Positions 1 to 64,000 of a stretch of DNA of 64,000 nt are shown in pieces. Numbering within the stretch: the stretch's first letter is position 1; the number at the start of each line of letters is the position of its first letter. The notes under the pieces are model-generated. The model was not told the origin of the DNA. It saw only the letters and a program-made list of their open reading frames with translations, and searched no databases. The stretch is from Propionibacteriaceae bacterium. Lineage in GTDB: Bacteria; Actinomycetota; Actinomycetes; Propionibacteriales; Propionibacteriaceae. The stretch is from assembly GCA_027492675.1 (NCBI GenBank), contig JAPUEI010000050.1, forward strand, positions 1 through 64,000, in the 5' to 3' direction. The position numbers and the translations under genes were made by a program.

Positions 1-640
1 TCCGCAGCCCCGCGCGCTGCGCCAGCACCAGCACCTCGGTGTCGAAGAACCAGTTCGTGTCCTCGACGAGCGGCAGCAGCTCCTGCGCGACGTTGCGGCG
101 CATCGCCTTGAACCCGCACTGCGCGTCGCTGAACGAGACCTGGAGCGCGGTGCGCAGGATGAGGTTGTACGAGCGCGAGATGAACTCCCGTTTCGGTCCG
201 CGCGCGACCCTGCTGCCGCGGGCCAGGCGGGACCCGATGGCGATGTCTGAGTGTCCGCTCACCAGCGGCGCCACCAGGGGAAGCACCGCGGCGAGGTCGG
301 TGGAGAGGTCGACGTCCATGTACGCCACCACGTCGGCGTCCGATGCCAGCCACACCTGCTTCAGCGCCCGTCCGCGACCCTTCTGGTCGAGGTGGACGGC
401 CGCGACCTGTGGCAGCTCGGAGACCAACCGCTCCGCGATCTCCCAGGTGCCGTCAGTGGACGCGTTGTCCGCGACGGTCACCCGGAAGCTGTACGGCAGA
501 GAGCTGGACAGGTACGTCACCAGCGTGCGCACCGACCGCTCCAGGTCGACCGCCTCGTTGTAGACGGGGATCACGATGTCGACGAGCGCGAGCTTCGTCC
601 GTACCAGGGAGTCGGTCATCGCCGTGTCCAGGGCCGTCAT
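1..640 (-). CDS. Family 2 glycosyltransferase, polyprenyl-phosphate sugar synthase type (3' part outside window)
   Basis: The visible 213 residues are the N-terminal and central part of a GT-A family 2 transferase of the dolichyl/polyprenyl-phosphate mannose or glucose synthase type. They start MTALDTAMTDSLVRTKLALV and show the nucleotide-sugar motifs IVIPVYNE (about residue 24), VTVADNASTDGTW (about 52) and the DxD-like YMDVDLSTDL (about 103), then GSRLARGS and the acceptor-loop DAQCGFKAMR. Such enzymes load a sugar from a nucleotide donor onto a lipid phosphate at the inner membrane face. The ATG at 640 is 5 bp after the stop of the upstream GT39-type gene and follows GGGGAAGTGAGGACG, so the two are cotranscribed; the GT39 protein is the natural user of the lipid-linked sugar. 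The C-terminus, which could carry membrane segments, is outside the window. Confidence 0.85.
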   Translation of the reverse strand, partial: MTALDTAMTDSLVRTKLALVDIVIPVYNEAVDLERSVRTLVTYLSSSLPYSFRVTVADNASTDGTWEIAERLVSELPQVAAVHLDQKGRGRALKQVWLASDADVVAYMDVDLSTDLAAVLPLVAPLVSGHSDIAIGSRLARGSRVARGPKREFISRSYNLILRTALQVSFSDAQCGFKAMRRNVAQELLPLVEDTNWFFDTEVLVLAQRAGLR

Positions 641-645
641 CGTCC

Positions 646-2814
646 TCACTTCCCCTGCGTCAGGTCGTACACCGTCGTGCTGCCCACGGTCTGGGCCGTG
701 AAGTTCTCCGACACCCAGGTGGAGATCTCGGACGACGAGTTCGAGCCGCCGCTCTGCTGGCCGCCGCCGACGCCGGACCCGATGTAGTAGTGGATCTTCC
801 CGGCCGACACGAGTGCCTTGAACTGGTCGAGCGTCGGGGACGGGTCGGACCCGTTGAAGCCGCCGACCGCCATCACCGCGTAGCCCGTCGCCAGCTGGTA
901 GCTCGCGGAGTTCTGCGCGCCGGTCGCCGCCGCGACCCAGGTGTACGAGCTGGCGTCGGTGCTCAGCAGCGACACCAGCTCACTCGACACGCTCGCGCCG
1001 TTGAGCAGCCCGCCCATGCCGCCGGGAGCGCCACCGGTGCCCTGCGTCCGCGTGCCCGTCTGGGTTCCGTTCTGGGTACCCGTCGGCGGACCGTTCTGCG
1101 CGCCGTTCTGCATCCCCGGCTGGCCCATGCCAGGGCCGCCCTGAGGCCGCTGCCCGGTCGTGCCGTTCGTTCCGCCCGCACGACCCGTGCCGCCCGGGAA
1201 GCCACCGCCGGGACCTCCGCCTGCCCCGGACGTACCGCCCAGACCGGACCGGGCCGGTCCGGCCGTGACGATCGAGCCGGAGTGGGCCGTGAGCATGGTG
1301 TCGACGCTGTACGCCGCCGGTACGAGCAGTCCGCCCGCGACCGCCACGCCGAGCGCGGTGGACGCCAGGGCCGGGGCCAGGCGGGTGCCGATGAGCAGGC
1401 CGACCGCCGCCAGGGCCAGGACGACCGCGCCGCCCTCGGCCAGCGCCAGGTAGATGCCGCCCGGCACTGAGGCCAGCGCGACCGTCCAGGCCGCGGTGGC
1501 GACCGCGGCGACCGCGAGCCCGATCCGAGCGACCATGGAGGACCGCTTGGCCCACAGGATCGCGCCGCCGACCGCGACGGTGCCGCCGATGGCCGGGGCG
1601 AGCGCGACGGTGTAGTAGTCGTGGTAGATCCCGGCCATGAAGCTGAAGACGAGTCCGTTGACGACCAGCCACGACCCGTACAGGCCCAATGCGCCCAACG
1701 CGAGCGTCTCGCCCGTGGTCGTGCCGGCCCGAAGGAGGTTGCGGTACGCCCTGCGGCCGATCACTGCGAACGCGACGCCGGCCAGGATCAGCGCGGCCGG
1801 GATGAGGAACGAGACCATCTCGCCGGACTCGGAGGTGAACATCCGCAGGATGCCGGTGGTGCCCCACTGGCCGCCGGGGTTGCTGCCACCGCCGACCGAC
1901 CCGGTCTCGTTGCCGCTCAGGCGGCCGAGCCCGTTGTAGCCGAACGTCAGCTCGAGGATGGAGTTGTTCTGCGAGCCGCCGATGTACGGACGCCAGGACG
2001 CCGGTACGAGCTCGACGATGGCGATGTACCAGCCGAACGAGAGCACCATCGCGCCGAACGCGACGAGCAGGTCGACGACCTTCTTGCGCCACGAGGCGGG
2101 GGCGGCGACGGCGTACGCGAGCAGCAGCGAGGGCAGGATCACGAATGCCTGCAGCATCTTCGCGAGGAAGCCCAGGCCGACGAGCACGCCGGCCAGCGCG
2201 AGCCACTTCCGTGAGGCGGTCTCCGCGGCGCGGAGGGTGAGGTACGAGGCGGCGACGTAGCAGAACACCATCAGCGCGTCAGGGTTGTTGAACCGGAACA
2301 TCAGCGTCGCCGCGGGGGTGAGCGCCATCGCCAGTGCGGCCACGATGCCTGCCCAGTGGGCGCGGTTCGGGGTGATCTCCCACGACTGCGAGAGCGGTCC
2401 GGAGAGCGCGCGACGCACCGACGCGTACAGCACACCGGCGGACGCGACGCCCAGCAGCGCCTGCGGCAGCAGGATGCTCCACGATGACAGGCCGAAGAGC
2501 CTCACCGAGAGGGCCATCAGCCACAGCGCGCCCGGCGTCTTGTCGACGGTGATCCAGTTCGACGAGTCCAGCGAGCCGTAGAAGAAGGCCTTCCACGAGA
2601 CAGAGCCGGCCTGTACGGCGGCGGAGTAGAACGAGTTGGCGTACCCGGAGGCTGCCAGGTCGTAGGTGTAGAGGCCCAGCACCGCGAGCAGGACCAGCGT
2701 CACGGACCCGTAACGGGCCCAGCGAGGAAGGTCACGGCCGGCAGCCGGTACGGGTCGTGGCGACGGCTCGGGGGCCGGAGGCGACTGGAGGTCGACGTCT
2801 GCTGTAGTGGTCAC
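646..2814 (-). CDS. GT39 (ArnT/PMT-like) membrane glycosyltransferase with Gly/Gln/Asn-rich insert
   Basis: About 722 residues. The N-terminal two thirds is a multispanning GT-C membrane domain: a first membrane segment (YGSVTLVLLAVLGLYTYDLA), a luminal loop with the acidic WITVDKTPGALWL typical of PMT_2/ArnT-like proteins, then roughly ten further hydrophobic segments. Residues of about 530-610 form a low-complexity Gly/Gln/Asn/Thr stretch (GGPGGGFPGG, QNGAQNGPPTGTQNGTQTG), followed by a soluble C-terminal domain ending SENFTAQTVGSTTVYDL. GT39 proteins move sugar from a polyprenyl-phosphate carrier to an extracytoplasmic acceptor; the acceptor here is unknown. I chose GTG 2814 because GAGG lies 9 bp upstream; GTG 2856 is in frame but has no ribosome site. 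It follows the sensor kinase gene, with PhoP-like boxes between, and is probably a target of that system. Confidence 0.82.
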   Translation of the reverse strand: MTTTADVDLQSPPAPEPSPRPVPAAGRDLPRWARYGSVTLVLLAVLGLYTYDLAASGYANSFYSAAVQAGSVSWKAFFYGSLDSSNWITVDKTPGALWLMALSVRLFGLSSWSILLPQALLGVASAGVLYASVRRALSGPLSQSWEITPNRAHWAGIVAALAMALTPAATLMFRFNNPDALMVFCYVAASYLTLRAAETASRKWLALAGVLVGLGFLAKMLQAFVILPSLLLAYAVAAPASWRKKVVDLLVAFGAMVLSFGWYIAIVELVPASWRPYIGGSQNNSILELTFGYNGLGRLSGNETGSVGGGSNPGGQWGTTGILRMFTSESGEMVSFLIPAALILAGVAFAVIGRRAYRNLLRAGTTTGETLALGALGLYGSWLVVNGLVFSFMAGIYHDYYTVALAPAIGGTVAVGGAILWAKRSSMVARIGLAVAAVATAAWTVALASVPGGIYLALAEGGAVVLALAAVGLLIGTRLAPALASTALGVAVAGGLLVPAAYSVDTMLTAHSGSIVTAGPARSGLGGTSGAGGGPGGGFPGGTGRAGGTNGTTGQRPQGGPGMGQPGMQNGAQNGPPTGTQNGTQTGTRTQGTGGAPGGMGGLLNGASVSSELVSLLSTDASSYTWVAAATGAQNSASYQLATGYAVMAVGGFNGSDPSPTLDQFKALVSAGKIHYYIGSGVGGGQQSGGSNSSSEISTWVSENFTAQTVGSTTVYDLTQGK

Positions 2815-2870
2815 GAGACCAAGCCTCGAAGCGTGCCCTGTGACCCGGATGCTCACAGTCAGTGAGTCGA

Positions 2871-2897
2871 CTGTGGAGGTCTGTGCGGTTCCTGTGA
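2871..2897. promoter_or_regulatory. PhoP-type direct repeats upstream of the GT39 gene
   Basis: Read on the plus strand, CTGTG starts at 2871, 2881 and 2892; the last two are separated by 11 bp (CTGTGCGGTTCCTGTGA). On the minus strand, the reading direction of the downstream gene, this is TCACAG, five bases, then GCACAG. The known mycobacterial PhoP box is two TCACAGC repeats with an 11-bp period. The same arrangement recurs at 5148 upstream of the response regulator. Assignment to that regulator is inference. Confidence 0.65.
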
Positions 2898-2901
2898 GGG
2901 A

Positions 2902-4368
2902 TCAGCTGCGGCGAAGGCGCACGGCGAACGACGTACGACCGGGGCGCGAGTTCACGCTCACCGTGCCCCCGTGAGCCTGGACGACCGCCGCCACGATCGC
3001 CAACCCCAGGCCGGTCGACTGGCCGGCCTTGCGGGCGCGGCTGGCGTCGGCGCGGACGAACCTCTCGAACACCTTCGGTTGCAGCTCTGCCGGGATGCCC
3101 GGGCCATCGTCGGTGACGGTGATCACCGCGTAGGCGCCGTCGATGGCGAGGCCGGCGGTGACGTGCGTGCCGGCAGGCGTGTGCGTACGGGCGTTGGCGA
3201 GCAGGTTCGCGACCACCTGGTGGATCCGGAAGCGGTCGACCCTGGCCATCACCGGCTCCTCCGGGGCGTCCACCTCCCACTCGTGGTCAGGGCCGGCGAC
3301 CTGCGCGTCGGAGGTGGCGTTGGCGATGAGGTCAGTGAGATCGACGTCGGCCAGCGTGAGCGCCGGGCCGTTGTCGAGTCGGGCCAGCAGCAGCATGTCC
3401 TCGACCAGCTTGCTCATCCGCTCCGACTCGGACTCGATGCGGCCCATGGCGAACTGCGTGTCCGGGGGAAGCTCGTCGCGTCCCCGGCGGGTCAGCTCGG
3501 CGTACCCACGGATCGCGGCCAGCGGGTTCCGTAGCTCGTGAGAGGCGTCGGCGACGAACTGGCGCACCTTCGTCTCGGACGCCTGGCGCGCCTCGAGCGC
3601 GCTCTCGACGTTGCCGAGCATGGTGTTCAGCGCCAGCCCCACGCGTCCGACCTCGCTGGTCGGGTTGGCGTTCGCGTCGGGCACGCGAAGGCTCAGGTCG
3701 ACCTCGCCGCGGTCGAGCTCGCGGCGCGACACCTCGGCGGCGACCTGCGCCACCTCGTGCAGCGGACGCAGGTTCCGGATGACGACGAACCGGGTCACCA
3801 CGACGGCGACGACGATGGCCGCACCGGCAAGGAGGAGCTCGACCCAGAGCACCGCCTGGATCGTGTGGTTGGTGTCGATCAGCGGGATGCCCACGATGCT
3901 CGTCGTGTCGCCGTTGGCCATCGCCTGGACGCGGTAGTTCCCGTAGCCCTCGACGTCGACGGTCACCTTGGTGCCGACCTTCGCGCTGGCCGCCACGTGC
4001 GAGACGACGTCAGCGCTCAGCGTGACCCAGCCGGAGCGCGTCAGCAGGATGCCCGCCGCGTCGTCGCCGTCCCGCTCGACGATGATGCCGCCGACCGGCA
4101 TGCCGGGCAGCCCGCCCGACCCGCGGGGCGTGTGGTTGGTCCCGGCCTGCTCGTACGGCGCGCTCGGCTGTCGCTGGAGGATGTCGGCCAGCTGCGCGTC
4201 GGCCCGCTGGACGACGATCTGGCGCATCGCGGCGAACGATGCTCCGGCCATGATCGCGGCGAGGATGGCGATCGTCGCGGCCACCTGCATGACGAGCCGA
4301 CGGCCCAGCGTGCCGTGGCCGATCGGGCTCGGCGCGGCCGTAGGGGCGTGCAGGGGGGCTACGGTCAC
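2902..4368 (-). CDS. Sensor histidine kinase, PhoR/TcrY-like
   Basis: 488 residues. A first membrane segment (about 27-48), an extracytoplasmic sensor region (49-170) rich in Gly, Pro and Asp, a second membrane segment (about 172-195), HAMP (about 196-255), HisKA with the phosphorylated His in SHELRNPLAA (His 277), and a HATPase_c domain with NLLANA, DDGPGIP and GLGLAIV boxes. It should autophosphorylate on an envelope signal and pass phosphate to the adjacent OmpR-type regulator. The GTG start overlaps the regulator stop (GTGA), so the pair is translationally coupled. The sensor domain gives no clue to the ligand. PhoP-like boxes flank the operon, pointing to a PhoPR-type system that controls the GT39/GT2 genes and itself. 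Confidence 0.92.
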   Translation of the reverse strand: MTVAPLHAPTAAPSPIGHGTLGRRLVMQVAATIAILAAIMAGASFAAMRQIVVQRADAQLADILQRQPSAPYEQAGTNHTPRGSGGLPGMPVGGIIVERDGDDAAGILLTRSGWVTLSADVVSHVAASAKVGTKVTVDVEGYGNYRVQAMANGDTTSIVGIPLIDTNHTIQAVLWVELLLAGAAIVVAVVVTRFVVIRNLRPLHEVAQVAAEVSRRELDRGEVDLSLRVPDANANPTSEVGRVGLALNTMLGNVESALEARQASETKVRQFVADASHELRNPLAAIRGYAELTRRGRDELPPDTQFAMGRIESESERMSKLVEDMLLLARLDNGPALTLADVDLTDLIANATSDAQVAGPDHEWEVDAPEEPVMARVDRFRIHQVVANLLANARTHTPAGTHVTAGLAIDGAYAVITVTDDGPGIPAELQPKVFERFVRADASRARKAGQSTGLGLAIVAAVVQAHGGTVSVNSRPGRTSFAVRLRRS

Positions 4369-5102
4369 TCCGCGGCCGGCCTCAGCACGTATCCGGCCCC
4401 GCGCAGCGTGTGGATCATGGGTGCACGTCCGGCGTCGATCTTCTTGCGGAGGTAGGAGATGTACAGCTCGACCACGTTCGCCTGGCCGCCGAAGTCGTAG
4501 TTCCAGACCCGGTCGAGGATCTGCGCCTTGCTCAGTACGCGGCGCGGGTTGCGCATCAGGTAGCGCAGGAGCTCGAACTCAGTCGCCGTGAGGTTGATCT
4601 CCTCGCCGCCACGGCCGACCTCGTGCGAGTCCTCGTCGAGGCTGAGGTCGCCGACGACCAGCCGGGCGTCGGGACGCGCGATGCTCGCACCCGTACGACG
4701 CAGCAGTCCCCGCATCCGGGCGATGACCTCTTCGAGGGAGAACGGCTTGGTGACGTAGTCGTCGCCGCCCGCCGTCAGGCCGCCGATGCGGTCCTCGACG
4801 CCGTCCTTCGCGGTGAGGAACAGGATCGGCACATCGGGCATGTCCGCCCGTACGCGCCGCATCACCTCCATGCCGTCGAAGTCCGGGAGCATCATGTCGA
4901 GCACCAGCGCGTCGGGGCGCACGTCGCGCGCCGCCCGTACGGCTTCGGTGCCGGACGCCGCGGTCGTGACGTCCCACCCCTCATAGCGCATGGCCATCGA
5001 GAGCAGCTCGGTGAGGCTGTTCTCGTCGTCCACGGCGAGGACGCGGATCGGCGTCCCGTCCGGACGGGTGAGGGACTCGGTCGCAGTGGTCAGTCGAGGC
5101 AT
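4365..5102 (-). CDS. OmpR/PhoP-type response regulator
   Basis: 245 residues. Receiver domain with acidic pair in VLAVDDE, phosphoacceptor Asp 69 in LVLDMMLPDFDG, Thr 97 and Lys 119 (YVTKPFS); winged-helix domain from about 150 with FELLRYLMRNPRRVLSK and the recognition region NVVELYISYLRKKID. The C-terminal half is closest in memory to mycobacterial PhoP (DYVTKPFSLEEV, WNYDFGGQANVVE, HTLRGAGYVLR). Start ATG 5102 fits the family length; a much longer reading frame upstream is not plausible because DoxX lies there. CTGTG direct repeats sit 46-62 bp upstream, consistent with autoregulation. The identity as a PhoP orthologue is likely but not certain; TcrX or TrcR are alternatives. Confidence 0.92.
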   Translation of the reverse strand: MPRLTTATESLTRPDGTPIRVLAVDDENSLTELLSMAMRYEGWDVTTAASGTEAVRAARDVRPDALVLDMMLPDFDGMEVMRRVRADMPDVPILFLTAKDGVEDRIGGLTAGGDDYVTKPFSLEEVIARMRGLLRRTGASIARPDARLVVGDLSLDEDSHEVGRGGEEINLTATEFELLRYLMRNPRRVLSKAQILDRVWNYDFGGQANVVELYISYLRKKIDAGRAPMIHTLRGAGYVLRPAAE

Positions 5103-5123
5103 GTCATGAAGCCTGGCAAGACA

Positions 5124-5164
5124 CTGTGAAAGTTCCCGATGAACTCGCTGTGTGTTCCCTGTGA
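5124..5164. promoter_or_regulatory. PhoP-type direct repeats upstream of the response regulator
   Basis: CTGTG starts at 5148 and 5159 with exact 11-bp spacing (CTGTGTGTTCCCTGTGA), the same pattern as at 2881/2892; a further CTGTGA half-site is at 5124. On the minus strand the pair reads as TCACAG-like repeats just upstream of the regulator start at 5102. Probable autoregulatory site. Confidence 0.65.
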
Positions 5165-5173
5165 ATACGCCCG

Positions 5174-5629
5174 TCAGGCCGGGTCCCGGTCGTACACCGA
5201 CGTGGAACTCGACGGCTTGCGTCCCTTGCGGAACAGGTTGTCGACGCCGGCGCGGCCGGAGCCGAAGACGACCAGCACGAGCGCGAGCACAGCCAGGATG
5301 ACGGGGTACTCGACACCGTCGGTCGTGAGCCACAGACCATTGCGCCACTTCATCCAGGCGATGACCATCACCTGCTCGGCCACGACGACGGCCGCGACGA
5401 CGGGCGTCAGCAGGCCGAACACCAGAAGGGCTCCGCCGAGCACCTCGAGCACCGTGGCGCCCCAGGCGAACAGTTGCGGCTGCGGCAGGCCGTACAGCGA
5501 CAGGTTGTCCGCGGCGGGCCCCATGCCCGAGCTGAAGCGGTGCCAGCCGTGCCCGATCAGTACGAGCCCGAGCGCGACGCGCGCCACCAGCAACCCGATG
5601 TCCTGCACCACCTTGATGAACGCTTTCAC
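5174..5629 (-). CDS. DoxX family membrane protein
   Basis: 151 residues with four hydrophobic segments (about 7-25, 54-75, 77-97, 112-130). The family pattern RVALGLVLIGHGWHRF near the N-terminus and FAWGATVLEVLGGALLVFGL in the second segment are typical of DoxX/SURF4-like quinone-linked or thiol-oxidative stress membrane proteins. A cytoplasmic tail RKGRKPSSSTSVYDRDP ends the protein. The GTG start at 5629 has GGAGGCGCC directly upstream. The gene is codirectional with the response regulator but is separated from it by the PhoP-like boxes, so the regulator probably has its own promoter. Precise substrate unknown. Confidence 0.85.
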   Translation of the reverse strand: MKAFIKVVQDIGLLVARVALGLVLIGHGWHRFSSGMGPAADNLSLYGLPQPQLFAWGATVLEVLGGALLVFGLLTPVVAAVVVAEQVMVIAWMKWRNGLWLTTDGVEYPVILAVLALVLVVFGSGRAGVDNLFRKGRKPSSSTSVYDRDPA

Positions 5630-5732
5630 GGCGCCTCCTTCGTCGGCACCACCGTAGTGGGCAGGGGGCGCCGTGCGGAGGAGGCGGCGAGTGAGCCGTG
5701 GGGATGCGAGGTTTGCTGGGGGCCAGTGGGGT

Positions 5733-5800
5733 GCTTGGCAAGGCATGGCGTGCTTGGCAAGGCATGGGCGCCTTGCCAAGCGCTGCTTCCCTTGCCAAGC
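5733..5800. repeat. Tetrad repeat, family A (CTTGSCAAG), locus 1
   Basis: Four 11-bp units in the divergent gap between DoxX and the 5939 gene: GCTTGGCAAGG at 5733 and 5752, then the reverse complement CCTTGCCAAGC at 5771 and 5790. All three steps are exactly 19 bp. Each unit is itself nearly palindromic. The DNA between units is not repeated. The same units and the same 19-19-19 spacing occur at 19501-19568. Confidence 0.9.
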
Positions 5801-5938
5801 GGGTCTCTGAGCGGCGGGCGGGTCCGATCCCGACTCGCGTGAGGACCTTCCCCGCGTCCGTACCCTGTGGATAACTCAAGCGGGACGCGGGCGTGATCTC
5901 GCAGACTGTCGTCCATGAAAACCCCCATGGAGACAGTC

Positions 5939-6325
5939 GTGACTGACAACACCTCGCTGTACGAGCTGTGGAAGAAGCTGATGGGCCCCGGCGGCTTCGC
6001 GCGCCGGAGCATCTGGATGATCTGCTTCCACCCCGACGGGCGCACCGTTCCCGAGATCCAGGCATTCGATGAGATCCCGGTGGAGCCGGACCCCCGCATG
6101 GCCGACGGTCTGGAGTCCATCGTCACCAGCATGATCGAGGATCTCGGCGTGGGATCCGTGGCGTTCCTGCTGTCCCGGCCGGGATCGCCCTCGATGTCCG
6201 AGGGCGACCGCCGGTGGGCCCGTGCGCTGCAATCGCTGTGCGCTCGGGGCGGGTGGCCGCTGCACCTGGCGACGTACGACACGATCCGCGTCTTCTCAGC
6301 CGACGACCTGGTCCAGTCGGCATGA
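5939..6325 (+). CDS. Conserved-looking hypothetical protein, 128 aa
   Basis: I do not recognise a confirmed family. The protein starts MTDNTSLYELW if GTG 5939 is used; GGAG six bases upstream supports this over ATG 5915. It is predicted soluble, with a compact alpha/beta look: WMICFHPDGRTVPEI, then GSVAFLLSRPGSPSMSEGDR, a helix RRWARALQSLC and the strand pair WPLHLATYDTIRVFSADDL. The order resembles degenerate JAB/RadC-like small domains (SRPG where JAB has HxHP) but the metal-binding His residues are absent, so this is only a weak analogy. It stands alone, divergent from DoxX across tetrad repeat A. Confidence 0.7.
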   Translation: MTDNTSLYELWKKLMGPGGFARRSIWMICFHPDGRTVPEIQAFDEIPVEPDPRMADGLESIVTSMIEDLGVGSVAFLLSRPGSPSMSEGDRRWARALQSLCARGGWPLHLATYDTIRVFSADDLVQSA

Positions 6326-6403
6326 CGTAGGAGATCCTCGACGCGGTGCTCGTCGGGACGTCGTGGCGGTGGTGCACCGCCACGACGCGTACGGGCCTGA
6401 GCC

Positions 6404-6985
6404 TCAGGCGTTGATGAGCACGGACTCGGCGACCGGTCGGCGCTCGCGGGGAGCGGCCTCGCGCTCGCGAATCGGATCGGACGCGTTGGCCAGCACCCCG
6501 TGGGCGCCGACGGCGATCGCCGTCAGAGGTACGAAGCCGTCGGCGAGCTGGAAGTGCGCCGTGATCGCGTCGCGGTCGAAGCCGCCCATCTGGTGGGTCG
6601 ACAGCCCGTTCGCGTGGGCCTGGACGGTGAAGTGGGCGACGGCCTGGCCGGTGTCGTACTGCGCGAAGTGGATCGGCGAGCCATCGTCGGTGGTGGTCTG
6701 CGCGACAGCCACGACGAGGGCGGAGGCGTCACCGGCCCAGGCCTTGTTGAAGTCGCGGAGGCTGGCGTGGACGGCGGCGTACGCGTCCGAGCCGCGGCGC
6801 GTCACGAGGAACCGCCAGGGCTGGGTGTTGTTGGCCGACGGCGCCCAGCGTGCGGCCTCGAGGGCGCTGGCCAGGGCGGCTTCGTCGATGGGGGTCTCGG
6901 TGTCGAACACCCGGGTGCTCCAGCGCTCTGCGAGCACATCCAGGATGGGGGAGTCGGTGACGGCGGTGCGATCCAGAACAGTCAT
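6404..6985 (-). CDS. Nitroreductase family FMN oxidoreductase
   Basis: 193 residues. FMN-binding pattern near the N-terminus (RWSTRVFD, residues about 22-29), SANNTQPWRFLVT (about 49-61), a central GQAVAHFTVQAHANGL helix and HQMGGFDRDA. This is the layout of NfsA/RutE-like flavin reductases, which use NAD(P)H to reduce nitro compounds, quinones or semialdehydes; the substrate cannot be told. Start ATG 6985 has AAAGGACG upstream. A nested palindrome at 7025-7052, 40 bp upstream of the start, looks like a repressor operator. Convergent with the 5939 gene. Confidence 0.88.
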   Translation of the reverse strand: MTVLDRTAVTDSPILDVLAERWSTRVFDTETPIDEAALASALEAARWAPSANNTQPWRFLVTRRGSDAYAAVHASLRDFNKAWAGDASALVVAVAQTTTDDGSPIHFAQYDTGQAVAHFTVQAHANGLSTHQMGGFDRDAITAHFQLADGFVPLTAIAVGAHGVLANASDPIREREAAPRERRPVAESVLINA

Positions 6986-7024
6986 GTGATGCGTCCTTTC
7001 GGAACTCGTGCGGGACGTCATCGG

Positions 7025-7052
7025 CCCTAGATGAATCTTCAACTATCTAGGG
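7025..7052. promoter_or_regulatory. Nested palindromic operator upstream of the nitroreductase
   Basis: Outer arms CCCTAGAT (7025) and ATCTAGGG (ends 7052) are perfect; inside them TGAA, two bases, TTCA (7032-7041) is a second palindrome. It lies 40-67 bp upstream of the nitroreductase start. The inner TTGAA/TTCAA-type core is common in MarR-family operators that control redox genes. No regulator gene is adjacent. Confidence 0.55.
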
Positions 7053-7075
7053 TAACGGGTCGGGTCCGGGCGCTA

Positions 7076-7203
7076 TTCCCCGGGGTGGGTACAGCTCGCC
7101 CTCCCCCGCGGGGATGAAGTTCCCCAGCCCCGGGTGTGGTTCCCAAACCGTAGGGGGCTTGGAAACCTCGCGTACCGCCTGCCTGGGGAACCCCCGGGTA
7201 CAG
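7076..7203. repeat. C/G-rich inverted and direct repeats after the beta-mannosidase gene
   Basis: GTTCCCCAG at 7119 and a variant GTTCCC at 7139 are answered by CTGGGGAAC ending 7191 and a variant ending 7166; GGGTACAG occurs at 7087 and 7196. The arrangement of two forward and two reversed copies recalls the tetrad repeats, but spacing is not exact here. It may act as a terminator for the leftward beta-mannosidase gene. Confidence 0.4.
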
Positions 7204-7215
7204 GGGCGCCTCGAC

Positions 7216-9720
7216 TCAGCGCCAGGCGTACGTCACCTGGTCGACGTGGAGCACCGACGGGCTGGTGACCGTGATCTCCACGCGCTCGCCGGCGGCCAGA
7301 TCGAGGTAGTTGTCGCTGAACGTGGCCTCCTCGTCGGGGATGAGGACGTGGAAGAAGAAGGTGTACGCGGTCGCCTCGGCCACCACGCGCAGCTCGTGCT
7401 CGTCGATGGCGGTCACCTCGACGATCGGCCCGACCACCGGACGTACCAGATCCTTCACCGACGCGAAGAACATCCGGTTCGCGGGGAAGGACGCCGACGG
7501 CGACCGTACGGCGAGGTAGCGGTCCGGCCTCGGTTCCGCCGTCTCCGGGGGACATGTCCACACGACCGCGCTGCCGTTCGCCGGTACGGAGACGTCGACG
7601 GTCTCCTCCCAGATCGTGCCGCTCGCGAAATCGCCGTAGCGGACGACGACCTGCTCGGCGACTGCGGTGAGGCGGTCGTTCGTCACCCAGAGCTCGACGC
7701 CGTCGGCGGTGGTGCGGAAGGAGGCCAGCACCGGCGCGTACACCCTGGTCGTGTAGTAGTAGCCCGCCTTGCCGAAGCCGTTCGAGTCCATGATCGCCCA
7801 GCTCAGCACCGGCCAGCAGTCGTTGAGCTGCCAGATGAGCGTGCCGGAGCAATGCGGCTTGCGGCGGCGGAAGTGCTCGATGCCGTGCTTGAGGCCCTCG
7901 GCCTGGGCGATCATGCTGAAGTCGATGTACTCCTCGAGGTCGGCGGGCAGACCCGTCGACGTCATCATCAGCAGGTCGCCCTTGTTCTTGGGGTTGTCCT
8001 TGTTGTGGTGGTCCATCGACGGACTGTGGTGGAAGAGCTGGGTCTCTGGGATGACCCGCGCCAGCGTCTCGCGCACCGGCGACGCGTGCATGCCGAACTC
8101 GCTGATGAACCGGCCCAGGTCCTCGGAGTACCGCTCGAACCTCACCTGCTCGGCCGTCGGTCCCTTGGTGAAGATCTCGGCGAGATCCGCGTCCTCGCTG
8201 ATGCCGTGCCAGACCGTCCAGTCGTGGACGTCGCCGACCGCCTGGTCGTTGGGGTGGCGGCCGCCGTACGGGCTGCCCGGCCAGTACGGCGTCTGCCCGT
8301 CCTCAGCGCGTACGACCTCGGGCAGGAGAGTCTCGTAGAACAGCTCGCCCGGGAGGCGCGTGATGCTCGGGTCGGCCATCCGGGCGAACACGCCGACCAT
8401 CTGGCACTCGTTGTTGCCGACCCACGCGGCCAGGCTCGGGCGGTTGCGCAGGCGGCGTACCTGGTAGACGACCTCCTTGCGGACCTCCTCGACGAAGGCC
8501 GGGTCGTCGTCCGGGTACGGGGCGTCGCTGAACATGAAGTCGTGCCAGACCAGCACGCCGGCGCGGTCACAGAGGTCGAAGAAGACCTCGCTCTCGTAGA
8601 TCCCCCCGCCCCAGACGCGCAGCATGTTCATGTTCGCGGCCGTGGTGGCGTCGATCCAGCGGGCGTAGCGGCTGTCCGGGATCGCGCCCACGAACGAGTC
8701 CGCCGGGATCCAGTTGCCGCCCTTGGCGAAGATCGGCACGCCGTTGAGGACGAACCGGAAGAACAACGTGCCGGGCTCGTCCGGGTCGGGCGACTGATCG
8801 AGTTCCAGCGTGCGGAGGCCGACCTGGCGCCGATCGTGGTCCAGCTCGACGTCGCCGACACACAACGAGACGTCGAGCGTGTACAGGTAGGGCTCGCCGA
8901 GGTCATGGGTCCACCACGCGTGGGGGTCGTCGAGATCCAGAGCGATCTGTACGGAGGGGGCGCCGGGCTCGATGGACGCCGCCTGACGTACGACGATCTG
9001 GTGGTTCGCGTCCCGGAGCATGACCTCGGCTGTGAGCTCGGCATCGGTGGCGAACCGGTCGACCTCGACGCTGACCGTCACGTGGGCGTGGTCGGCGGTG
9101 AGGGTCTCGGTGACGAGGTGGACGCCCTCGATCGCGGCCTGGCGATGGCGGCGGACCCCGACCCGCCGCCAGATGCCGATGGTCGGTAGGCGTGGGCCCC
9201 AGTCCCACCCGTACCCGTACTGCGCCTTCCTCATCAGCGCCTTCTCGGGCACCTCGCCGAATGGCATGCCGAGGCTCGGGACGGTCTTCCCGGCGACCGC
9301 GACCAGTGGCGGGTGGAAGCGGACGGCGACGGTGTTGTCGTCCGCGACGGCGCTGGTGATGTCGAAGACGTGCTCGCGGAACATGTTCTCCGTACGGCCC
9401 AGCTCGACACCGTTGAGCCACACCGTCGCGTACGTGTCGAGCCCCTCGAACACCAGCTGCAGCCGCTCGTCGGAGGCGAGGGCGCCGGGGCCGGTGAAGG
9501 TGGTGCGGTACCACCACTCGCGATCCTCGACCCAGGCGCAGTCGAGCTCGTTCGTGTCGTAGTACGGGTCCTCGATGCGGCCGGCCGCGATCAGCGCGGT
9601 ATGTACGTCACCGGGGACCGGCACGTCGATCCAGTCCTCGGTGCTCAACGCGGGGTCGTACGCGTGGTTGGCGACCCCCTCGCCGAGGTCGAAGTCCTTG
9701 AGCTTCCACAGATCGAGCAT
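7216..9720 (-). CDS. Beta-mannosidase, glycoside hydrolase family 2
   Basis: 834 residues with the usual GH2 order: N-terminal jelly-roll sugar-binding domain (WIDVPVPGDVH, WWYRTTF, LVFEGLDTYATVWLNG), immunoglobulin-like domain, TIM barrel and C-terminal beta domains. The acid/base Glu is in AAWVGNNEC (about residue 437) and the nucleophile Glu in ISEFGMHASP (about 540); WGGGIYE and HDFMFSDAPYP are typical of family 2 beta-mannosidases, which release mannose from beta-mannosides. No signal peptide is seen, so it probably acts on imported oligosaccharides. Start ATG 9720 is preferred over 9741 because GAAGGA lies just upstream. No sugar transporter or LacI regulator is adjacent, so its inducer is unclear. 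Confidence 0.93.
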   Translation of the reverse strand: MLDLWKLKDFDLGEGVANHAYDPALSTEDWIDVPVPGDVHTALIAAGRIEDPYYDTNELDCAWVEDREWWYRTTFTGPGALASDERLQLVFEGLDTYATVWLNGVELGRTENMFREHVFDITSAVADDNTVAVRFHPPLVAVAGKTVPSLGMPFGEVPEKALMRKAQYGYGWDWGPRLPTIGIWRRVGVRRHRQAAIEGVHLVTETLTADHAHVTVSVEVDRFATDAELTAEVMLRDANHQIVVRQAASIEPGAPSVQIALDLDDPHAWWTHDLGEPYLYTLDVSLCVGDVELDHDRRQVGLRTLELDQSPDPDEPGTLFFRFVLNGVPIFAKGGNWIPADSFVGAIPDSRYARWIDATTAANMNMLRVWGGGIYESEVFFDLCDRAGVLVWHDFMFSDAPYPDDDPAFVEEVRKEVVYQVRRLRNRPSLAAWVGNNECQMVGVFARMADPSITRLPGELFYETLLPEVVRAEDGQTPYWPGSPYGGRHPNDQAVGDVHDWTVWHGISEDADLAEIFTKGPTAEQVRFERYSEDLGRFISEFGMHASPVRETLARVIPETQLFHHSPSMDHHNKDNPKNKGDLLMMTSTGLPADLEEYIDFSMIAQAEGLKHGIEHFRRRKPHCSGTLIWQLNDCWPVLSWAIMDSNGFGKAGYYYTTRVYAPVLASFRTTADGVELWVTNDRLTAVAEQVVVRYGDFASGTIWEETVDVSVPANGSAVVWTCPPETAEPRPDRYLAVRSPSASFPANRMFFASVKDLVRPVVGPIVEVTAIDEHELRVVAEATAYTFFFHVLIPDEEATFSDNYLDLAAGERVEITVTSPSVLHVDQVTYAWR

Positions 9721-9822
9721 GATCGGGATCCTTCGCGGCATCGGGAGGGAGGCCTTGGGAAAGGCCTTGCCGAGACGCTACCACCGGGGTCCGCGGCGCC
9801 CCAGGAGCGGATCGGGAGCCTC

Positions 9823-9985
9823 GATCGGAGTTGTTGTCGCTATGAGAAGAGTCGTTCGCTCCTGGCTCGGCCGGATCGGACTTGTGGTCGTTGTGAGATC
9901 CGACAGGCTCCTGAGAACGACCACAACTCCGATCCGAACCCGGCGCCCCTCCATCGGCCTCGTCATTCCGACCACAAGTCCGATC
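9823..9985. repeat. Tetrad repeat, family B (GATCGGASTTGTKGTCG), locus 1
   Basis: Four 17-bp units: forward at 9823 and 9874, reverse complement at 9918 and 9969. Start-to-start distances are 51, 44 and 51 bp. The locus at 21342-21504 has the same unit and exactly the same 51-44-51 spacing, although the DNA between the units is unrelated. It lies in the 611-bp gap between the divergent beta-mannosidase and mutA genes. Confidence 0.93.
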
Positions 9986-10128
9986 GAGAGTCCCCCGGTT
10001 CAAGACCCCACCCGTGTCCAGGGCGGCTGAGAGTGCAGTTCGTGTCACGCCACGCCGCACCGACCGCGCGTGTCGTGCACTATCTGGCGCAGGAGGGGAG
10101 AGCGGACCGTGGGGCGGGCAGAGTTCGA

Positions 10129-10168
10129 GACGGGCCAGGCGGGTGATCGTGACGGGCCAGGCGGGTGA
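10129..10168 (+). repeat. 18-bp direct repeat, 22-bp period, upstream of mutA
   Basis: GACGGGCCAGGCGGGTGA occurs at 10129 and 10151 without mismatch. It lies 160-200 bp upstream of mutA in the otherwise gene-free stretch 9721-10331. The 22-bp period equals that of the family D repeats although the sequence differs. Possible activator sites for the mutAB-meaB operon. I see no cobalamin riboswitch in this leader. Confidence 0.6.
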
Positions 10169-10331
10169 GGGGAGATCAGGTGGGGGGATCGGGTGAAGGG
10201 GAGGAAGGGTACGGGAGGCGGCTGGTACCCCGTCAAGACCCCCTGGTTCTTCCGAGGACCCCGCCCGATAGGCTGACGCCGATGGCTGGTGCGCGGACCG
10301 CCGCCCCGGCCCGACACAGCAGGAGCAGCCG

Positions 10332-12175
10332 ATGAGCGACACCACCGTCTTGGCCGGCGACTTCGCGACACCCACGCAGGAACAGTGGGAGACCGAAGTC
10401 CTCAAGGTTCTGAACCGCCGCCGACCCCCGGGCACCGAACTCACCATTGATCAGGCGATGAAGCGCCTGACGACCACGACCGTCGACGGGCTGACGATCC
10501 AGCCCCTCTACACCGCCACGGACGGCCCCGCGCTGGGTGTGCCCGGCGCCAGCCCGTACACGCGTGGCGCCGAGGTACGGACGGGCGAGGCTCTCGCCTG
10601 GGACGTCCGCCAGCTCCACGAGGACCCCGACGCCGCGGCCACCAACGCCGCCGTGCTCGAGGACCTCCGCGTCGGCGGCACCTCGGTGTGGCTGCGCGTC
10701 GGCGCCGGCGGCATCGCCCCGGCCGACGTCTCCGCCGCCCTCGCCGGTGTCGTCGCGAACCTCGCGCCGATCGCCGTCAGCTCGACCTCCGACCAGGCCG
10801 CCGCGGCCGACGCCCTGCTCGCCTTCTGGGGCGACGCGACCGACGTCGCCGGCAACCTCGGCATCGACCCGCTCGGCGCCGCCGCCCTCAACGGCACGGC
10901 GCCCGACCTGGGCCAGCTCGCCGCGTACGTCGCCAAGGCCGCGCACCTGCCGCACGTGGCGCCGATCACGGTCGACGCCCGCGTGTACGACGATGCCGGC
11001 GCCGGTGATGTCGATCAGTTGGCGTACGCGATCGCGACCGGCATCGAGTACGTACGCACGCTGGTCGCCGCAGGCGTCAGCGCCGCGGACGCCATCGCCG
11101 CCATCGAGTTCCGGGTCACCGCGAACGCCGATCAGTTCCTCGTCATCGCGCGGTTGCGCGCGCTGCGCCGCCTCTGGGCGCGCGTGGGCGAGGTGCTCGG
11201 AGTCGACGCCAAGGCCACCCAGCACGCCGTCACCTCGTGGCGCATGATCACCCGCGACGACCCGTGGGTGAACCTGCTGCGCGGCACGATCGCCACCTTC
11301 GCCGCCGCCGTCGGTGGCGTCGAGTCGATCACCACGCTGCCGTTCGACGCGGCCCAGGGCCTGCCGAACACACTCTCGCGCCGCATGGCCCGCAACACGC
11401 AGCTCATCGCCGCCGAGGAGTCGAACCTCGGTCGGGTCGAGGACCCAGCCGGCGGTTCCTGGTACGTCGAGTCGCTGACCAACGACGTCGCCGCTGCCGC
11501 GTGGAAGCGCGTGCAGGAGCTCGAGGCCGCTGGCGGTATGGCCGCAGCGCTCGCCGCGGGCACGATCGCGAACCAGATCGGGACGACCGTCTCCGAGCGC
11601 CACAAGCGCCTCGCGACGCGCAAGCAGCCGATCACCGGTGTGAGCATGTTCCCGCCGGAGGCCGAGACGCCGATCGAGAACCTCAAGGTGCGGGCCGCAC
11701 AGCCCGTACCCGCTGGTCTTCGTCCGCTGCGCGACTCCGAGGTCTTCGAGGGGCTGCGCGACCGGGTGTCCGGCCAGACCAAGGCCACGGGCACCCAGCC
11801 CGGCGTCTTCCTCGCCTGCCTCGGCGCCCGCCGCGACTTCGGCCCCCGCGAGCAGTTCACGTCGAACGTGCTGCTGGTCGCCGGGCTCGCCCACCCGTCC
11901 AGCGAGGGCGGTACGGCTGACGAGATCGTCGCCTCCGTCAAGGCTGCAGGCACCAACACGGTGATCCTCTGCTCGAGCGGCAAGGTGTACGCCGCCCAGG
12001 CGATCGAGGTCGCCTCCGCGCTCAAGGCTGCGGGCATCGCCCACGTCTGGATCGCCGGCAAGAAGTCGGAGGCCGGCTCGGACGAGACGGACTCCGTGAT
12101 CGATGGCGAGGTCTTCGACGGCATGGATGTCGTCGGCTTCCTCTCCGACACGCTCGACCGACTGGGGGTTGCGAA

Positions 12176-12179
<4 letters not shown>
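10332..12179 (+). CDS. mutA: Methylmalonyl-CoA mutase small (beta) subunit
   Basis: 615 residues, the usual length. Begins [20 protein letters not shown] and continues with [33 protein letters not shown] and [27 protein letters not shown], all characteristic of the non-catalytic mutase subunit. A degenerate cobalamin-like domain closes the protein (about 480-615, [18 protein letters not shown]) without the His that ligates cobalt, as in other actinobacterial MutA. It pairs with MutB to interconvert succinyl-CoA and methylmalonyl-CoA in propionate, odd-chain fatty acid and valine metabolism. Its stop overlaps the mutB GTG start. First gene of mutA-mutB-meaB. Confidence 0.96.
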
Positions 12180-14322
<2,143 letters not shown>

Positions 14323-14323
<1 letters not shown>

Positions 14324-15318
14324 TGGCTGACCTGGACCGGCTCGTCCAGGGCGTGCTCGCGGGCAACCGGCGGCTGCTGGCGCGCGCGATCACGCTCATC
14401 GAGTCGAGCCGTCCCGACGACCATGCGCAGTCGCGGGAGCTGCTGCGCGCGATCCGTTCGCACACCGGCGGTGCCGTACGTGTCGGCATCACCGGCGTGC
14501 CCGGCGCGGGCAAGTCGACGCTCATCGACGCGCTCGGTGTCCGGCTGATCGAGGCCGGGCACAAGGTCGCGGTGCTGGCCGTGGATCCGTCGAGTACGAG
14601 GACGGGCGGGTCGATCCTCGGCGACCGCACCCGGATGGCGGAGCTCGCCGTGAGCGACAACGCCTTCATCCGGCCCTCGCCGAGCGGTGGCCACCTCGGT
14701 GGTGTCGCGCGGGCCACGCGGGAGTCGATGCTGCTGGTCGAGGCGGCGGGGTACGACGTGGTGATCGTCGAGACCGTCGGCGTCGGGCAGTCCGAGGTTG
14801 CGGTCGCGGGCATGGTCGACACGTTCCTGCTGGTCACGCTGGCCAGGGCCGGTGACCAGCTGCAGGGCATCAAGCGGGGCATCCTCGAGATGAGCGACGT
14901 CATCACGGTCAACAAGGCCGACGGCGATGGGCTCGGCCCCGCACGGGTCGCGGCGCGTGACCTGTCGACGGCGATGAAGCTGATCTCGTCCGACCCTCAT
15001 GCCCGGCGCCCACCCGTACTCACGTCCAGCTCGTACACCGGCGATGGTCTCGACGAGTTGTGGCAGGCGGTGCTCGCGCATCGCGACTACGTGGCCGAGC
15101 ACGGCGGCCTCGAGGCGCGTCGCAACGCCCAGCAGCTCGAGTGGCTGTGGGCGCTCGTGGCCGGCGAGCTGGAGGACGGGCTGCGTCGCTCGCCGTCTGT
15201 ACGGGCGATGCGCAAGGAGCTGGAGGCCAAGGTCGGCTCCGGTGACCTCTCGGCACTCGAGGCGAGCTCGGAGATCCTCCACGCGTTCGCGGCGGACTCC
15301 GGCGACCTGTTCGGCTGA
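14323..15318 (+). CDS. meaB: Methylmalonyl-CoA mutase-associated GTPase MeaB
   Basis: 331 residues of the G3E P-loop GTPase family. Walker [13 protein letters not shown] (about 58-69), the base-containing [18 protein letters not shown] switch region, Walker [10 protein letters not shown] and the NKADGDG specificity motif are all present. MeaB protects the mutase and gates loading of intact adenosylcobalamin. The start is GTG 14323 ([10 protein letters not shown]), sharing one base with the mutB stop; the reading frame continues further upstream but only as an antisense-free shadow of mutB. The C-terminal helices ([18 protein letters not shown]) match the dimerisation arm of the family. Confidence 0.95.
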
Positions 15319-15392
15319 TCGTTCTCTACGTCAGGACAGCCAGGCGTGCCGTCGTCGTGCCCGTGGGCGTACTAGTTCCCGTGGTCGGGGTA

Positions 15393-15690
15393 CTCCACCG
15401 CGCACCCCATCTGTCGATGCCACACCTCTAGTGCGACGTCGCACCCTACCGGTGGGGTGTGGCGTCGTAGGTGGGGTGTGGGGTGCGCCGCGGGGGTGGT
15501 GTGGGCTCGGGGGCGGTGTTGCGTTGTGCTCGGGGCCAGTGTTGTGCCCGTGGTCGGGGTGTGGGTCGTGACGCTCCACCGCGCACCCCATCTGTCGATG
15601 CCACACCTCTAGTGCGACGTCGCACCCTACCGGTGGGGTGTGGCGTCGTAGGTGGGGTGTGGGGTGTGCCGCGGGGGTGGTGGGGCGTGT
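15393..15690. repeat. Duplicated tetrad repeat, family C (GGTGTGGCGTC), locus 1
   Basis: A block is present twice, 181 bp apart (from 15393 and from 15574), nearly identical for about 100 bp and flanked in both cases by CCCGTGGTCGGGGT. Inside the first copy the units are GATGCCACACC at 15416, GACGTCGCACC at 15435, then inverted GGTGTGGCGTC at 15456 and GGTGTGGGGTG at 15475: steps 19, 21, 19. The palindrome GTGCGACGTCGCAC (15431-15444) includes the second unit. The remaining bases of the 503-bp gap between meaB and the 15822 gene hold no gene I can support. Confidence 0.85.
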
Positions 15691-15821
15691 GCTCGCAGGC
15701 GGTGTTGTCGGCGCGCCTCCACCCCCCGACTGGCAAGGGCCCAAGGGTTGGCAACCGGTGGCCGACGGGTACGGGACCGGGGCAGGGTGGTCACGTACCC
15801 GATCCTCGAGGAGCTCTACCC

Positions 15822-16670
15822 ATGGCAAGCGTTGGTGTGCAGATGATGATGGTCCGCGAGCAGGTGGCGGCCGACGGCCTGCTGCCGGTGCTCGAACGGA
15901 TCGCGGCGTTGGGCTACACGTCCGTGGAGATGTCGCAGATCCCGGTCGACGAGGCGAACGTCACTGCATTGGCCACCGCCCGTACAGACCTCGGGATCTC
16001 GACCGCTGCCCTGTCGGTGGCGCTGCAGAAGTCGATCGTGGCTACGGCTGATGCGCTGGACACCGACTTCGACAAGGTGGTCGACGACTGTCGGCGCCTG
16101 GACTGTACGTACCTGCGCATCGGCATGATGCCGTTCACGGCGATGGTCTCGCGGGCGGCTGTGGAGGAGTTCGCGCGGCAGTGTGAGGACGCGTCGCAGC
16201 GGCTGCTGGGTGAGGGGATCCAGCTGGCGTACCACAACCACCACGTCGACTACTCGCGCTTCGACGGGGAGACGCTGTTCGACATCGTGCGGCGGGTGGC
16301 GCCGAGCCTGCACTTCGAGATCGACGTGCACTGGGTGCAGCGCGGCGGCAAGAACCCGGTCGACGTGCTGCGCGACTACGCGGGCCAGGTCGAGCTCGTA
16401 CATCTCAAGGACTACCGCATCGGCGCCCTTCAGGCATCGACGCTCGACCTGCTGGCGGCGGGCGATCGCGCGGGCTTCTCGCGAGAGTTCGCCGGGCTCG
16501 TGCAGTTCGCCGAGGTCGGCGCGGGCACCCTGGACTTCGCGGGCATCATCCCGACCGCCATCGCCTCGGGCGCTCAGCACCTGCTCGTCGAGCAGGACGA
16601 GCTGTACGGACGGGACGTGTACGACTGCCTCGCCGACTCGATCGCCCACGTACGGTCGCTGGGGTACTGA
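15822..16670 (+). CDS. Sugar phosphate isomerase/epimerase, IolE-like AP-endonuclease fold
   Basis: 282 residues forming a single AP-endonuclease-2-type TIM barrel. Likely metal and substrate ligands: AYHNHHVDY (about 134-142), FEIDVHWVQRGG (about 162-173), VELVHLKDYR (about 190-199) and HLLVEQDELYG near the end. Such proteins are isomerases, epimerases or dehydratases (IolE, IolI, hydroxypyruvate isomerase) of sugar or inositol catabolism. Start ATG 15822 has GAGGAG nine bases upstream. No sugar operon surrounds it, and the inositol-type palindrome found near mmsA and iolB is not seen upstream, so membership of that regulon is not supported. Confidence 0.85.
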   Translation: MASVGVQMMMVREQVAADGLLPVLERIAALGYTSVEMSQIPVDEANVTALATARTDLGISTAALSVALQKSIVATADALDTDFDKVVDDCRRLDCTYLRIGMMPFTAMVSRAAVEEFARQCEDASQRLLGEGIQLAYHNHHVDYSRFDGETLFDIVRRVAPSLHFEIDVHWVQRGGKNPVDVLRDYAGQVELVHLKDYRIGALQASTLDLLAAGDRAGFSREFAGLVQFAEVGAGTLDFAGIIPTAIASGAQHLLVEQDELYGRDVYDCLADSIAHVRSLGY

Positions 16671-16740
16671 GGCCCCTCGTCGACTCGCGGGACCGACCCG
16701 GGCCGCCGTGTCCCGGAGCGCCACCCGCTCGTACAGCCAC

Positions 16741-17535
16741 CTACAGTCCGTACAGCTCCTCGAGCACCTGAGCCACGCCGTCGTCGGTGTTGGCCGGGGC
16801 GACGAAACGGGCGGTGGCGCGTACGGAGTCGTGGCCGTTCGCCATGGCGTACGACACTCCCGCCCAGCGCAGCATCTCCAGGTCGTTGGGCATGTCGCCG
16901 AACGCGACCACCTCGGCGGCCGGCACGCCCAGCTCCTCGCACACCGACCGCAGCCGCCACGCCTTGGTGACGCCCACGGCGCTGATCTCGACCAGCCCCG
17001 GCACCGACCAGGTCGGCGTCGCCCGGTCACCGACGACCTGCGCGACTCGCGTCCGCAGCTCCTCGGCGGGCATCGAGGAGTCCTTCACCAGCATCTTCGC
17101 GACCGGGCCCAGCCAGTCGCCGGTCAGGTCGTCCACGACGCTCGGGTCGGGGACCTCGTCCGAGACGTACAGCGCCGTACGGTGCAGGCCCGCCACGTAC
17201 TCGAGTCCCAGCCCGGCCTCGGGCAGCGCCACCCGCAGATCGGCCAGAATCTCAGCGCCCACGGCCGGCTCGATGCCCGTGATGTCCGAGACGCGCCCGG
17301 CGCCCACGTCGTACAGGATCGCCCCGTTCGACACGATCGCCAGGCTGTGGCGGCCGACGTGCGGCCAGATGTCGCCCATCCAGCGCAGGGGCCGCGCCGT
17401 GACGAACACGACGGGTACGCCGAGGGCGTCGACGGACCTCAGGACCGACGCCGTACGAACGCTCACCAGGCCGTCCGCACCCACGAGCGTGCCGTCGAGA
17501 TCGGTGGCGACCAGGCGGGGGAGCACGGGACTCAC
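16741..17535 (-). CDS. HAD superfamily Cof-type phosphatase
   Basis: 264 residues. Motif I ATDLDGTLV (about 8-16; nucleophile Asp 10 and acid/base Asp 12), motif II VFVTARP (Thr about 43), a C2-type cap, motif III Lys in GVTKAWRL and motif IV FGDMPNDLEML. Cof-type HADs are cytoplasmic phosphatases acting on sugar phosphates, nucleotides or FMN; the substrate is not predictable. The GTG start at 17535 overlaps the stop of the upstream MFS gene by 4 bp (GTGA). A longer open frame reaches to 18468 but only as a shadow of the transporter. Convergent with the IolE-like gene across a 70-bp gap. Confidence 0.88.
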   Translation of the reverse strand: MSPVLPRLVATDLDGTLVGADGLVSVRTASVLRSVDALGVPVVFVTARPLRWMGDIWPHVGRHSLAIVSNGAILYDVGAGRVSDITGIEPAVGAEILADLRVALPEAGLGLEYVAGLHRTALYVSDEVPDPSVVDDLTGDWLGPVAKMLVKDSSMPAEELRTRVAQVVGDRATPTWSVPGLVEISAVGVTKAWRLRSVCEELGVPAAEVVAFGDMPNDLEMLRWAGVSYAMANGHDSVRATARFVAPANTDDGVAQVLEELYGL

Positions 17536-18775
17536 GCTAGCGGCACCGACTCGACCTTCGCGGGTCGGACGGCGAGGACGGCGGCCGCGAGCATGACCAC
17601 CGTGACCGCGAGGACGATCACGAACGGCATCGACCAGCCGGCGACGTGCTGCCGGATGAAACCTGTGGCGACCGGCCCGAGCGCCGCCACCGAGTAGCCG
17701 ACGGTCTGCATCACGGTCGTCGTCCGGCGGTTCTCGTCGACGCTCCGCGACGCGCGGATGACCACCGACATCACGGCGGTGAAGAAGCCGGCCTGGGCGA
17801 TGCCCCCGAACACGACCCACAGGACCCACCACGACGGCGCGAGCAGCATCCCCGCCGGCATGATGATCCACGCCACCCCCAGCAGGATGATGATCCGTCG
17901 CGAGGGCCAGCGGATGGCCGCGAGGAAGGGCACCAGCACGGGCCCGGCGATGCCGGCGGCCTGGAACAGGCTCGCGCCCAGGCCAGCTCCCGACGGGCTC
18001 AGGTGCTCGAGGTCGGCGAGGGCCGACGGGAGCCAGGAGGTCATGACGTAGTAGGCGAAGGTGTGGCCCGCGAACGCCACGCTGACCAGGACGGTCAAGC
18101 GGGTACGAGCCCGGCTCGCGTGCCGCGGACCCGTGGCCACGGGAGCGCTGTGCTCGCCGTGACCTGCGCGTCGCCGGATCCAGCCGCGGGCTCCGGGCGC
18201 GCCCGGCGGGTACACCGCCACCCACGCCGCGAGGACGACCAGCCCGAGCAGCGCCCCGGTCGAGGCGGCGGTCCAGCGCCAGCCGACGACCAGCGCCACC
18301 GGTACGGCCAGAGCTGTCGTCGCCGTCACGGCGAGGTTGGTCGTCAGGGCGTACGCACCGGTCAGGAGCTCGGCGCGATGCTGGAACTGCCTGCCGATGA
18401 GCATCGGTACGGCGAGGTTGCCGATGGCGAGCGTGACGCCGAGCAGGACCGTGCCGGCGAAGACCCATCCCGTGCCACCTACCGACCGCAGAGCCGTGGC
18501 CACGATGATCCCGACCACGCAGTAGAGGGCGCCCACATTGATGCCCACGCGGGACAGCAGCCGCGACGCGACGGGGTCAGCAGCCCGAAGCACAGGACCG
18601 GGATGCTCGTCAGGAGCCCGGCCGTTGCCGCGTCGAGGCCGAGGTCCGCTCGGATCAGCCCCAGCATCGGCGGCACGACGGTGAGGGGCGCGCGAAGCAC
18701 GGTGGCGAACAGCAGCAGCGCAGCCACGGGGACAAGCCGCCAGGCCAGCGTCCGCGTCTCCGGCTCGGTCGACAT
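17532..18775 (-). pseudogene. CynX/NimT-type MFS transporter with a frameshift
   Basis: The N-terminal frame (from ATG 18775, with AAGGA just upstream) reads MSTEPETRTLAWRL, then VLRAPLTVVPPMLGLIRADL and PVLCFGLLTP, which is the start of a CynX/NimT-type major facilitator. The rest, from PVASRLLSRVGINVG to the stop at 17532, is in a different frame with about ten more membrane segments. The frames meet near 18572-18575 in the run ACCCCGTCG; one extra base would restore LTPVASRLL. This is either a true 1-bp deletion that inactivates the gene or a sequencing/assembly error. The remainder shows no decay, which favours a recent event or an error. The HAD gene is coupled downstream. Confidence 0.8.
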
Positions 18776-18919
18776 CGCCATCCTTGTCGGCGACGGTCGC
18801 GCCTCAGGTCACATTCTTCCAGGCGGGGTCCGTGCTTCGGAGAGCGGCCGCGCCATGTCGGCATCCGATATCGCCGCCCCGGAGCGGCGCACGCCGCCGG
18901 CACCTGGCAGGATGCCCCC

Positions 18920-19408
18920 ATGTCTGATGTACGCGAGGTGCTGACCTGGGAGATGTTCGGCCATGCGAGCCGCGAGCTGGCGCAGATGGTCGTCGACTCA
19001 GGGTTCGAGCCGGACATGATCCTGTCCATCGCCCGAGGCGGTCTGTTCGCGGCCGGCGCCGTCTCGTACGCGCTCGGCATCAAGAACCTTCACGTCATGA
19101 ACGTCGAGTTCTACACCGACGTCGACGCCCGGCTGCCGATGCCGGTCGTGCTCCCGCCCGTACCTCGCCAGGTCGACCTGTCGGAGAAGAAGGTGCTGGT
19201 CGTGGACGACGTCGCCGACACCGGCGGCACACTCGCGCTGGTGCGCGACTTCTGCGCCGAGCACGTGCTGGACATCCGTACGGCCGTCATCTACGAGAAG
19301 CCTCACAGCATCGTGAAGTGCGACTTCGTGTGGCGCGCCACGGACAAGTGGATCGACTTCCCGTGGTCCAGCCTCCCGGCCCTGGTCGCCGGCGTACAGG
19401 CCCAGTAG
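18920..19408 (+). CDS. Phosphoribosyltransferase, PRT type I
   Basis: 162 residues. The PRPP-binding motif VLVVDDVADTGGTL (about 93-106) is complete, with the two acidic residues followed by the phosphate loop; SIARGGLFAAGAVSYALG (about 37-54) is the hood/PPi loop. The remainder resembles xanthine-guanine or ComF-unrelated PRTs of the Gpt-like group (KPHSIVKCDFVWRATDKWIDFPW). Predicted cytoplasmic, probably a purine base salvage enzyme, but base specificity cannot be assigned. Monocistronic; divergent from the frameshifted transporter. Downstream lie the 17-bp tandem triplet and tetrad A locus 2. Confidence 0.88.
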   Translation: MSDVREVLTWEMFGHASRELAQMVVDSGFEPDMILSIARGGLFAAGAVSYALGIKNLHVMNVEFYTDVDARLPMPVVLPPVPRQVDLSEKKVLVVDDVADTGGTLALVRDFCAEHVLDIRTAVIYEKPHSIVKCDFVWRATDKWIDFPWSSLPALVAGVQAQ

Positions 19409-19420
19409 CCCCCGGTCACG

Positions 19421-19471
19421 CCTCTGACCCACCACCGCCTCTGACCCACCACCGCCTCTGACCCACCACCG
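19421..19471 (+). repeat. Three tandem 17-bp repeats
   Basis: CCTCTGACCCACCACCG is repeated three times without mismatch at 19421, 19438 and 19455, flanked by GTCACG on both sides. It lies in the convergent gap after the phosphoribosyltransferase gene, 30 bp before tetrad A locus 2. Function unknown. Confidence 0.9.
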
Positions 19472-19500
19472 TCACGCGTCGATGCTCAGTCTGCGCGCAC

Positions 19501-19568
19501 GCTTGGCAAGGCAAGGCGTCCTTGGCAAGACAACGGCGCATTGCCAAGCAGCCCTTGCCTTGCCAAGC
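19501..19568. repeat. Tetrad repeat, family A (CTTGSCAAG), locus 2
   Basis: CTTGGCAAG at 19502 and 19521, then ATTGCCAAG at 19540 and CTTGCCAAG at 19559: steps of exactly 19, 19 and 19 bp, as at 5733-5800. One unit has a single substitution. It fills the convergent space between the phosphoribosyltransferase and CBS-domain genes. Confidence 0.9.
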
Positions 19569-19594
19569 AGGGGCCGAGGCCGAGGCCGTACGCC

Positions 19595-20023
19595 CTACTG
19601 CGTGATGTACGCCTCGAAGTGGTCACGCTCCTCGGCGAGCTGGTCCATGCGGGCCTTGACGATGTCGCCGATGCTCACGATCGAGGCGAGCTTGCCCTCC
19701 TCGATGACCGGGATGTGACGGATCCGGTGATCGGTCATGGTGGCGGCGATGTCGACCACGTCGTCGTCGGGCGTGCTGGTGTAGACGTCCTCGGTCATGA
19801 TCTCGGCGACCGTGGCCGAGAGGAGCTCGGCGCCGCGTCGTACGAGGTGGCGGACGATGTCGCGTTCGCTCACGATGCCGACGACCTCGGCACCGTCCGG
19901 ACTGACCACGACGGCGCCGATGTTGTGCTGGGCCAGGAGCGTGAGCAGGCTGGCGATGGTCTCGTGGGGTGCGACCGTGATGACCGCGGAACCCTTCTTG
20001 CGGAGCACGTCGGAGATCTTCAT
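19595..20023 (-). CDS. Tandem CBS-domain protein
   Basis: 142 residues made of two CBS motifs: MKISDVLRKKGSAVITVAP through IVSERDIVRHLVRRG (about 1-66) and ATVAEIMTEDVYTSTPDDDVVDIAATMTDHRIRHIPVIEEGKLASIVSIGDIVKARM (about 70-127), closing with QLAEERDHFEAYITQ. Paired CBS domains bind adenosine nucleotides and sense energy state; stand-alone versions like this resemble hypoxia-responsive Hrp1/YrpG-type proteins of actinobacteria. Start ATG 20023 gives the normal length. Monocistronic, divergent from metB. Partner protein unknown. Confidence 0.9.
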   Translation of the reverse strand: MKISDVLRKKGSAVITVAPHETIASLLTLLAQHNIGAVVVSPDGAEVVGIVSERDIVRHLVRRGAELLSATVAEIMTEDVYTSTPDDDVVDIAATMTDHRIRHIPVIEEGKLASIVSIGDIVKARMDQLAEERDHFEAYITQ

Positions 20024-20157
20024 GCCCGGACAATACGCAGTCTCGGGGCGGGTGACGAGGGGTCGCGCCGAATCCGGCGACGGCCACCGCTCAAGATGGC
20101 GCGGGCGCGCGGCTGCCCCACGGCTAGCCTTCACAGGAAACGCACGTGAGGAGAACG

Positions 20158-21321
20158 ATGAGCGACGGCACCACCCGGATCACCCGGGCGACGCGCGCGG
20201 GTCTCGCCTGGGACCAGCAGCACCATTCCGTCGTACCGCCGATCTACCTCTCCTCGACGTACACCTGGCAGTCCCTCGGCGAGTCGTCCGGCCACGAGTA
20301 CAGCCGGTCGTCCAACCCGACCAGGTCGATCCTCGCTGACGCCATCGCCGATCTCGAGGGAGGTGCCGGCGCGGAGATCACCTCCTCGGGGATGGCTGCG
20401 ATCACGACGGTGATCCACGCGTACGCGCCTCAGGGCTCCGTCGTCGCCATCCCGCACGACTGCTACGGCGGCACCTGGCGCCTGTTCCACGCGCTCGCCG
20501 ACAAGGGACAGTTCGAGGTGGAGTACGTCGACTTCGGCGATCCCGTCGCGGTCGCCGCGCTCTGGGCTCGGCGACCCTCGCTGGTCCTGCTGGAGTCCCC
20601 GTCCAACCCCCTGCTGCGGATCATCGACCTGGCCGGCACGATCGACGCGGCCCACGCGGTCGGTGCGGTCGTCGTCGTCGACAACACGTTCCTGTCGCCC
20701 GCGCTGCAGCGGCCGATCGGGCTCGGCGCCGACATCGTCGTGCACTCCACGACCAAGTTCCTCAACGGCCATTCCGACGTCGTCGGTGGGGCCGTCGTCG
20801 GCGCCACGGCCGAGATCGCGACCCAGCTCAAGTGGTGGGCGAACTGCCTCGGCACGCCGGGAGGCGCGTTCGACTCGTACCTCACCCTGCGCGGCCTCCG
20901 TACCCTCGGTGTACGGATGCGTGCCCACTGTGACAACGCCCAGGAGCTCGCCGAGATCCTCGCCCAGCACCCTGCGGTGAAGGCCACGCACTACCCGGGG
21001 CTGTCCGACCATCCGGGACACGACCTGGCCAAGCGACAGCAGGACGGCTTCGGCGGCATGCTCTCGTTCGAGCTGGCTGACCTGTCGGCGGCCAAGCGCT
21101 GTCTCAAGGGGCTCACCTGCTTCTCGCTGGCCGAGTCGCTCGGTGGCGTCGAGAGCCTCATCTGCCACCCGGCGAGCATGACCCACGCCGCCATGCCGCC
21201 GGACGTGCAGGCGGCCGCCGGCATCACCGAAGGCATGCTCCGGGTCGCCGTCGGCATCGAGCAGATCGACGACCTGGTCGCCGACCTGCGCGCCGGCCTC
21301 GACCGGGCGATGCGGGTCTGA
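20158..21321 (+). CDS. metB: Cystathionine gamma-synthase / trans-sulfuration PLP enzyme
   Basis: 387 residues, the family length. PLP lysine in VVHSTTKFLNGHSDVVGG (about 196-213), YSRSSNPTR (about 48-56), SSGMAAITTVI and SLGGVESLICHPASMTHA are diagnostic of the Cys/Met metabolism PLP family. The sequence fits MetB (O-succinyl- or O-acetylhomoserine plus cysteine to cystathionine) better than gamma-lyase, but the two cannot be separated with certainty by eye. Start ATG 20158 follows GAGGAGAACG; the upstream in-frame GTG at 20146 overlaps that ribosome site. No other methionine gene is adjacent. Tetrad B locus 2 begins 21 bp after its stop. Confidence 0.9.
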   Translation: MSDGTTRITRATRAGLAWDQQHHSVVPPIYLSSTYTWQSLGESSGHEYSRSSNPTRSILADAIADLEGGAGAEITSSGMAAITTVIHAYAPQGSVVAIPHDCYGGTWRLFHALADKGQFEVEYVDFGDPVAVAALWARRPSLVLLESPSNPLLRIIDLAGTIDAAHAVGAVVVVDNTFLSPALQRPIGLGADIVVHSTTKFLNGHSDVVGGAVVGATAEIATQLKWWANCLGTPGGAFDSYLTLRGLRTLGVRMRAHCDNAQELAEILAQHPAVKATHYPGLSDHPGHDLAKRQQDGFGGMLSFELADLSAAKRCLKGLTCFSLAESLGGVESLICHPASMTHAAMPPDVQAAAGITEGMLRVAVGIEQIDDLVADLRAGLDRAMRV

Positions 21322-21341
21322 GGCGGAAGCCAGAGGCGTTC

Positions 21342-21504
21342 GATCGGAGTTGTGGTCGTTCTGGGGCGACCCGCGACGGGCTCTCGATCTCCGATCGGAG
21401 TTGTTGTCGTTCTCGGCGGCTGGATGGTCCTGATTCCGACCACAACTCCGATCCAACCTCTGTCGTCCCTCTCCCAAGGCGTCATAGCGACCACAACTCC
21501 GATC
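21342..21504. repeat. Tetrad repeat, family B (GATCGGASTTGTKGTCG), locus 2
   Basis: Forward units at 21342 and 21393, reverse complements at 21437 and 21488; steps 51, 44 and 51 bp, identical to the locus at 9823-9985. It occupies almost the entire convergent gap between metB and the HTH regulator gene. Confidence 0.93.
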
Positions 21505-21533
21505 CGCCACGGTGCAGGGAACGGATCGGGTGG

Positions 21534-22163
21534 CTAGCTGCTCTTTCGCACGAGGCACGCGCCTGGGAGGGCGAACGGCCTCAGCAGCCATGCGTCGTCC
21601 GGGGCCAGGGCGTCGACCAGGCCCTGATGGATGCCGCACACCACGTCCGGATGCTGCCGCGCGGACGCCAGCAACGGGCACGTGCGCAGCTCGATGCCCT
21701 CGTCGGTCTCCTCGGGCGTGAACCCCTGGCCCGCCAGCGTCGCGACCAGGCCGACGCTCCCGGACTCCTTGAGCCGCGTGCCCCAGTTCCGTCCGACGGC
21801 GTGCGAGGCGGCCACCGGGTCAGCTGACTCCGCGAGGTGCTCGGCGATGGCCTCGACCAGCGCGCTCTGCTCATTGCGGGCGGGGTCCTCGCCGGCCACC
21901 TGGCGGCCGGCCACGGTGGCGACGTACGTACGTGGCGGCCTGCCGCGCCCGACGGCCGGCCGTACGTCCTCGGCGGCGAACCCCGTCTCGACGAGGTGGT
22001 CGAGGTGGAGCCGGGTCGTGTTGGGGTGGCCGCCCAGGGCCTCGGTGAGCTCGGCGAGCGTCGCCGGGCCGGCCGCAGCGAGCGCGCGGAGCACCCTCAG
22101 CGCGGGCTTCCGAGGGGTATCGGAACGCGTCGGCTGGGGGCCGAGCGCGGGCGGTCTGTTCAT
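21534..22163 (-). CDS. Winged-helix regulator with Cys-His C-terminal motif (SufR/ArsR-like)
   Basis: 209 residues. N-terminal winged helix (ALRVLRALAAAGPATLAELTEALGGHPNTTRLHLDHLVETGFA), the wing RPAVGRGRPPRTYVAT and a C-terminal ligand-type domain with LRTCPLLASARQHPDVVCGIH, where two Cys and one His could bind an iron-sulfur cluster or metal as in SufR-type regulators. It is divergent from the hemerythrin-nirK operon, and a perfect palindrome sits in the 54-bp space between the starts, so it probably represses both directions in response to nitrosative or redox signals. The cluster assignment is inference from the Cys/His pattern. Confidence 0.82.
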   Translation of the reverse strand: MNRPPALGPQPTRSDTPRKPALRVLRALAAAGPATLAELTEALGGHPNTTRLHLDHLVETGFAAEDVRPAVGRGRPPRTYVATVAGRQVAGEDPARNEQSALVEAIAEHLAESADPVAASHAVGRNWGTRLKESGSVGLVATLAGQGFTPEETDEGIELRTCPLLASARQHPDVVCGIHQGLVDALAPDDAWLLRPFALPGACLVRKSS

Positions 22164-22182
22164 GGGCCTCAGCATAGTGCTA

Positions 22183-22208
22183 TTTTCTACATAAGCACAT
22201 GTAGAAAA
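22183..22208. promoter_or_regulatory. Perfect palindromic operator between regulator and hemerythrin-nirK operon
   Basis: Arms TTTTCTACAT (22183) and ATGTAGAAAA (ends 22208) match perfectly around a 6-bp spacer. It lies 10 bp upstream of the hemerythrin start and 20 bp upstream of the divergent regulator start, in unusually AT-rich DNA, so a bound repressor would block both. Not an FNR (TTGAT-ATCAA) site. Confidence 0.8.
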
Positions 22209-22217
22209 GAGGACGAG

Positions 22218-22715
22218 ATGTGCAGCTACTGCGGATGCGACGCGATCGAGGTCATCGGGCGGTTCATGGCTGAGCACGTCGAGATCATCAACGCCACCGG
22301 GAAGCTGCGCTCCGCCGTGCACTCCGGGGACGCGGACTCCCTTGAGTTCGCGCGGTCAGCCGTCGCAGCGCTGCTCTGGCCGCACACCGTCGCGGAGGAG
22401 AAGGGCCTGTTCCGCGTCATGGCGAGGGACGAGACGTATGCCTCGCACATCGCCGCACTGTGCGAGGAGCACGAGATGCTCGAGGAACTCCTGGACCAGC
22501 TCGCCCCGGGTGACCGCGCCGCGATGTCGCGGTTCGAGAGGGCTCTGCGCGACCACATCGACAAGGAGGACAACAGCATCTTCCCGGCTGCCGCCGTGGG
22601 GCTCGACGGCGACGACTGGGTGGAGGTGCACGACACCACCCCGCACAGCCATGACGGCGAGGAGCCGCACACCCACGGCGCGCCCCCGGCGGCTGACCTC
22701 GTGCAGGCCTCATGA
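22218..22715 (+). CDS. Hemerythrin-like di-iron protein with Cys-rich N-terminus
   Basis: 165 residues. Starts MCSYCGCDAIEVIGRFMAEH. The helical bundle carries candidate iron ligands His 20 (AEHVEI), PHTVAEEKGLF (about 56-66), HIAALCEEHEMLEELL and HIDKEDNSIFP. A C-terminal His-rich tail (DTTPHSHDGEEPHTHGAPP) could bind extra metal. Such proteins scavenge or sense NO or O2, or repair iron centres (YtfE-like). Start ATG 22218 is fixed by the operator and by the Cys motif. It overlaps the next gene by 4 bp (ATGA) and leads the nitrogen-oxide operon. Confidence 0.87.
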   Translation: MCSYCGCDAIEVIGRFMAEHVEIINATGKLRSAVHSGDADSLEFARSAVAALLWPHTVAEEKGLFRVMARDETYASHIAALCEEHEMLEELLDQLAPGDRAAMSRFERALRDHIDKEDNSIFPAAAVGLDGDDWVEVHDTTPHSHDGEEPHTHGAPPAADLVQAS

Positions 22716-23818
22716 CGGCAGGCACCCTCGGCCCCGTCCGTACGACCACACCCACCGCTCGTCGTCAGGGAGCCCGGGGCCGTTCCCTGCTGCTGGCCCT
22801 CGGTGGGGTCGCGCTGCTGTCCGGGCTGGACGCCGCTCTCGTACGCCTCGATGTCTGGGCCCCCGTCGCCTCGACCCGGCTCGGCGACAACCACGGCCAG
22901 ATCATGGTGCTCGGCTTCCTCGCCACGCTGATCTCGCTCGAGCGCGCGCAGTCGCTCGGGCGACTGTGGGCCTACCTGGCTCCCGGCCTGTACGGAGCCG
23001 GCGCGCTCGCCCTTCTCACCCCAGCGGCCACCATGGTCGGTCAGCTGCTGCACGTCGAGGCCGGCGCCGTCTTCGTGGCCGTCTACATCGCGCTCTGGCG
23101 CCGCGCCCCACGGCCGCTGGTCGCCGTGCAGGTGCTGTCGGCGATCCTTGCCCTCGGCGGCTGCATCGTGGCCGCCACCCTCGACGTCCAGCGCGCCCTG
23201 CCCTGGCTGGCCGCGTTCGTCGTGGTGATCATCGCCTCGGAGCGCGCCGAGCTGGCCGCCCTCAGCATGGGACCGGCGGCCGATCGGCAGCTGCTCGGCC
23301 TGTCGTCCGGGCTGGCCGTGAGCGTCATGGCCGCGCTGGTGCTGCCAGCTCTCGGTGAGCGGCTGGTGGGGTTGTCCCTGCTCGCGATCGCCGTCTGGTT
23401 GATCGCGCACGACGTCGTACGTCGCCAGCTCCGCCTGGACGGCCAGCGTCGCTACCTCGCCGTCGCGCTGCTGGCCGGCTACGTCAACCTGGCTCTCGCC
23501 GGTGTCGTGCTGGCGATGTACGGGCTGGGCGCCGGCCAGGGCACGTACGACGTGGTGGTGCACGGCGTCTTCCTCGGTTTCGGGGTGTCCATGGTGATGG
23601 CCCACGCGCCGGTGATCCTGCCGGCCGTGCTGGGCCGCCCCCTTCCGTACCGCCCGGTTCTGTGGGTTCCCCTCGTCCTGCTCCACACCGGCCTGGCGCT
23701 GCGGTTCACCGGCGACCTCGCCGGGCAGACGACGCTGTGGCAGGTCGGCGGCGTGGTCTCCGTGGTCGCGATGCTGGCGTTCGTGGCCACCGCGGTCGTC
23801 CTGGCGGTGCGCCGATGA
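22712..23818 (+). CDS. NnrS-like multispanning membrane protein
   Basis: 368 residues with about ten hydrophobic segments and almost no loops. The segment NHGQIMVLGFLATLISLERA (about 54-73) matches the NnrS-like pattern (HGxxMxFGFLxTLIxLERA); VVVHGVFLGFGVSMVMAHAPVILPAV (about 280-305) offers further conserved His residues in membrane helices. NnrS proteins are haem- and copper-containing and protect against nitrosative stress in denitrifiers. It is coupled by ATGA junctions on both sides to the hemerythrin and NirK-fusion genes, so all three are one translational unit. Confidence 0.78.
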   Translation: MTAGTLGPVRTTTPTARRQGARGRSLLLALGGVALLSGLDAALVRLDVWAPVASTRLGDNHGQIMVLGFLATLISLERAQSLGRLWAYLAPGLYGAGALALLTPAATMVGQLLHVEAGAVFVAVYIALWRRAPRPLVAVQVLSAILALGGCIVAATLDVQRALPWLAAFVVVIIASERAELAALSMGPAADRQLLGLSSGLAVSVMAALVLPALGERLVGLSLLAIAVWLIAHDVVRRQLRLDGQRRYLAVALLAGYVNLALAGVVLAMYGLGAGQGTYDVVVHGVFLGFGVSMVMAHAPVILPAVLGRPLPYRPVLWVPLVLLHTGLALRFTGDLAGQTTLWQVGGVVSVVAMLAFVATAVVLAVRR

Positions 23819-26403
23819 GCGGCCCGAGCACGCGGGGCCTGTCCCGGATGCGTGATCTGCCGCTGGTCGGGTGGCTGGTCGCGGCCGTCGTGGTCGCGCT
23901 CACGCACCGGTACGTACCCGACTCCGGCTGGCTGATGCTCCACCTGGTGCTGCTCGGCGCGCTCTCCCACGCGATCTTCGTGTGGAGCTTCCACTTCGCC
24001 CACACCCTGCTGCGCTCACCCGCCACGGACGTCCAGGCGCGGCGGCAGTCCCGACGGCTCGGGCTGCTGGCGGCCGGTGCGGTGTGCGTGGTCGTCGGGG
24101 TGCCGGCCACGTGGTGGTCGCTGGTCCTCGTCGGCGGTACGGCGGTCGCGACCGCCGTGGCCTGGCACGGCCTCGTACTCCTGCGCATGCTCCGGCGAGC
24201 CCTTCCGGCACGGTTCCGGGTGACCGTCCGCTACTACCTGTGGGCCTCGGCCAGCCTCGTCGTGGGCGCCGGGTTCGGCGTGACGCTGGCGTGGGGCTGG
24301 CCCGACCCGTGGCAGGGCCGACTGCTCGCCGCGCACGCGCTGACCAACGTGCTCGGTTGGGTCGGCCTGACGCTCACCGGGACGTTGCTCACGCTGTGGC
24401 CGACCATGCTCCGCACGCGCATGGACGACTCCGCCGCCCGCTGGACCACGCGGTCGCTGCCCGTGTTCGGCGGCGGGATCGTGGTCGCGGTGACCGGTGC
24501 CCTCGTCGGCGTCGGCTGGCTGTCCGCCGTGGGCGTGGTGCTGTACGTGGGCGGGCTCGGTCTGTGGGGCCGCGCCCTCGTACGTCCCGCTCTCGCCCAA
24601 CCGCCCCGCGAGTTCGGCGCCGCCTCGGTCGCCGCGGGGCTGGTGTGGTGGCTGGTCGGACTCGGCTGGGCCGCGTGGCTGCTCGCGACCTCCGGCTGGG
24701 CGGCGGTCGACGAGGGGTTCGTCTGGCCCGCGGCGGTCCTCGGTGGAGGCTTCGCCGTACAGATCCTCATCGGCGCCCTCTCGTACCTCCTGCCGTCAGT
24801 GCTCGGCGGCGGCCCCAGCGTCGTACGAGCGGGGCAGCGGTGGTTCAACACGGCGGCTGGCGTACGGCTGATCGCGACCAACGGCGGCCTCGCGCTCTGG
24901 TTGCTGCCGACCCCCAGCTGGGTGAAGGTCATGGGTTCCGGGCTCGCGCTGCTGGCCGCCGCCTCGTTCCTGCCGTTGATGGCGCTCGGGATCCGGGCGA
25001 GCGTCGCGGCACGACGGCGCTCGGCGGACGAGGTCGCTCCCGTCCCGGCCCCGCCCGTACAGCACGTCTTCAGCGCGGGGCAGGTCGTCGTCGGGCTGAC
25101 CGCCCTGATGACCGCGGTGATCATCGGCGTCGGCCTCGACCCATCGGTGGCGGTGGCCTCACGCCCCTCCACCGCGGTCGCGGCGACCGGCCGCGTGGTG
25201 CGTGTACAGGTCACGGCCAAGGACATGCGGTTCTCGCCGGCGCAGGTGCACATCGCCCGCGGCGACCGGCTGGTGGTCGAGCTCACCAACGCCGACACGA
25301 TGACGCACGACCTCGTGATCGGCACCGCTCGTACGTCCCGCATCGCACCCGGCGCCCACGTCGAGCTGGACGCCGGCGTCATCGGGGCGCAGGTCGAGGG
25401 GTACTGCTCGGTCGCGGGGCACCGCCAGCAGGGCATGGTCTTCATGGTGGTCGTGGACGGCGCCACGACCGCGGCGACCAGCCCGATGTCGTCGATGCCC
25501 GGCATGCACCATCCCGCGACGACGCCCGCCGACGTCGTCGATCCCGTGCTCGCCCCGCTCACCGCGGACACCGTCCACGAGGTCACGCTCACCGTCACTG
25601 AGGTGCCGCTCGAAGTGGCGCCGGGGGTGTGGCAGAAGCGCTGGACGTACAACGGGTCTCCCGTCGGCCCCACCCTCCACGGCCGCGTGGGCGACACGTT
25701 CGTCGTCACGCTCGTGAACAACGGCTCGATGGCCCACTCGATCGACTTCCACGCGGGTGCGCTCGCCCCCGACGGTCCGATGCGCAGCATCCAGCCGGGG
25801 GAGCGCCTGACCTACCGCTTCACCGCGACCAGGGCGGGCATCTGGATGTACCACTGCTCGACCATGCCGATGTCCGCGCACATCGCCGCGGGCATGGCGG
25901 GCGCTGTCGTGATCGAGCCGCCGGGACTCCCGGCCGTCGACCGCTCGTACCTTCTGGTGCAGTCCGAGGTGTACGCGACCAGCCGGGCCACTGACGCCTC
26001 CTCGGCCGAAGAGGTCGACGCCGACAAGGCCGGCGCGGCCGGGACGCCCGACTACGTGGTCTTCAACGGCGTCGCGAATGCGTACGACACCGCCACGCTC
26101 ACCACCAAGGTCGGCGAGCGGGTCCGGTTCTGGGTGCTCGACGTCGGGCCCAACCGGGCGACCAGCTTCCACATCGTCGGGGCGCAGTTCGACACCGTGT
26201 TCAGCGAGGGCTCGTACCTGCTGAAGAACGGCCAGGGGCCATTGGGGAGCGCGTCCGGAGGGTCCCAGGCCCTCGGTCTGGCGCCCGCCCAGGGTGGGTT
26301 CGTGGAGACCGTGTTCCCCGAGGCCGGGCGCTACGCCTTCGTCACCCACGTCATGGCCGACGCCGAACGCGGCGCCCATGGCTTCGTCCAGGTGGTGCCG
26401 TGA
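23815..26403 (+). CDS. nirK: Membrane-cupredoxin-copper nitrite reductase fusion (NirK type)
   Basis: 862 residues in three parts. Residues 1-430: about twelve membrane helices with an NnrS/cytochrome-oxidase-like feel (FHFAHTLL, AHALTNVLGWVGLTLTGTLL). Residues 460-545: a cupredoxin with type-1 copper ligands (MTHDLVIG, GYCSVAGH, QQGM). Residues 580-862: two-domain nitrite reductase with HSIDFH (about 641, type-1 His, catalytic Asp, type-2 His), YHCSTMPMSAHIAAGM (about 678: type-2 His, type-1 Cys, His and Met), FHIVGAQFD (catalytic His) and THVMADAERGAHG (type-2 His). All ligands are present, so nitrite to NO reduction is expected on the outer face, with the cupredoxin and membrane part delivering electrons. 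Start ATG 23815 overlaps the previous stop. Confidence 0.92.
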   Translation: MSGPSTRGLSRMRDLPLVGWLVAAVVVALTHRYVPDSGWLMLHLVLLGALSHAIFVWSFHFAHTLLRSPATDVQARRQSRRLGLLAAGAVCVVVGVPATWWSLVLVGGTAVATAVAWHGLVLLRMLRRALPARFRVTVRYYLWASASLVVGAGFGVTLAWGWPDPWQGRLLAAHALTNVLGWVGLTLTGTLLTLWPTMLRTRMDDSAARWTTRSLPVFGGGIVVAVTGALVGVGWLSAVGVVLYVGGLGLWGRALVRPALAQPPREFGAASVAAGLVWWLVGLGWAAWLLATSGWAAVDEGFVWPAAVLGGGFAVQILIGALSYLLPSVLGGGPSVVRAGQRWFNTAAGVRLIATNGGLALWLLPTPSWVKVMGSGLALLAAASFLPLMALGIRASVAARRRSADEVAPVPAPPVQHVFSAGQVVVGLTALMTAVIIGVGLDPSVAVASRPSTAVAATGRVVRVQVTAKDMRFSPAQVHIARGDRLVVELTNADTMTHDLVIGTARTSRIAPGAHVELDAGVIGAQVEGYCSVAGHRQQGMVFMVVVDGATTAATSPMSSMPGMHHPATTPADVVDPVLAPLTADTVHEVTLTVTEVPLEVAPGVWQKRWTYNGSPVGPTLHGRVGDTFVVTLVNNGSMAHSIDFHAGALAPDGPMRSIQPGERLTYRFTATRAGIWMYHCSTMPMSAHIAAGMAGAVVIEPPGLPAVDRSYLLVQSEVYATSRATDASSAEEVDADKAGAAGTPDYVVFNGVANAYDTATLTTKVGERVRFWVLDVGPNRATSFHIVGAQFDTVFSEGSYLLKNGQGPLGSASGGSQALGLAPAQGGFVETVFPEAGRYAFVTHVMADAERGAHGFVQVVP

Positions 26404-26474
26404 CGGGCCACATCACGGCGGACCAGTCCGGCCGCCGCCACCGCTCCGCCGGAGCAGAAACGAAAGAGTCACCG

Positions 26475-26771
26475 ATGAACAACTCCGTTCCCCTCGAGAC
26501 CGTCAGCACCGGAGGGTGCGGGTGTGGGCACCACGACGAGGCGTTGCCCGAGCTCGACGTACGGACGATCCCGCACGCCATCCGTCACGGCAGCGTCTTC
26601 GGGGCGTTCGACTCGATCGCCCCGGGAGGCGCGTTCGTGCTCGTCGCTCCGCACAACCCGTTGCCGCTGCTCTCGCAGCTGGCCGAGCGGGCCCCGATCT
26701 CGCTGGAGTACCTCACCGAGGGCCCGGAGGCCTGGCGTCTGAAAATCAGCAAGCTCACGGCAGTTTCGTAG
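26475..26771 (+). CDS. DUF2249 protein
   Basis: 98 residues. A short Cys/His-rich head (STGGCGCGHHDEALPELDVRTIPHAIRHG) precedes the compact DUF2249 fold: FGAFDSIAPGGAFVLVAPHNPLPLLSQL and YLTEGPEAWRLKISK. DUF2249 proteins accompany hemerythrins, NirK and NO-related genes, as here, and are thought to act in redox or sulfur chemistry; the actual activity is unknown. Start ATG 26475 is 72 bp after the nirK stop with GAAAGAG upstream. Last gene of the island; a strong hairpin follows. Confidence 0.85.
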   Translation: MNNSVPLETVSTGGCGCGHHDEALPELDVRTIPHAIRHGSVFGAFDSIAPGGAFVLVAPHNPLPLLSQLAERAPISLEYLTEGPEAWRLKISKLTAVS

Positions 26772-26786
26772 CCCCGGGCCGTGGGT

Positions 26787-26818
26787 ATGGGGGGCACCAG
26801 GACGTTCTTGCCCCCCAT
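26787..26818 (+). terminator. GC-rich hairpin after the nirK operon
   Basis: ATGGGGGGCA and TGCCCCCCAT are perfect 10-bp arms around a 12-bp loop, starting 16 bp after the DUF2249 stop. There is no T tract, as is common for actinobacterial terminators. Tetrad C locus 2 begins 6 bp later. Confidence 0.7.
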
Positions 26819-26823
26819 GTGCC

Positions 26824-26887
26824 GACGCCACACCCCGACTACGCCGTCACACGAGATCGTGTGACGTCGGGTCAGGGGTGTGGCGTC
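26824..26887. repeat. Tetrad repeat, family C (GTGTGRCGTC), locus 2
   Basis: GACGCCACAC at 26824 and GCCGTCACAC at 26843, then inverted GTGTGACGTC at 26859 and GTGTGGCGTC at 26878: steps 19, 16, 19. The outer units extend to 12-bp arms (ACGCCACACCCC and its complement) and the inner units form CGTCACACGA, two bases, TCGTGTGACG. Convergent gap between DUF2249 and the 26902 gene. Shares its unit with the duplicated block at 15393-15690. Confidence 0.88.
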
Positions 26888-26901
26888 ACCTGGTTCCGGG
26901 G

Positions 26902-27399
26902 TCAGCTCTCGCTGCCGGGTCCAGACCTCCGGGCCTCGTCCACCGCGCTGAGGGCTTCACGCAGGGAGGCGATCCACTTCTCCTCGTTGGTGCCCACGAG
27001 GCGTACGCACCAGGCCAGGGCATCCGACCGCGAGCGGGCGACCCCTGCCGACACGAGCGTGTCCAGCACCATGCGCTGCGACTGCCGCAGCCTGGTCATC
27101 ACGGGGATGGCGAGTGAGGTGAAGATGACCCGCACCTCCCCGTACTCGGCGCCCCACGCCACCTTCCTTCCGAACTTGGCCTCGGCCTCGTCGGCGATCG
27201 TCATCCGCTGCCGCCGCGTCTCCTCGCGCCAGCGCGCGATCCGTCCCTCTGCCGCCGCGTCACTCCCGGCGCTGCCGTCGTCCGGGTCCGGCACCCGGAG
27301 CTTCCCCACGACGAGGATCTCCTCCCGGTCGACCGTGACCTCCGGAGCCTCTGCGAACCACTCGGGCAACCGCCCGGCGAACCACTCACTGATGTTCAT
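26902..27399 (-). CDS. Hypothetical protein, 165 aa
   Basis: No family recognised. The protein begins MNISEWFAGRLPEWFAEAPE, has a strand-rich EVTVDREEILVVGKLRVPDP, an acidic/Ala linker, a basic helix RIARWREETRRQRMTIADEAEAKFG, a strand pair WGAEYGEVRVIF and a helical end (RLRQSQRMVLDTLVSAGVARSRSDALAWCVRLVGTNEEKWIASLREAL) that looks like a small helix-turn-helix or helical dimerisation unit. Predicted cytoplasmic, no membrane segment. ATG 27399 is chosen as the end of the AT-rich leader (TAATTATGTAATC). Convergent with the nirK operon. Confidence 0.72.
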   Translation of the reverse strand: MNISEWFAGRLPEWFAEAPEVTVDREEILVVGKLRVPDPDDGSAGSDAAAEGRIARWREETRRQRMTIADEAEAKFGRKVAWGAEYGEVRVIFTSLAIPVMTRLRQSQRMVLDTLVSAGVARSRSDALAWCVRLVGTNEEKWIASLREALSAVDEARRSGPGSES

Positions 27400-27502
27400 G
27401 ATTACATAATTACTCGGCAAGTGGTGCAACTCAAGGTGTCGGCATTGGTAGGGAGCTGACGCGAGAGAGGGCCGCCTCCCGGGTGCCTGAGGAGCTCGTG
27501 CG

Positions 27503-27545
27503 CCCTTCGAGACGCGTAGCGACTCCGTCGCGGCGCTCTTCGGGG
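27503..27545 (+). repeat. 43-bp hairpin repeat, copy 1
   Basis: CCCTTCGAG, nine bases, GACTCCGTC, six bases, then CTCTTCGGGG. The centre folds as GCGAC-TCC-GTCGC. A copy of the same length and order lies on the other strand at 47756-47798, where the central stem is ACCGAC/GTCGGT: bases change in pairs and keep the hairpin. It lies in the 303-bp gap before the S41 lipoprotein; the rest of that gap shows nothing I can name. Confidence 0.75.
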
Positions 27546-27702
27546 TGACTCCGCGGTGTTAGCGTCTGGAATCCTGGCCAACCCGCTCGAGATCGGGTTC
27601 GCCGGAGTCTCTTGAAGGCGTCTCAGGATGGCTCGTTCGATCCCTGGCATGATCAGTCTCACGGAGTTCGCTAGCCGCCTACGCCGGGATTGCGAGGCGC
27701 AC

Positions 27703-28638
27703 ATGACAGTCCAGATCCGCGTGCTGTTCGTCGTCCTCGTGGTGGCGCTCGGCGGTTGCGTGGAGAAGCCTCTGCCAGCTGGTGCGGTCTTCGCAGATCG
27801 CGTTCTCGCGGCCATGGATTCCGGTTTGTACGCGGTGGGTGATGACTGGCGCGCCGCGAGGGCACAGGCCGTGGCCAGCACTCGCAACAGTGCGACCCCC
27901 GAGGAGGCTCTGGCCCCACTCCGGTTGGCGCTGGCACATGCCGGTCGATCGCATTCCACTCTCAGCAGGAATGCCGAAGCGGCGCCAACTCCAGCCCAGT
28001 CACCGACGATGCCCACTGTCACGCGGGACGGGCGTCTCGCGGTGGTCCGGGTCCCCGAGCTCTACGGAGGCGACGCCACCACGGCCCAGGAGTACGCGAG
28101 ATCCCTCATCGCGGGCATCAAGGAAGCGGCCGTAGCGGGTTCGTGCGGATGGATCGTCGATCTGCGAGGAAACACTGGGGGAGACATGCGCCCCATGCTC
28201 GCGGGGCTCACGCCGCTCCTCCCGAACGGCATCGTGGGATCGTCGCAGGCTCGTGACGGTTCGAGGATCCCCATCTCCGTGACCGACGGGATGGTCGACA
28301 TCGCGCAGGAACGTGCCTTCGCGCAGGTGGAGACCGCGAAGTTCCCAGGGCCGGTCGCGGTCTTGCTCGATGCCTACACCGCGAGCTCAGCGGAGTTCGC
28401 GGCCATAGCGTTCATCGGTCTCGAGAACGAGCGCTCGTTCGGCACCCGCTCGATGGGCTACTCGACCATGAACGTCACGATTCCCATCGACTCCTACACA
28501 CTGCTTCTCACGGTGGGGATCGATGTCGATCGAACAGGGAAGGCCTACCCTTCCGGCGTCGCCCCAGACGAGCGGGTGGCAGGGAGCGTGGACACTGCCG
28601 CGGCAGCCGCCGCCTGGATTCGCGCAAGGTGCCCCTGA
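27703..28638 (+). CDS. S41 family (C-terminal processing-like) peptidase, lipoprotein
   Basis: 311 residues from ATG 27703 (GAGG upstream). A lipoprotein signal MTVQIRVLFVVLVVALGGC ends at Cys 19, so the protein is anchored outside the membrane. The protease domain shows RLAVVRVPELYG, GSCGWIVDLRGNTGGDM and the catalytic Ser region DAYTASSAEFAAIAF, then FGTRSMGYSTMN. No PDZ domain is evident, so it resembles short S41 hydrolases rather than full CtpA. GC content is visibly lower than in neighbours (58-62 percent in the two lines I counted) and codon use is less biased, suggesting acquisition from another genome. Substrate unknown. Confidence 0.85.
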   Translation: MTVQIRVLFVVLVVALGGCVEKPLPAGAVFADRVLAAMDSGLYAVGDDWRAARAQAVASTRNSATPEEALAPLRLALAHAGRSHSTLSRNAEAAPTPAQSPTMPTVTRDGRLAVVRVPELYGGDATTAQEYARSLIAGIKEAAVAGSCGWIVDLRGNTGGDMRPMLAGLTPLLPNGIVGSSQARDGSRIPISVTDGMVDIAQERAFAQVETAKFPGPVAVLLDAYTASSAEFAAIAFIGLENERSFGTRSMGYSTMNVTIPIDSYTLLLTVGIDVDRTGKAYPSGVAPDERVAGSVDTAAAAAAWIRARCP

Positions 28639-28656
28639 GAGCGCTAACGACACGCG

Positions 28657-29385
28657 TCAGCCGCGTACCGCGTTGATCTCCAGGCGTACGTAGTCGATCA
28701 CCGGCTCCGACATCGCCTCACGCACAGCCCGTACGAACGGACGGTGCTCGTCGGCCGGCATGGCGGCGAGGTAGCCGCCGAGGTTGACGGTGGCGAGGTA
28801 CGTCTCCAGAAGGTCGGGATCATCGAGCCGCAGCGGGTCGGGCCTCAGCCGTACGGACGCCACCTTCCATCCCGCGGCCCGCAGCGCGGCCTCGGTGTCG
28901 GCGACCCCGGCGAAGCGCGTGAGGGTCATCGGCGACCCGGTCACGGTCTGCAGCGCCTGGTCGAGGATCATCAGCTGACCCTCTCCGCCACAGTCGGAGG
29001 TGAGCCGGCCACCGGTTCGTACGGCCTCCGCCAGCCTCGTGAACAGCAGCTGGTGGTCGTCCACCCAGTGGAACGCGGCCACGCTCATGACCGCGTCCAC
29101 GGGCTCGATCGGGAGCCGCTCGGTGAGGTCTGCCACGACGAACTCCGCCCGCTCGCCCAGCCGCTCGCGCGCCGTGGCGATCATCGTCGAGGAGGCGTCG
29201 AGGCACACCAGGTCGACGTCCGGCCAGCGCTCCAGCAGCACGGCGGCATCGCGGCCGGTGCCGCACCCGGCGTCGAGCACCCGCTCGGATCCGGTGAGCT
29301 GCATCCGCTCGAGCACGCCGAGCCCCCACGCCACGTGGGGAAGGGGCAAAGCGTCGTACGTGCGGGCGTCCCATTCGAATGGCAT
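28657..29385 (-). CDS. Class I SAM-dependent methyltransferase
   Basis: 242 residues. Motif I RVLDAGCGTGRDAAVL (about 35-50), acidic motif II LVCLDASSTMI, motif III FVVADLTERLPIEPVDAVMSVAAFHWVDD and motif IV LAEAVRTGGRLTSDCGG are in order. FHWVDDHQLLF resembles trans-aconitate methyltransferase-type enzymes, but the acceptor is not predictable. Cytoplasmic. Divergent from dltA with starts 51 bp apart. Ends 19 bp from the convergent S41 gene. Confidence 0.87.
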   Translation of the reverse strand: MPFEWDARTYDALPLPHVAWGLGVLERMQLTGSERVLDAGCGTGRDAAVLLERWPDVDLVCLDASSTMIATARERLGERAEFVVADLTERLPIEPVDAVMSVAAFHWVDDHQLLFTRLAEAVRTGGRLTSDCGGEGQLMILDQALQTVTGSPMTLTRFAGVADTEAALRAAGWKVASVRLRPDPLRLDDPDLLETYLATVNLGGYLAAMPADEHRPFVRAVREAMSEPVIDYVRLEINAVRG

Positions 29386-29436
29386 GGGCCCAACCTACGG
29401 CTCGCTACGATCGGCCCTGCGAGGCAGGAGGCGTAC

Positions 29437-30990
29437 GTGGACATCGTCGACCGGATCGGGGCCGTGGCGGCCCTCGACGGCGACCGCGTCGCGCACCGGC
29501 ACAGGGACGTCACCCTCTCGTACAGCGACCTCTGGACCGCGTCGTACGGGCTCGCCGAGCGCATCTCCGGACTGCTCGCCGACGACGGCAGCCCCGTCGT
29601 GGTGTACGGGCACAAGGAGTCGTCGATGCTCGTCGCGTTCCTCGGCGCGGTGCGGGCGGCCCATCCGTACATCCCCATCGACGCCTCGTGGCCCGCCGAT
29701 CGCATCGGCAGCGTCATCGCGGAGTCGCGGGCGAGGCTCGTGATCGCCGTACGGCCGCTGCCCGAGGGCGTGGTGTCGGACGCCACGGTCGTCGACGGGT
29801 CCGGACTGGCGAGCGGTGTCATGCCGACGGTGCCGACCGGGTCACCGCATCCTGTGGCGGACACCGACCCGTACTACGTCATCTACACCTCCGGCAGCAC
29901 CGGGCATCCCAAGGGCGTCCAGATCACCGCGGGCGCGCTGGAGCGGTTCGTCGACTGGGCCTTGTCGCTGGCCGGAATCTCCCTCGACGACCCACCCGAG
30001 GTCTGGCTCAACCAGGCGCCGTTCTCGTTCGACCTGTCGGTGATGGACCTGTACGGCGCGCTGGCCTCCGGCGCCACCCTGCACTCGATCGACGCGGCGA
30101 CGGTCGCCAACCCGCGTGCCCTGCAGGAGAACCTCGCCGCGAGTGACCTCACGATCTGGGTCAGTACCCCCTCCTTCGCCGACCTCTGCCTCGCCGACCG
30201 CGGGTTCGAGGCGGCCCTGCTGCCACGCCTGCGGCTGTTCCTGTTCTGCGGCGAGACCCTGTCGCCGACCACGGCCGCCGCCCTCCGCGCGCGGTTCCCC
30301 GAGGCGGCCGTCATCAACACGTACGGGCCCACGGAGTCCACGGTCGCGGTCACTAGCGTGGTCATCGGGCCCGAGCACCTCGACGGCACCGCGCTCCCGG
30401 TGGGCGTCGCGAAGCCTGGCACGACGATCCTCATCCGTGACGACACGGGCGACGTCCTTCCGGCGGGCGAGTCGGGCGAGATCGTCATCGCCGGCGACAC
30501 GGTCTCGATCGGCTACCTCCACCGGCCCGATCTCACCGAAGCCGCCTTCACCGTCGTGGACCTCGACGGCGTGCCCACCCCCGCCTACCGCACCGGCGAC
30601 CTCGGCCACCTCGACGCCGACGGCATGCTCCACTTCGGCGGCCGCCTCGACGGGCAGGTGAAGCTCCACGGCTACCGGATCGAGCTCGAGGACGTGGAGA
30701 ACAACCTGCGGCGCGTCGAGTCCGTACAGCAGGCAGCCGTCGTCGCGATCCGCAGCACGGACGGCGCGATCACGCACCTGCACGCCTTCGTCCAGCTCGC
30801 GTCTGCCCTCGAGGGGTCACCTCTCGCGGTGGCAACAAGGTTGAAGAAGCAGCTCCGCGCGTACGTCCCCGACTACATGGTTCCCAAGGTCATCACGGTG
30901 GTCGACCGCATCCCGATGACCGGCAACGGCAAGGCCGATCGCCGCGCGCTGGTGGCCGGTCTGCACCCCGGACCCGGCGCGGAGCGCTGA
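29437..30990 (+). CDS. dltA: D-alanine--D-alanyl carrier protein ligase
   Basis: 517 residues of the ANL adenylating superfamily. Motifs: YVIYTSGSTGHPKGV (about 149), NTYGPTESTVA (about 291), YRTGDLGHLDADG and the final catalytic Lys in PMTGNGKADRR. Domain order and length match DltA, which adenylates D-Ala and loads it on the phosphopantetheine arm of DltC. Start GTG 29437 has AGGAGG five bases upstream; frames further upstream are shadows of the antisense methyltransferase gene. The stop overlaps the dltB ATG (TGATG). The context of dltB, dltC and dltD makes the assignment firm. Confidence 0.94.
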   Translation: MDIVDRIGAVAALDGDRVAHRHRDVTLSYSDLWTASYGLAERISGLLADDGSPVVVYGHKESSMLVAFLGAVRAAHPYIPIDASWPADRIGSVIAESRARLVIAVRPLPEGVVSDATVVDGSGLASGVMPTVPTGSPHPVADTDPYYVIYTSGSTGHPKGVQITAGALERFVDWALSLAGISLDDPPEVWLNQAPFSFDLSVMDLYGALASGATLHSIDAATVANPRALQENLAASDLTIWVSTPSFADLCLADRGFEAALLPRLRLFLFCGETLSPTTAAALRARFPEAAVINTYGPTESTVAVTSVVIGPEHLDGTALPVGVAKPGTTILIRDDTGDVLPAGESGEIVIAGDTVSIGYLHRPDLTEAAFTVVDLDGVPTPAYRTGDLGHLDADGMLHFGGRLDGQVKLHGYRIELEDVENNLRRVESVQQAAVVAIRSTDGAITHLHAFVQLASALEGSPLAVATRLKKQLRAYVPDYMVPKVITVVDRIPMTGNGKADRRALVAGLHPGPGAER

Positions 30991-32135
30991 TGGTCGACGC
31001 GTACGGGTCGCTGTACTGGTTCTACCTCCTCGGCCTGATCACCCTGCCCGCCATCGTGCTCGGGCTCCTCGGCCGGCCGCTGAAGACATACACCCGCATC
31101 GCCTCAGTCCTCATGGTGGTGCTGATCCTCGGCTGGACGTCCGGCCAGCTGTGGTGGCTGATCGGCTTCCTGGTGTACGAGCTCGCGCTGCTCAAGGTGT
31201 GGCTCGCCTACCGCCTCGGACACCCTCAGGTGAACAAGTGGATGGCTCGGGCCGTGGCCGTCGGAGCGACAGCGCCGCTCTTCGCGGTGAAGGCGGCCGC
31301 CCTGTTCCCCACGCTGAGCGTCGGTTTCCTCGGCGTCTCGTACCTCTCCTTCCGCGTCATCCAGATGGTCCTCGAGGTCACCGACGGCCTGATCACGGCC
31401 CTGCCGCTGGCCGACACGCTGTTCTTCGTCATCTTCTTCCCCACCCTGGTCAGCGGGCCGATCGACCGCTCGCGCCGCTTCCAGCAGGACGCCGACCGAC
31501 GCTGGACGTCCCGCGAGTACGCCTACCTCCTCGCCCGCGGACTCGCCCTCCTGCTGCAGGGCGGGGTGTACAAGTTCGTGCTCGCCGCGTGGTTCACCAC
31601 CCAGCTCGACTGGGCGGTCGGCTGGCCCCGCACCCTCGCGTACATGTACCTCTACTCCGGTCGCCTGTTCTTCGACTTCGCGGGCTACTCGGCGATGGCG
31701 GTCGGGGTGTCGTACGTGTTCGGCATCCGCACCCCGCCGAACTTCCGCCTGCCGTTCGCGGCCGAGTCGATCAAGGACTTCTGGAACCGCTGGCACATCT
31801 CGTTGTCGTTCTGGTTCCGCGACTACCTCTACACGCGCATGACGATGACCCTGATGCGCATGCGGTTCTTCAAGACCCGCCGCGTGGCCGCCGGGCGCGT
31901 CGCGCTGCTGCTCAACATGCTGCTCATGGGGTGCTGGCATGGGTTCGCGCTGCACTACGTGCTGTACGGGCTGTACCACGGCCTCCTGCTGGTGGCGAAC
32001 GACTGGTATGAGAAGAAGTGCCCGCTGTACACGCACCGCAAGCGCCTCGGCTACCGCCTGGTCGCCATCGCCGTCACCTTCCAGCTCGTCGTCTTCGGCT
32101 TCCTCCTCTTCTCCGGCCACATCCTCGCGATCTGA
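30990..32135 (+). CDS. dltB: D-alanyl transfer protein DltB (MBOAT)
   Basis: 381 residues, about eleven membrane helices. MBOAT active-site region RWHISLSFWFRDYLY carries the conserved Asn/Trp/His segment (His about 269) and a second conserved His is in GCWHGFALHYVLYG. It moves D-Ala from DltC across the membrane toward the wall or lipid-linked polymer. ATG 30990 shares bases with the dltA stop. The TGA stop is the first part of a perfect hairpin (32133-32158) that separates dltAB from dltC. Confidence 0.94.
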   Translation: MVDAYGSLYWFYLLGLITLPAIVLGLLGRPLKTYTRIASVLMVVLILGWTSGQLWWLIGFLVYELALLKVWLAYRLGHPQVNKWMARAVAVGATAPLFAVKAAALFPTLSVGFLGVSYLSFRVIQMVLEVTDGLITALPLADTLFFVIFFPTLVSGPIDRSRRFQQDADRRWTSREYAYLLARGLALLLQGGVYKFVLAAWFTTQLDWAVGWPRTLAYMYLYSGRLFFDFAGYSAMAVGVSYVFGIRTPPNFRLPFAAESIKDFWNRWHISLSFWFRDYLYTRMTMTLMRMRFFKTRRVAAGRVALLLNMLLMGCWHGFALHYVLYGLYHGLLLVANDWYEKKCPLYTHRKRLGYRLVAIAVTFQLVVFGFLLFSGHILAI

Positions 32136-32158
32136 CGGAACACCCACCGGTTCCGTCA
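32133..32158 (+). terminator. Hairpin incorporating the dltB stop codon
   Basis: TGACGGAAC and GTTCCGTCA are perfect 9-bp arms around an 8-base loop; the first arm begins with the dltB TGA. There is no T run. The next 120 bp to dltC show no gene. It could attenuate, or protect the dltAB message and set a different dltC level, carrier protein usually being needed in excess. Confidence 0.65.
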
Positions 32159-32278
32159 CGGTCGAGGGCGCCGTCGGGATGGGGGTACGGCCGGGGTCCG
32201 GGAATGGCTTGAACGACATCCGCGGCCGGTACCCTTACGCACGGTGACGGGGCCGTACGGACTCAGCGAGGAGCGGGC

Positions 32279-32521
32279 ATGGACGAGGCGCAGGAGCTGG
32301 CGGTGATGCGCCTGCTCGTCGAGGTGTGCGGCACGGACGCCATCGACGCCGAACGCGACGTGGATCTCTTCGACGCCGGGCTGCTCGACTCGATCGGCTT
32401 CACGCAGCTCCTCGTCGGGCTCGAGGACGAGCTGGGCATCAGCGTCCCGCCGACCGCGGTCGAGCGTGACGACGTCGCCACGGTGAACAGGATTCTCGCG
32501 TTCGTCGCAGAGCGCCTCTGA
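32279..32521 (+). CDS. dltC: D-alanyl carrier protein
   Basis: 80 residues, an acyl-carrier four-helix protein. The phosphopantetheine Ser is Ser 38 in GLLDSIGFTQLLVGLED. Strongly acidic, as expected for a carrier that docks with DltA and DltB. Preceded by GAGGAGCGGGC. Stop overlaps the dltD ATG (TGATG). Unlike the other junctions, a 143-bp gap with a hairpin separates it from dltB, so it may have its own promoter. Confidence 0.93.
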   Translation: MDEAQELAVMRLLVEVCGTDAIDAERDVDLFDAGLLDSIGFTQLLVGLEDELGISVPPTAVERDDVATVNRILAFVAERL

Positions 32522-33720
32522 TGCGACGCATCCTGGCGCTCGTCGGGGGTGTCGCCTTGGCGATCGGGCTCTTCCTGAGCCCGGCTGCCGACGCCGCCGT
32601 TCGAGCCCTGGTCGTCGTCAACAACCCGGAGAAGCGCAGCGTGCGGGTGCTCAACTACGAGAGCCCGGGCCGCCGTGAGGACACGGTGGGGCTGTACAAG
32701 AAGGCGATCGCGGGCACCCCTCAGGGCGTGACCAACCTGTACGTGATGGGCAGCTCCGAGCTCGGCGTGCCCATCGAGCAGAACCCCAGCCAGTGGTTGC
32801 CGAACAACGCGTCGGACTTCGACATGTACCAGTCGGGGCGCGGGTACCAGCAGTCGCTGTACCACGCGATCGAGCTCGCGGCGGTCGCCGACAAGATCCC
32901 CAACCGCAAGGTCGCCCTTCTGGTCTCGCCGCAGTGGTTCACGCCCGGAGGCATCAAGGCCGGCGCGTTCGAGTCGGTCTTCTCTCACTCCGCGTGGCAG
33001 GCGATGCTGAGGAACACCTCCCTCTCCGCTGCCACGCGCGCGCGGCTGATCGCCCGTACGGGCCAGCTCATGCCTCAGCTCTGCACGGCTCGCGCCAGCT
33101 GTTCGTCGACACCTGCGGGTCGTGCGAAGGAGATCATCGACACTCCGTACAGCGCCTTCTCGAATCGCGTGGACGCGCTGCGCGAGACGTACGACGGCAC
33201 CTCGTGGCGCAAGTCCGTCTCGTACACCGGGGCCTGGATCCCGGGCGCTCAGGCCATGGCGACGATCGATTGGGAAGCGCAGGACGCGAAGGCGATCACC
33301 GCCGGCCGCAGCCGCGTCACGACGAACTCGTTCGGGATGGACGACGGCTACTACAGCAAGCGCATCGTCCCGTACCTCGACAAGCTCAAGGGCCACGAGG
33401 CGAAGGTGACGTACACGACCTCGACGGAGTACGACGACCTGCAGCTCTTCCTCGACGTCGCCCGCGACCTCGGCATCCAGGTGATGCTCGTGAGCCTGCC
33501 GGTCAACGGCGCGTGGAGCGACTACACCGGCCTGCCGCACGCCGAGTCCGACGGCTTCGCCGCCAAGCTGCAGCGCATCGCCAAGCTGGGCAAGGTGCAG
33601 CTCACGGACCTCACGACGAACGCGTACGTCCCGTACTACTTCTACGACACGCTCCACCTGGGCTGGAGGGGGTGGCTGGATGTCACCCGAGCATGCTGGG
33701 AGTTCGCCAGTGGAAGCTGA
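32521..33720 (+). CDS. dltD: D-alanyl transfer protein DltD
   Basis: 399 residues. N-terminal signal/anchor MRRILALVGGVALAIGLFLSPA, then an SGNH-like extracytoplasmic domain: YVMGSSELGVP holds the nucleophile Ser (about residue 80), and YDTLHLGWRGW near the C-terminus holds the Asp and His of the catalytic triad. DltD completes D-Ala esterification of the polymer outside the cell. The acceptor here (teichoic acid or lipoglycan) cannot be told from the sequence. Its 3' end overlaps the start of the small downstream gene by 41 bp. Confidence 0.93.
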   Translation: MRRILALVGGVALAIGLFLSPAADAAVRALVVVNNPEKRSVRVLNYESPGRREDTVGLYKKAIAGTPQGVTNLYVMGSSELGVPIEQNPSQWLPNNASDFDMYQSGRGYQQSLYHAIELAAVADKIPNRKVALLVSPQWFTPGGIKAGAFESVFSHSAWQAMLRNTSLSAATRARLIARTGQLMPQLCTARASCSSTPAGRAKEIIDTPYSAFSNRVDALRETYDGTSWRKSVSYTGAWIPGAQAMATIDWEAQDAKAITAGRSRVTTNSFGMDDGYYSKRIVPYLDKLKGHEAKVTYTTSTEYDDLQLFLDVARDLGIQVMLVSLPVNGAWSDYTGLPHAESDGFAAKLQRIAKLGKVQLTDLTTNAYVPYYFYDTLHLGWRGWLDVTRACWEFASGS

Positions 33721-33943
33721 GCGGGCCACGGTGGCGGTACGGGCGGGGGCCCTGTTGGACAGGATCCAGGCGGCCGGCACTCACCCGACCGTAAACCCGT
33801 CCCGTACGGCCTGGGAAGCCCCGATCCTCCACCGCAGCCCCTGGTTCTGGTTCCTCGCGGCCTTCGTCGCGACCGCGGCCCTGGTGCTGTTCTGGTTCTT
33901 CGGCGCCGACACCAGCGGCGGGTTCATCTACGCGGGGTTCTAG
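33680..33943 (+). CDS. DltX-like membrane microprotein
   Basis: 87 residues: a soluble N-terminus of about 50, one hydrophobic helix WFWFLAAFVATAALVLFWFF and the end GADTSGGFIYAGF. Firmicute DltX is a single-span microprotein whose C-terminus has a Phe-Ile-Tyr motif (FIYNEF in memory) proposed to relay D-Ala; FIYAGF at the very end here, in a dlt operon, fits well. Differences: it is longer and sits last rather than first. ATG 33680 lies inside dltD with GGAGG upstream; GTG 33710 is an alternative. Its TAG overlaps the stop of the convergent 33940 gene. Confidence 0.78.
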   Translation: MSPEHAGSSPVEAERATVAVRAGALLDRIQAAGTHPTVNPSRTAWEAPILHRSPWFWFLAAFVATAALVLFWFFGADTSGGFIYAGF

Positions 33944-34896
33944 CGCTCCAGCGCTCGGCGGATCCGCTCGATCACCCACTCCGGTCGGAGCATGATGTCG
34001 CGCGCTGCGATCCGGAGGAACCGGTAGCCGAGCTCCCGCAGCGCGTCCTCTCGGACCTTCTCCGCGACCAGGTCCCGCTTGTCGTTGTACTTCACTGCCC
34101 CGTCGCACTCGACGATGAGCATGACGCCCCTCCAGAGGAAGTCGGGGTAGTACGTCGTCCCGTTGGCTCGGACCGGCGCCTGTTGCTCGGGGAAGGGCAG
34201 GGCCGACAGGTGGAGATGACCCGCCACAAGCGACTCAGCTGGCGACTCGCGGATCGGGTCAGCCTTGGCGATCGCGTCCATCAACGGCGTGTACGGGCGC
34301 ACCGTCGCGGCTGCCAGCATGTCCCGGCTTGCGGTGGCCAGGCGGGCGTCGGCGAAGGTCGTCGTTCGGGGAGAGCTCACCATGGACCTGACCAGCTGCC
34401 GGCACGCGTTGTCGAGCACCACGAGCGCGTCGGGTAGCGACAGTCCTATCGCCAGATCGGCCGCTGTCCGGGCAAGCGTGGTCACGGGGTAGCCGTCCGC
34501 GTCGCGAGTGACATCCGCCTGATCCAGGCGACGCTCCCGGAAGATGGCGCCGCTCTCGCGCGCCCGTCGCCCAGTTCCCGACGGGTTCGTGAGGACGGGT
34601 TCGGAATCCGACCAGGGGTGAAACCCTGGTGTGGGCAGGCCCCAGTACACCGCAGCGGAGGCGTGGCTGATGACCGCTCCCGGGTTGGTCACCTGCGCCG
34701 CGTGCGCCAGGACCAGATGCTGCCCTGCCGGGTCGTCAGGCCATGAGTCTGACGCGATGAAGACGCCACGCCTGAGCCGACGGAGTCGGCCCGCGGTGAG
34801 CTGGGTACGGATCATGTCGTCGCTGACACCGGCGGAAGCGAGCAGGGCCCGCGATGCGGGCTGGGTCGGAAGAATCCATGGCCTGGGGATGCGCAT
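33940..34896 (-). CDS. AbiEi-like winged helix plus DUF559 nuclease-fold protein
   Basis: 318 residues. The N-terminal part (RALLASAGVSDDMIRTQLTAGRLRRLRRGVFI) is the small winged-helix found in AbiEi-type antitoxin-domain proteins; the centre (SHASAAVYWGLP, TTLARTAADLA) is the usual connector; the C-terminus YYPDFLWRGVMLIVECDGAVKYND and LRELGYRFLRIAARDIM matches DUF559/Vsr-like restriction-endonuclease folds with a possible PD and ExD pair but no clear ExK. This two-part architecture is common and isolated in actinobacteria; no AbiEii toxin is adjacent, so a toxin-antitoxin role is not supported. Its TAG stop shares the CTAG with the DltX-like stop. Confidence 0.8.
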   Translation of the reverse strand: MRIPRPWILPTQPASRALLASAGVSDDMIRTQLTAGRLRRLRRGVFIASDSWPDDPAGQHLVLAHAAQVTNPGAVISHASAAVYWGLPTPGFHPWSDSEPVLTNPSGTGRRARESGAIFRERRLDQADVTRDADGYPVTTLARTAADLAIGLSLPDALVVLDNACRQLVRSMVSSPRTTTFADARLATASRDMLAAATVRPYTPLMDAIAKADPIRESPAESLVAGHLHLSALPFPEQQAPVRANGTTYYPDFLWRGVMLIVECDGAVKYNDKRDLVAEKVREDALRELGYRFLRIAARDIMLRPEWVIERIRRALER

Positions 34897-34990
34897 GGAG
34901 GAACCCTGTCGCGCCGAAGCACCTATCCGCCAGCACCCCTGTGGATAACTCCCTCAAGGCAGTTCCCGGTTGCCTGCGGACGCCTGACCC

Positions 34991-35149
34991 GCCGGGTTGC
35001 ATGGGCTACGGGACCCGTCTCGGCACCGACGCGGTCGAACCGCCACGTTCCATGGGTTGTGCGGCCCGCTCGGGGGTTCGTAACCCATGGAACGTGGCGG
35101 TTCGCATCAGGCGCGACCCGAGGCGCCCTGGTAACCCACCCAACGTGGC
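34991..35149. repeat. Tetrad repeat, family E (AACCCATGGAACGTGGC)
   Basis: Reverse units at 34991 (diverged, about four mismatches) and 35042 (GCCACGTTCCATGGGTT), then forward units at 35082 and 35133. Steps 51, 40 and 51 bp: the same 51-bp pair spacing as family B with an unrelated 17-bp unit. The 35042 and 35082 units extend to about 23-bp arms. It fills the 317-bp gap between two leftward genes. Confidence 0.85.
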
Positions 35150-35213
35150 TGGTCGCGGCGTACGGCTTCGCGTGACGGACCTCAGACTGAGCGAGGCGCG
35201 TCGGCGGCCGGCC

Positions 35214-38200
35214 TCAGAGCGGCTGCAGCCCCAGTGTGCCGACGAGGCCCACGCGGTAGGCGTCGTTCTTCACGCGACCGAGCTCGGCGTACGTGTCGGC
35301 GAGCCTCTGCTGCACGTGGAGTCGCTCGACCGGGTCGGCGTTGGCGTCCTCGGACTGGAACAGCTCCAGCCGCGCGGCGGCCTCCTCGTAGTGGCGGATG
35401 TCGGCGGTCTGCTTGGCGGCCAGCCGCGCCGCGTACCACTCGCTGGCCAGCACGTGGTCGCGCGTGAACTGCTCGCGCAGCTCGGGCGAGTGCAGCGCCC
35501 AGCCCTCGGCCGAGTGGCCCGTCGCCATGAGCTCGAGCAGCGCCCGCAGCGGCGGGATGGCCATCGCGATGGTGCCGTCGTCGATGTACGACTGGGCCAC
35601 GCGCCGGTGCGTCTCGACGATCACCTCGACCGAGTCGGCGTACACGTCCGCGTCCTGGAGCTCCGGCGCCAACATCTCCGGGGTGAACACCGTGTCGGGG
35701 TGCAGGAAGATGCGGCCGAAGAACGTCGACACGAAGCGCGCGTTGATGCGGTAGCCAAGGCGGCTGGCCTCGATCGTCGTACCGCCGCGCGTGATGTCCG
35801 CGATCGGGTCGAGGTAGCCGTTCTCGATCAGCCACGCGGCGTCGCGCTCGGCCGGCGACATCCGGCTGAACACCTCGGGCACGAGCAGGCTGACGTCGTG
35901 GTCGACCCGGACCTTCGGGCCGATGTAGCCCGCCGACGAGATCCAGCCGTCGTAACCGGTCAGCGCGTACGACAGGAACGCCGCGTTCAGGTCGATGATG
36001 CTCGGCAGCATGTTGAACGGGCCCTTGGTGAGCGCGCCCTCCGAGCCGGCGCCGGTCGTCGACGGCGACTTGCCGGTCATCGAGCTGATGAACTCCATGA
36101 ACAGCTCGGGCAGCTCCATGAAGTGCAGGGGGTTGTACGAGCAGAGCGCCGGCGCGTCGGCCTCCGGCGGGTTGTTGCGGCGACCAGCAGCGACGATGTC
36201 GACCGGCAGCGGGGCGAACTCCGACAGCGGCCGGTGGTGCAGGAGGTGGTCGGCGATCCGCGCGAGCTCGGTGGCGACAGGGTTCGAGCGGTCCGGGCGC
36301 ACCTGGAGGTAGCGCGGGTTCTTGCTCGGCTTGCCACCGACCAGACGCGGGTTGGCAGAGCTGACGACGTACGCCGGGGACTCCTGCGTGCCCTCCGCGA
36401 ACTCGGAGAGCAGCGTCTTCATCGGTGTCGTGAACTGGCTGAAGCCCACCGCGTCGGCCACCATCGCGGCCGCGTCGCTCGTCGTGAGCGGCTCGAAGTT
36501 CGACAAGAACGTGCCGCCGCCGGCGATGTCGCGTTCGGCCTGCTTGTCATAGCCACGGTGGATCGCGTCGTCGGGCCGCTGGAACAGCAGCTCCTCGCAG
36601 TTCTTGACGTACTTGCGGCTCAGCGCCGACTTGCCGCGGGCGAACGCACGAGCGTCCTTGAGACCGCGGCGGCTGCTGAAGTCGAGCGGCGCCTCGGCCG
36701 ACGGCAGCACGGTGCTCGCGGTGATGTCGTCCTCGGTCTGCACCTTGACGGCCGGCGAGAAGTCGGGCCGTAGCGAGAACAGCCGCCACGAGCCGTCCTC
36801 CTCGAAGCCGACCCGCAGCATGTTGACGACGACCTTGTCGCCGTCGAGTCGGACCATGTTGCCGAGGCGGCCGTTGATGATGCCCACCGAGAAGTGGCTG
36901 CGCCAGTCGTCGCCCCACTCAGGGGAGTAGTAGCGCTTGACCAGGTACAGCAGCTCCTTGACGTGCGCGGGGATGGCGCGGATCTTCGCGTTGTACGCAT
37001 CGGAGTAGTCGGCGCTCGGCGTCATCAGCTTGATCACGCTGCCGAGGCTGCGCTCGGGCGACAGCACGGCGCGGTGGTCGGTGTTGCCGGCCGGATCGGT
37101 GTACCGGTCGCAGTAGTCCGCCGCGATCAGGTCCGCGACCGCCTCGATGTCGGAGTCGAAGTTCGCGGTCCACGCGTTGGCGAACACGAACGCGTCGAGC
37201 AGCGACTTGCTGATCTCGCTCTTGCCGCCGCCGGATACCGTCGCGGGCTTGTGGCACTGGGTGGCGATCGGCGAGATGCCCAGCAGGTGCCACTGCGTCT
37301 TGTCGGCCTCGCGGGGCTTGGAGAACACCCGGTAGCCGTTCGGGGACATGTAGACGTGACCAGCGGCCAGACCGATCTCGTACTGCTCACCCTTGGGGCC
37401 GGCCCACGAGACCTTCTGCGTGCGGAGGCTGAAGCTCGCCCCGCTCGGGATGAGCGTCAGGCCTGGCAGCTGGGTGTCCTTCGCGTGGCCCTCGGGCTGC
37501 AGCACGAAGCGGCCGGGGTTGGAGGACAGGACCTCGCTGAGCGCGTACTCCGACGGCGTGAAGGTGTCGGTGAACTCCTGGCCGAGGTTGTACGCGGGGT
37601 AGCAGATCGCCCCTCCCGAGTGCTCCTCCTCGGAGATGCCGAACAGGTTCGCGGCGTAGCTGACCTGCGTCTTCACCTCCTTCTTGCAGTAGCCGAAGTA
37701 GTTGTCGGCGATGATCGTGACGACCACGCCGCGCGCGTCGCGGGCCACGGCCTTGAACGCCTGTCCACCGTTGTACAGCTCGTCGGGAGTCGTCCAACAC
37801 ATCCCGTCGCGCTTCTGCCGCTCGGTGGCGTCGGCCACGTTCGGCAGGCCCAGGGACTTCTTCGTCAGCGTGATGAGGTGCGGCGCGAGGATGACGCACC
37901 CTGTGTGGCCGGTCCAGGTCTTGGGGTCGAGCGAGGCGTCGTTCTCGGGAAGGTACGGGTCGCCGGCGTTGCCGAAGATGCCCTCGACGAAGTCGAGGTT
38001 GGCGACCAGGCCGCCGGGGACGATGAACCGGGTCTCCATCGTGCGGTCCACCGGATAGTCGGGGGTCGCCGGCACGACCAGCGGGCGCAGCAGCAGCGAG
38101 ACCCAGGTGCGCGCGGGCTCGGCGAAGGTCGAGGTCCAGGGCAATACGAGCGCGTCGGCGGGCGGCTGGAGCGCGGCGTCGAGCAGCTTGGCGTACGTCT

Positions 38201-38642
38201 CGACGGGGACCGCGAGCTTGTCGTCCTGGATGGGCATGCCGCCCTCGGCGATGTGGAACACGCCCGCAGTCGTACGGCGGTCGTTCGCGGGATTGTGCAG
38301 CACGCCGTTCGCGAGGCGGTAGCTCGACAGCAGCGACGACGAGAAGGTGTCCGCGTCACGGGGAAGGCTGAGCTCGCGCGCGAGACCAGGCTCGTCGAGG
38401 ACGAGGGTGCGGCGGGGGAGCTTGGGTTGTACGGACGCGGCGGCCAGGTAGTCGTCGAGGAACTCCTGGATGCGGCGGTCGGCGGCGCACGGGCGGTCGG
38501 CCAGACGACGACTCAACTCACGGTTGCGGGCCAGGATCGGCGTCGCCAGCGTGAGGGCCTCGTCCGATCCCGCACCCTCCGGGAGGGGCAAGCCCTGCAT
38601 CGCGAGTCGAAGGATCAGTGCCTCTGTTGTCAGCGCAGCCAT
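35214..38642 (-). CDS. Large protein of unknown function, 1142 aa
   Basis: I do not recognise the family with confidence. No signal peptide and no membrane segment; the composition is that of a soluble globular protein, with few repeats. Notable segments: GTRLVLDE-like N-terminal helices, FIVPGGLVANLDFVEGIFGN, ADNYFGYCKKEVKTQVSYAANLFG with two Lys and a Cys, EEEHSGGAICYPAYNLGQEF, ISPIATQCHKPATVSGGGKSE (possible nucleotide loop), FSVGIINGRLGNMVRLDGDK and ETHRRVAQSYIDDG. Start ATG 38642 has GGAGAG ten bases upstream; GTG 38681 lacks a site. It stands alone, with no operon partner. Confidence 0.85.
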   Translation of the reverse strand: MAALTTEALILRLAMQGLPLPEGAGSDEALTLATPILARNRELSRRLADRPCAADRRIQEFLDDYLAAASVQPKLPRRTLVLDEPGLARELSLPRDADTFSSSLLSSYRLANGVLHNPANDRRTTAGVFHIAEGGMPIQDDKLAVPVETYAKLLDAALQPPADALVLPWTSTFAEPARTWVSLLLRPLVVPATPDYPVDRTMETRFIVPGGLVANLDFVEGIFGNAGDPYLPENDASLDPKTWTGHTGCVILAPHLITLTKKSLGLPNVADATERQKRDGMCWTTPDELYNGGQAFKAVARDARGVVVTIIADNYFGYCKKEVKTQVSYAANLFGISEEEHSGGAICYPAYNLGQEFTDTFTPSEYALSEVLSSNPGRFVLQPEGHAKDTQLPGLTLIPSGASFSLRTQKVSWAGPKGEQYEIGLAAGHVYMSPNGYRVFSKPREADKTQWHLLGISPIATQCHKPATVSGGGKSEISKSLLDAFVFANAWTANFDSDIEAVADLIAADYCDRYTDPAGNTDHRAVLSPERSLGSVIKLMTPSADYSDAYNAKIRAIPAHVKELLYLVKRYYSPEWGDDWRSHFSVGIINGRLGNMVRLDGDKVVVNMLRVGFEEDGSWRLFSLRPDFSPAVKVQTEDDITASTVLPSAEAPLDFSSRRGLKDARAFARGKSALSRKYVKNCEELLFQRPDDAIHRGYDKQAERDIAGGGTFLSNFEPLTTSDAAAMVADAVGFSQFTTPMKTLLSEFAEGTQESPAYVVSSANPRLVGGKPSKNPRYLQVRPDRSNPVATELARIADHLLHHRPLSEFAPLPVDIVAAGRRNNPPEADAPALCSYNPLHFMELPELFMEFISSMTGKSPSTTGAGSEGALTKGPFNMLPSIIDLNAAFLSYALTGYDGWISSAGYIGPKVRVDHDVSLLVPEVFSRMSPAERDAAWLIENGYLDPIADITRGGTTIEASRLGYRINARFVSTFFGRIFLHPDTVFTPEMLAPELQDADVYADSVEVIVETHRRVAQSYIDDGTIAMAIPPLRALLELMATGHSAEGWALHSPELREQFTRDHVLASEWYAARLAAKQTADIRHYEEAAARLELFQSEDANADPVERLHVQQRLADTYAELGRVKNDAYRVGLVGTLGLQPL

Positions 38643-38768
38643 GGGGCCATTCTCTCCACCGGGTGTGACGGGCTGCGTCACTGCCCAGACTCCGGGCAGC
38701 GCTCGCCGAGTGTCAGAGCTGTCCGAGGGCCTGCCTAGAGTGGGTAGCGGTAAGGGGGGTGGTCGGTG

Positions 38769-39683
38769 ATGAGGTCCTGGCTGGTGAAGGTCGTGGCGGT
38801 GCTCGCCGCGCTTGTGCTCGCCGCCTGCAGCGGCCCGCCGGCGACGAACCAGACCCGCGAGCCCACGCCGTCATGGTCCACGCCGAGCGGCACGCCGTTC
38901 GTGACCGGACAGCACACGAACGTCGCGTACGGCACGCACAAGGCCCAGATGATGGACCTGTGCTACCCGCCGAGCCGCCCGACCAACACCAGCGGGTTCC
39001 TGCTCATCCACGGAGGTGGTTGGTCGTCGGGGAACAAGGGCGACTTCGCCGGGCTGTGCGCGACGATCGCCAGGCTGGGGTACGTGGCGGCGACGATCGA
39101 CTACCGGATGTTCGGCGACGGCGCGACGTACGCCGACATGCTCGCCGACATCGATCTCGCCCTGGCGACGTACAGAGATGTGGCACGTACGGACGGGTGG
39201 CCGGTCACGAAGGTCGCCCTCCTCGGCGCCTCGGCGGGGGCGCACCTGTCGCTGATGTACGCCTACACCCGCGAGCCCACGCTCCCGATCGGGTTCGTCG
39301 TGGGGATGGGCTCGCCCACGGACTTCCTCGACCCCGCGTACCTGGCGGCGGCCGGTGACGCCCAGTACGAGCAGCTGACCCACCTGCTCGGCGTGAGCGT
39401 GACCAAGGACACCGTCGACCAGCGTCGGGCAGCCATCGAGGCCGCGTCGCCGGCGTACAGGGTCACCGCGAGCGCGCCGCCGACGATCCTCGCCCACGGC
39501 TCGAAGGACACGCTCGTGCCGTACTCGAACGCTGTCCTGCTCTCGGCGCGGCTAGCGGCGGTGGGCGTGCCCTACGAGCTGCTGACGTACCCCCACTCCG
39601 GCCACGACCTCGCCGCCGATCCGGACGTCAACAACCGCTTCCTCAGCCTGGTGCTGGAGTACGCATCCCGCTACCTGGAGTAG
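38769..39683 (+). CDS. Alpha/beta-hydrolase (BD-FAE/carboxylesterase type), lipoprotein
   Basis: 304 residues. Lipoprotein signal MRSWLVKVVAVLAALVLAAC, lipid-anchored at Cys 20. Hydrolase motifs: oxyanion HGGGWSSGNKG (about 82), nucleophile elbow LLGASAGAHLSL (Ser about 155), acid in HGSKDTLVPY and the final His in YPHSGHDLA. This is the HSL/BD-FAE esterase pattern, likely removing acyl groups from cell-surface or dietary glycans or lipids. AAGGGGGG precedes ATG 38769; GTG 38766 is also possible. Divergent from the 1142-residue protein gene. Confidence 0.88.
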   Translation: MRSWLVKVVAVLAALVLAACSGPPATNQTREPTPSWSTPSGTPFVTGQHTNVAYGTHKAQMMDLCYPPSRPTNTSGFLLIHGGGWSSGNKGDFAGLCATIARLGYVAATIDYRMFGDGATYADMLADIDLALATYRDVARTDGWPVTKVALLGASAGAHLSLMYAYTREPTLPIGFVVGMGSPTDFLDPAYLAAAGDAQYEQLTHLLGVSVTKDTVDQRRAAIEAASPAYRVTASAPPTILAHGSKDTLVPYSNAVLLSARLAAVGVPYELLTYPHSGHDLAADPDVNNRFLSLVLEYASRYLE

Positions 39684-39689
39684 CGAGTC

Positions 39690-40112
39690 TCAGCTCTGGG
39701 AGGCCGCGACCGCCTCGAGGTCCGCGGGGCCGAACGCCTGCGGAAGCACCTGGGCCATGGTGAGCGCCCCTTCGGGCGTGAGCAGCTGCATGGCAGGCCC
39801 ACCGTTCTCGTACAAGATCTGTCGGCAGCGGCCGCACGGCATGATCACGGTGCCCTCGCCGTTGACGCACACCACGTGGGTCAGGCGACCGCCGCCGGTG
39901 GCGTGCAGCTGGCTGACCAGCCCGCACTCGGCGCACAGCGCCACCCCGTACCCCGCGTTCTCGACGTTGCACCCCACGAGCAGCCGACCGTCGTCCGCCA
40001 GCCCGGCGGCCCCGACGTGGTAATGGCTGTACGGGGCGTAGGCACGCGCGGCGACCTCGGTCGCCGCCTGCCGCAGGGTCTCCCACTCGGTCGCACTCAC
40101 ACGCTCGGTCAC
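39690..40112 (-). CDS. cdd: Cytidine deaminase
   Basis: 140 residues. Zinc and catalytic signature complete: NVENAGYG (substrate binding), CAECGLVSQLH (zinc Cys and catalytic Glu) and PCGRCRQIL (two zinc Cys). Converts cytidine or deoxycytidine to uridine derivatives in pyrimidine salvage. GTG 40112 (MTERVSATEW) gives the normal tetrameric-type length; the frame continues upstream only as a shadow. Convergent with the esterase gene, 6 bp apart. Confidence 0.93.
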   Translation of the reverse strand: MTERVSATEWETLRQAATEVAARAYAPYSHYHVGAAGLADDGRLLVGCNVENAGYGVALCAECGLVSQLHATGGGRLTHVVCVNGEGTVIMPCGRCRQILYENGGPAMQLLTPEGALTMAQVLPQAFGPADLEAVAASQS

Positions 40113-40257
40113 CCGGCCACTGTATCGGCGCGCCCATGCCGCGCACCGGCTCGCGGGCGACCCTGTGGTCGTGATCCTGCTCCCGAGGTGTGGCACGCAT
40201 GGTGCTGGGTACCAGTGAGTCCCTAGAGTGACAGCCCAACGACCAACGGGAGCGTGC

Positions 40258-42612
40258 GTGACAAACCTCATGCCTACGGAGTCCGACACCGCCGAGTGGG
40301 GCGCGGCCACCTGGCCATTGGGCGCCCACGTGGTCTCCGACACCGAGGTCACGTTCGCGGTGTACGCACCGGCGGCCACCCGCGTCGAGCTCGAGCTGTA
40401 CACCGACGCGATCGGATCCGATGCGTTCGCCTGGTTCGCGCTGACACGGTGTACGGATGGCATCTGGCGCGGCAAGCTCGAGCACGTCGGCGCCGGGGCG
40501 ATGTACGCCTACCGCTGCTGGGGTGCCAACTGGCCGTACGACGAGGAGTGGGCCCGCGGCGGCTCCGCGGCCGGGTACGTCTCGGACGTCAGCGAAGCGG
40601 GCGACCGGTTCAACCCCAACAAGGCGCTGTACGACCCGTACGCCCGCGAGATCACGCATTCGCAGAGCTCGGACGCGATCCTGGCTGCCGGCGGCGAGCT
40701 CGGCGTCTTCGGCACGGGCCACGACGACTTCAAGGGCCGGCCGCGCCGCGAGGCCGACTCCGGTCCGTACGTGCCGAAGGGGATCGTCATCGACGAGGTC
40801 CCCTGGACTGCGCCGAAGCCCGAGCTGCCCGCCGAGCAGGCCGCCATCTACGAGGCCCACGTCAAGGGGCTCACCAAGCACCCGACCGCGACGACGCTCT
40901 CGACCCTGCTCGCCGAGACGCCTGGCTTCGAGCACGTACAGGACGTTCCTGACGAGCTGCGGGGTACGTACGCGGGCGCGGCCTACCTCGCGCCGTACCT
41001 CCAGTCGCTCGGCATGACCGCGATCGAGCTGCTCCCCGTGCACCAGACCAACGCGTCGGAGTCGGGGGAGAACGGCACCGCGAACTGGTGGGGCTACCAG
41101 ACGGCCGCCTACTTCGCGCCGAACCGCGACTTCGCCCACGACCGGTCGCCGGGTGGCCCGACGCGCGAGTTCGCGGCGATGGTGCAGGCCTTCCACGACG
41201 CGGGCATCGAGGTCTACCTCGACGTCGTCTACAACCACACCGCCGAGGGCGGGAACTGGGGCGGCGAGGTCGACACCACAGGCTTCGTGTCGATGGGTGG
41301 CTTCGCGACGCCCGCGTACTACGTGCTGAGCGACGAGCTCACCCTCGTGGACGGCGCCACCGGCTGCTCGAACCAGCTGAACTTCTCCTCGGACGTGACG
41401 CAGCGGCTGGTGCTCGACTCGCTGGCGTACTGGTGCGACCTCATGGGCGTCGACGGCTTCCGGTTCGACCTGGCGCCGGTCCTCGGTCGCACGCCGAACG
41501 CGTTCGAGCGGAACAACTGGCACCAGCAGCGCAGGTTCTTCAGCCAGCACCCGCTGCTCACGGCGATTCGCGACTTCGCGGCCGACCGCAACATCGAGGT
41601 GATCGCCGAGGCGTGGGACCTGTGGGGGTACGAGGTCGGCAACTTCCCCAGCGGCTGGGGCGAGTGGAACGGCCGCTACCGCGACACGATGCGCTCGTTC
41701 TGCAAGGGCGACGCGAACACGCAGGCGTTCATCGACCAGTTCAACGGCGACTACGCCCACTTCTCCGACCAGGGCGGTCCGCAGCACTCCGTCGACCTGG
41801 TGACCGCGCACGACGGGTTCACACTCGCCGACCTGGTGAGCTACAACACCAAGATCAACGACCAGCCGTACCCGTTCGGCCCCTCAGACGGCGGCTCTGA
41901 CTCCAACCTGAGCTGGGATTCTGGCGGCAATCAGGCGTTCCGGCGGCAGCGGATCCGCAACTTCATCACGCTGCTGTTCCTGTCGCGCGGGGTGCCGATG
42001 ATCGTCTCCGGCGACGAGTACGGGCGGACGCAGAACGGCAACAACAACCCCTGGTGCCTCGACACGATCGGGATCTGGAACAACTGGGCCTCTGTCGGCA
42101 CGAATGCGCCGCAGGAGGTGCCTGTCGACCCTGACCACCCCGAGCTCCGCAGCCACAACAACCTCGGCAAGGGGTCGACGCCGGACCGGGTGAACCCGCT
42201 GCTGGTGTTCACGGCCTACCTCGCGGGTCTGCGCAAGGGGCATCCCGGGCTGCACCAGCGCACGTACGCCGACGCCGAGCTCGGCTCGGGCAACGACGTC
42301 ACGTACCTGTTCAGCGGCACGTCGTACGAGTCGCAGCCCGGCTACGCCGACCGCAGCCTCAGCGTGCTGATCGACTGTACGGAGGTGGGTGAGGCCGGCG
42401 ACCTGCTCGTGCTGGTCAACATGGCCGACGCGGACGTGACGTACACGCTGCCGCCGACGACCGCTGACCGTCCGTGGAGGCGGATCATCGACACGGCAAG
42501 CCGGTACGAGGCGGACGCCAACCACTGGCCGGGCACCACGGGCGACCTGGTCGACGGTCACTACGACGTCGCGGCCTGGAGCATCGCGGTCTGCGCGAAC
42601 CCCAAGATCTGA
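40258..42612 (+). CDS. glgX: Glycogen debranching enzyme, isoamylase/GlgX type
   Basis: 784 residues from GTG 40258 (GGGAG seven bases upstream). An N-terminal CBM48-like sandwich (VTFAVYAPAATRVELELY) is followed by a GH13 barrel: IYEAHVKGLT, WWGYQTAAYFAPN, DVVYNHTAEG, DGFRFDLAPVLG (nucleophile Asp about 403), VIAEAWDLWGY (acid/base Glu about 449), TAHDGFTLADLVSYN and the C-terminal beta domain. WGYQTAAYFAP and SYNTKINDQPYPFGPSDGGSDSN are of the isoamylase/GlgX type that cuts alpha-1,6 branches of glycogen. Cytoplasmic. Divergent from cdd; a four-unit D repeat begins 9 bp past the stop. Confidence 0.92.
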   Translation: MTNLMPTESDTAEWGAATWPLGAHVVSDTEVTFAVYAPAATRVELELYTDAIGSDAFAWFALTRCTDGIWRGKLEHVGAGAMYAYRCWGANWPYDEEWARGGSAAGYVSDVSEAGDRFNPNKALYDPYAREITHSQSSDAILAAGGELGVFGTGHDDFKGRPRREADSGPYVPKGIVIDEVPWTAPKPELPAEQAAIYEAHVKGLTKHPTATTLSTLLAETPGFEHVQDVPDELRGTYAGAAYLAPYLQSLGMTAIELLPVHQTNASESGENGTANWWGYQTAAYFAPNRDFAHDRSPGGPTREFAAMVQAFHDAGIEVYLDVVYNHTAEGGNWGGEVDTTGFVSMGGFATPAYYVLSDELTLVDGATGCSNQLNFSSDVTQRLVLDSLAYWCDLMGVDGFRFDLAPVLGRTPNAFERNNWHQQRRFFSQHPLLTAIRDFAADRNIEVIAEAWDLWGYEVGNFPSGWGEWNGRYRDTMRSFCKGDANTQAFIDQFNGDYAHFSDQGGPQHSVDLVTAHDGFTLADLVSYNTKINDQPYPFGPSDGGSDSNLSWDSGGNQAFRRQRIRNFITLLFLSRGVPMIVSGDEYGRTQNGNNNPWCLDTIGIWNNWASVGTNAPQEVPVDPDHPELRSHNNLGKGSTPDRVNPLLVFTAYLAGLRKGHPGLHQRTYADAELGSGNDVTYLFSGTSYESQPGYADRSLSVLIDCTEVGEAGDLLVLVNMADADVTYTLPPTTADRPWRRIIDTASRYEADANHWPGTTGDLVDGHYDVAAWSIAVCANPKI

Positions 42613-42620
42613 GGCTCGGG

Positions 42621-42691
42621 GAGAGGTCTCGTACTCCTTGGGGAGAGAAGTGAGACCCCTTCGCGAGAGACCTTAGGACGCTTCGCGAGAG
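42621..42691 (-). repeat. Four-unit 22-bp repeat, family D, locus 1
   Basis: GAGAG recurs at 42621, 42643, 42665 and 42687 with exact 22-bp steps. Read on the minus strand the first units give CTCTCCCCAAGGAGTACGAG, very close to the units of the long array at 47275 (CTCTCCCCGAGGGGTACGAG). The last two units run into the 3' end of the MerR gene and encode its terminal SREAS. Convergent gap after glgX. Confidence 0.88.
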
Positions 42692-43038
42692 ACGTTGGGT
42701 TCGGTCGCCCAGCGGCTGACGAGCGTCCGCGCCTTGGCGAGCTGCTCGGCGCGCTCATCGAGCATCGAGTACAGCTGGCTGGCGAACGAGTCGCGGGCGC
42801 GGGGCTCGGTGTGGGCGGGCAGGTACATGCGGATGTCCTTCAGCGGTACGCCGGCGTGGCGCAGCGCCTGGATCACCTCGAGCTCGGTGATGTCGTCCTC
42901 GTGGTAGCGACGGTGGCCGCTGCGATCGCGGTGCGGCGCCAGGAGACCTGAGGTCTCGTAGAACCGGATCGTCTCGACCGGCAACCCCGTGCGATCGGCG
43001 ACCACGCCGATCGAATGTCCGCTATCTGTTTTCCCCAC
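42673..43038 (-). CDS. MerR family transcriptional regulator
   Basis: 121 residues. N-terminal MerR winged helix SIGVVADRTGLPVETIRFYETSGLL, second helix HRRYHEDDITELEVIQALRHAGVPL, KDIRMYL and a coiled-coil dimerisation helix (SQLYSMLDERAEQLAKARTLVSRW). No Cys cluster for metal sensing, so it more likely senses a small molecule or acts on redox genes. GTG 43038 is the best start; no ribosome site is visible upstream, so it may be leaderless. The final residues are encoded by family D repeat DNA. Target unknown. Confidence 0.85.
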   Translation of the reverse strand: MGKTDSGHSIGVVADRTGLPVETIRFYETSGLLAPHRDRSGHRRYHEDDITELEVIQALRHAGVPLKDIRMYLPAHTEPRARDSFASQLYSMLDERAEQLAKARTLVSRWATEPNVSREAS

Positions 43039-43200
43039 GAACGAGAGGATAGGCAAGCGCGCGTCCCGACCTCGCTCAGGTTGGAACACTTCAATCTTCG
43101 GGCTGTCATCTGGGCGCGTTCGCGCTTGCCAGAGCACAGACGCGGTGGCGACCGGCGGATGAGGGATGTCTTTTCTCTCACGAAATGCGGCCGACTCAAT

Positions 43201-43260
43201 TCGCCCCCAACTCGCGTCAATCAGCCACTTTCGGCGCCGTTCGGTGCGAGTTGGGGGCGG
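43201..43260. promoter_or_regulatory. Inverted repeat between merR and sigma factor genes
   Basis: TCGCCCCCAACTCGC (43201) and GCGAGTTGGGGGCGG (43246) are inverted arms of 15 bp with one mismatch, 30 bp apart. It lies 63-122 bp upstream of the sigma gene in a divergent gap. Could be an operator or another member of the intergenic repeat class, with only two units visible. Confidence 0.55.
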
Positions 43261-43322
43261 ATCGGCTCAGGTCTCACACCCCGCTGCCCGTAACATCCGC
43301 CCCGGAAGGTGGATTACCAAGT

Positions 43323-43793
43323 ATGGACTTCGAAGACTTCTACGGCCGGTACGTCGATCGAGTGGCTTCGTACGTCCTGCGGCACGCGTCCATACGGGAC
43401 GCGGAGGACATCGTCGCCGAGACCTTCACGGTCGCCTGGCGCAAGCGGATCGAGCGGTTGGCTGATCCGATGCCCTGGCTGATCGTGACCGCGCGCAACA
43501 TCACGCGGCAGACCCGGCGCAAGGAGGTCGGCGCGGGCGAACTGGTCGCCCGGCTCACCGACCTGATCGAGACGTCATCGCCATCGGCGGAGGTCACCGC
43601 CCTGCGACGTACGGAGATCACGGACCTCCTCGCCGGCCTCGACGAACTGTCCCGTGAGGCGTTGCTCCTCACGACCTGGGATGGGCTGTCCGGGATCGAT
43701 GCCGCCCGCGTGCTGGGGATCACCCCCGGCGCACTCCGCGTCCGCGTCCATCGCGCACGCGCCGCCATGAAGGAGGTTCCCGTCCATGAATGA
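43323..43793 (+). CDS. ECF-type sigma factor
   Basis: 156 residues with only sigma-2 and sigma-4 regions. Region 2: FEDFYGRYVDRVASYVLRHASIRDAEDIVAETFTVAWRK; region 4: LDELSREALLLTTWDGLSGIDAARVLGITPGALRVRVHRARAAM. It should direct RNA polymerase to stress-type promoters. ATG 43323 fits the family start. It overlaps the next gene by 8 bp, and that gene encodes a single-span membrane protein likely to act as its regulator. Trigger unknown. Confidence 0.9.
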   Translation: MDFEDFYGRYVDRVASYVLRHASIRDAEDIVAETFTVAWRKRIERLADPMPWLIVTARNITRQTRRKEVGAGELVARLTDLIETSSPSAEVTALRRTEITDLLAGLDELSREALLLTTWDGLSGIDAARVLGITPGALRVRVHRARAAMKEVPVHE

Positions 43794-44787
43794 TCTCGAC
43801 GAGCTCATGGAGCTCACGCCCAGTCACGCATCCGTACTCCTTGTCGACCCCGTGGAGCTCGCCGACCGCGCGGGTCGGTCCGCGCGGGTGGCTCGCCGCC
43901 GGGCAAACGGATGGGTTGCGGGGCTGTCGGCGAGTGGCGTGACGGTCGCGGTGGCGATCGGGGCGCTGTTCATCCAGCCCATGTGGGGGATGCCGGCCGC
44001 ATCGCCTTCCTCGGCCGCCCGGCCCTACCCGTCGTCCACTCCCATGTCGAGCTTCGTGCCAATGAACGCGGGAGACGGCCCGGCCGACTACAGCGCCGCC
44101 CGGGTGGCGTACGGGAAGCTCAGCGGTCAGAGTGCGCCCGACCGGCTCTGCGTCCCCTCGCGCGACCTCACGACGTGTACGGTCACGCTTCCGGTCACAG
44201 GGCTGACCTGGGACCAGGTCTCGTGGGCGCTCCCGGGGAGCTCCCGGTCGGCGGACGCGGTCGTGTGGGGCTACTTCGACGGCACGACGCTGCACGCGAC
44301 GACCGTCACGCGCCAGGAGGATACGAGCATCTCGTACAGCAGTCCTGTGCCCACCCCAGCGGCCCCGACCGTCCCGCTCATCAGCTGTGATCGCACGTTG
44401 GAGGGAACTCTCATGCAGCTGCAGCCGGGCCTGAAGGCGGAGGCGCTGGCCGCGTACTGGATGGATCCTGACCATTCACGCCTGATGGTCGCCACGACAG
44501 GAGACCTCGATGCCGCGGCTGTCACGGTCAGGAAGTACTGGTCCGGCAACGCGTGCATCGGCAAGGTTCCGCCGACGGGCCCGCTGTCCGAGTTGCTGGC
44601 CGCGGCAGAGCGACTGCGGGGCGCCAAGATCGCCGGGGTGATCTCGGCCTCGGCCGCCGACTACCCGGGTGGCGTCCTCGAGGTGGACGTCGTGGCCAAC
44701 GTTCCCGGCCTTCGTGAGCGCGTGGTCGAGGTGGTCGGGACCTCGGTGCCTCTGACGATCGTCCCGGCGCTGGCGACGACGAGCTAG
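43786..44787 (+). CDS. Single-span membrane protein, probable anti-sigma partner
   Basis: 333 residues. Cytoplasmic N-terminus of about 45 (MNDLDELMELTPSHASVLLVDPVELADRAGRSARVARR), one membrane helix (about 48-66) and a long extracytoplasmic part of about 265 with two Cys-containing segments (DRLCVPSRDLTTCTVTLP, SCDRTLEG, GNACIGK). Gene order and overlap with the ECF sigma gene suggest an anti-sigma or CU044_5270-type partner; the classic zinc HxxxCxxC motif is absent. AGGAGG lies upstream of ATG 43786. Role inferred from context only. Confidence 0.78.
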   Translation: MNDLDELMELTPSHASVLLVDPVELADRAGRSARVARRRANGWVAGLSASGVTVAVAIGALFIQPMWGMPAASPSSAARPYPSSTPMSSFVPMNAGDGPADYSAARVAYGKLSGQSAPDRLCVPSRDLTTCTVTLPVTGLTWDQVSWALPGSSRSADAVVWGYFDGTTLHATTVTRQEDTSISYSSPVPTPAAPTVPLISCDRTLEGTLMQLQPGLKAEALAAYWMDPDHSRLMVATTGDLDAAAVTVRKYWSGNACIGKVPPTGPLSELLAAAERLRGAKIAGVISASAADYPGGVLEVDVVANVPGLRERVVEVVGTSVPLTIVPALATTS

Positions 44788-44805
44788 CGCCCGCATCCGT
44801 ACGAC

Positions 44806-46299
44806 TCAGGTGTGGCCTGGGAAGTCGAAGCTGGCGGCCGCGGCCCGCTGGTCCTGATGGGGCCAGCGGGTCGTGATGGCCTTGGCGCGCGTGTAGAAGC
44901 GGACCGCCTCGGGGCCGTGGGCGTGGTGATCGCCGAACAGGGAGTCCTTCCAGCCGCCGAAGGAGTAGTAGCCGACCGGTACGGGGATCGGCACGTTCAC
45001 GCCGACCATGCCGACCTGGATCTGCTCGGTGAAGACCCTTGCCGCCTCGCCGCTGGCGGTGAAGATGGCCGTGCCGTTCCCGTACGGCGAGCTGTTCACC
45101 AGCGCGATCGCCTCGTCGAGCGTGTCGACCTCCATGACGACCAGCAGGGGGCCGAAGACCTCGTCGCAGTACGCGCGCATGGTGGGCCGTACGTGGCGCA
45201 GCACGGTCGGGCCGACGAAGAAGCCCTCCTCGTAGCCGGCCACCACGAGCCCGCGACCGTCGACGACCGCCTCGGCGCCGCCAGCAACGGCCTCGTCCAC
45301 GAAGTCGATGACCCGCTGCCGCGAGGCCGCCGTGATGACCGGTCCCATGGTCGTCGTGGCCTGGTCACCGGGGCCGACGACGATCGCCTCCGCCTCCGCC
45401 TTGAGCGCTGCCACCAGCGCGTCACCCGCGCCGCCGACGGCGACCGCCACCGGTACGGCCATGCAGCGCTCGCCTGCAGATCCGAAGGCGCCCGCCGCGA
45501 TCTGGGAGGCGGCGAAGGCCATGTCGGCGTCCGGCATCACGACGGCGTGGTTGTTCGCGCCGCCCAACGCCTGTACGCGCTTGCCTGCCAACATGCCCTG
45601 CGCCTGTACGTACCTCGCGATCGGCGTCGACCCCACGAAGGAGACGGCCGCGATGTCGGGGTGGGCGAGGATCGCGTCCACCGCGTCCTTCCCGCCGTGG
45701 ACCACCTGGAACACGCCATCGGGGAGCCCGGCCCGCCTGTACAGCTCGGCGATCATGTTCGAGGCCGACGGGTCGCGCTCGCTCGGCTTGAGGATGAACG
45801 CGTTGCCGCACGCGACGGCGATCGGATGCATCCACATCGGCACCATGGCGGGGAAGTTGAACGGCGTGATGCCGGCGACGACCCCCAGCGGCTGGCGCAT
45901 GCTGTGCACGTCGACGCCGGTGGAGACGTTGCTGGAGTAGCCGCCCTTGAGGTGCGACGCGATCCCGCACGCGAACTCCACCGACTCACGCCCCCGGGCG
46001 ATCTCGCCGGCCGCGTCGGGGACCGTCTTGCCGTGCTCACGGCTGATGACCCGCGCCAGGGCGTCCGTGTTCTCGACGAGGAGCTGCCGGAACGCGTACA
46101 GCACCTCCGTGCGCTTGGCCAGGGATGCGGCAGACCAGGTACGAGCCGCGCGTACGCCCTCCTGCACCGCGCGGTCGACCACGGCCGCGTCAGCGAGCGC
46201 GACGGCACCGATCGGGGATCCCGTCGAGGGGTCGAGGATGGGCTGCGTGGCGCCGGTCGACTCGACTTCGGCACCGCCGATCCAGTGGGACACGGTCAT
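44806..46299 (-). CDS. mmsA: Methylmalonate-semialdehyde dehydrogenase (CoA-acylating)
   Basis: 497 residues of the aldehyde dehydrogenase superfamily. Catalytic Cys in FGSAGERCMAVPVAV (about 280), NAD-binding GSTPIARYV (about 224), MPDADMAFAA and the end SFGGWKDSLFGDHHAHGPEAVRFYTR are typical of MmsA/IolA, which oxidises methylmalonate or malonate semialdehyde to propionyl- or acetyl-CoA in valine and inositol degradation. AAGGAG precedes ATG 46299. Divergent from a GntR gene with TATGTC palindromes between, and iolB carries a similar site, so an inositol role is likely. Products feed the mutAB pathway at 10-15 kb. Confidence 0.93.
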   Translation of the reverse strand: MTVSHWIGGAEVESTGATQPILDPSTGSPIGAVALADAAVVDRAVQEGVRAARTWSAASLAKRTEVLYAFRQLLVENTDALARVISREHGKTVPDAAGEIARGRESVEFACGIASHLKGGYSSNVSTGVDVHSMRQPLGVVAGITPFNFPAMVPMWMHPIAVACGNAFILKPSERDPSASNMIAELYRRAGLPDGVFQVVHGGKDAVDAILAHPDIAAVSFVGSTPIARYVQAQGMLAGKRVQALGGANNHAVVMPDADMAFAASQIAAGAFGSAGERCMAVPVAVAVGGAGDALVAALKAEAEAIVVGPGDQATTTMGPVITAASRQRVIDFVDEAVAGGAEAVVDGRGLVVAGYEEGFFVGPTVLRHVRPTMRAYCDEVFGPLLVVMEVDTLDEAIALVNSSPYGNGTAIFTASGEAARVFTEQIQVGMVGVNVPIPVPVGYYSFGGWKDSLFGDHHAHGPEAVRFYTRAKAITTRWPHQDQRAAAASFDFPGHT

Positions 46300-46334
46300 G
46301 GGCGACTCCTTGAGCGGTGGCTACCTGGGCACTA

Positions 46335-46348
46335 TATGTCAGGACATA
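46335..46348. promoter_or_regulatory. TATGTC-GACATA palindrome, probable GntR operator
   Basis: TATGTCAGGACATA is a perfect 6-bp inverted repeat with a 2-bp spacer, 36-49 bp upstream of mmsA and 150 bp upstream of gntR. An 11-of-14 match precedes iolB at 52085. Probable operator of the adjacent GntR/UTRA protein. Confidence 0.72.
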
Positions 46349-46401
46349 GATGCCGGTCTACCTGTGGCCGGTCAGGCGATGGGTGAACCTGGAGTGCGTA
46401 C

Positions 46402-46416
46402 ATGTCGGCGTGACAT
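46402..46416. promoter_or_regulatory. Second ATGTC-GACAT inverted repeat near gntR
   Basis: ATGTC and GACAT arms around GGCGT, 82-96 bp upstream of the GntR start. It shares the half-site with 46335 but has a longer spacer, so it is a weaker candidate, possibly for autoregulation. Confidence 0.45.
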
Positions 46417-46497
46417 ACTCAAGAGCCTCCGGGCGGCGGCGAGGTCGGCATCAGGCGGGCTTCGAGGACGAGCGGTGCCGGGGCCGGAAGGATCGAG

Positions 46498-47229
46498 ATG
46501 ACCGAGGTCTCCATCGAGGTCGACCGCACGTCCGACGTGCCACTCCATCAGCAGGTGTCCGCGGCCCTGCGCGCGGCCATCGCCTCGGGCGAGCTCGGCC
46601 CGGGGGCACGGGTGGAGAACGAGATCGACCTCGCCACGCGGCTCGGCCTCAGCCGCCCGACGGTCCGGCGCGCGATGGAGGACCTCGTCCACGCGGGTCT
46701 CGTGACGCGTCGTCGCGGCAGCGGCACGATCGTGTCTCCGAGCCAAGTCCGTCGCCGGCTGAGCCTCACCTCGCTGTTCGACGATCTCGAAGCCGAAGGT
46801 CGCAAACCCACCTCGACGGTGCTCGAGTTCTCGATCACACCTGGGTCGGCCGAGATCACCGAGGTCCTGGGCCTCGAGCCGAAGGCCGGGGTCCTCACCA
46901 TCCGGCGGGTCCGCTACGCCAGCGGCGAACCATTGGCGATCCTCACCAACGAGCTCCCGGCCGAGTACGCCCCCGAGTACGGGACGCTCGGCACCTCCGG
47001 CCTGTACGCGAGTCTGCGTGAGCAGGGCATCGTCATCGCCGGTGCGACGCAGCGGATCGGAGCGCGACTCGCGACCCATGCCGAAGCCGACCTGCTGGGC
47101 GAGAGGCCGGGCGCCGCGCTGCTCACGCTCGAGCGACTTGCGTACTCCGCCTCCGGTCGCATCATCGAACGGGCCCACCACGTCTACCGGGCCAGCCTGT
47201 ACTCGTTCGACATGTCCATCGGCCGCTAG
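46498..47229 (+). CDS. GntR-family regulator, HutC/UTRA type
   Basis: 243 residues. N-terminal winged helix (VPLHQQVSAALRAAIASGELGPGARVENEIDLATRLGLSRPTVRRAMEDLVHAGLVTRRRGSGTIV) and UTRA ligand domain (about 95-235: TSTVLEFSITPGSAEITEVLGL, RRVRYASGEPLAI, GATQRIGARLATHAEADLLG, LERLAYSASGRIIERAHHVY). Such proteins bind a sugar or sugar-acid effector. Divergent from mmsA with a strong palindrome between; the similar site before iolB suggests it controls inositol genes. ATG 46498 preceded by GGAAGGATCGAG. Confidence 0.9.
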   Translation: MTEVSIEVDRTSDVPLHQQVSAALRAAIASGELGPGARVENEIDLATRLGLSRPTVRRAMEDLVHAGLVTRRRGSGTIVSPSQVRRRLSLTSLFDDLEAEGRKPTSTVLEFSITPGSAEITEVLGLEPKAGVLTIRRVRYASGEPLAILTNELPAEYAPEYGTLGTSGLYASLREQGIVIAGATQRIGARLATHAEADLLGERPGAALLTLERLAYSASGRIIERAHHVYRASLYSFDMSIGR

Positions 47230-47274
47230 TCCGCGACTCCGAGGCCTTCTTCCGCCCGAGGGTCGCCCCCTATC

Positions 47275-47728
47275 TGCTCGAGGAGAGGTTTAGGACTCCT
47301 CTCCGAGAGGGGTACGAAACCTCTCCCCGAGGGTATGGGACCTCTCCCCGAGGGTATGGGACCTCTCCCCGAGGGGTACAGGACCTCTCCCCGAGGGGTG
47401 CGGGACCTCTCCTCGAGGGGTACGAGATCTCTCCTCGAGGGGTACGAGATCTCTCCCTGAGGGGTACGGGACCTCCCTGAGGGGGTGCCGGACCTCTGCT
47501 CGAGGAGAGGTTTAGGACTCCTCTCCGAGAGGGGTACGAAACCTCTCCTCGAGGGGTACGAGATCTCTCCTCGAGGGGTACGAAACCTCTCCCCGAGGGG
47601 TACGAGATCTCTCCTCGAGGGGTGCGGGACCTCTCCTCGAGGGGTACGGGACCTCTCCGAGAGGGGTACGAAACCTCTCCCCGAGGGGTACGAGATCTCT
47701 CCTCGAGGGGTACGAGATCTCTCCTCGA
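47275..47728 (-). repeat. Long 22-bp tandem array, family D, about 20 units
   Basis: About twenty imperfect units of 22 bp fill 450 bp between the GntR and TetR genes. A common unit begins CTCTCCTCGAGGGGTACGAG; the core TCCTCGAGG/CCCCGAGGGG is palindromic and TACG is often conserved. Two odd members containing CTCGAGGAGAGG (47277 and about 47500) sit 222 bp apart and head similar runs, so the array seems to have grown by duplicating a ten-unit block. There are no unique spacers, so it is not CRISPR. The minus-strand reading frame through it is a repeat artefact. Strand is arbitrary. Confidence 0.92.
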
Positions 47729-47755
47729 CGTGGCGCGGGCCAATCCTTTCCGGGT

Positions 47756-47798
47756 CCCTGAGGAGTTGACCGACGGAGTCGGTCCACGTCTCGAAGGG
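47756..47798 (-). repeat. 43-bp hairpin repeat, copy 2
   Basis: On the minus strand: CCCTTCGAG, nine bases, GACTCCGTC, six bases, CTCCTCAGGG. Same length and order as 27503-27545; the central stem is ACCGAC/GTCGGT here and GCGAC/GTCGC there. It sits between the long array and the TetR promoter and could end transcription from gntR. Confidence 0.75.
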
Positions 47799-47814
47799 CC
47801 CTTTCCTCCACGTC

Positions 47815-47860
47815 TTGACACCACTTGAACGCGGGTTCAAGATGTTGAACATGAGTTCAA
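47815..47860 (+). promoter_or_regulatory. Promoter with two TTGAAC-GTTCAA operators, leaderless TetR start
   Basis: TTGACA (47815) and CAAGAT (47838) are separated by 17 bp, which puts transcription start at about 47850, next to the ATG at 47851. Two palindromes lie on top: CTTGAAC, four bases, GTTCAAG (47824-47841) and TTGAAC, four bases, GTTCAA (47845-47860), centres 20 bp apart. The first overlaps the promoter and the second the start codon. Probable autorepressor sites of the TetR protein. Confidence 0.78.
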
Positions 47861-48516
47861 GTGACGACCGAAGTACACCGGCCCGCATTCGCGACGCGGC
47901 GGTGGAGCTGGTCGGCAGGCAGGGCTGGGACAGGACCACCACGCGCCAGATCGCGGAGGCGGCGTCCGTACCCGTGGGCCTGGTGAACTACCACTTCGGG
48001 TCCAAGGACGGGCTACGGCAGGCGTGCGACGACTGGGTGATCAGTGCGCTGGCCGAGGACAAGGGGCTGATCCTGGGGGCCGGCCCGCTGCCGCGGATGG
48101 ACACCTACCTCGACGACCATCCCGAGTTGCGGCCGATCACCGAGTACATCGGGCAGTGCATGCGCTCGGGCGGTGCCGTCGCCGAGACCTTCTACGAGCG
48201 CATGGTCGAGATGACGCAGGAGATGATGACGCTGGCCGCCGACGCGGGCACCTTCCGCAGGTACGACGATCCGTACGCCGCCGCGGTCATCCTCGTCGCC
48301 TTCGGGGCGGGCGCCTCGCTGTTCAACACCACCATCGCGCGCCTGCTCGGCGGCACGAACCTGCTCGACAGCGCGACGTACAACCGGTACGCGATGACGA
48401 CCGTCGACCTCTTCACCCACCCGCTGATCACCGATGAGCGCTATCTGAGCGCGCTCAAGACACCCGACGTACCCCCGACGACGGCCGAGGGCGACATTGG
48501 CAAGGAGAACGCATGA
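47851..48516 (+). CDS. TetR family regulator of the downstream ABC exporter
   Basis: 221 residues. N-terminal TetR helix-turn-helix (ARIRDAAVELVGRQGWDRTTTRQIAEAASVPVGLVNYHFGSKDGLRQACDDWV), then a helical ligand domain. ATG 47851 is taken because the promoter predicts a leaderless message starting there; ATG 47842 is the in-frame alternative. Double palindromic operators cover its promoter and start. Its stop overlaps the ABC ATPase ATG by 4 bp (ATGA), so regulator, ATPase and permease form one operon, the usual arrangement for drug exporters repressed by their own TetR. Confidence 0.9.
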   Translation: MSSSDDRSTPARIRDAAVELVGRQGWDRTTTRQIAEAASVPVGLVNYHFGSKDGLRQACDDWVISALAEDKGLILGAGPLPRMDTYLDDHPELRPITEYIGQCMRSGGAVAETFYERMVEMTQEMMTLAADAGTFRRYDDPYAAAVILVAFGAGASLFNTTIARLLGGTNLLDSATYNRYAMTTVDLFTHPLITDERYLSALKTPDVPPTTAEGDIGKENA

Positions 48517-49418
48517 CCACCACTGCGATAGAGATCTCGAACCTCGTCAAGAGGTTCGGCAGCACGACCGCGCTCGATGGGTTGACGATGTCCGTCCCGA
48601 CCGGTCAGGTCCACGGCTTCCTCGGACCCAACGGTGCCGGCAAGTCCACGACCATCCGCGTGCTGCTCGGGCTGCTCCGCGCCGACTCGGGAAGCGCGCG
48701 CCTTCTGGGCGGCGACCCCTGGCGCGACGCGGCGAGCCTGCACCGTCGCCTGGCGTACGTGCCGGGCGACGTCAACCTCTGGCCCAACCTCACCGGTGGT
48801 GAGGCGATCGACATCATCGGCCGTGCCCGCGGTGGTCTCGACAAGGCCAAGCGCGCCATGCTCATCGAGCGCTTCGACCTCGACCCGACGAAGAAGGGGC
48901 GTGCGTACTCGAAGGGCAACCGTCAGAAGGTGGCACTCGTCGCGGCGCTCGCCTCCGACGTCGAGCTGCTCCTACTCGACGAGCCCACGTCCGGCCTCGA
49001 CCCGCTCATGGAGAAGGTCTTCAGCGACGTCATCGTGTCCGAGCGCAAGGACAACACGACCGTGCTGCTGTCCAGCCACATCCTCAGCGAGGTCGAGCAG
49101 CTCTGCGACCACGTGAGCATCATCCGCGAAGGACAGATCGTCGAGACCGGCACGCTCGACCAGCTCCGCCACCTGCACCGTACGCGCCTGTCCGCGACGG
49201 TCCCGGATCCCTCCGTGCTGGCTGCGCTTCCCGGTGTGTACGGGCTCGCGACCGAGGGGGGCCGCACCACGTTCGAGGCCGACGACGACGCGATGTCGGG
49301 CGTGCTCGCCGCGCTGGCCCGCTCCGGCGCGACCGGCGTCACGGCCACGCCGCCGAGCCTTGAGGAACTGTTCCTGTCGCACTACGACACGCACGCGAGC
49401 GAGAAGGCCCTCGTATGA
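48513..49418 (+). CDS. ABC exporter ATP-binding protein
   Basis: 301 residues. Walker A GPNGAGKSTTIRVL (about 38-51), Q-loop VPGDVN, a signature segment KGRAYSKGNRQKVALVAALASD in which SxGN replaces the usual SGGQ, Walker B LLLLDEPTSGLDP and switch His in LLSSHILSEVEQL. C-terminal extension (about 215-301) is typical of drug-resistance ATPases of the DrrA/CcmA type. It energises the permease encoded immediately downstream (ATGA overlap). Probably exports a polyketide-like or lipophilic drug. Confidence 0.92.
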   Translation: MTTTAIEISNLVKRFGSTTALDGLTMSVPTGQVHGFLGPNGAGKSTTIRVLLGLLRADSGSARLLGGDPWRDAASLHRRLAYVPGDVNLWPNLTGGEAIDIIGRARGGLDKAKRAMLIERFDLDPTKKGRAYSKGNRQKVALVAALASDVELLLLDEPTSGLDPLMEKVFSDVIVSERKDNTTVLLSSHILSEVEQLCDHVSIIREGQIVETGTLDQLRHLHRTRLSATVPDPSVLAALPGVYGLATEGGRTTFEADDDAMSGVLAALARSGATGVTATPPSLEELFLSHYDTHASEKALV

Positions 49419-51019
49419 CCGGGTTCGGCACCGCGTTCCGCCTCGCGTTCCGGCGAAACCGGATGTTCTACCTCTGGTGGGTGCTGAGCCTGTCGGTGCT
49501 CCTGCCGCTGACGGTGACGAAGTACCACGACCTCGTACCCGCGGGCCAAGAGGGACAGCTGGTCCTGGCCCAGCTCGTCAGCAACCCGACCATGCGCGCC
49601 ATCCTCGGCCCGGCGTTCGATCTCAGCACCGCCGGCGGCTTCACGTTCTGGCGGGTGGGTACGTTCACGGCCGCGGCCGTCGGCATGATGGCCGCCCTCG
49701 GTGTCATCCGGGCGACGCGCGCCGAGGAGGAGGACGGGCGCGTCGAGCTCGTACGGGCCGGAGCCGTCTCTCCCGCCGCACCGCTGGCCGCGGGGATCGC
49801 CCTCGGATTGCTGGCTTGTACGGTCCTCGGCCTCGCCTCCGCGCTGATGATGGCCGCGGCGACCCCGGGCGTCGCGGGCGCCATCGCGACAGGCCTCGGC
49901 CTCATGCTGACCGGCGCCATGTTCGTGGGCGTCGGCGCCGTCTGGGCGCAGGTGTTCCCCTCCGCTCGTACGGCACGCGTCTGGTCCCTGGGCATCGTCC
50001 TTGGCGGCCTCTACCTCGCGCGCGCCATGGTCGACGCGCCCGCCTCGACGCCGACCCTCGACGCCTGGCGGTGGGCGATGCCTCTCGACTGGGCCGCGCT
50101 GGCCCGCCCGTACGCCTCCGAGCGCTGGTGGGTGTTCCTGCTGCCACTAGGGGTGACGGTCATTCTCGTGGCGCTCGCTTTCTGGCTGGAGTCGGTTCGC
50201 GATGTGGGCGCGGGTCTCCGGGCCGCCTCTCGGGGCGCCGCCACCGCGGCCCCCTCGCTCTCCGGAGCGGTCGGCCTCTCCTGGCGCCTGTCGCGGGTCA
50301 GCATCATCGGCTGGACCGTCGGCATCCTCATCACGGCGGTCTCCATGGGCGCCCTGTCGACGACGGTCGACTCCGCGTTCACCGACCAGCCGCAGATCCT
50401 GGACATGCTGCGCAAGCTCGGCGGCGGCACCCAGGTCATCCGCGACGCGTTCTTCTCGGCGATGCTCGCGATCATGGCGACGATCGTCACGGTCGCCGGG
50501 ATCATGCTGCTGTCGCGGATGCGTTCCGAGGAGAACGACGGCCACTCCGAGGTGATGCTGGCGACGGCGACGACGCGCTGGCGGTACGCGCTCAGCCTGC
50601 TCGCACCGGCCGTACTCCTCCCCGTCGTGCTCCTCGTCGCGAGCGGCGTGCTGCTGCCCGTGCTGCAAGCCCAGCAGGACGGCTCCTCGGCGGTCATCGG
50701 CACGATCACCACGGCGTCGCTCGCCCTCATCCCGGGGATCGTGCTCGTGATGGGCTTCGCGATGCTGCTCGTGGGATGGCTGCCGCGGTGGTACGGGTTG
50801 GCGTGGGTCGTCATCGGCTGGTCGATGGTCGCGTCGTGGGTGCTCGCGCTGTTCAACCCACCCGACTGGCTCATCCGGCTGCAGCCCTGGGGGTTCCTGC
50901 CGCACCTACCGAGCGACCCCATGCGCTGGGGCGCGTTCAGCCTCGAGCTCGGTCTCGGCCTGGCCATGGTGGTCGCGGGCCTGGTGGGCTTCCGCCGCCG
51001 CGACATCGCGGGGAAGTAG
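49415..51019 (+). CDS. ABC exporter permease (polyketide-antibiotic exporter type)
   Basis: 534 residues, about twelve membrane helices in two six-helix halves joined around residue 270. Each half has a first helix after FRLAFRRNR or LSWRLSRVSIIGW and a later EEEDGRVELVRAG or EENDGHSEVMLATATTRWRYALS segment; these paired acidic motifs mark the exporter permeases often labelled polyketide antibiotic exporter (TipC-like). It should form the channel with the ATPase upstream. Overlap ATGA at the 5' end. The drug is unknown; TetR upstream probably senses it. Confidence 0.88.
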   Translation: MTGFGTAFRLAFRRNRMFYLWWVLSLSVLLPLTVTKYHDLVPAGQEGQLVLAQLVSNPTMRAILGPAFDLSTAGGFTFWRVGTFTAAAVGMMAALGVIRATRAEEEDGRVELVRAGAVSPAAPLAAGIALGLLACTVLGLASALMMAAATPGVAGAIATGLGLMLTGAMFVGVGAVWAQVFPSARTARVWSLGIVLGGLYLARAMVDAPASTPTLDAWRWAMPLDWAALARPYASERWWVFLLPLGVTVILVALAFWLESVRDVGAGLRAASRGAATAAPSLSGAVGLSWRLSRVSIIGWTVGILITAVSMGALSTTVDSAFTDQPQILDMLRKLGGGTQVIRDAFFSAMLAIMATIVTVAGIMLLSRMRSEENDGHSEVMLATATTRWRYALSLLAPAVLLPVVLLVASGVLLPVLQAQQDGSSAVIGTITTASLALIPGIVLVMGFAMLLVGWLPRWYGLAWVVIGWSMVASWVLALFNPPDWLIRLQPWGFLPHLPSDPMRWGAFSLELGLGLAMVVAGLVGFRRRDIAGK

Positions 51020-51061
51020 GTCGCCTGGCGGCTTTCGGGAACTGACAGCCCGGGGGCCGGC

Positions 51062-51232
51062 TCAGGCGCCGGCCTTCTGCTTGCGGATCATCTCGGTGCG
51101 GAGCGCCCAGAGCTCGGGGTCGTCCTTGACCAGGTACACCAGGCCGCAGTCCTTGGGGCCTGTGGCGCCCGGCCAGCACAAGGAGCAGGGGTCGCCGGGC
51201 CTGACGGGGCACTTCGCGTCGGGTCTGGCCAT
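51062..51232 (-). CDS. Small Cys-rich protein, 56 aa
   Basis: Too short to be picked up automatically but a clear small gene: MARPDAKCPVRPGDPCSLCW, then PGATGPKDCGLVYLVKDDPE and LWALRTEMIRKQKAGA. Four Cys (8, 16, 19, 29) in CP-x6-C-x2-C-x9-C could bind zinc. It resembles a small actinobacterial family I know only as an uncharacterised DUF (possibly DUF6767). ATG 51232 has GGAG just upstream. Convergent with the ABC permease. Function unknown. Confidence 0.75.
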   Translation of the reverse strand: MARPDAKCPVRPGDPCSLCWPGATGPKDCGLVYLVKDDPELWALRTEMIRKQKAGA

Positions 51233-51342
51233 GGCTCCATCGTAGGCACCGCCCCTCGCTCGTCCGAATCCGCGTCACGTCATCCGGCCGTCACATCCCG
51301 CGCGCCACAATGGCGGCCTGAGCGAGAACGAGGAGGACGAAC

Positions 51343-52077
51343 GTGGCGCGACCGGTGATCGGGATCTCGACGGGAGTGCTGCCGTTTCCGTACGGCGCCG
51401 TGCCCGAGTACCCGCTCAACTACGTACCCCACGACTACGTACAGGCCGTGCTCGCGGCCGGCGGACTGCCCATCGCGCTCAGCATGTACGACCCGGCCAT
51501 CGATCCCGAAGGTGTCGCGGCCCAGCTCGCCCTGTGCGACGGGCTGCTGCTCTCGGGCGGCAACGCCGACGTCGACCCGTCCACCTACGACGAGCCCCGC
51601 CGGCCCGAGCTGGGCATCACGACGCCTGACCGTGACGCCCACGAGCTCGCGCTGCTGGCCGAGGCGCGCCGGCGAGGGATCCCGGTGCTCGGCATCTGCC
51701 GCGGCATCCAGGTGGTCAACGTCGCCTACGGCGGCACGCTGTACCAGGACCTTCCCAGCCAGTTCGGCCAGACGCAGAACCACGTACAGACCAGCCACCG
51801 CTCCGAGCCCCACCACGAGGTCGCCGTCGCCGAGGGTAGTCGGCTGTCCGCGATGGTCGGCGGACGCGTCGGTGTCACGAGCTTCCACCACCAGGCCGTG
51901 AAGGATGTCGGCGAGGGCCTCGCGGTCGTCGCCCGCGCCGACGACGGGCTCGTCGAGGCCGTCGAAGCGACCGACCACCCCTGGCTTCTGGCCGTGCAGT
52001 GGCACCCCGAGATGAGCCACGTCGCCGACGTGCCGTCGCACGAGGTGTTCGCGGCCTTCGTCGCAGCCTGCCGCTGA
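51343..52077 (+). CDS. Class I glutamine amidotransferase-like hydrolase, peptidase C26
   Basis: 244 residues. Nucleophile Cys in LGICRGIQVVNVAYGG (about 124), catalytic His and Glu in LAVQWHPEMSH (about 225), plus GLLLSGGNADVDPSTYDEP and TSFHHQAVKDVG, all of the gamma-glutamyl-GABA hydrolase (PuuD-like) group. Cytoplasmic enzyme releasing glutamate from gamma-glutamyl compounds. GAGGAGGACGAAC precedes GTG 51343. It lies 42 bp upstream of iolB, whose own operator suggests separate control. True substrate unproven. Confidence 0.88.
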   Translation: MARPVIGISTGVLPFPYGAVPEYPLNYVPHDYVQAVLAAGGLPIALSMYDPAIDPEGVAAQLALCDGLLLSGGNADVDPSTYDEPRRPELGITTPDRDAHELALLAEARRRGIPVLGICRGIQVVNVAYGGTLYQDLPSQFGQTQNHVQTSHRSEPHHEVAVAEGSRLSAMVGGRVGVTSFHHQAVKDVGEGLAVVARADDGLVEAVEATDHPWLLAVQWHPEMSHVADVPSHEVFAAFVAACR

Positions 52078-52084
52078 GCGACGT

Positions 52085-52098
52085 AATGTACGGACATA
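52085..52098. promoter_or_regulatory. GntR-type palindrome upstream of iolB
   Basis: AATGTACGGACATA matches TATGTCAGGACATA (46335) at 11 of 14 positions, including the GGACATA half. It lies 21-34 bp upstream of the iolB GTG. Links iolB to the GntR/mmsA region. Confidence 0.6.
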
Positions 52099-52118
52099 TC
52101 CCGATCTGAGGAGCGTTC

Positions 52119-52985
52119 GTGAGCGATCTCGTCGTCCGTGGCGGTGACGGACCAGTCCGTCTCGCCGTCGACCCGTCCACCCGTGACGGCTGGACCTGGA
52201 CCGGTCTCCAGATCATCGACCTCGACGGTGGACCGTACTCGCTCACCCTCGACGCCCAGGAGGCGCTGGTCATCCCGCTCGTCGCCGACGCCACCGTGAC
52301 CGTTGCAGGCGAGAGCCACCACCTGACCCGTACCAGCGTCTTCGACCACGTCGCCGACACCCTCTACGTGCCCACCGCCGAGACGATCACCCTGGAGGGC
52401 CGCGGGCGGGTCGCCCTCGCGACCGCCACGACCACCACCACGTACCTCGTCGCGTTCCTCCCCGCCGCCGACGTGCCGGTCGCCACGCGCGGGGCTGGGA
52501 ACATGACGCGTCTGGTGCGCAACTACGCGATGCCGGGCTCGTTCTCCGGGTGCGCGAAGCTGCTCGTGTGCGAGGTCATCACGCCTGGCGGCAACTGGTC
52601 CAGCTACCCGGCGCACAAGCACGACGAGCACACCGCGAGCGAGCGCGAGCTCGAGGAGATCTACTACTACGAGATCGCTGACTCGCCCACCGGCACGCCC
52701 GGCTTCGGCTATCACCAGACCACGTCGACCGACCCTCAGCGGCCGATCGACGTGCTCACCGAGGTCCGTACAGGCGATGCCGTTCTCGTACCCCACGGCT
52801 GGCACGGGCCCGTCGTCGCGGCGCCGGGGCACGACATGTACTACCTCAACGTCATGGCGGGTCCGTCCCCCGATCGCGACTGGCTGATCAGTGACCACCC
52901 CGATCAGGCGTGGGTACGGGGTCTGTGGCCGGAGCTCCCGGTCGACCCGCGGCTGCTCACGAGCGACGGAGAGCCTCGGCGCTGA
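52119..52985 (+). CDS. iolB: 5-deoxy-glucuronate isomerase
   Basis: 288 residues, a bicupin of the IolB/KduI family. The zinc ligands are visible in YPAHKHDEHTASERELEEIYYYE (about 165-187) and the fourth His in VLVPHGWHGPVVAAPGHDMYYLN. Converts 5-deoxy-D-glucuronate to 2-deoxy-5-keto-D-gluconate in myo-inositol breakdown. GTG 52119 has GAGGAGCG upstream. The remaining iol genes are not in the window except mmsA (iolA role) and perhaps the isomerase at 15822, so the pathway is split here. Regulated probably by the GntR at 46498. Confidence 0.93.
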   Translation: MSDLVVRGGDGPVRLAVDPSTRDGWTWTGLQIIDLDGGPYSLTLDAQEALVIPLVADATVTVAGESHHLTRTSVFDHVADTLYVPTAETITLEGRGRVALATATTTTTYLVAFLPAADVPVATRGAGNMTRLVRNYAMPGSFSGCAKLLVCEVITPGGNWSSYPAHKHDEHTASERELEEIYYYEIADSPTGTPGFGYHQTTSTDPQRPIDVLTEVRTGDAVLVPHGWHGPVVAAPGHDMYYLNVMAGPSPDRDWLISDHPDQAWVRGLWPELPVDPRLLTSDGEPRR

Positions 52986-53049
52986 CCCGTATCCCGTGAC
53001 AGCGGCTCGACGCGTGGGACAGGATGGGGATCACGGAACGGAGGTCCAC

Positions 53050-53454
53050 ATGGGCGCCATCGACGACTACCTGGCCGAGCTCGAGCCGGAGACCGCGACG
53101 ATCATCGGCGACGCGTACTCGCTCGCCACTGAGCTCGTGCCCGAGGCTGAACAGGACGTGTCGTACGGGATGGCCGCCCTCACGTACCTCGGGAGCCCGA
53201 TGCTCGCGGTGAAGCTCGCGAAGACCCACATCGGCCTCTATCCGTACAGCCCCGCCGTCATCAGCGACGTGCTCGGTCACCTGCCGCCGATCCGCGGGCT
53301 GGCCTCGGCCAAGGGCACGATCCGGGTGCGGCCCGACGTCCCGATTCCCGAGGTCCTCGTCCGGTCCCTGGTGCTTGCGCGCAGCATCGAGATCCAAGCC
53401 GCGTCCACCTCCAGGCGGCGGCCACGCGCGCCACGGACGACGCACGATGGCTAA
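53050..53454 (+). CDS. DUF1801 (YdhG/iron chaperone-like) protein
   Basis: 134 residues. YLAELEPETATIIGDAYSLATEL, VSYGMAALTYLGSPMLAVKLAKTHIGLYPYSP and ASAKGTIRVRPDVPIPEVLVRSLVLARSIEI follow the DUF1801 pattern (VSYGxPxY, HxGLYP, KGxIRF). Members are small soluble proteins related to frataxin-like folds; activity is unestablished. The Arg/Thr-rich tail (RRRPRAPRTTHDG) is unusual. GGAGGTCCAC precedes ATG 53050. Probably independent of iolB, 64 bp upstream. Confidence 0.83.
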   Translation: MGAIDDYLAELEPETATIIGDAYSLATELVPEAEQDVSYGMAALTYLGSPMLAVKLAKTHIGLYPYSPAVISDVLGHLPPIRGLASAKGTIRVRPDVPIPEVLVRSLVLARSIEIQAASTSRRRPRAPRTTHDG

Positions 53455-53504
53455 CCGGACCCAGATCACCTACGCGGAGTGCGTCATATGGCAAGGTGTG
53501 ACGT

Positions 53505-53972
53505 ATGGCACCCCGTACTGTGCACTACGCCTTCGCACACAGGATCCTCCGCGATCTGGCGCTCGATACCCACGTCGACCTCGTGGGCGAGGCGATCGGC
53601 GTCGATCTCGGCCCGAAGTTCGCGACCATGTGGGACGACGCGAACGCGAGCGTCCCCGAGACTGACCGGGTGGCGCCCGACGGCCTCGCCACGTACGTCG
53701 TCCAGCGTCCCGACTACGCCGGCGTGCTCGTGACGCTCCCGGCGCCCGTCGAGCCGGCCGAGGCCCACGCGGTCATGGTGGTCCGCGGCGCGACCCCTGC
53801 CGACACTTCGTACTTCACCTGGGAGCACGGTCTCGATGTCGTGACCGGTGCCCCGACGGTCTACCTGTGCGGCTGGAACCACGACGGCGCCCACGTCAAC
53901 TACGGCACCCGCCCCGAGCTCTCCATCGACTCGTTCGTCTCCGAGATCGGCGCCCGCCTCGCGAACGGCTGA
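53505..53972 (+). CDS. Hypothetical protein, 155 aa
   Basis: No family recognised. Soluble, acidic, with TVHYAFAHRILRDLALDTHVDLVGE at the N-terminus, VQRPDYAGVLVTLPAPVEPAEAHAVMVVRG in the middle and TSYFTWEHGLDVVTGAPTVYLCGWNHDGAHVNYG near the end, consistent with an alpha/beta fold. AAGG lies ten bases upstream of ATG 53505. It follows the DUF1801 gene by 50 bp in the same direction and is convergent with the GH13-like gene. Confidence 0.75.
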   Translation: MAPRTVHYAFAHRILRDLALDTHVDLVGEAIGVDLGPKFATMWDDANASVPETDRVAPDGLATYVVQRPDYAGVLVTLPAPVEPAEAHAVMVVRGATPADTSYFTWEHGLDVVTGAPTVYLCGWNHDGAHVNYGTRPELSIDSFVSEIGARLANG

Positions 53973-54017
53973 CCAAGGCCCGCCCGTGAGCGTCAGCTCT
54001 GGTCCGGGCGGGTCGAC

Positions 54018-55358
54018 CTAGCGGTCCTGCGAGAACACCACCAGCGAGTACGGTCCGATCGACACGTCGGTCGCCGCCGGCTGGCCGTCGCGCGGCACGA
54101 GCTCCGCGTACACGTCCGTCGTGGGATGCCCACCGAACAGCGGGCTGTACGAGGAGGCGTCGCTGGAGAACCGGAGCCGCCACGGTCCGTCGTCGGGCAT
54201 GCCGATCCTGTACGAGTCGAGAGCGGTCGCCGAGAAGTTCGCCATGACCACGACGTCGTCGCCGGGACCTCCGTCGGCCCAGCGTCGCCACGCCACGACC
54301 CGGGCGTCCTCGTTGCAGTGGAAGACGTCGAGCCCGTGCCCGGACAGCCCCCGCGTCGTGTCGTTCCAGTTCCGTCGCAGCCGTACGAGGTCGCGGACGA
54401 GGTCGGCGATGCCCGGCTGCGCCGCCGTCTCGCGCCAGCGGCTCTCGCAGATCGTGCCGTGGGAGAGGACCTCCTGGCCCTGGAGGAGCATCGGGATGCC
54501 GGGTGAGGTGAGGACGAGGCCGATCCCGAGCGTCACGCGCTTGGAGGACTCCCAGTCGACGGGGTCGACCGTCTTGTCGGCGACAGCGCCCGTCAGCTCA
54601 TCGGCCTCGGTGTAGATCACCCGGCTGAACGTGTCGCCGAAGCTCGAGCCGATCGCGTCCCGGACGTCGGCCATGGGCTGAAGACCGTTGATCGCCTCGC
54701 GGATCGGATGCACGAACAGCAGGTCCCACTGCGCATGGAAGAGGGCGCCGGACTCGTCCATCGACGTCACCTGCGCGTTGCCGTGGCGGTCGTACGCGAT
54801 GAGCACCACGTCGCCGTACTCCTCGCGGATCGCCTGGTTCATCTCGCGGATGAGGCGCCAGCCGGCGGAGCGGTCGAGGCCCGCCGCGTCGACCAGGTCG
54901 GTGTACGGGGCCATGTCGTGACGCAGCCCGTCGACGTGCGTGTCCCGCAGCCACCGGACAGCCTCACGGACGATGTGGCCGCGCACCTCGTCGGAGCCGA
55001 TGTCCGGGGGCGCCGTCACGAACGGCAGGCGCCGCTGGTACGCCACGTCGACGATCACCGCGAGTCCCCGGCTGTGCGCGCCGGTGACGATCCGCCGCAG
55101 CGACTCGAGGCCCCCGAAGGCGCGCTCGAGCGAGACGTGCGCCGGTACGTACTGGCCCTCGGGCACCTCGGGCGGCGCGCACGGGATGAGCTCGATGGCG
55201 GTGACGCCCAGCCCGGCGATGTGGTCCAGGATCGCGGCGCGGCGCTCGTCGTCGACGGCGGGATCGATGCGAGCTTGATAGATCACCAGGCCGGCAATGG
55301 GCGGCATGCGGAAATCGTCGTCTGCGGAGTCCGGTCGGCGGGAGTCGTCGGACGTCAT
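54018..55358 (-). CDS. GH13-like protein with an altered active site
   Basis: 446 residues forming an alpha-amylase-type barrel related to branching/trehalosyl enzymes (AGLVIYQARIDPAVDD, AHSRGLAVIVDVAYQRRLPF, DTHVDGLRHDMAPYTDLV, LGIGLVLTSPGIPMLLQGQEVLSHG) with a C-terminal beta domain. The nucleophile Asp is kept (GLRHDMAP), but the expected acid/base Glu of IAED is Tyr in LIAYDRHGN, the NH of DVVYNH is missing (DVAYQRR) and the transition-state His of SHDE is Ala (TEADEL). It may be a binding protein, or an enzyme with changed chemistry. AGGAGG precedes ATG 55358. Divergent from the hydrolase-like gene. Confidence 0.85.
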   Translation of the reverse strand: MTSDDSRRPDSADDDFRMPPIAGLVIYQARIDPAVDDERRAAILDHIAGLGVTAIELIPCAPPEVPEGQYVPAHVSLERAFGGLESLRRIVTGAHSRGLAVIVDVAYQRRLPFVTAPPDIGSDEVRGHIVREAVRWLRDTHVDGLRHDMAPYTDLVDAAGLDRSAGWRLIREMNQAIREEYGDVVLIAYDRHGNAQVTSMDESGALFHAQWDLLFVHPIREAINGLQPMADVRDAIGSSFGDTFSRVIYTEADELTGAVADKTVDPVDWESSKRVTLGIGLVLTSPGIPMLLQGQEVLSHGTICESRWRETAAQPGIADLVRDLVRLRRNWNDTTRGLSGHGLDVFHCNEDARVVAWRRWADGGPGDDVVVMANFSATALDSYRIGMPDDGPWRLRFSSDASSYSPLFGGHPTTDVYAELVPRDGQPAATDVSIGPYSLVVFSQDR

Positions 55359-55470
55359 AGGCGGCACACCTCCTCATCGGTTGTCCCGATGCACCATCGT
55401 TCGGCAAGGTAGCACGCGGGTTCGGGGGCGGATTCGGCCGCCCATTACCCGGTGAGGGAGAATCAACACC

Positions 55471-56103
55471 GTGACACCGCGTACCCTCCTCCTCCTCCAC
55501 GGAGCCGGCCAGAACCCTCCGAGCTGGCAGGGAGTCGTGACGGCCATCGGGCCGGACCGCCCCCTCCACGCGCCGTGGCTGCGCGGACTGAAGCCCACCG
55601 ACGGCAGGGGTTTCGACGTCGACGGGGCAGTGGCGGACCTGGTCTCGTTGATGGAGCTGCGCGATCTCGACGTGGTGGACGTGTGCGGCACGGGGCTCGG
55701 CGGCATGGTCGCCCTGCGGTTCGCCGCCGACGAGCCCGCTCGGGTGGGACGGCTGGTCCTCGTGGACACTCCGGTGATCCCGCCGAAGGTCGCGCTCAAG
55801 GTCCAGCGGGCGATGCTCAGGCTGGCGCCCGCGCGCTCCTTCGCGGAGGGCGTCTCGAAGGAGACGATGCTCGAGGGCATCGACGCGATGATGGCGCTCG
55901 ACCTGTCGACCGACCTGCGTCGGGTCGAGTCCCCGACGACGGTCGTTGCCGCGGCGGGCAACAAGATGGCCGTGGCGGCCGCCGACATCCTGGTGAAGGG
56001 CATCGCCGGAGCCACGGGCTTCACGGTGGACGGAGCCGACTCCGACGTCGTCCGCGAGCGTCCCGACGACCTCGCCGAGATCCTGGCCCAAGTGCTCGCC
56101 TGA
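55471..56103 (+). CDS. Alpha/beta-hydrolase fold protein lacking the nucleophile Ser
   Basis: 210 residues. Fold elements are clear (RTLLLLHGAGQNPPSWQGVV, VVDVCGTGLGGMVALRFAADEPARVGRLVLVDTPV), but the nucleophile elbow GxSxG reads GTGLG, with Gly where Ser is expected. The acid and final His are also not evident (TVVAAAGNKMAVAAADILV, and no terminal GH). It is short, lacking most of the lid. It may be a non-catalytic ligand-binding relative. GTG 55471 with AGGGAG upstream. Divergent from another protein with a degenerate active site. Confidence 0.82.
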   Translation: MTPRTLLLLHGAGQNPPSWQGVVTAIGPDRPLHAPWLRGLKPTDGRGFDVDGAVADLVSLMELRDLDVVDVCGTGLGGMVALRFAADEPARVGRLVLVDTPVIPPKVALKVQRAMLRLAPARSFAEGVSKETMLEGIDAMMALDLSTDLRRVESPTTVVAAAGNKMAVAAADILVKGIAGATGFTVDGADSDVVRERPDDLAEILAQVLA

Positions 56104-56126
56104 GCGCTGCGGATCCGTACCTCGGG

Positions 56127-56196
56127 GAGAGACTCTGGGACCCTTGGGGAGAGAAGTTGGGCAGCTGCGGAGAGAAGTTGGGCCTCGCAGCGAGAG
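56127..56196 (-). repeat. Four-unit 22-bp repeat, family D, locus 3
   Basis: GAGAG at 56127, 56149, 56170 and 56192, steps 22, 21, 22. On the minus strand the units read CTCTCCCCAAGGGTCCCAGA and variants, clearly related to the 47275 array. Lies between the hydrolase-like and rhaM genes, both rightward. Confidence 0.85.
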
Positions 56197-56226
56197 ACTT
56201 CAGCACGGCACGCCAAGGGAGGCAGC

Positions 56227-56550
56227 ATGCAGAGGGTCGGGTTCGTGACGCACGTCGCGCCGGAGCACATCGCCGAGTACGTCGAGCGACACCGCGCGGT
56301 GTGGCCGGAGATGCAGGACGCGCTGCGTCGTACGGGCTGGGGCAACTACTCGCTGTTCATCAGCCCCGACGGGACACTCTTCGGGTACGTGGAGACGCCG
56401 GAGGGGTTGGCGACTGCACAAGCGGGAATGGCCGCCGAGGAGGTCAATGCGCGCTGGCAGGCGTCCGTACAGCACCTGTTCGAGGGCATCGGAGATCAGA
56501 CCGCCGACGAGTCCTTCCTCGAACTGATCGAGGTCTTCCACCTCGACTGA
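56227..56550 (+). CDS. rhaM: L-rhamnose mutarotase
   Basis: 107 residues of the dimeric ferredoxin-like fold. RVGFVTHVAPEHIAEYVERHRAVWPEMQDALRRTGWGNYSLFISPDGTLFGYVET contains the catalytic His and the VWPEM, NYS and LFGYxE motifs of RhaM, which interconverts anomers of L-rhamnose or L-fucose. GGGAGG lies upstream of ATG 56227. No other rhamnose gene is near. Placed between two family D repeat loci. Confidence 0.92.
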   Translation: MQRVGFVTHVAPEHIAEYVERHRAVWPEMQDALRRTGWGNYSLFISPDGTLFGYVETPEGLATAQAGMAAEEVNARWQASVQHLFEGIGDQTADESFLELIEVFHLD

Positions 56551-56553
56551 GTT

Positions 56554-56624
56554 CTCTCGCCAATGGTGCGGAAGTCTCTCGCCAATGGTGCGGAAGTCTC
56601 TCGCCAAGCGTGCGGAAGTCTCTC
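56554..56624 (+). repeat. Four-unit 22-bp repeat, family D variant, locus 4
   Basis: CTCTCGCCAATGGTGCGGAA starts the unit at 56554, 56576, 56598; a fourth CTCTC is at 56620. Steps of exactly 22 bp and nearly identical sequence, with a different core from the other D loci but the same CTCTC head and GGTGCGG middle. Convergent gap between rhaM and the ABC exporter. Confidence 0.9.
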
Positions 56625-56654
56625 GGTAGCCCGGGGGCAATCGGGTGGGCCCGA

Positions 56655-58448
56655 TCAGCCCGAGATGTCGTACATCGCCAGCCGTCGCCTGTCGGCCCTC
56701 GACGCGGAGGCCTGCAGCGCCAGCAACTCGGAGTAGATGCCGCCTGAGGTGGCCAGCTCGTCGGGGGTGCCGATCTCGTCGACGCGGCCGTCCTTGAGCG
56801 TCACGATGCGGTCGACGGTCGAGATCGTGGACAGACGGTGGGCGATGATCAGCGTCGTACGTCCGGCCATGAGCTCGTCGAGACCCGCCTGTACGAGCCG
56901 CTCGGCCTTCGTGTCCAGCGAGCTGGTCGCCTCGTCGAGCACGAGGATCGGCGCGTCCTTGTGGAGCGCCCTGGCGATCGACACGCGCTGCTTCTGCCCG
57001 CCCGACAGCTTGAGCCCGCGCTCCCCGATCTCGGTGTCGCACGCCTTCTCCAGCCGCTCGACGAAGGGCTTCACGTTCGCGCGCTCGGCGGCACGCCACA
57101 CCGTCGCGTCGTCGTCGCGCTCCGGGTCCGAGTAGGCGATGTTCTCCCTGATCGTGCCCGAGAACAGTGACGGGTCCTGGAAGACGACACCCACCCGCGC
57201 CCGTACGGCACCGTGGTCGACCTCGGCGATGTCCCGGCCGTCGATACGGATCCGGCCCGACCGCGGCTCGTACAGCCGGAGCAGCAGCGACACCAGCGTC
57301 GACTTGCCGCCGCCCGACTCGCCGACGAAGGCCACCCGCTCGCCCGGCGCGATGTCGAAGGTCACGTTGTCGAGCACCGAGGGGCCGTCGGCGTACCCGA
57401 AGGACAGGTCCTCGAACGACACCGCCGGCGCCCCGGCGACCGCGGCCCAGTCGGCACTCGGGGCCGGAAGCGTCTCGGTCTCGACGGGCTTGGCCAGCAC
57501 CTCGAAGTAGTCGCGGCTGCCCGCGACCGCCCGCTGCGCGGTGTCGACGAGGTAGCTCATCCCCGTGACCGGCATCCGCGCCATCGTGACCATCTGGACG
57601 AGAAGCACCATCGTGCCGACCGAGTACGTGCCGTTGGCGGTCTGGACGAAGATCACCACGTAGATGCCGAAGAAGATGATGTTCAGCGCCACCTGCCGGG
57701 CGACGTCCATGCGGTGCCAGAAGCGCGACTGTGTTGCCGTGAGACCGATCGTGCGCTCGTACCGGGTGGAGAAGCTCGCCAGCTCGCGGATCTCGGCGAC
57801 GAAGCTCTTGACGACGCGCAGCTGGGTGACGGCCTCGGCGAAGCGGCCTCCAGCGATGTCGATCTCGGCGTTCTTCTCCTTCTCGAGCACCTGCCAGCGA
57901 GACGAGGTCCGGGCGGTGAGCCACGTGAAGACGGGGTACATGAGCAGCACCAGGACCGCGATCGGCCATGAGTAGTACGCCATCACCGCGATCGACGCGA
58001 CCAGGGTCAGCAGCATCGGGAACATGTTGTTCGAGAACACGTTGAGGAACTGCGCGACCTCCGTGATGGACCGGTTGAGGCGGCTGATGACCGTGCCGGT
58101 CTGCTCGTCGTCGAAGTAGCTCTGGGGAAGCCGAAGCAGGTGGTCGAAGTAGCGCCGCGACAGCGTCGCCCGTAGCCGCGCCGACATCACGTCGCCCAGG
58201 TAGCCGGCGACGTTGGAGATCACCGACCGTCCCGCCTCGACGACCAACAGCCCCACGGCGATCCACACCAACGGTGCGATGACGCGCTCGCCGCCTCCGG
58301 CGATGGCCACGAGCCGATCGGTCGCCGCCTTCAACAGGAACGGGCTGACCAGCCCGGCCACGGCCACGAGCACCGTGCAGACCGTGATGGCCAGGTAGTA
58401 CGGCCACAGCTCGCGCGCCGTGGCGAGCAGACGGGTGATGAATCGCAT
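56655..58448 (-). CDS. ABC exporter, fused membrane and ATPase domains
   Basis: 597 residues. Six membrane helices in residues 15-320 (exporter type 1, with QSYFDDEQTGTVISRLNRS coupling region) and an ATPase domain: Walker A GESGGGKSTLVSLLLRLY, Q-loop VFQDPSLFSGTIRENIAYS, signature KLSGGQKQRVSIARAL, Walker B PILVLDEATSSLD and switch His in IIAHRLST. Works as a homodimer or with a partner half-transporter not found here; MsbA/LmrA-like lipid or drug export is likely. ATG 58448 preceded by GAGGTCC. Alone in its operon. Confidence 0.93.
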   Translation of the reverse strand: MRFITRLLATARELWPYYLAITVCTVLVAVAGLVSPFLLKAATDRLVAIAGGGERVIAPLVWIAVGLLVVEAGRSVISNVAGYLGDVMSARLRATLSRRYFDHLLRLPQSYFDDEQTGTVISRLNRSITEVAQFLNVFSNNMFPMLLTLVASIAVMAYYSWPIAVLVLLMYPVFTWLTARTSSRWQVLEKEKNAEIDIAGGRFAEAVTQLRVVKSFVAEIRELASFSTRYERTIGLTATQSRFWHRMDVARQVALNIIFFGIYVVIFVQTANGTYSVGTMVLLVQMVTMARMPVTGMSYLVDTAQRAVAGSRDYFEVLAKPVETETLPAPSADWAAVAGAPAVSFEDLSFGYADGPSVLDNVTFDIAPGERVAFVGESGGGKSTLVSLLLRLYEPRSGRIRIDGRDIAEVDHGAVRARVGVVFQDPSLFSGTIRENIAYSDPERDDDATVWRAAERANVKPFVERLEKACDTEIGERGLKLSGGQKQRVSIARALHKDAPILVLDEATSSLDTKAERLVQAGLDELMAGRTTLIIAHRLSTISTVDRIVTLKDGRVDEIGTPDELATSGGIYSELLALQASASRADRRRLAMYDISG

Positions 58449-58512
58449 GAGGACCTCCAGCGGCTCAGGCTATGCGAGTGCTGCGCCGATCTGAGGGGGT
58501 TGCGAGCCCTTG

Positions 58513-59181
58513 TCAGCTGGTCGCGGAGAAGTTCGGCTTCCGGTCGTGACAGTCGACGAGGACCTTGAGGGGGGACGGACCGTCGAAGACGACGACCGTC
58601 CGGATCCAGTTGGAGTGCCTCGTCACCACATAGCCCTTGGCCGCCCACTGGTCGGCGACGAGGACGACCGAGCCGTGACAGCCGGCGCGTACCCCGCCCT
58701 GGCTGCGTCGCCAGGTCAACCAGCTCACGGTGTCGGACTTGGCTGTCGGGGTGCTCGTCGCGGGAAGCGGAACGGGCTTCGAGCTCGTCACATTGGACGA
58801 GGGTGACGTCGTCGGCGTGCTCGGCGCCGGGGGAGCGACCACGGCGGAGACCGACATGGCGGGCGCGCTGGGTGCGACCACGACGGCGAGCTCCGCCACG
58901 GCCGGGCGGCTCGACGTGGCGACGGTCTGCACGGGTGCGGTGCTGGTCTCCGACGCGCTCTCGTCCGGGGTCGACGTCGTGACCGGGACAGCCTGCGGTG
59001 TGACGAGGGACGGGCTGGGCGCCGTGGCGGGAACCGTGGCCGTGCGGGTGACGGTCACCTGCACCTGCGCGCCGCCGTTGGTCGTGCCCACTCGGCTGAT
59101 CGCAGCCGTCGCGAGAGCGGCCATCGACAGCGCGACAGCCAACCATCCCGCGATCAGCGCGGCGGCCCGGGGACCCTTCAC
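58513..59181 (-). CDS. Secreted or membrane-anchored protein with Ser/Thr/Pro-rich linker
   Basis: 222 residues. One N-terminal membrane helix (AAALIAGWLAVALSMAALATAAI), then about 120 residues rich in Thr, Ser, Pro, Val and Ala, of the kind that spans the cell wall, and a small C-terminal domain (about 155-222) with two Cys (RAGCHGSVVLVADQWAAKGYVV, VLVDCHDRKPNF). It could be an extracytoplasmic sensor or inhibitor. GTG 59181 has AAGGTGACTCCC upstream; 59190 is an alternative. Divergent from the second two-component operon, a possible partner. Confidence 0.78.
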   Translation of the reverse strand: MKGPRAAALIAGWLAVALSMAALATAAISRVGTTNGGAQVQVTVTRTATVPATAPSPSLVTPQAVPVTTSTPDESASETSTAPVQTVATSSRPAVAELAVVVAPSAPAMSVSAVVAPPAPSTPTTSPSSNVTSSKPVPLPATSTPTAKSDTVSWLTWRRSQGGVRAGCHGSVVLVADQWAAKGYVVTRHSNWIRTVVVFDGPSPLKVLVDCHDRKPNFSATS

Positions 59182-59251
59182 GGGAGTCACCTTATGTGAC
59201 TCTTAACGATTCACACCAGCGTCGGGTCCTATGCGGCATCATTCGGGGCCA

Positions 59252-59266
59252 CTAGGGTTCTTTGTG
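59252..59266 (+). promoter_or_regulatory. -10 element and leaderless start of the second two-component operon
   Basis: TAGGGT (59253-59258) lies seven bases before GTG 59266 with no ribosome-binding site between, which predicts transcription starting at or one base before the start codon. Confidence 0.55.
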
Positions 59267-59955
59267 TGACACGGATCCTGCTCGTGGAGGATGACGCAGC
59301 GATCCGCCGCGCCCTACGCCGATCTCTCGAGGAGCAGGGCGATGCCGTCGCCGTTGCTCCTGACGGGATGACCGGCCTGCGCCTCGTGCTGTCGGAGCAG
59401 CCTGACGTCGTGCTCCTCGACCTCGGCCTTCCCGATGTGGACGGTCTCCGCATGCTCGGGATGTTGCGCGGTGTCAGTGACGTGCCGGTGATCGTGGTGA
59501 CTGCCCAGGACGATGACCGTACCGTCGTCAAAGCGCTCGACGCGGGCGCTGACGACTACGTCGTGAAGCCCTTCGGTACGGAGCAGGTCCAGGCTCGCAT
59601 CCGGGCCGTCCTCCGACGCGCCAGCCGTCCCGTCGGTGGCGACGGGCCCGTCGTCGTCGCGGGACTCTCGATCGACCCACGGTCCCGCGCCGCATCCCTG
59701 GACGGTGAGCGGCTCGAGCTCTCGCGCAAGGAGTTCGACCTCCTCTTCCTCCTGGCCACGCGCGCCGGTGAGGTCGTCACCAAGCGCGAGCTCCTGGCGG
59801 AGGTGTGGCAGCAGCCGTACGGCGGCGCCGAGCGCACCGTCGACGTTCACCTGTCCTGGCTCCGGCGCAAGCTGGGAGAGACGGCCGCCCAGCCGAGATA
59901 CCTCCACAGCGTGCGAGGAGTGGGCGTCCGGCTCGCCGATCCTGGTGACGCGTGA
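59266..59955 (+). CDS. OmpR-type response regulator, CseB-like
   Basis: 229 residues. Receiver: acidic pair in LLVEDDAAIRR, Asp 52 in VVLLDLGLPDVDG, Thr 79 and Lys 101 (DDYVVKPFG). Winged helix: LELSRKEFDLLFLLATRAGEVVTKRELLAEVWQ, TVDVHLSWLRRKLGE and SVRGVGVRL. It resembles envelope-stress regulators such as CseB of streptomycetes. Starts with GTG, apparently leaderless. Its TGA overlaps the kinase GTG by 4 bp. Target genes unknown; the divergent secreted protein is a candidate. Confidence 0.9.
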   Translation: MTRILLVEDDAAIRRALRRSLEEQGDAVAVAPDGMTGLRLVLSEQPDVVLLDLGLPDVDGLRMLGMLRGVSDVPVIVVTAQDDDRTVVKALDAGADDYVVKPFGTEQVQARIRAVLRRASRPVGGDGPVVVAGLSIDPRSRAASLDGERLELSRKEFDLLFLLATRAGEVVTKRELLAEVWQQPYGGAERTVDVHLSWLRRKLGETAAQPRYLHSVRGVGVRLADPGDA

Positions 59956-61235
59956 GGCGACAGATCGGGTGGCTGGTCGCCGCCACGACGTCTGTGGTCG
60001 CCCTCGCTTTCGTGATCCCGCTGATCTTCCTCATCCAGACGCTGGCGCGCGGCACCGCCATGGCCAAGGCTGAGTCGGAGGCACAGGGCGCGGAACTGCT
60101 CGTGACGTACCTGCACGATGACCCGCGCTTCCCCCAGCTGGTGGCCGCGCTCGACGCCCGCTCCATGCCGGCCACGTCGGTCGTCACACCGACGGGCCAG
60201 GTGTACGGATCGCCGATCTCCCTCGACGACGACGATGTCGTCCGAGGTCGCGCCGGGAAACCGTACGAGGACAACAACCGCGAGTCCGGCGGTGTCGTCG
60301 TCCAGTCCGTCCTCGTCGAGGGCGTCGGCACGTACGTCATCATCGCCAAGGTCAGCGTTGACCAACTCAACAAGGGCGTCCGGGACGCCTGGCTCACCGC
60401 CTCGGGGATCGGTATCGGCCTCACGGTGATCTCCGTGATCGCGGCCTACCGCGTCGTGGCCCGCATGAGTGGACCTCTCCGCGAGGTCGCCTCGGTCGCC
60501 CACCAGCTGCGCAGCGGCAACCTGGCCGCGAGGGCGCAGCCAGAGGGCACCGACGAGACCCGCGAGTTGGCGGAGGCGCTCAACGGCCTGGCCGATCGGA
60601 TCACCGAACTGCTCGCCGCCGAGCGCGCGGCCGTGGGCGAGATGGCCCATCGCTTGCGGACACCCATCACCGCGCTGCGGCTCGACGCCGAGGCTGTCTC
60701 CGATCCGGAGCTGGCGGCCCGTCTGAACGAGCACATCGTCGAGGTTCAGCGTTCCGTGGACGTCATCGTGAAAGAGGCGCGCCGAGGGGTGCGCGACGAT
60801 CTGACCCTCGCGTGCGACGCGGCGGCGGTGGTCCGCGACCGGTTGGCCTTCTGGAGCGCCCTCGCCGAGGACCAAGGCCGCCCGTTCTGGCAGAAGGTTC
60901 CCGACGGCCAGGTGCAGGTGGCGATGCCGTCCTCGGACCTCGTCGACCTCGTGGACATCTGCGTGGACAACGTGTTCGCGCACACCGAGGAGGGCGTCGC
61001 TTTCGGGGTGACGCTCGTCGACGGTACGGACCGGGCTGTGCTCGTCGTCGCGGACGAGGGGCCGGGTTTCGGCGCACCGCACGAGGTCGTAGACGAGGCG
61101 GATGTCGTCGGACGCACGGGCCTGGGACTGCAGATCGTCGAGAAGCTGGTCACCGGCTTCGGGGGCACGGTGACCAAGAGCCCCCCGGACGAGCACGGAG
61201 CGACGATCACCGTGTCGCTGCGCAAGCCCGCCTGA
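59952..61235 (+). CDS. Sensor histidine kinase, CseC-like
   Basis: 427 residues. Membrane helices at about 8-30 and 148-168 flank an extracytoplasmic sensor (about 31-147). HAMP at 169-222, HisKA with phosphorylated His 233 in GEMAHRLRTPITALR, and HATPase_c with DNVFAHT (N box), ADEGPGF and GLGLQIVEKLV. The His motif HRLRTP replaces the usual HELRTP, a variant frequent in actinobacterial CseC-like kinases. Coupled to the regulator by GTGA. Sensor ligand unknown. Confidence 0.9.
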   Translation: MRRQIGWLVAATTSVVALAFVIPLIFLIQTLARGTAMAKAESEAQGAELLVTYLHDDPRFPQLVAALDARSMPATSVVTPTGQVYGSPISLDDDDVVRGRAGKPYEDNNRESGGVVVQSVLVEGVGTYVIIAKVSVDQLNKGVRDAWLTASGIGIGLTVISVIAAYRVVARMSGPLREVASVAHQLRSGNLAARAQPEGTDETRELAEALNGLADRITELLAAERAAVGEMAHRLRTPITALRLDAEAVSDPELAARLNEHIVEVQRSVDVIVKEARRGVRDDLTLACDAAAVVRDRLAFWSALAEDQGRPFWQKVPDGQVQVAMPSSDLVDLVDICVDNVFAHTEEGVAFGVTLVDGTDRAVLVVADEGPGFGAPHEVVDEADVVGRTGLGLQIVEKLVTGFGGTVTKSPPDEHGATITVSLRKPA

Positions 61236-61238
61236 GGA

Positions 61239-61814
61239 TCAGCCCCGGAACGTACCGGTGAGCACGCCGTGCGCGATGACGTGCTTCGCGCTCGCCTCGA
61301 TCACGGCGGCCAGCGAGTCGCCCGGCGGGACGATGTCGAGGGCGAACAGGTGCACGTCGTACCGGTGCTCGCCGTGCCCGGGAAGCCCGTGCGGACCCGA
61401 GTACGAGCGGCCGCCGAGCACCCGTACGCCGGGAGCTTCCTTGCGGCGGTTCAGTTCGCCCTCGGAGACGGTGCGCAGCGTCGGGTCGAGCACCACGGCG
61501 ACGTGGATCGGCGGCTCCTTCGTGGGAGCGTCCGTGTCCTCCATCACGACCAGGATCGCCTTCGTGGCGACCGGGGGTCGGGTCCAGGCCAGCTGCGGGG
61601 AGACGTTGTCGCCACCGGCGCCCTTGGCCAGGTGCCGCGACGGGATCGGGCCGCCGGCGCGGAACGACGTGCTGGTCAGCGTGACGCGGGCGGACCCGGT
61701 CTGCACGAGCTCCGGGCGACGCGCGATGCTGCGGTCCTCACCGGCCCGGCGTCCGCGCAGTGCCAGACCGACCGGGGTGAGCAGCAGCCTTCCGACCGGA
61801 AGAAGAGGGTTCAT
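61239..61814 (-). CDS. YbhB/YbcL (PEBP, Raf kinase inhibitor-like) protein
   Basis: 191 residues. The PEBP pattern is present: VSPQLAWTRPPVATKAILVVMEDTDAPT (about 78-105) with the DxDAP ligand loop, PPIHVAVVLD and YSGPHGLPGHGEHRYDVHLFAL. The N-terminal about 40 residues (MNPLLPVGRLLLTPVGLALRG) are extra and slightly hydrophobic. Bacterial members are of unknown function, possibly phospholipid or inhibitor proteins. ATG 61814 with GAGGTGCTCG upstream. Convergent with the kinase gene, 3 bp apart. Confidence 0.88.
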   Translation of the reverse strand: MNPLLPVGRLLLTPVGLALRGRRAGEDRSIARRPELVQTGSARVTLTSTSFRAGGPIPSRHLAKGAGGDNVSPQLAWTRPPVATKAILVVMEDTDAPTKEPPIHVAVVLDPTLRTVSEGELNRRKEAPGVRVLGGRSYSGPHGLPGHGEHRYDVHLFALDIVPPGDSLAAVIEASAKHVIAHGVLTGTFRG

Positions 61815-61878
61815 CGAGCACCTCCGTGCTGGGTGGTCCAGGTAGGCGCCGTGCTGGCGTCATGACGTGCAGAGTTCT

Positions 61879-61907
61879 GTACGGACTCACGCTAGTCCGC
61901 TCCGTAC
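61879..61907 (-). terminator. GTACGGA-TCCGTAC inverted repeat after folD
   Basis: Perfect 7-bp arms GTACGGA and TCCGTAC with a 15-bp spacer, about 70 bp after the folD stop. Weak terminator candidate; the rest of this 161-bp gap shows nothing else. Confidence 0.35.
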
Positions 61908-61975
61908 CCACTGGTGGCCGAGTCCACCCTCCGTCTGCGGCGAGAGCCGCCCCCGGCGTGTGGGTGTGGACGACG

Positions 61976-62827
61976 TCAGGCTGTGGCAGCCCGGCGTTCG
62001 GCGGCCTCGACCGTGTTCTGGAAGAGCATCGCGATGGTGGTCGGACCGACGCCGCCGACGCGGGGGGTGATCCAGCCGGCGACCTCCTCGCACCGCACGT
62101 CGACGTCAGGCAGGAGCTTGCGACCCTCGTACCGGACGCCTCCACCCACGACGACGGCCCCGGGGGAGATGTGCTCGGGCTGCAGGATGCCCGGTACGCC
62201 CGCGGCCGCGACCACGATCGGCGCCCGGCGGGTGTAGCGGTCCCAGTCCGGCACGCCGGTGTGGACGATGGTCACCGCGGCGTTCGCGGTCGGCCGCTTG
62301 AGGCTCATCAGCATCGAGAGGGGTCGGCCGAGGGTGAAGCCCCGCCCCAGCACGACGATCTCGCGGCCCGCGACAGGGATCTCGTAGAAGGCCAGCAGCC
62401 TTTCGATCCCCGCCGGCGTGCAGGGCAACGGACCCGGCATCCCCAACGCCAGCCGCCCCATGTTCATCGGGTGGGCCCCGTCAGCGTCCTTGTCGGGGTC
62501 GAGCTCGGCCAGCGCCGCCTCGTAGTCCAGCGACGCCGGGATCGGGTGCTGGATGAGGACCGCATCGATCTCGGAGTCGGCGTTGAAGTCGCGGATCACG
62601 GCCAGAAGGTCGGCCTGCGTCGCGTCGTCGCCCAGATGTACGTGGCGGCCGCCGAAGCCGAGCCCCGCGGCCCGTTCCTGCTTCATGCGGATGTAGCCCG
62701 CCGACGACGGGTCACTGCCCACGAGCAGCGTGCCCAGGCCCGGGTTGTGCCCGGCGGCCCGAAGGGCTGCCACCCGAGGCTCGAGATCGGCGAACACGGC
62801 ATCGGCGACGGGCTTGCCCGGCATCAT
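61976..62827 (-). CDS. folD: Methylenetetrahydrofolate dehydrogenase/cyclohydrolase FolD
   Basis: 283 residues. Catalytic Tyr/Lys in SAGYIRMKQERAAGLG (about 46-61), QHPIP where most FolD proteins have QLPLP, PCTPAG, the NADP fold GRGFTLGRPLSMLM and the end RVGGVGPTTIAML. Interconverts methylene-, methenyl- and formyl-tetrahydrofolate. The start is uncertain: ATG 62827 or 62824 gives family length, no ribosome site is seen, and the leader may be very short. It follows a TetR gene by 35 bp in the same direction. The QHPIP variant may alter substrate handling. Confidence 0.92.
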   Translation of the reverse strand: MMPGKPVADAVFADLEPRVAALRAAGHNPGLGTLLVGSDPSSAGYIRMKQERAAGLGFGGRHVHLGDDATQADLLAVIRDFNADSEIDAVLIQHPIPASLDYEAALAELDPDKDADGAHPMNMGRLALGMPGPLPCTPAGIERLLAFYEIPVAGREIVVLGRGFTLGRPLSMLMSLKRPTANAAVTIVHTGVPDWDRYTRRAPIVVAAAGVPGILQPEHISPGAVVVGGGVRYEGRKLLPDVDVRCEEVAGWITPRVGGVGPTTIAMLFQNTVEAAERRAATA

Positions 62828-62862
62828 CACAGCGACCACAGCCCGTACCGTACAGGCCTTCG

Positions 62863-63432
62863 TCAGTCGAGTGGTCCGCACAGTCCGTGGAGGAACACGT
62901 TGAGCAGCTCTTCCACGGTGTGCGGGTCGGGCGGCGTCGAGGTGCTGCCCGGCATGCCGAAGAAGGGATACGCGATGCCGAGCAGGAACCACACCCACAG
63001 CTCAGGATCGGCTGTACGGAACTCGCCCGCGGCCGCGCCGTCGGTGAAGATCCTCTGCATCGGCAAGACGAAGCGGTCGGTGTACTCCTGGTCGAAGCGC
63101 TCGCGGTCCGTCGGTTCGAGGCGGTCCAGGTAGTGCAGCGCCAGTCGGAGAATGGCTCGCTGTTCCCCGCGGACCTCGAACAGACCCCGTACGATCCGGC
63201 GGACCTGGTCCTCGTACGTCCCGCCTTCGGCGACGGCCGTCTCGAGCACGTGCGCGTTCTCGTGGAGGTAGCCGTTGACGACCGAGTAGAGCAGCTGGGC
63301 CTTGCTGCCGAAGTGGTAGTAGAGCGCCGCCTTGGTGATGCCGCAGCCATCGGAGATCTCTCGCATGGCGACCGCGTCGTAGCCCCTCTCGACGAACATC
63401 CCCGTGGCCGTCTCGATGATGCGTTCTCGCAT
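62863..63432 (-). CDS. TetR family regulator (paralogue 1)
   Basis: 189 residues from ATG 63432, where GGAGGTAGGC is a clear ribosome site; the frame continues to 63507 but without one. Helix-turn-helix: RERIIETATGMFVERGYDAVAMREISDGCGITKAALYYHFGSKAQLLYSV. The ligand domain (VRRIVRGLFEVRGEQRAILRLALHYLDRLEP, GEFRTADPELWVWFLLGIAYPFFGMPG) is plainly similar to that of the adjacent regulator at 63517. Upstream of folD on the same strand, but a regulatory link is unproven. Confidence 0.9.
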   Translation of the reverse strand: MRERIIETATGMFVERGYDAVAMREISDGCGITKAALYYHFGSKAQLLYSVVNGYLHENAHVLETAVAEGGTYEDQVRRIVRGLFEVRGEQRAILRLALHYLDRLEPTDRERFDQEYTDRFVLPMQRIFTDGAAAGEFRTADPELWVWFLLGIAYPFFGMPGSTSTPPDPHTVEELLNVFLHGLCGPLD

Positions 63433-63516
63433 GCCTACCTCCGACTCTCGTTCGCCTTTGAACTTCTGGTCGCCGGTCGTGCGCAGCGGGATCCCCACGG
63501 TACTCATACGCCGCGG

Positions 63517-64000
63517 TCAGCTCCGCTCGGCCACTCCGTTGAGGAGTACATCAAGGATCGACTCGATCGTCTCATCGGTCGTCTCCGGGACCGGTCCTCC
63601 GGGGGGACCGAAGAAGGGGTAGACCATGCCGAGTATCACCCAGCCGATGAAGGTCGGGTCGACCGTGCGGAACTCGCCAGCCGCCTCGCCTTCGAGGAAG
63701 ATCTGCTGGACCGGGCCCAGGAAGCGTGCCGAGTAGTCCTTCCGGAAGGCGGCCCTGCCCTCGGGTCCGAGATTGCTCAGGTCGTGCATCGCGACGCGGA
63801 GGATGGCACGCGCCTCGGCGGGCTGGTGCGAGAGCCCGCGAACCAGGTGTCGGACCTGATCCGTGCTGGATCCGCCCGCGGCTACCGCTGACTCGACGAT
63901 CGTGGCGATCGAATCGAGGTACTCGTAAACGATCGCATGGAGGATCTCGGCCTTGTTGGTGAAGTGGTAGTACAACGCTGCCTTGGTGATGCCGCAGGCT
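63517..64000 (-). CDS. TetR family regulator (paralogue 2), 5' part outside window
   Basis: The 161 visible residues start inside the helix-turn-helix (ACGITKAALYYHFTNKAEILHAIVYEYL) and run to the stop at 63517. The ligand domain (VRHLVRGLSHQPAEARAILRVAMHDLSNLGPEG, GEFRTVDPTFIGWVILGMVYPFFGPPG) aligns over its whole length with paralogue 1, including the hallmark GEFRT and YPFFGxPG. The start lies beyond the right edge. A tandem duplication is the simplest explanation. Target unknown. Confidence 0.9.
   Translation of the reverse strand, partial: ACGITKAALYYHFTNKAEILHAIVYEYLDSIATIVESAVAAGGSSTDQVRHLVRGLSHQPAEARAILRVAMHDLSNLGPEGRAAFRKDYSARFLGPVQQIFLEGEAAGEFRTVDPTFIGWVILGMVYPFFGPPGGPVPETTDETIESILDVLLNGVAERS

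Follow-up and report, generated by a model that had tools for sequence, protein, structure and literature searches.

Why does a run of about twenty imperfect 22-bp repeats lie between two regulator genes, gntR and tetR, in the genome of a soil bacterium? Could it be an operator that serves these two neighbours, whose expression a first-pass annotation proposed to measure after deletion of the array, or does it belong to a larger set of elements? We analysed the array within the 64,000-nt stretch of DNA that contains it (the window), within its host genome, a 3.27 Mb draft from an uncultivated soil bacterium of the Propionibacteriaceae, and against related genomes and known repeat families. Genes were called with a codon-model caller built for this analysis, not a published one.

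Anatomy of the array

The array is clearly the top-scoring tandem repeat of the window. TRF places a period-22 repeat at 47298-47728 (19.5 copies, score 458) and a listing of the cores yields 20 minus-sense units, which bears out the original count. Eighteen of these, on the minus strand between 47303 and 47723, carry an exact GAGAG and follow one another in steps of 22 bp except two of 21; two degenerate units of the same sense lie near 47472-47494, and single plus-strand units are found at 47283 and 47505. The core had been described as a palindrome (CCCCGAGGGG or TCCTCGAGG). It is palindromic only in part, and GAGAG, read here on the minus strand, gives it a fixed polarity; throughout, the polarity of an array is that of the strand reading GAGAG.

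The proposed duplication of a 222-bp block is likewise confirmed. The two copies (Table 1) are identical in 194 of 226 aligned columns, and their first 51 bp, inverted unit and junction included, do not differ at all. Because the two blocks have otherwise diverged, they represent a duplication and not an echo of the assembly. When 338 kb of the genome were subjected to mononucleotide shuffling, no such runs arose, compared to 66 observed. A coding repeat was considered and rejected, as the minus-strand ORF that spans the array has a period of 22 bp, which is not a multiple of three.

Table 1. Coordinates of the arrays and of the neighbouring genes in the window.
Feature	Position	Strand	Description
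Whole array	47275..47731	- (GAGAG sense strand)	20 minus-sense 22-bp units and two plus-sense units
222-bp block, copy 1	47275..47496		plus-sense core 47283-47287, 11-nt junction, then 9-10 minus-sense units
222-bp block, copy 2	47497..47718		plus-sense core 47505-47509, identical junction, then ten minus-sense units continuing to 47731
GntR/UTRA regulator gene gntR	46498..47229	+	Pfam GntR and UTRA, gene call; stop 46 bp before the array
TetR-family regulator gene tetR	47902..48516	+	Pfam TetR_N; downstream of the array
Four-unit array, two type 1 and two type 2 units in one register	42614..42701	+	1 bp after the glgX stop
Four-unit type 2 array	56120..56206	+	16 bp after an alpha/beta hydrolase gene
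Four-unit type 2 array	56544..56631	-	23 bp past an ABC exporter gene on the minus strand

Other short repeats occur in the window. A ~55-bp imperfect palindrome (CCGGGTCCCTGAGGAGTTGACC...GGTCCACGTCTCGAAGGGCCC; GGGTCCCTGAGGAG...CGTCTCGAAGGGYCC) lies at 47751..47803, between the array and tetR, and has copies beside or inside arrays at L061 (near 6040-6120) and L062 (near 5130-5190); it looks like a separate, dispersed REP-like family. A 19-bp tandem family (TTGGCAAGRCAAGGCGTCA) is found at 5727-5780 and 19503-19548, and a 17-bp unit occurs three times without mismatch at 19419-19471.

A genome-wide family of arrays

Is the array an isolated case? Two unit profiles, run on fetched regions of the host genome, yield at least 63 loci with 89 arrays and approximately 489 units. 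Matches to the unit with up to three mismatches number 264, compared to 15 for the reversed control, and further arrays were shown by BLAST and by a second pattern. The annotation had seen an expansion relative to three other loci of four units each. Inside the window that unit number holds for all three (Table 1), whereas genome-wide the arrays range from 2 to 19 units; the array at C96:812-1367 equals ours in length. The window array is thus an enlarged member of one family, but it is not isolated, and its family extends far beyond four loci. Since many arrays lie at contig ends, our count is a minimum; assembly of this draft genome probably breaks at the arrays, which are hence undercounted. 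Contigs C2, C7, C29, C31, C64, C80, C89 and C93 of G000 begin or end inside or beside arrays.

Units come in two types, which read CCTCGGGGAGAGGTCTSGTACC (type 1) and CSTTRSCGAGAGACTTYCGSAC (type 2) in the sense direction, with 18-bp site consensus sequences of (C)CTCGGGGAGAGGTCTSGT and STTRSCGAGAGACTTYCG, respectively. Both types alternate in a single 22-bp register at L055, L061, L067 and at 42.6 kb of the window, and occupy opposite arms at L077 and L081.

Direction, placement and spacing

Where do these arrays lie with respect to genes? A neighbouring gene was called for 70 arms, and 50 of these have the same sense as the gene ending upstream (p=4e-4). They start at a median distance of 18 bp past its stop codon, and 39 of the 50 lie within 50 bp. 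Relative to array-free gaps, loci are six-fold enriched in convergent versus divergent gaps (p=8e-4). The sense rule has exceptions, as 20 of the 70 arms break it and six loci lie between divergent genes. The family sits past the 3' ends of genes of unrelated kinds and is underrepresented between divergent ones; the window array is not an operator of tetR or gntR.

At loci with paired arms, these face inward (sense plus, then sense minus) in 22 of 24 cases (p=4e-5). The only two outward-pointing pairs are L224 (3971-4283) and L229 (4011-4270). The gap between facing arms, from GAGAG to CTCTC, could be measured in 20 pairs: it is 26-28 nt in 14 of them and 48 nt (=26+22) in three more, and its sequence is different at every locus and unconserved. 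Neighbouring cores are exactly 22 bp apart in 327 of 359 instances, although the units themselves differ by 22-35% and are only 72-78% identical within an array. At both ends of an array the homology breaks off abruptly, at positions -6 and +11 relative to the core. These sharp, in-register ends indicate that an array consists of complete 18-bp sites only, joined by 4-bp linkers.

Does this regularity imply a bound protein, as was first proposed from helical phasing? The helical argument itself is weak: with a helical repeat of 10.5 bp, 22 bp make up approximately 2.1 turns. Each unit thus drifts by about 34 degrees and ten units by nearly a full turn, and the units share a face of the DNA only locally. 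Protein bound at regular spacing nonetheless remains the best reading, for the 22-bp spacing is kept between units that have diverged this far.

An orphaned arm at the window locus?

The window array is antisense to gntR and ends before tetR, and is therefore an exception to the sense rule, like 19 other arms. Why should this be so? Two relatives, G004 and G005, carry minus-strand cpn10 and glutaredoxin genes (Cpn10 and Glutaredoxin matches) exactly between gntR and tetR. Judged from gene order in a few relatives, the window array is probably the orphaned 3'-end arm of a lost minus-strand cpn10/glutaredoxin unit. In a layout like that of G004 and G005 it would be an ordinary 3'-end arm, and the single plus-sense unit after gntR would be its partner; cpn10 and glutaredoxin would since have been lost here, leaving the array behind between gntR and tetR. 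This reading is unproven, because G001 and G003 also lack both genes and have no such array. A search of the window for cpn10 or glutaredoxin remnants returned none that were convincing. Directly after the gntR stop of G003 (L167) lie degenerate 18-19-bp repeats (GAGACCACTGACCGTACCC...) that resemble a decayed sense array.

Arrays in other species

Genus mates possess units of their own, CTCGGCGAGAGCACCTGTACCC in G003 and G002 and GAGAGGACCTGTACCGCTCGGG in G005. Three-unit matches to one and the same pattern number 207 in the host genome versus 0-3 in its genus mates; the counts for the genus mates are too low, since the generic pattern GAGAGR misses the GAGAGC units of G002 and G003. Across a comparison set with one genome per species, the family is a species-wide expansion.

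Four successive GAGAG units spaced at 22 bp are present in 17 genomes out of 393 from the Propionibacteriales; the 17 span 10 genera, and each has a unit of its own. CGAGAG at 22 bp was found in 5 of 40 sampled genomes of the order versus 2 of 355 elsewhere in the class, and the reversed pattern in none of the five. Nocardioidaceae genomes contain CGAGAGACTT-type units at 22 bp, again with no reversed match. In these other genera all ten pairs have the inward-facing layout, and a stop codon precedes most arms; the facing gap of 26-28 nt is fixed within the genus only, and measures 4 to 18 nt in G260 and others. Conservation of GAGAG across genera is partly built in, as the search made use of it; this does not apply to polarity, to the facing layout or to the additional ACTT match of Nocardioidaceae (G260, G264). 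Species-specific turnover of the unit is rapid around a conserved CGAGAG core.

Beyond these, Actinomyces and Tessaracoccus have intergenic arrays whose 20-23-bp units differ in sequence from those above; some of these arrays show an inverted partner and a CGAGA core (L101, L110). They are located at L110 5951-6042; L101 20191-20359 and 20570-20694; L114 13659-13893; L108 2359-2469; and L142 5126-5192. Such intergenic arrays may be a wider actinobacterial phenomenon. G157, a genome of the same bacterial family as the host, bears 22-bp arrays of GAGAGCCCCGGTGTTGCGCGCC at many places (C5, C7, C11, C22), and nearly the same unit is present in the named, cultured Propioniciclava sinopodophylli (L122 6548-6626).

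Discussion

What might such arrays do? Fixed spacing, in-register ends, a fixed facing gap of free sequence, and arms that vary independently suggest that a protein recognises a directional site in the DNA and makes contact with its neighbour. The location and orientation of the arrays point to gene ends. We therefore favour, tentatively and at somewhat less than even confidence, the view that the arrays of this family of directional tandem sites, with its 63 or more loci including that of the window, are protein-bound, directional 3'-end barriers. A sequence-specific DNA-binding protein of Propionibacteriales would occupy the sites head to tail, the bound array would act as a one-way barrier that ends or insulates the transcription leaving a gene, and convergent genes would thus carry one arm each. 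Most genes of the genome have no array, so the arrays are not a general terminator.

The main rival, which we judge unlikely but worth serious attention, is a selfish extragenic repeat of the REP/REPIN kind, which some unknown mobility function would spread and which would be tolerated past gene ends only; its polarity would reflect an insertion preference and its tandem copies slippage. Such an element would suit the explosion in a single species seen with the three-unit pattern. It would also suit the array after glgX (isoamylase), which sits between this gene and the convergent merR at a site that is empty in five relatives. Placement agrees as well: the arrays are extragenic, near gene 3' ends and depleted between divergent genes, and REPs, too, are found mainly in gaps between convergent or co-directional genes, in many cases no more than 20 bp from a 3' end (PMC3733652). 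The hallmarks of REPs, however, are missing. A GTAG or CGTC end tag is present in only 4-7% of units, and the unit lacks a stable hairpin (MFE -4.3 and -2.6 kcal/mol, z -0.32 and +0.06). The RAYT/Y1 transposase (PF01797) is absent from all seven genus genomes, in a search whose controls were positive. Moreover, junctions differ at every locus while their spacing is fixed, unlike copies of one mobile unit, and the core and layout are common to other families. A phage origin was considered separately and rejected, as the two-unit patterns had no match in viral contigs.

Could the arrays act in the transcript instead? Tandem hairpins, or a long stem formed by facing arms, might end transcription or protect the mRNA, and both the position past stop codons and the facing arms, which could pair in a transcript, would fit an RNA-level 3' element. 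We consider this distinctly unlikely. Best-unit identity within versus between pairs is 0.818 versus 0.859 for type 1 and 0.827 versus 0.814 for type 2; the two arms of a pair match or complement each other no better than arms of different pairs do, so that no long RNA stem is being maintained. Three single arrays fold like dinucleotide shuffles (z -0.47, -0.97 and +1.03), and single units form no hairpin. No intrinsic terminator (a GC-rich stem followed by a T run) was found in 46000-49000, and no Rfam family scored above its gathering cut-off, the only hits being chance-level miRNA models far below it.

A neutral minisatellite, that is, functionless slippage of local sequence, would explain imperfect repeats, unequal lengths and the 222-bp internal duplication, but is quite improbable given more than 60 unrelated sites with one unit, in-register ends, a 22:2 facing layout, the sense bias, and a core common to families. 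Very improbable, finally, is the loading of Rho on antisense RNA, in which the arm, CCTCTCC-rich as seen from the far side, would keep antisense transcription out of the gene: it accounts for polarity and facing arms as well as the barrier model does, and the antisense strand of type 1 is pyrimidine-rich, but Rho sites (rut) need an excess of C over G, and inspection of the consensus sequences reveals no clear excess of this kind on the antisense strand of type 2 or of other species' units.

We return to the directional 3'-end barrier. Transcription ending in high-GC Actinobacteria, which have few classical terminators, is only partly understood. A broader proposal, which we regard as conceivable but doubtful, is that the arrays belong to an undescribed gene-ending system of Propionibacteriales: a dedicated protein would read CGAGAG-cored 18-bp sites, set head to tail at 22 bp, as a one-way 3'-end barrier, with two facing arms between convergent genes and the remainder of the site turning over by species. 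If true, the directional gene-end array would be a concrete, testable termination device that explodes in one species and has a core common to families. Alternatively, it would represent a novel type of selfish extragenic repeat that has no transposase. The arrays may also be one reason why such genomes assemble poorly.

Comparison with known repeat systems

No described repeat family that we tested fits the arrays, and in the literature on Actinobacteria we found no matching description. REP and BIME elements are species-specific, clustered, short extragenic repeats located between convergent or co-directional genes, near 3' ends; the survey that describes them lists GTAG and CGTC repeats from other phyla, with no mention of Actinobacteria (PMC3733652). 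Our arrays resemble them in being short, dispersed, extragenic, placed at 3' ends, clustered and organised in species-specific families. They differ in having no tag, unit hairpin or RAYT, and in their strict 22-bp head-to-tail order; most REP families have few head-tail dimers or none (PMC3733652).

Mycobacterial MIRU/VNTR loci and other bacterial satellites share with the arrays an intergenic tandem structure and a varying copy number. MIRU units are longer and of other sequence. In the parts of the satellite literature consulted here (PMC6749651), such repeats are described without a fixed polarity to gene ends, facing arms or a conserved core.

A parallel in terms of working is the polar terminator array. 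TTF-I sites are tandem, about 18 bp long and directional. Clustered downstream of mammalian rRNA genes, these Sal boxes specify termination (PMC3772059). TTF-I serves eukaryotic RNA polymerase I. The likeness, an analogy of working only, lies in short, clustered binding sites just downstream of a transcribed region, and our arrays, too, are tandem sites oriented downstream of the gene.
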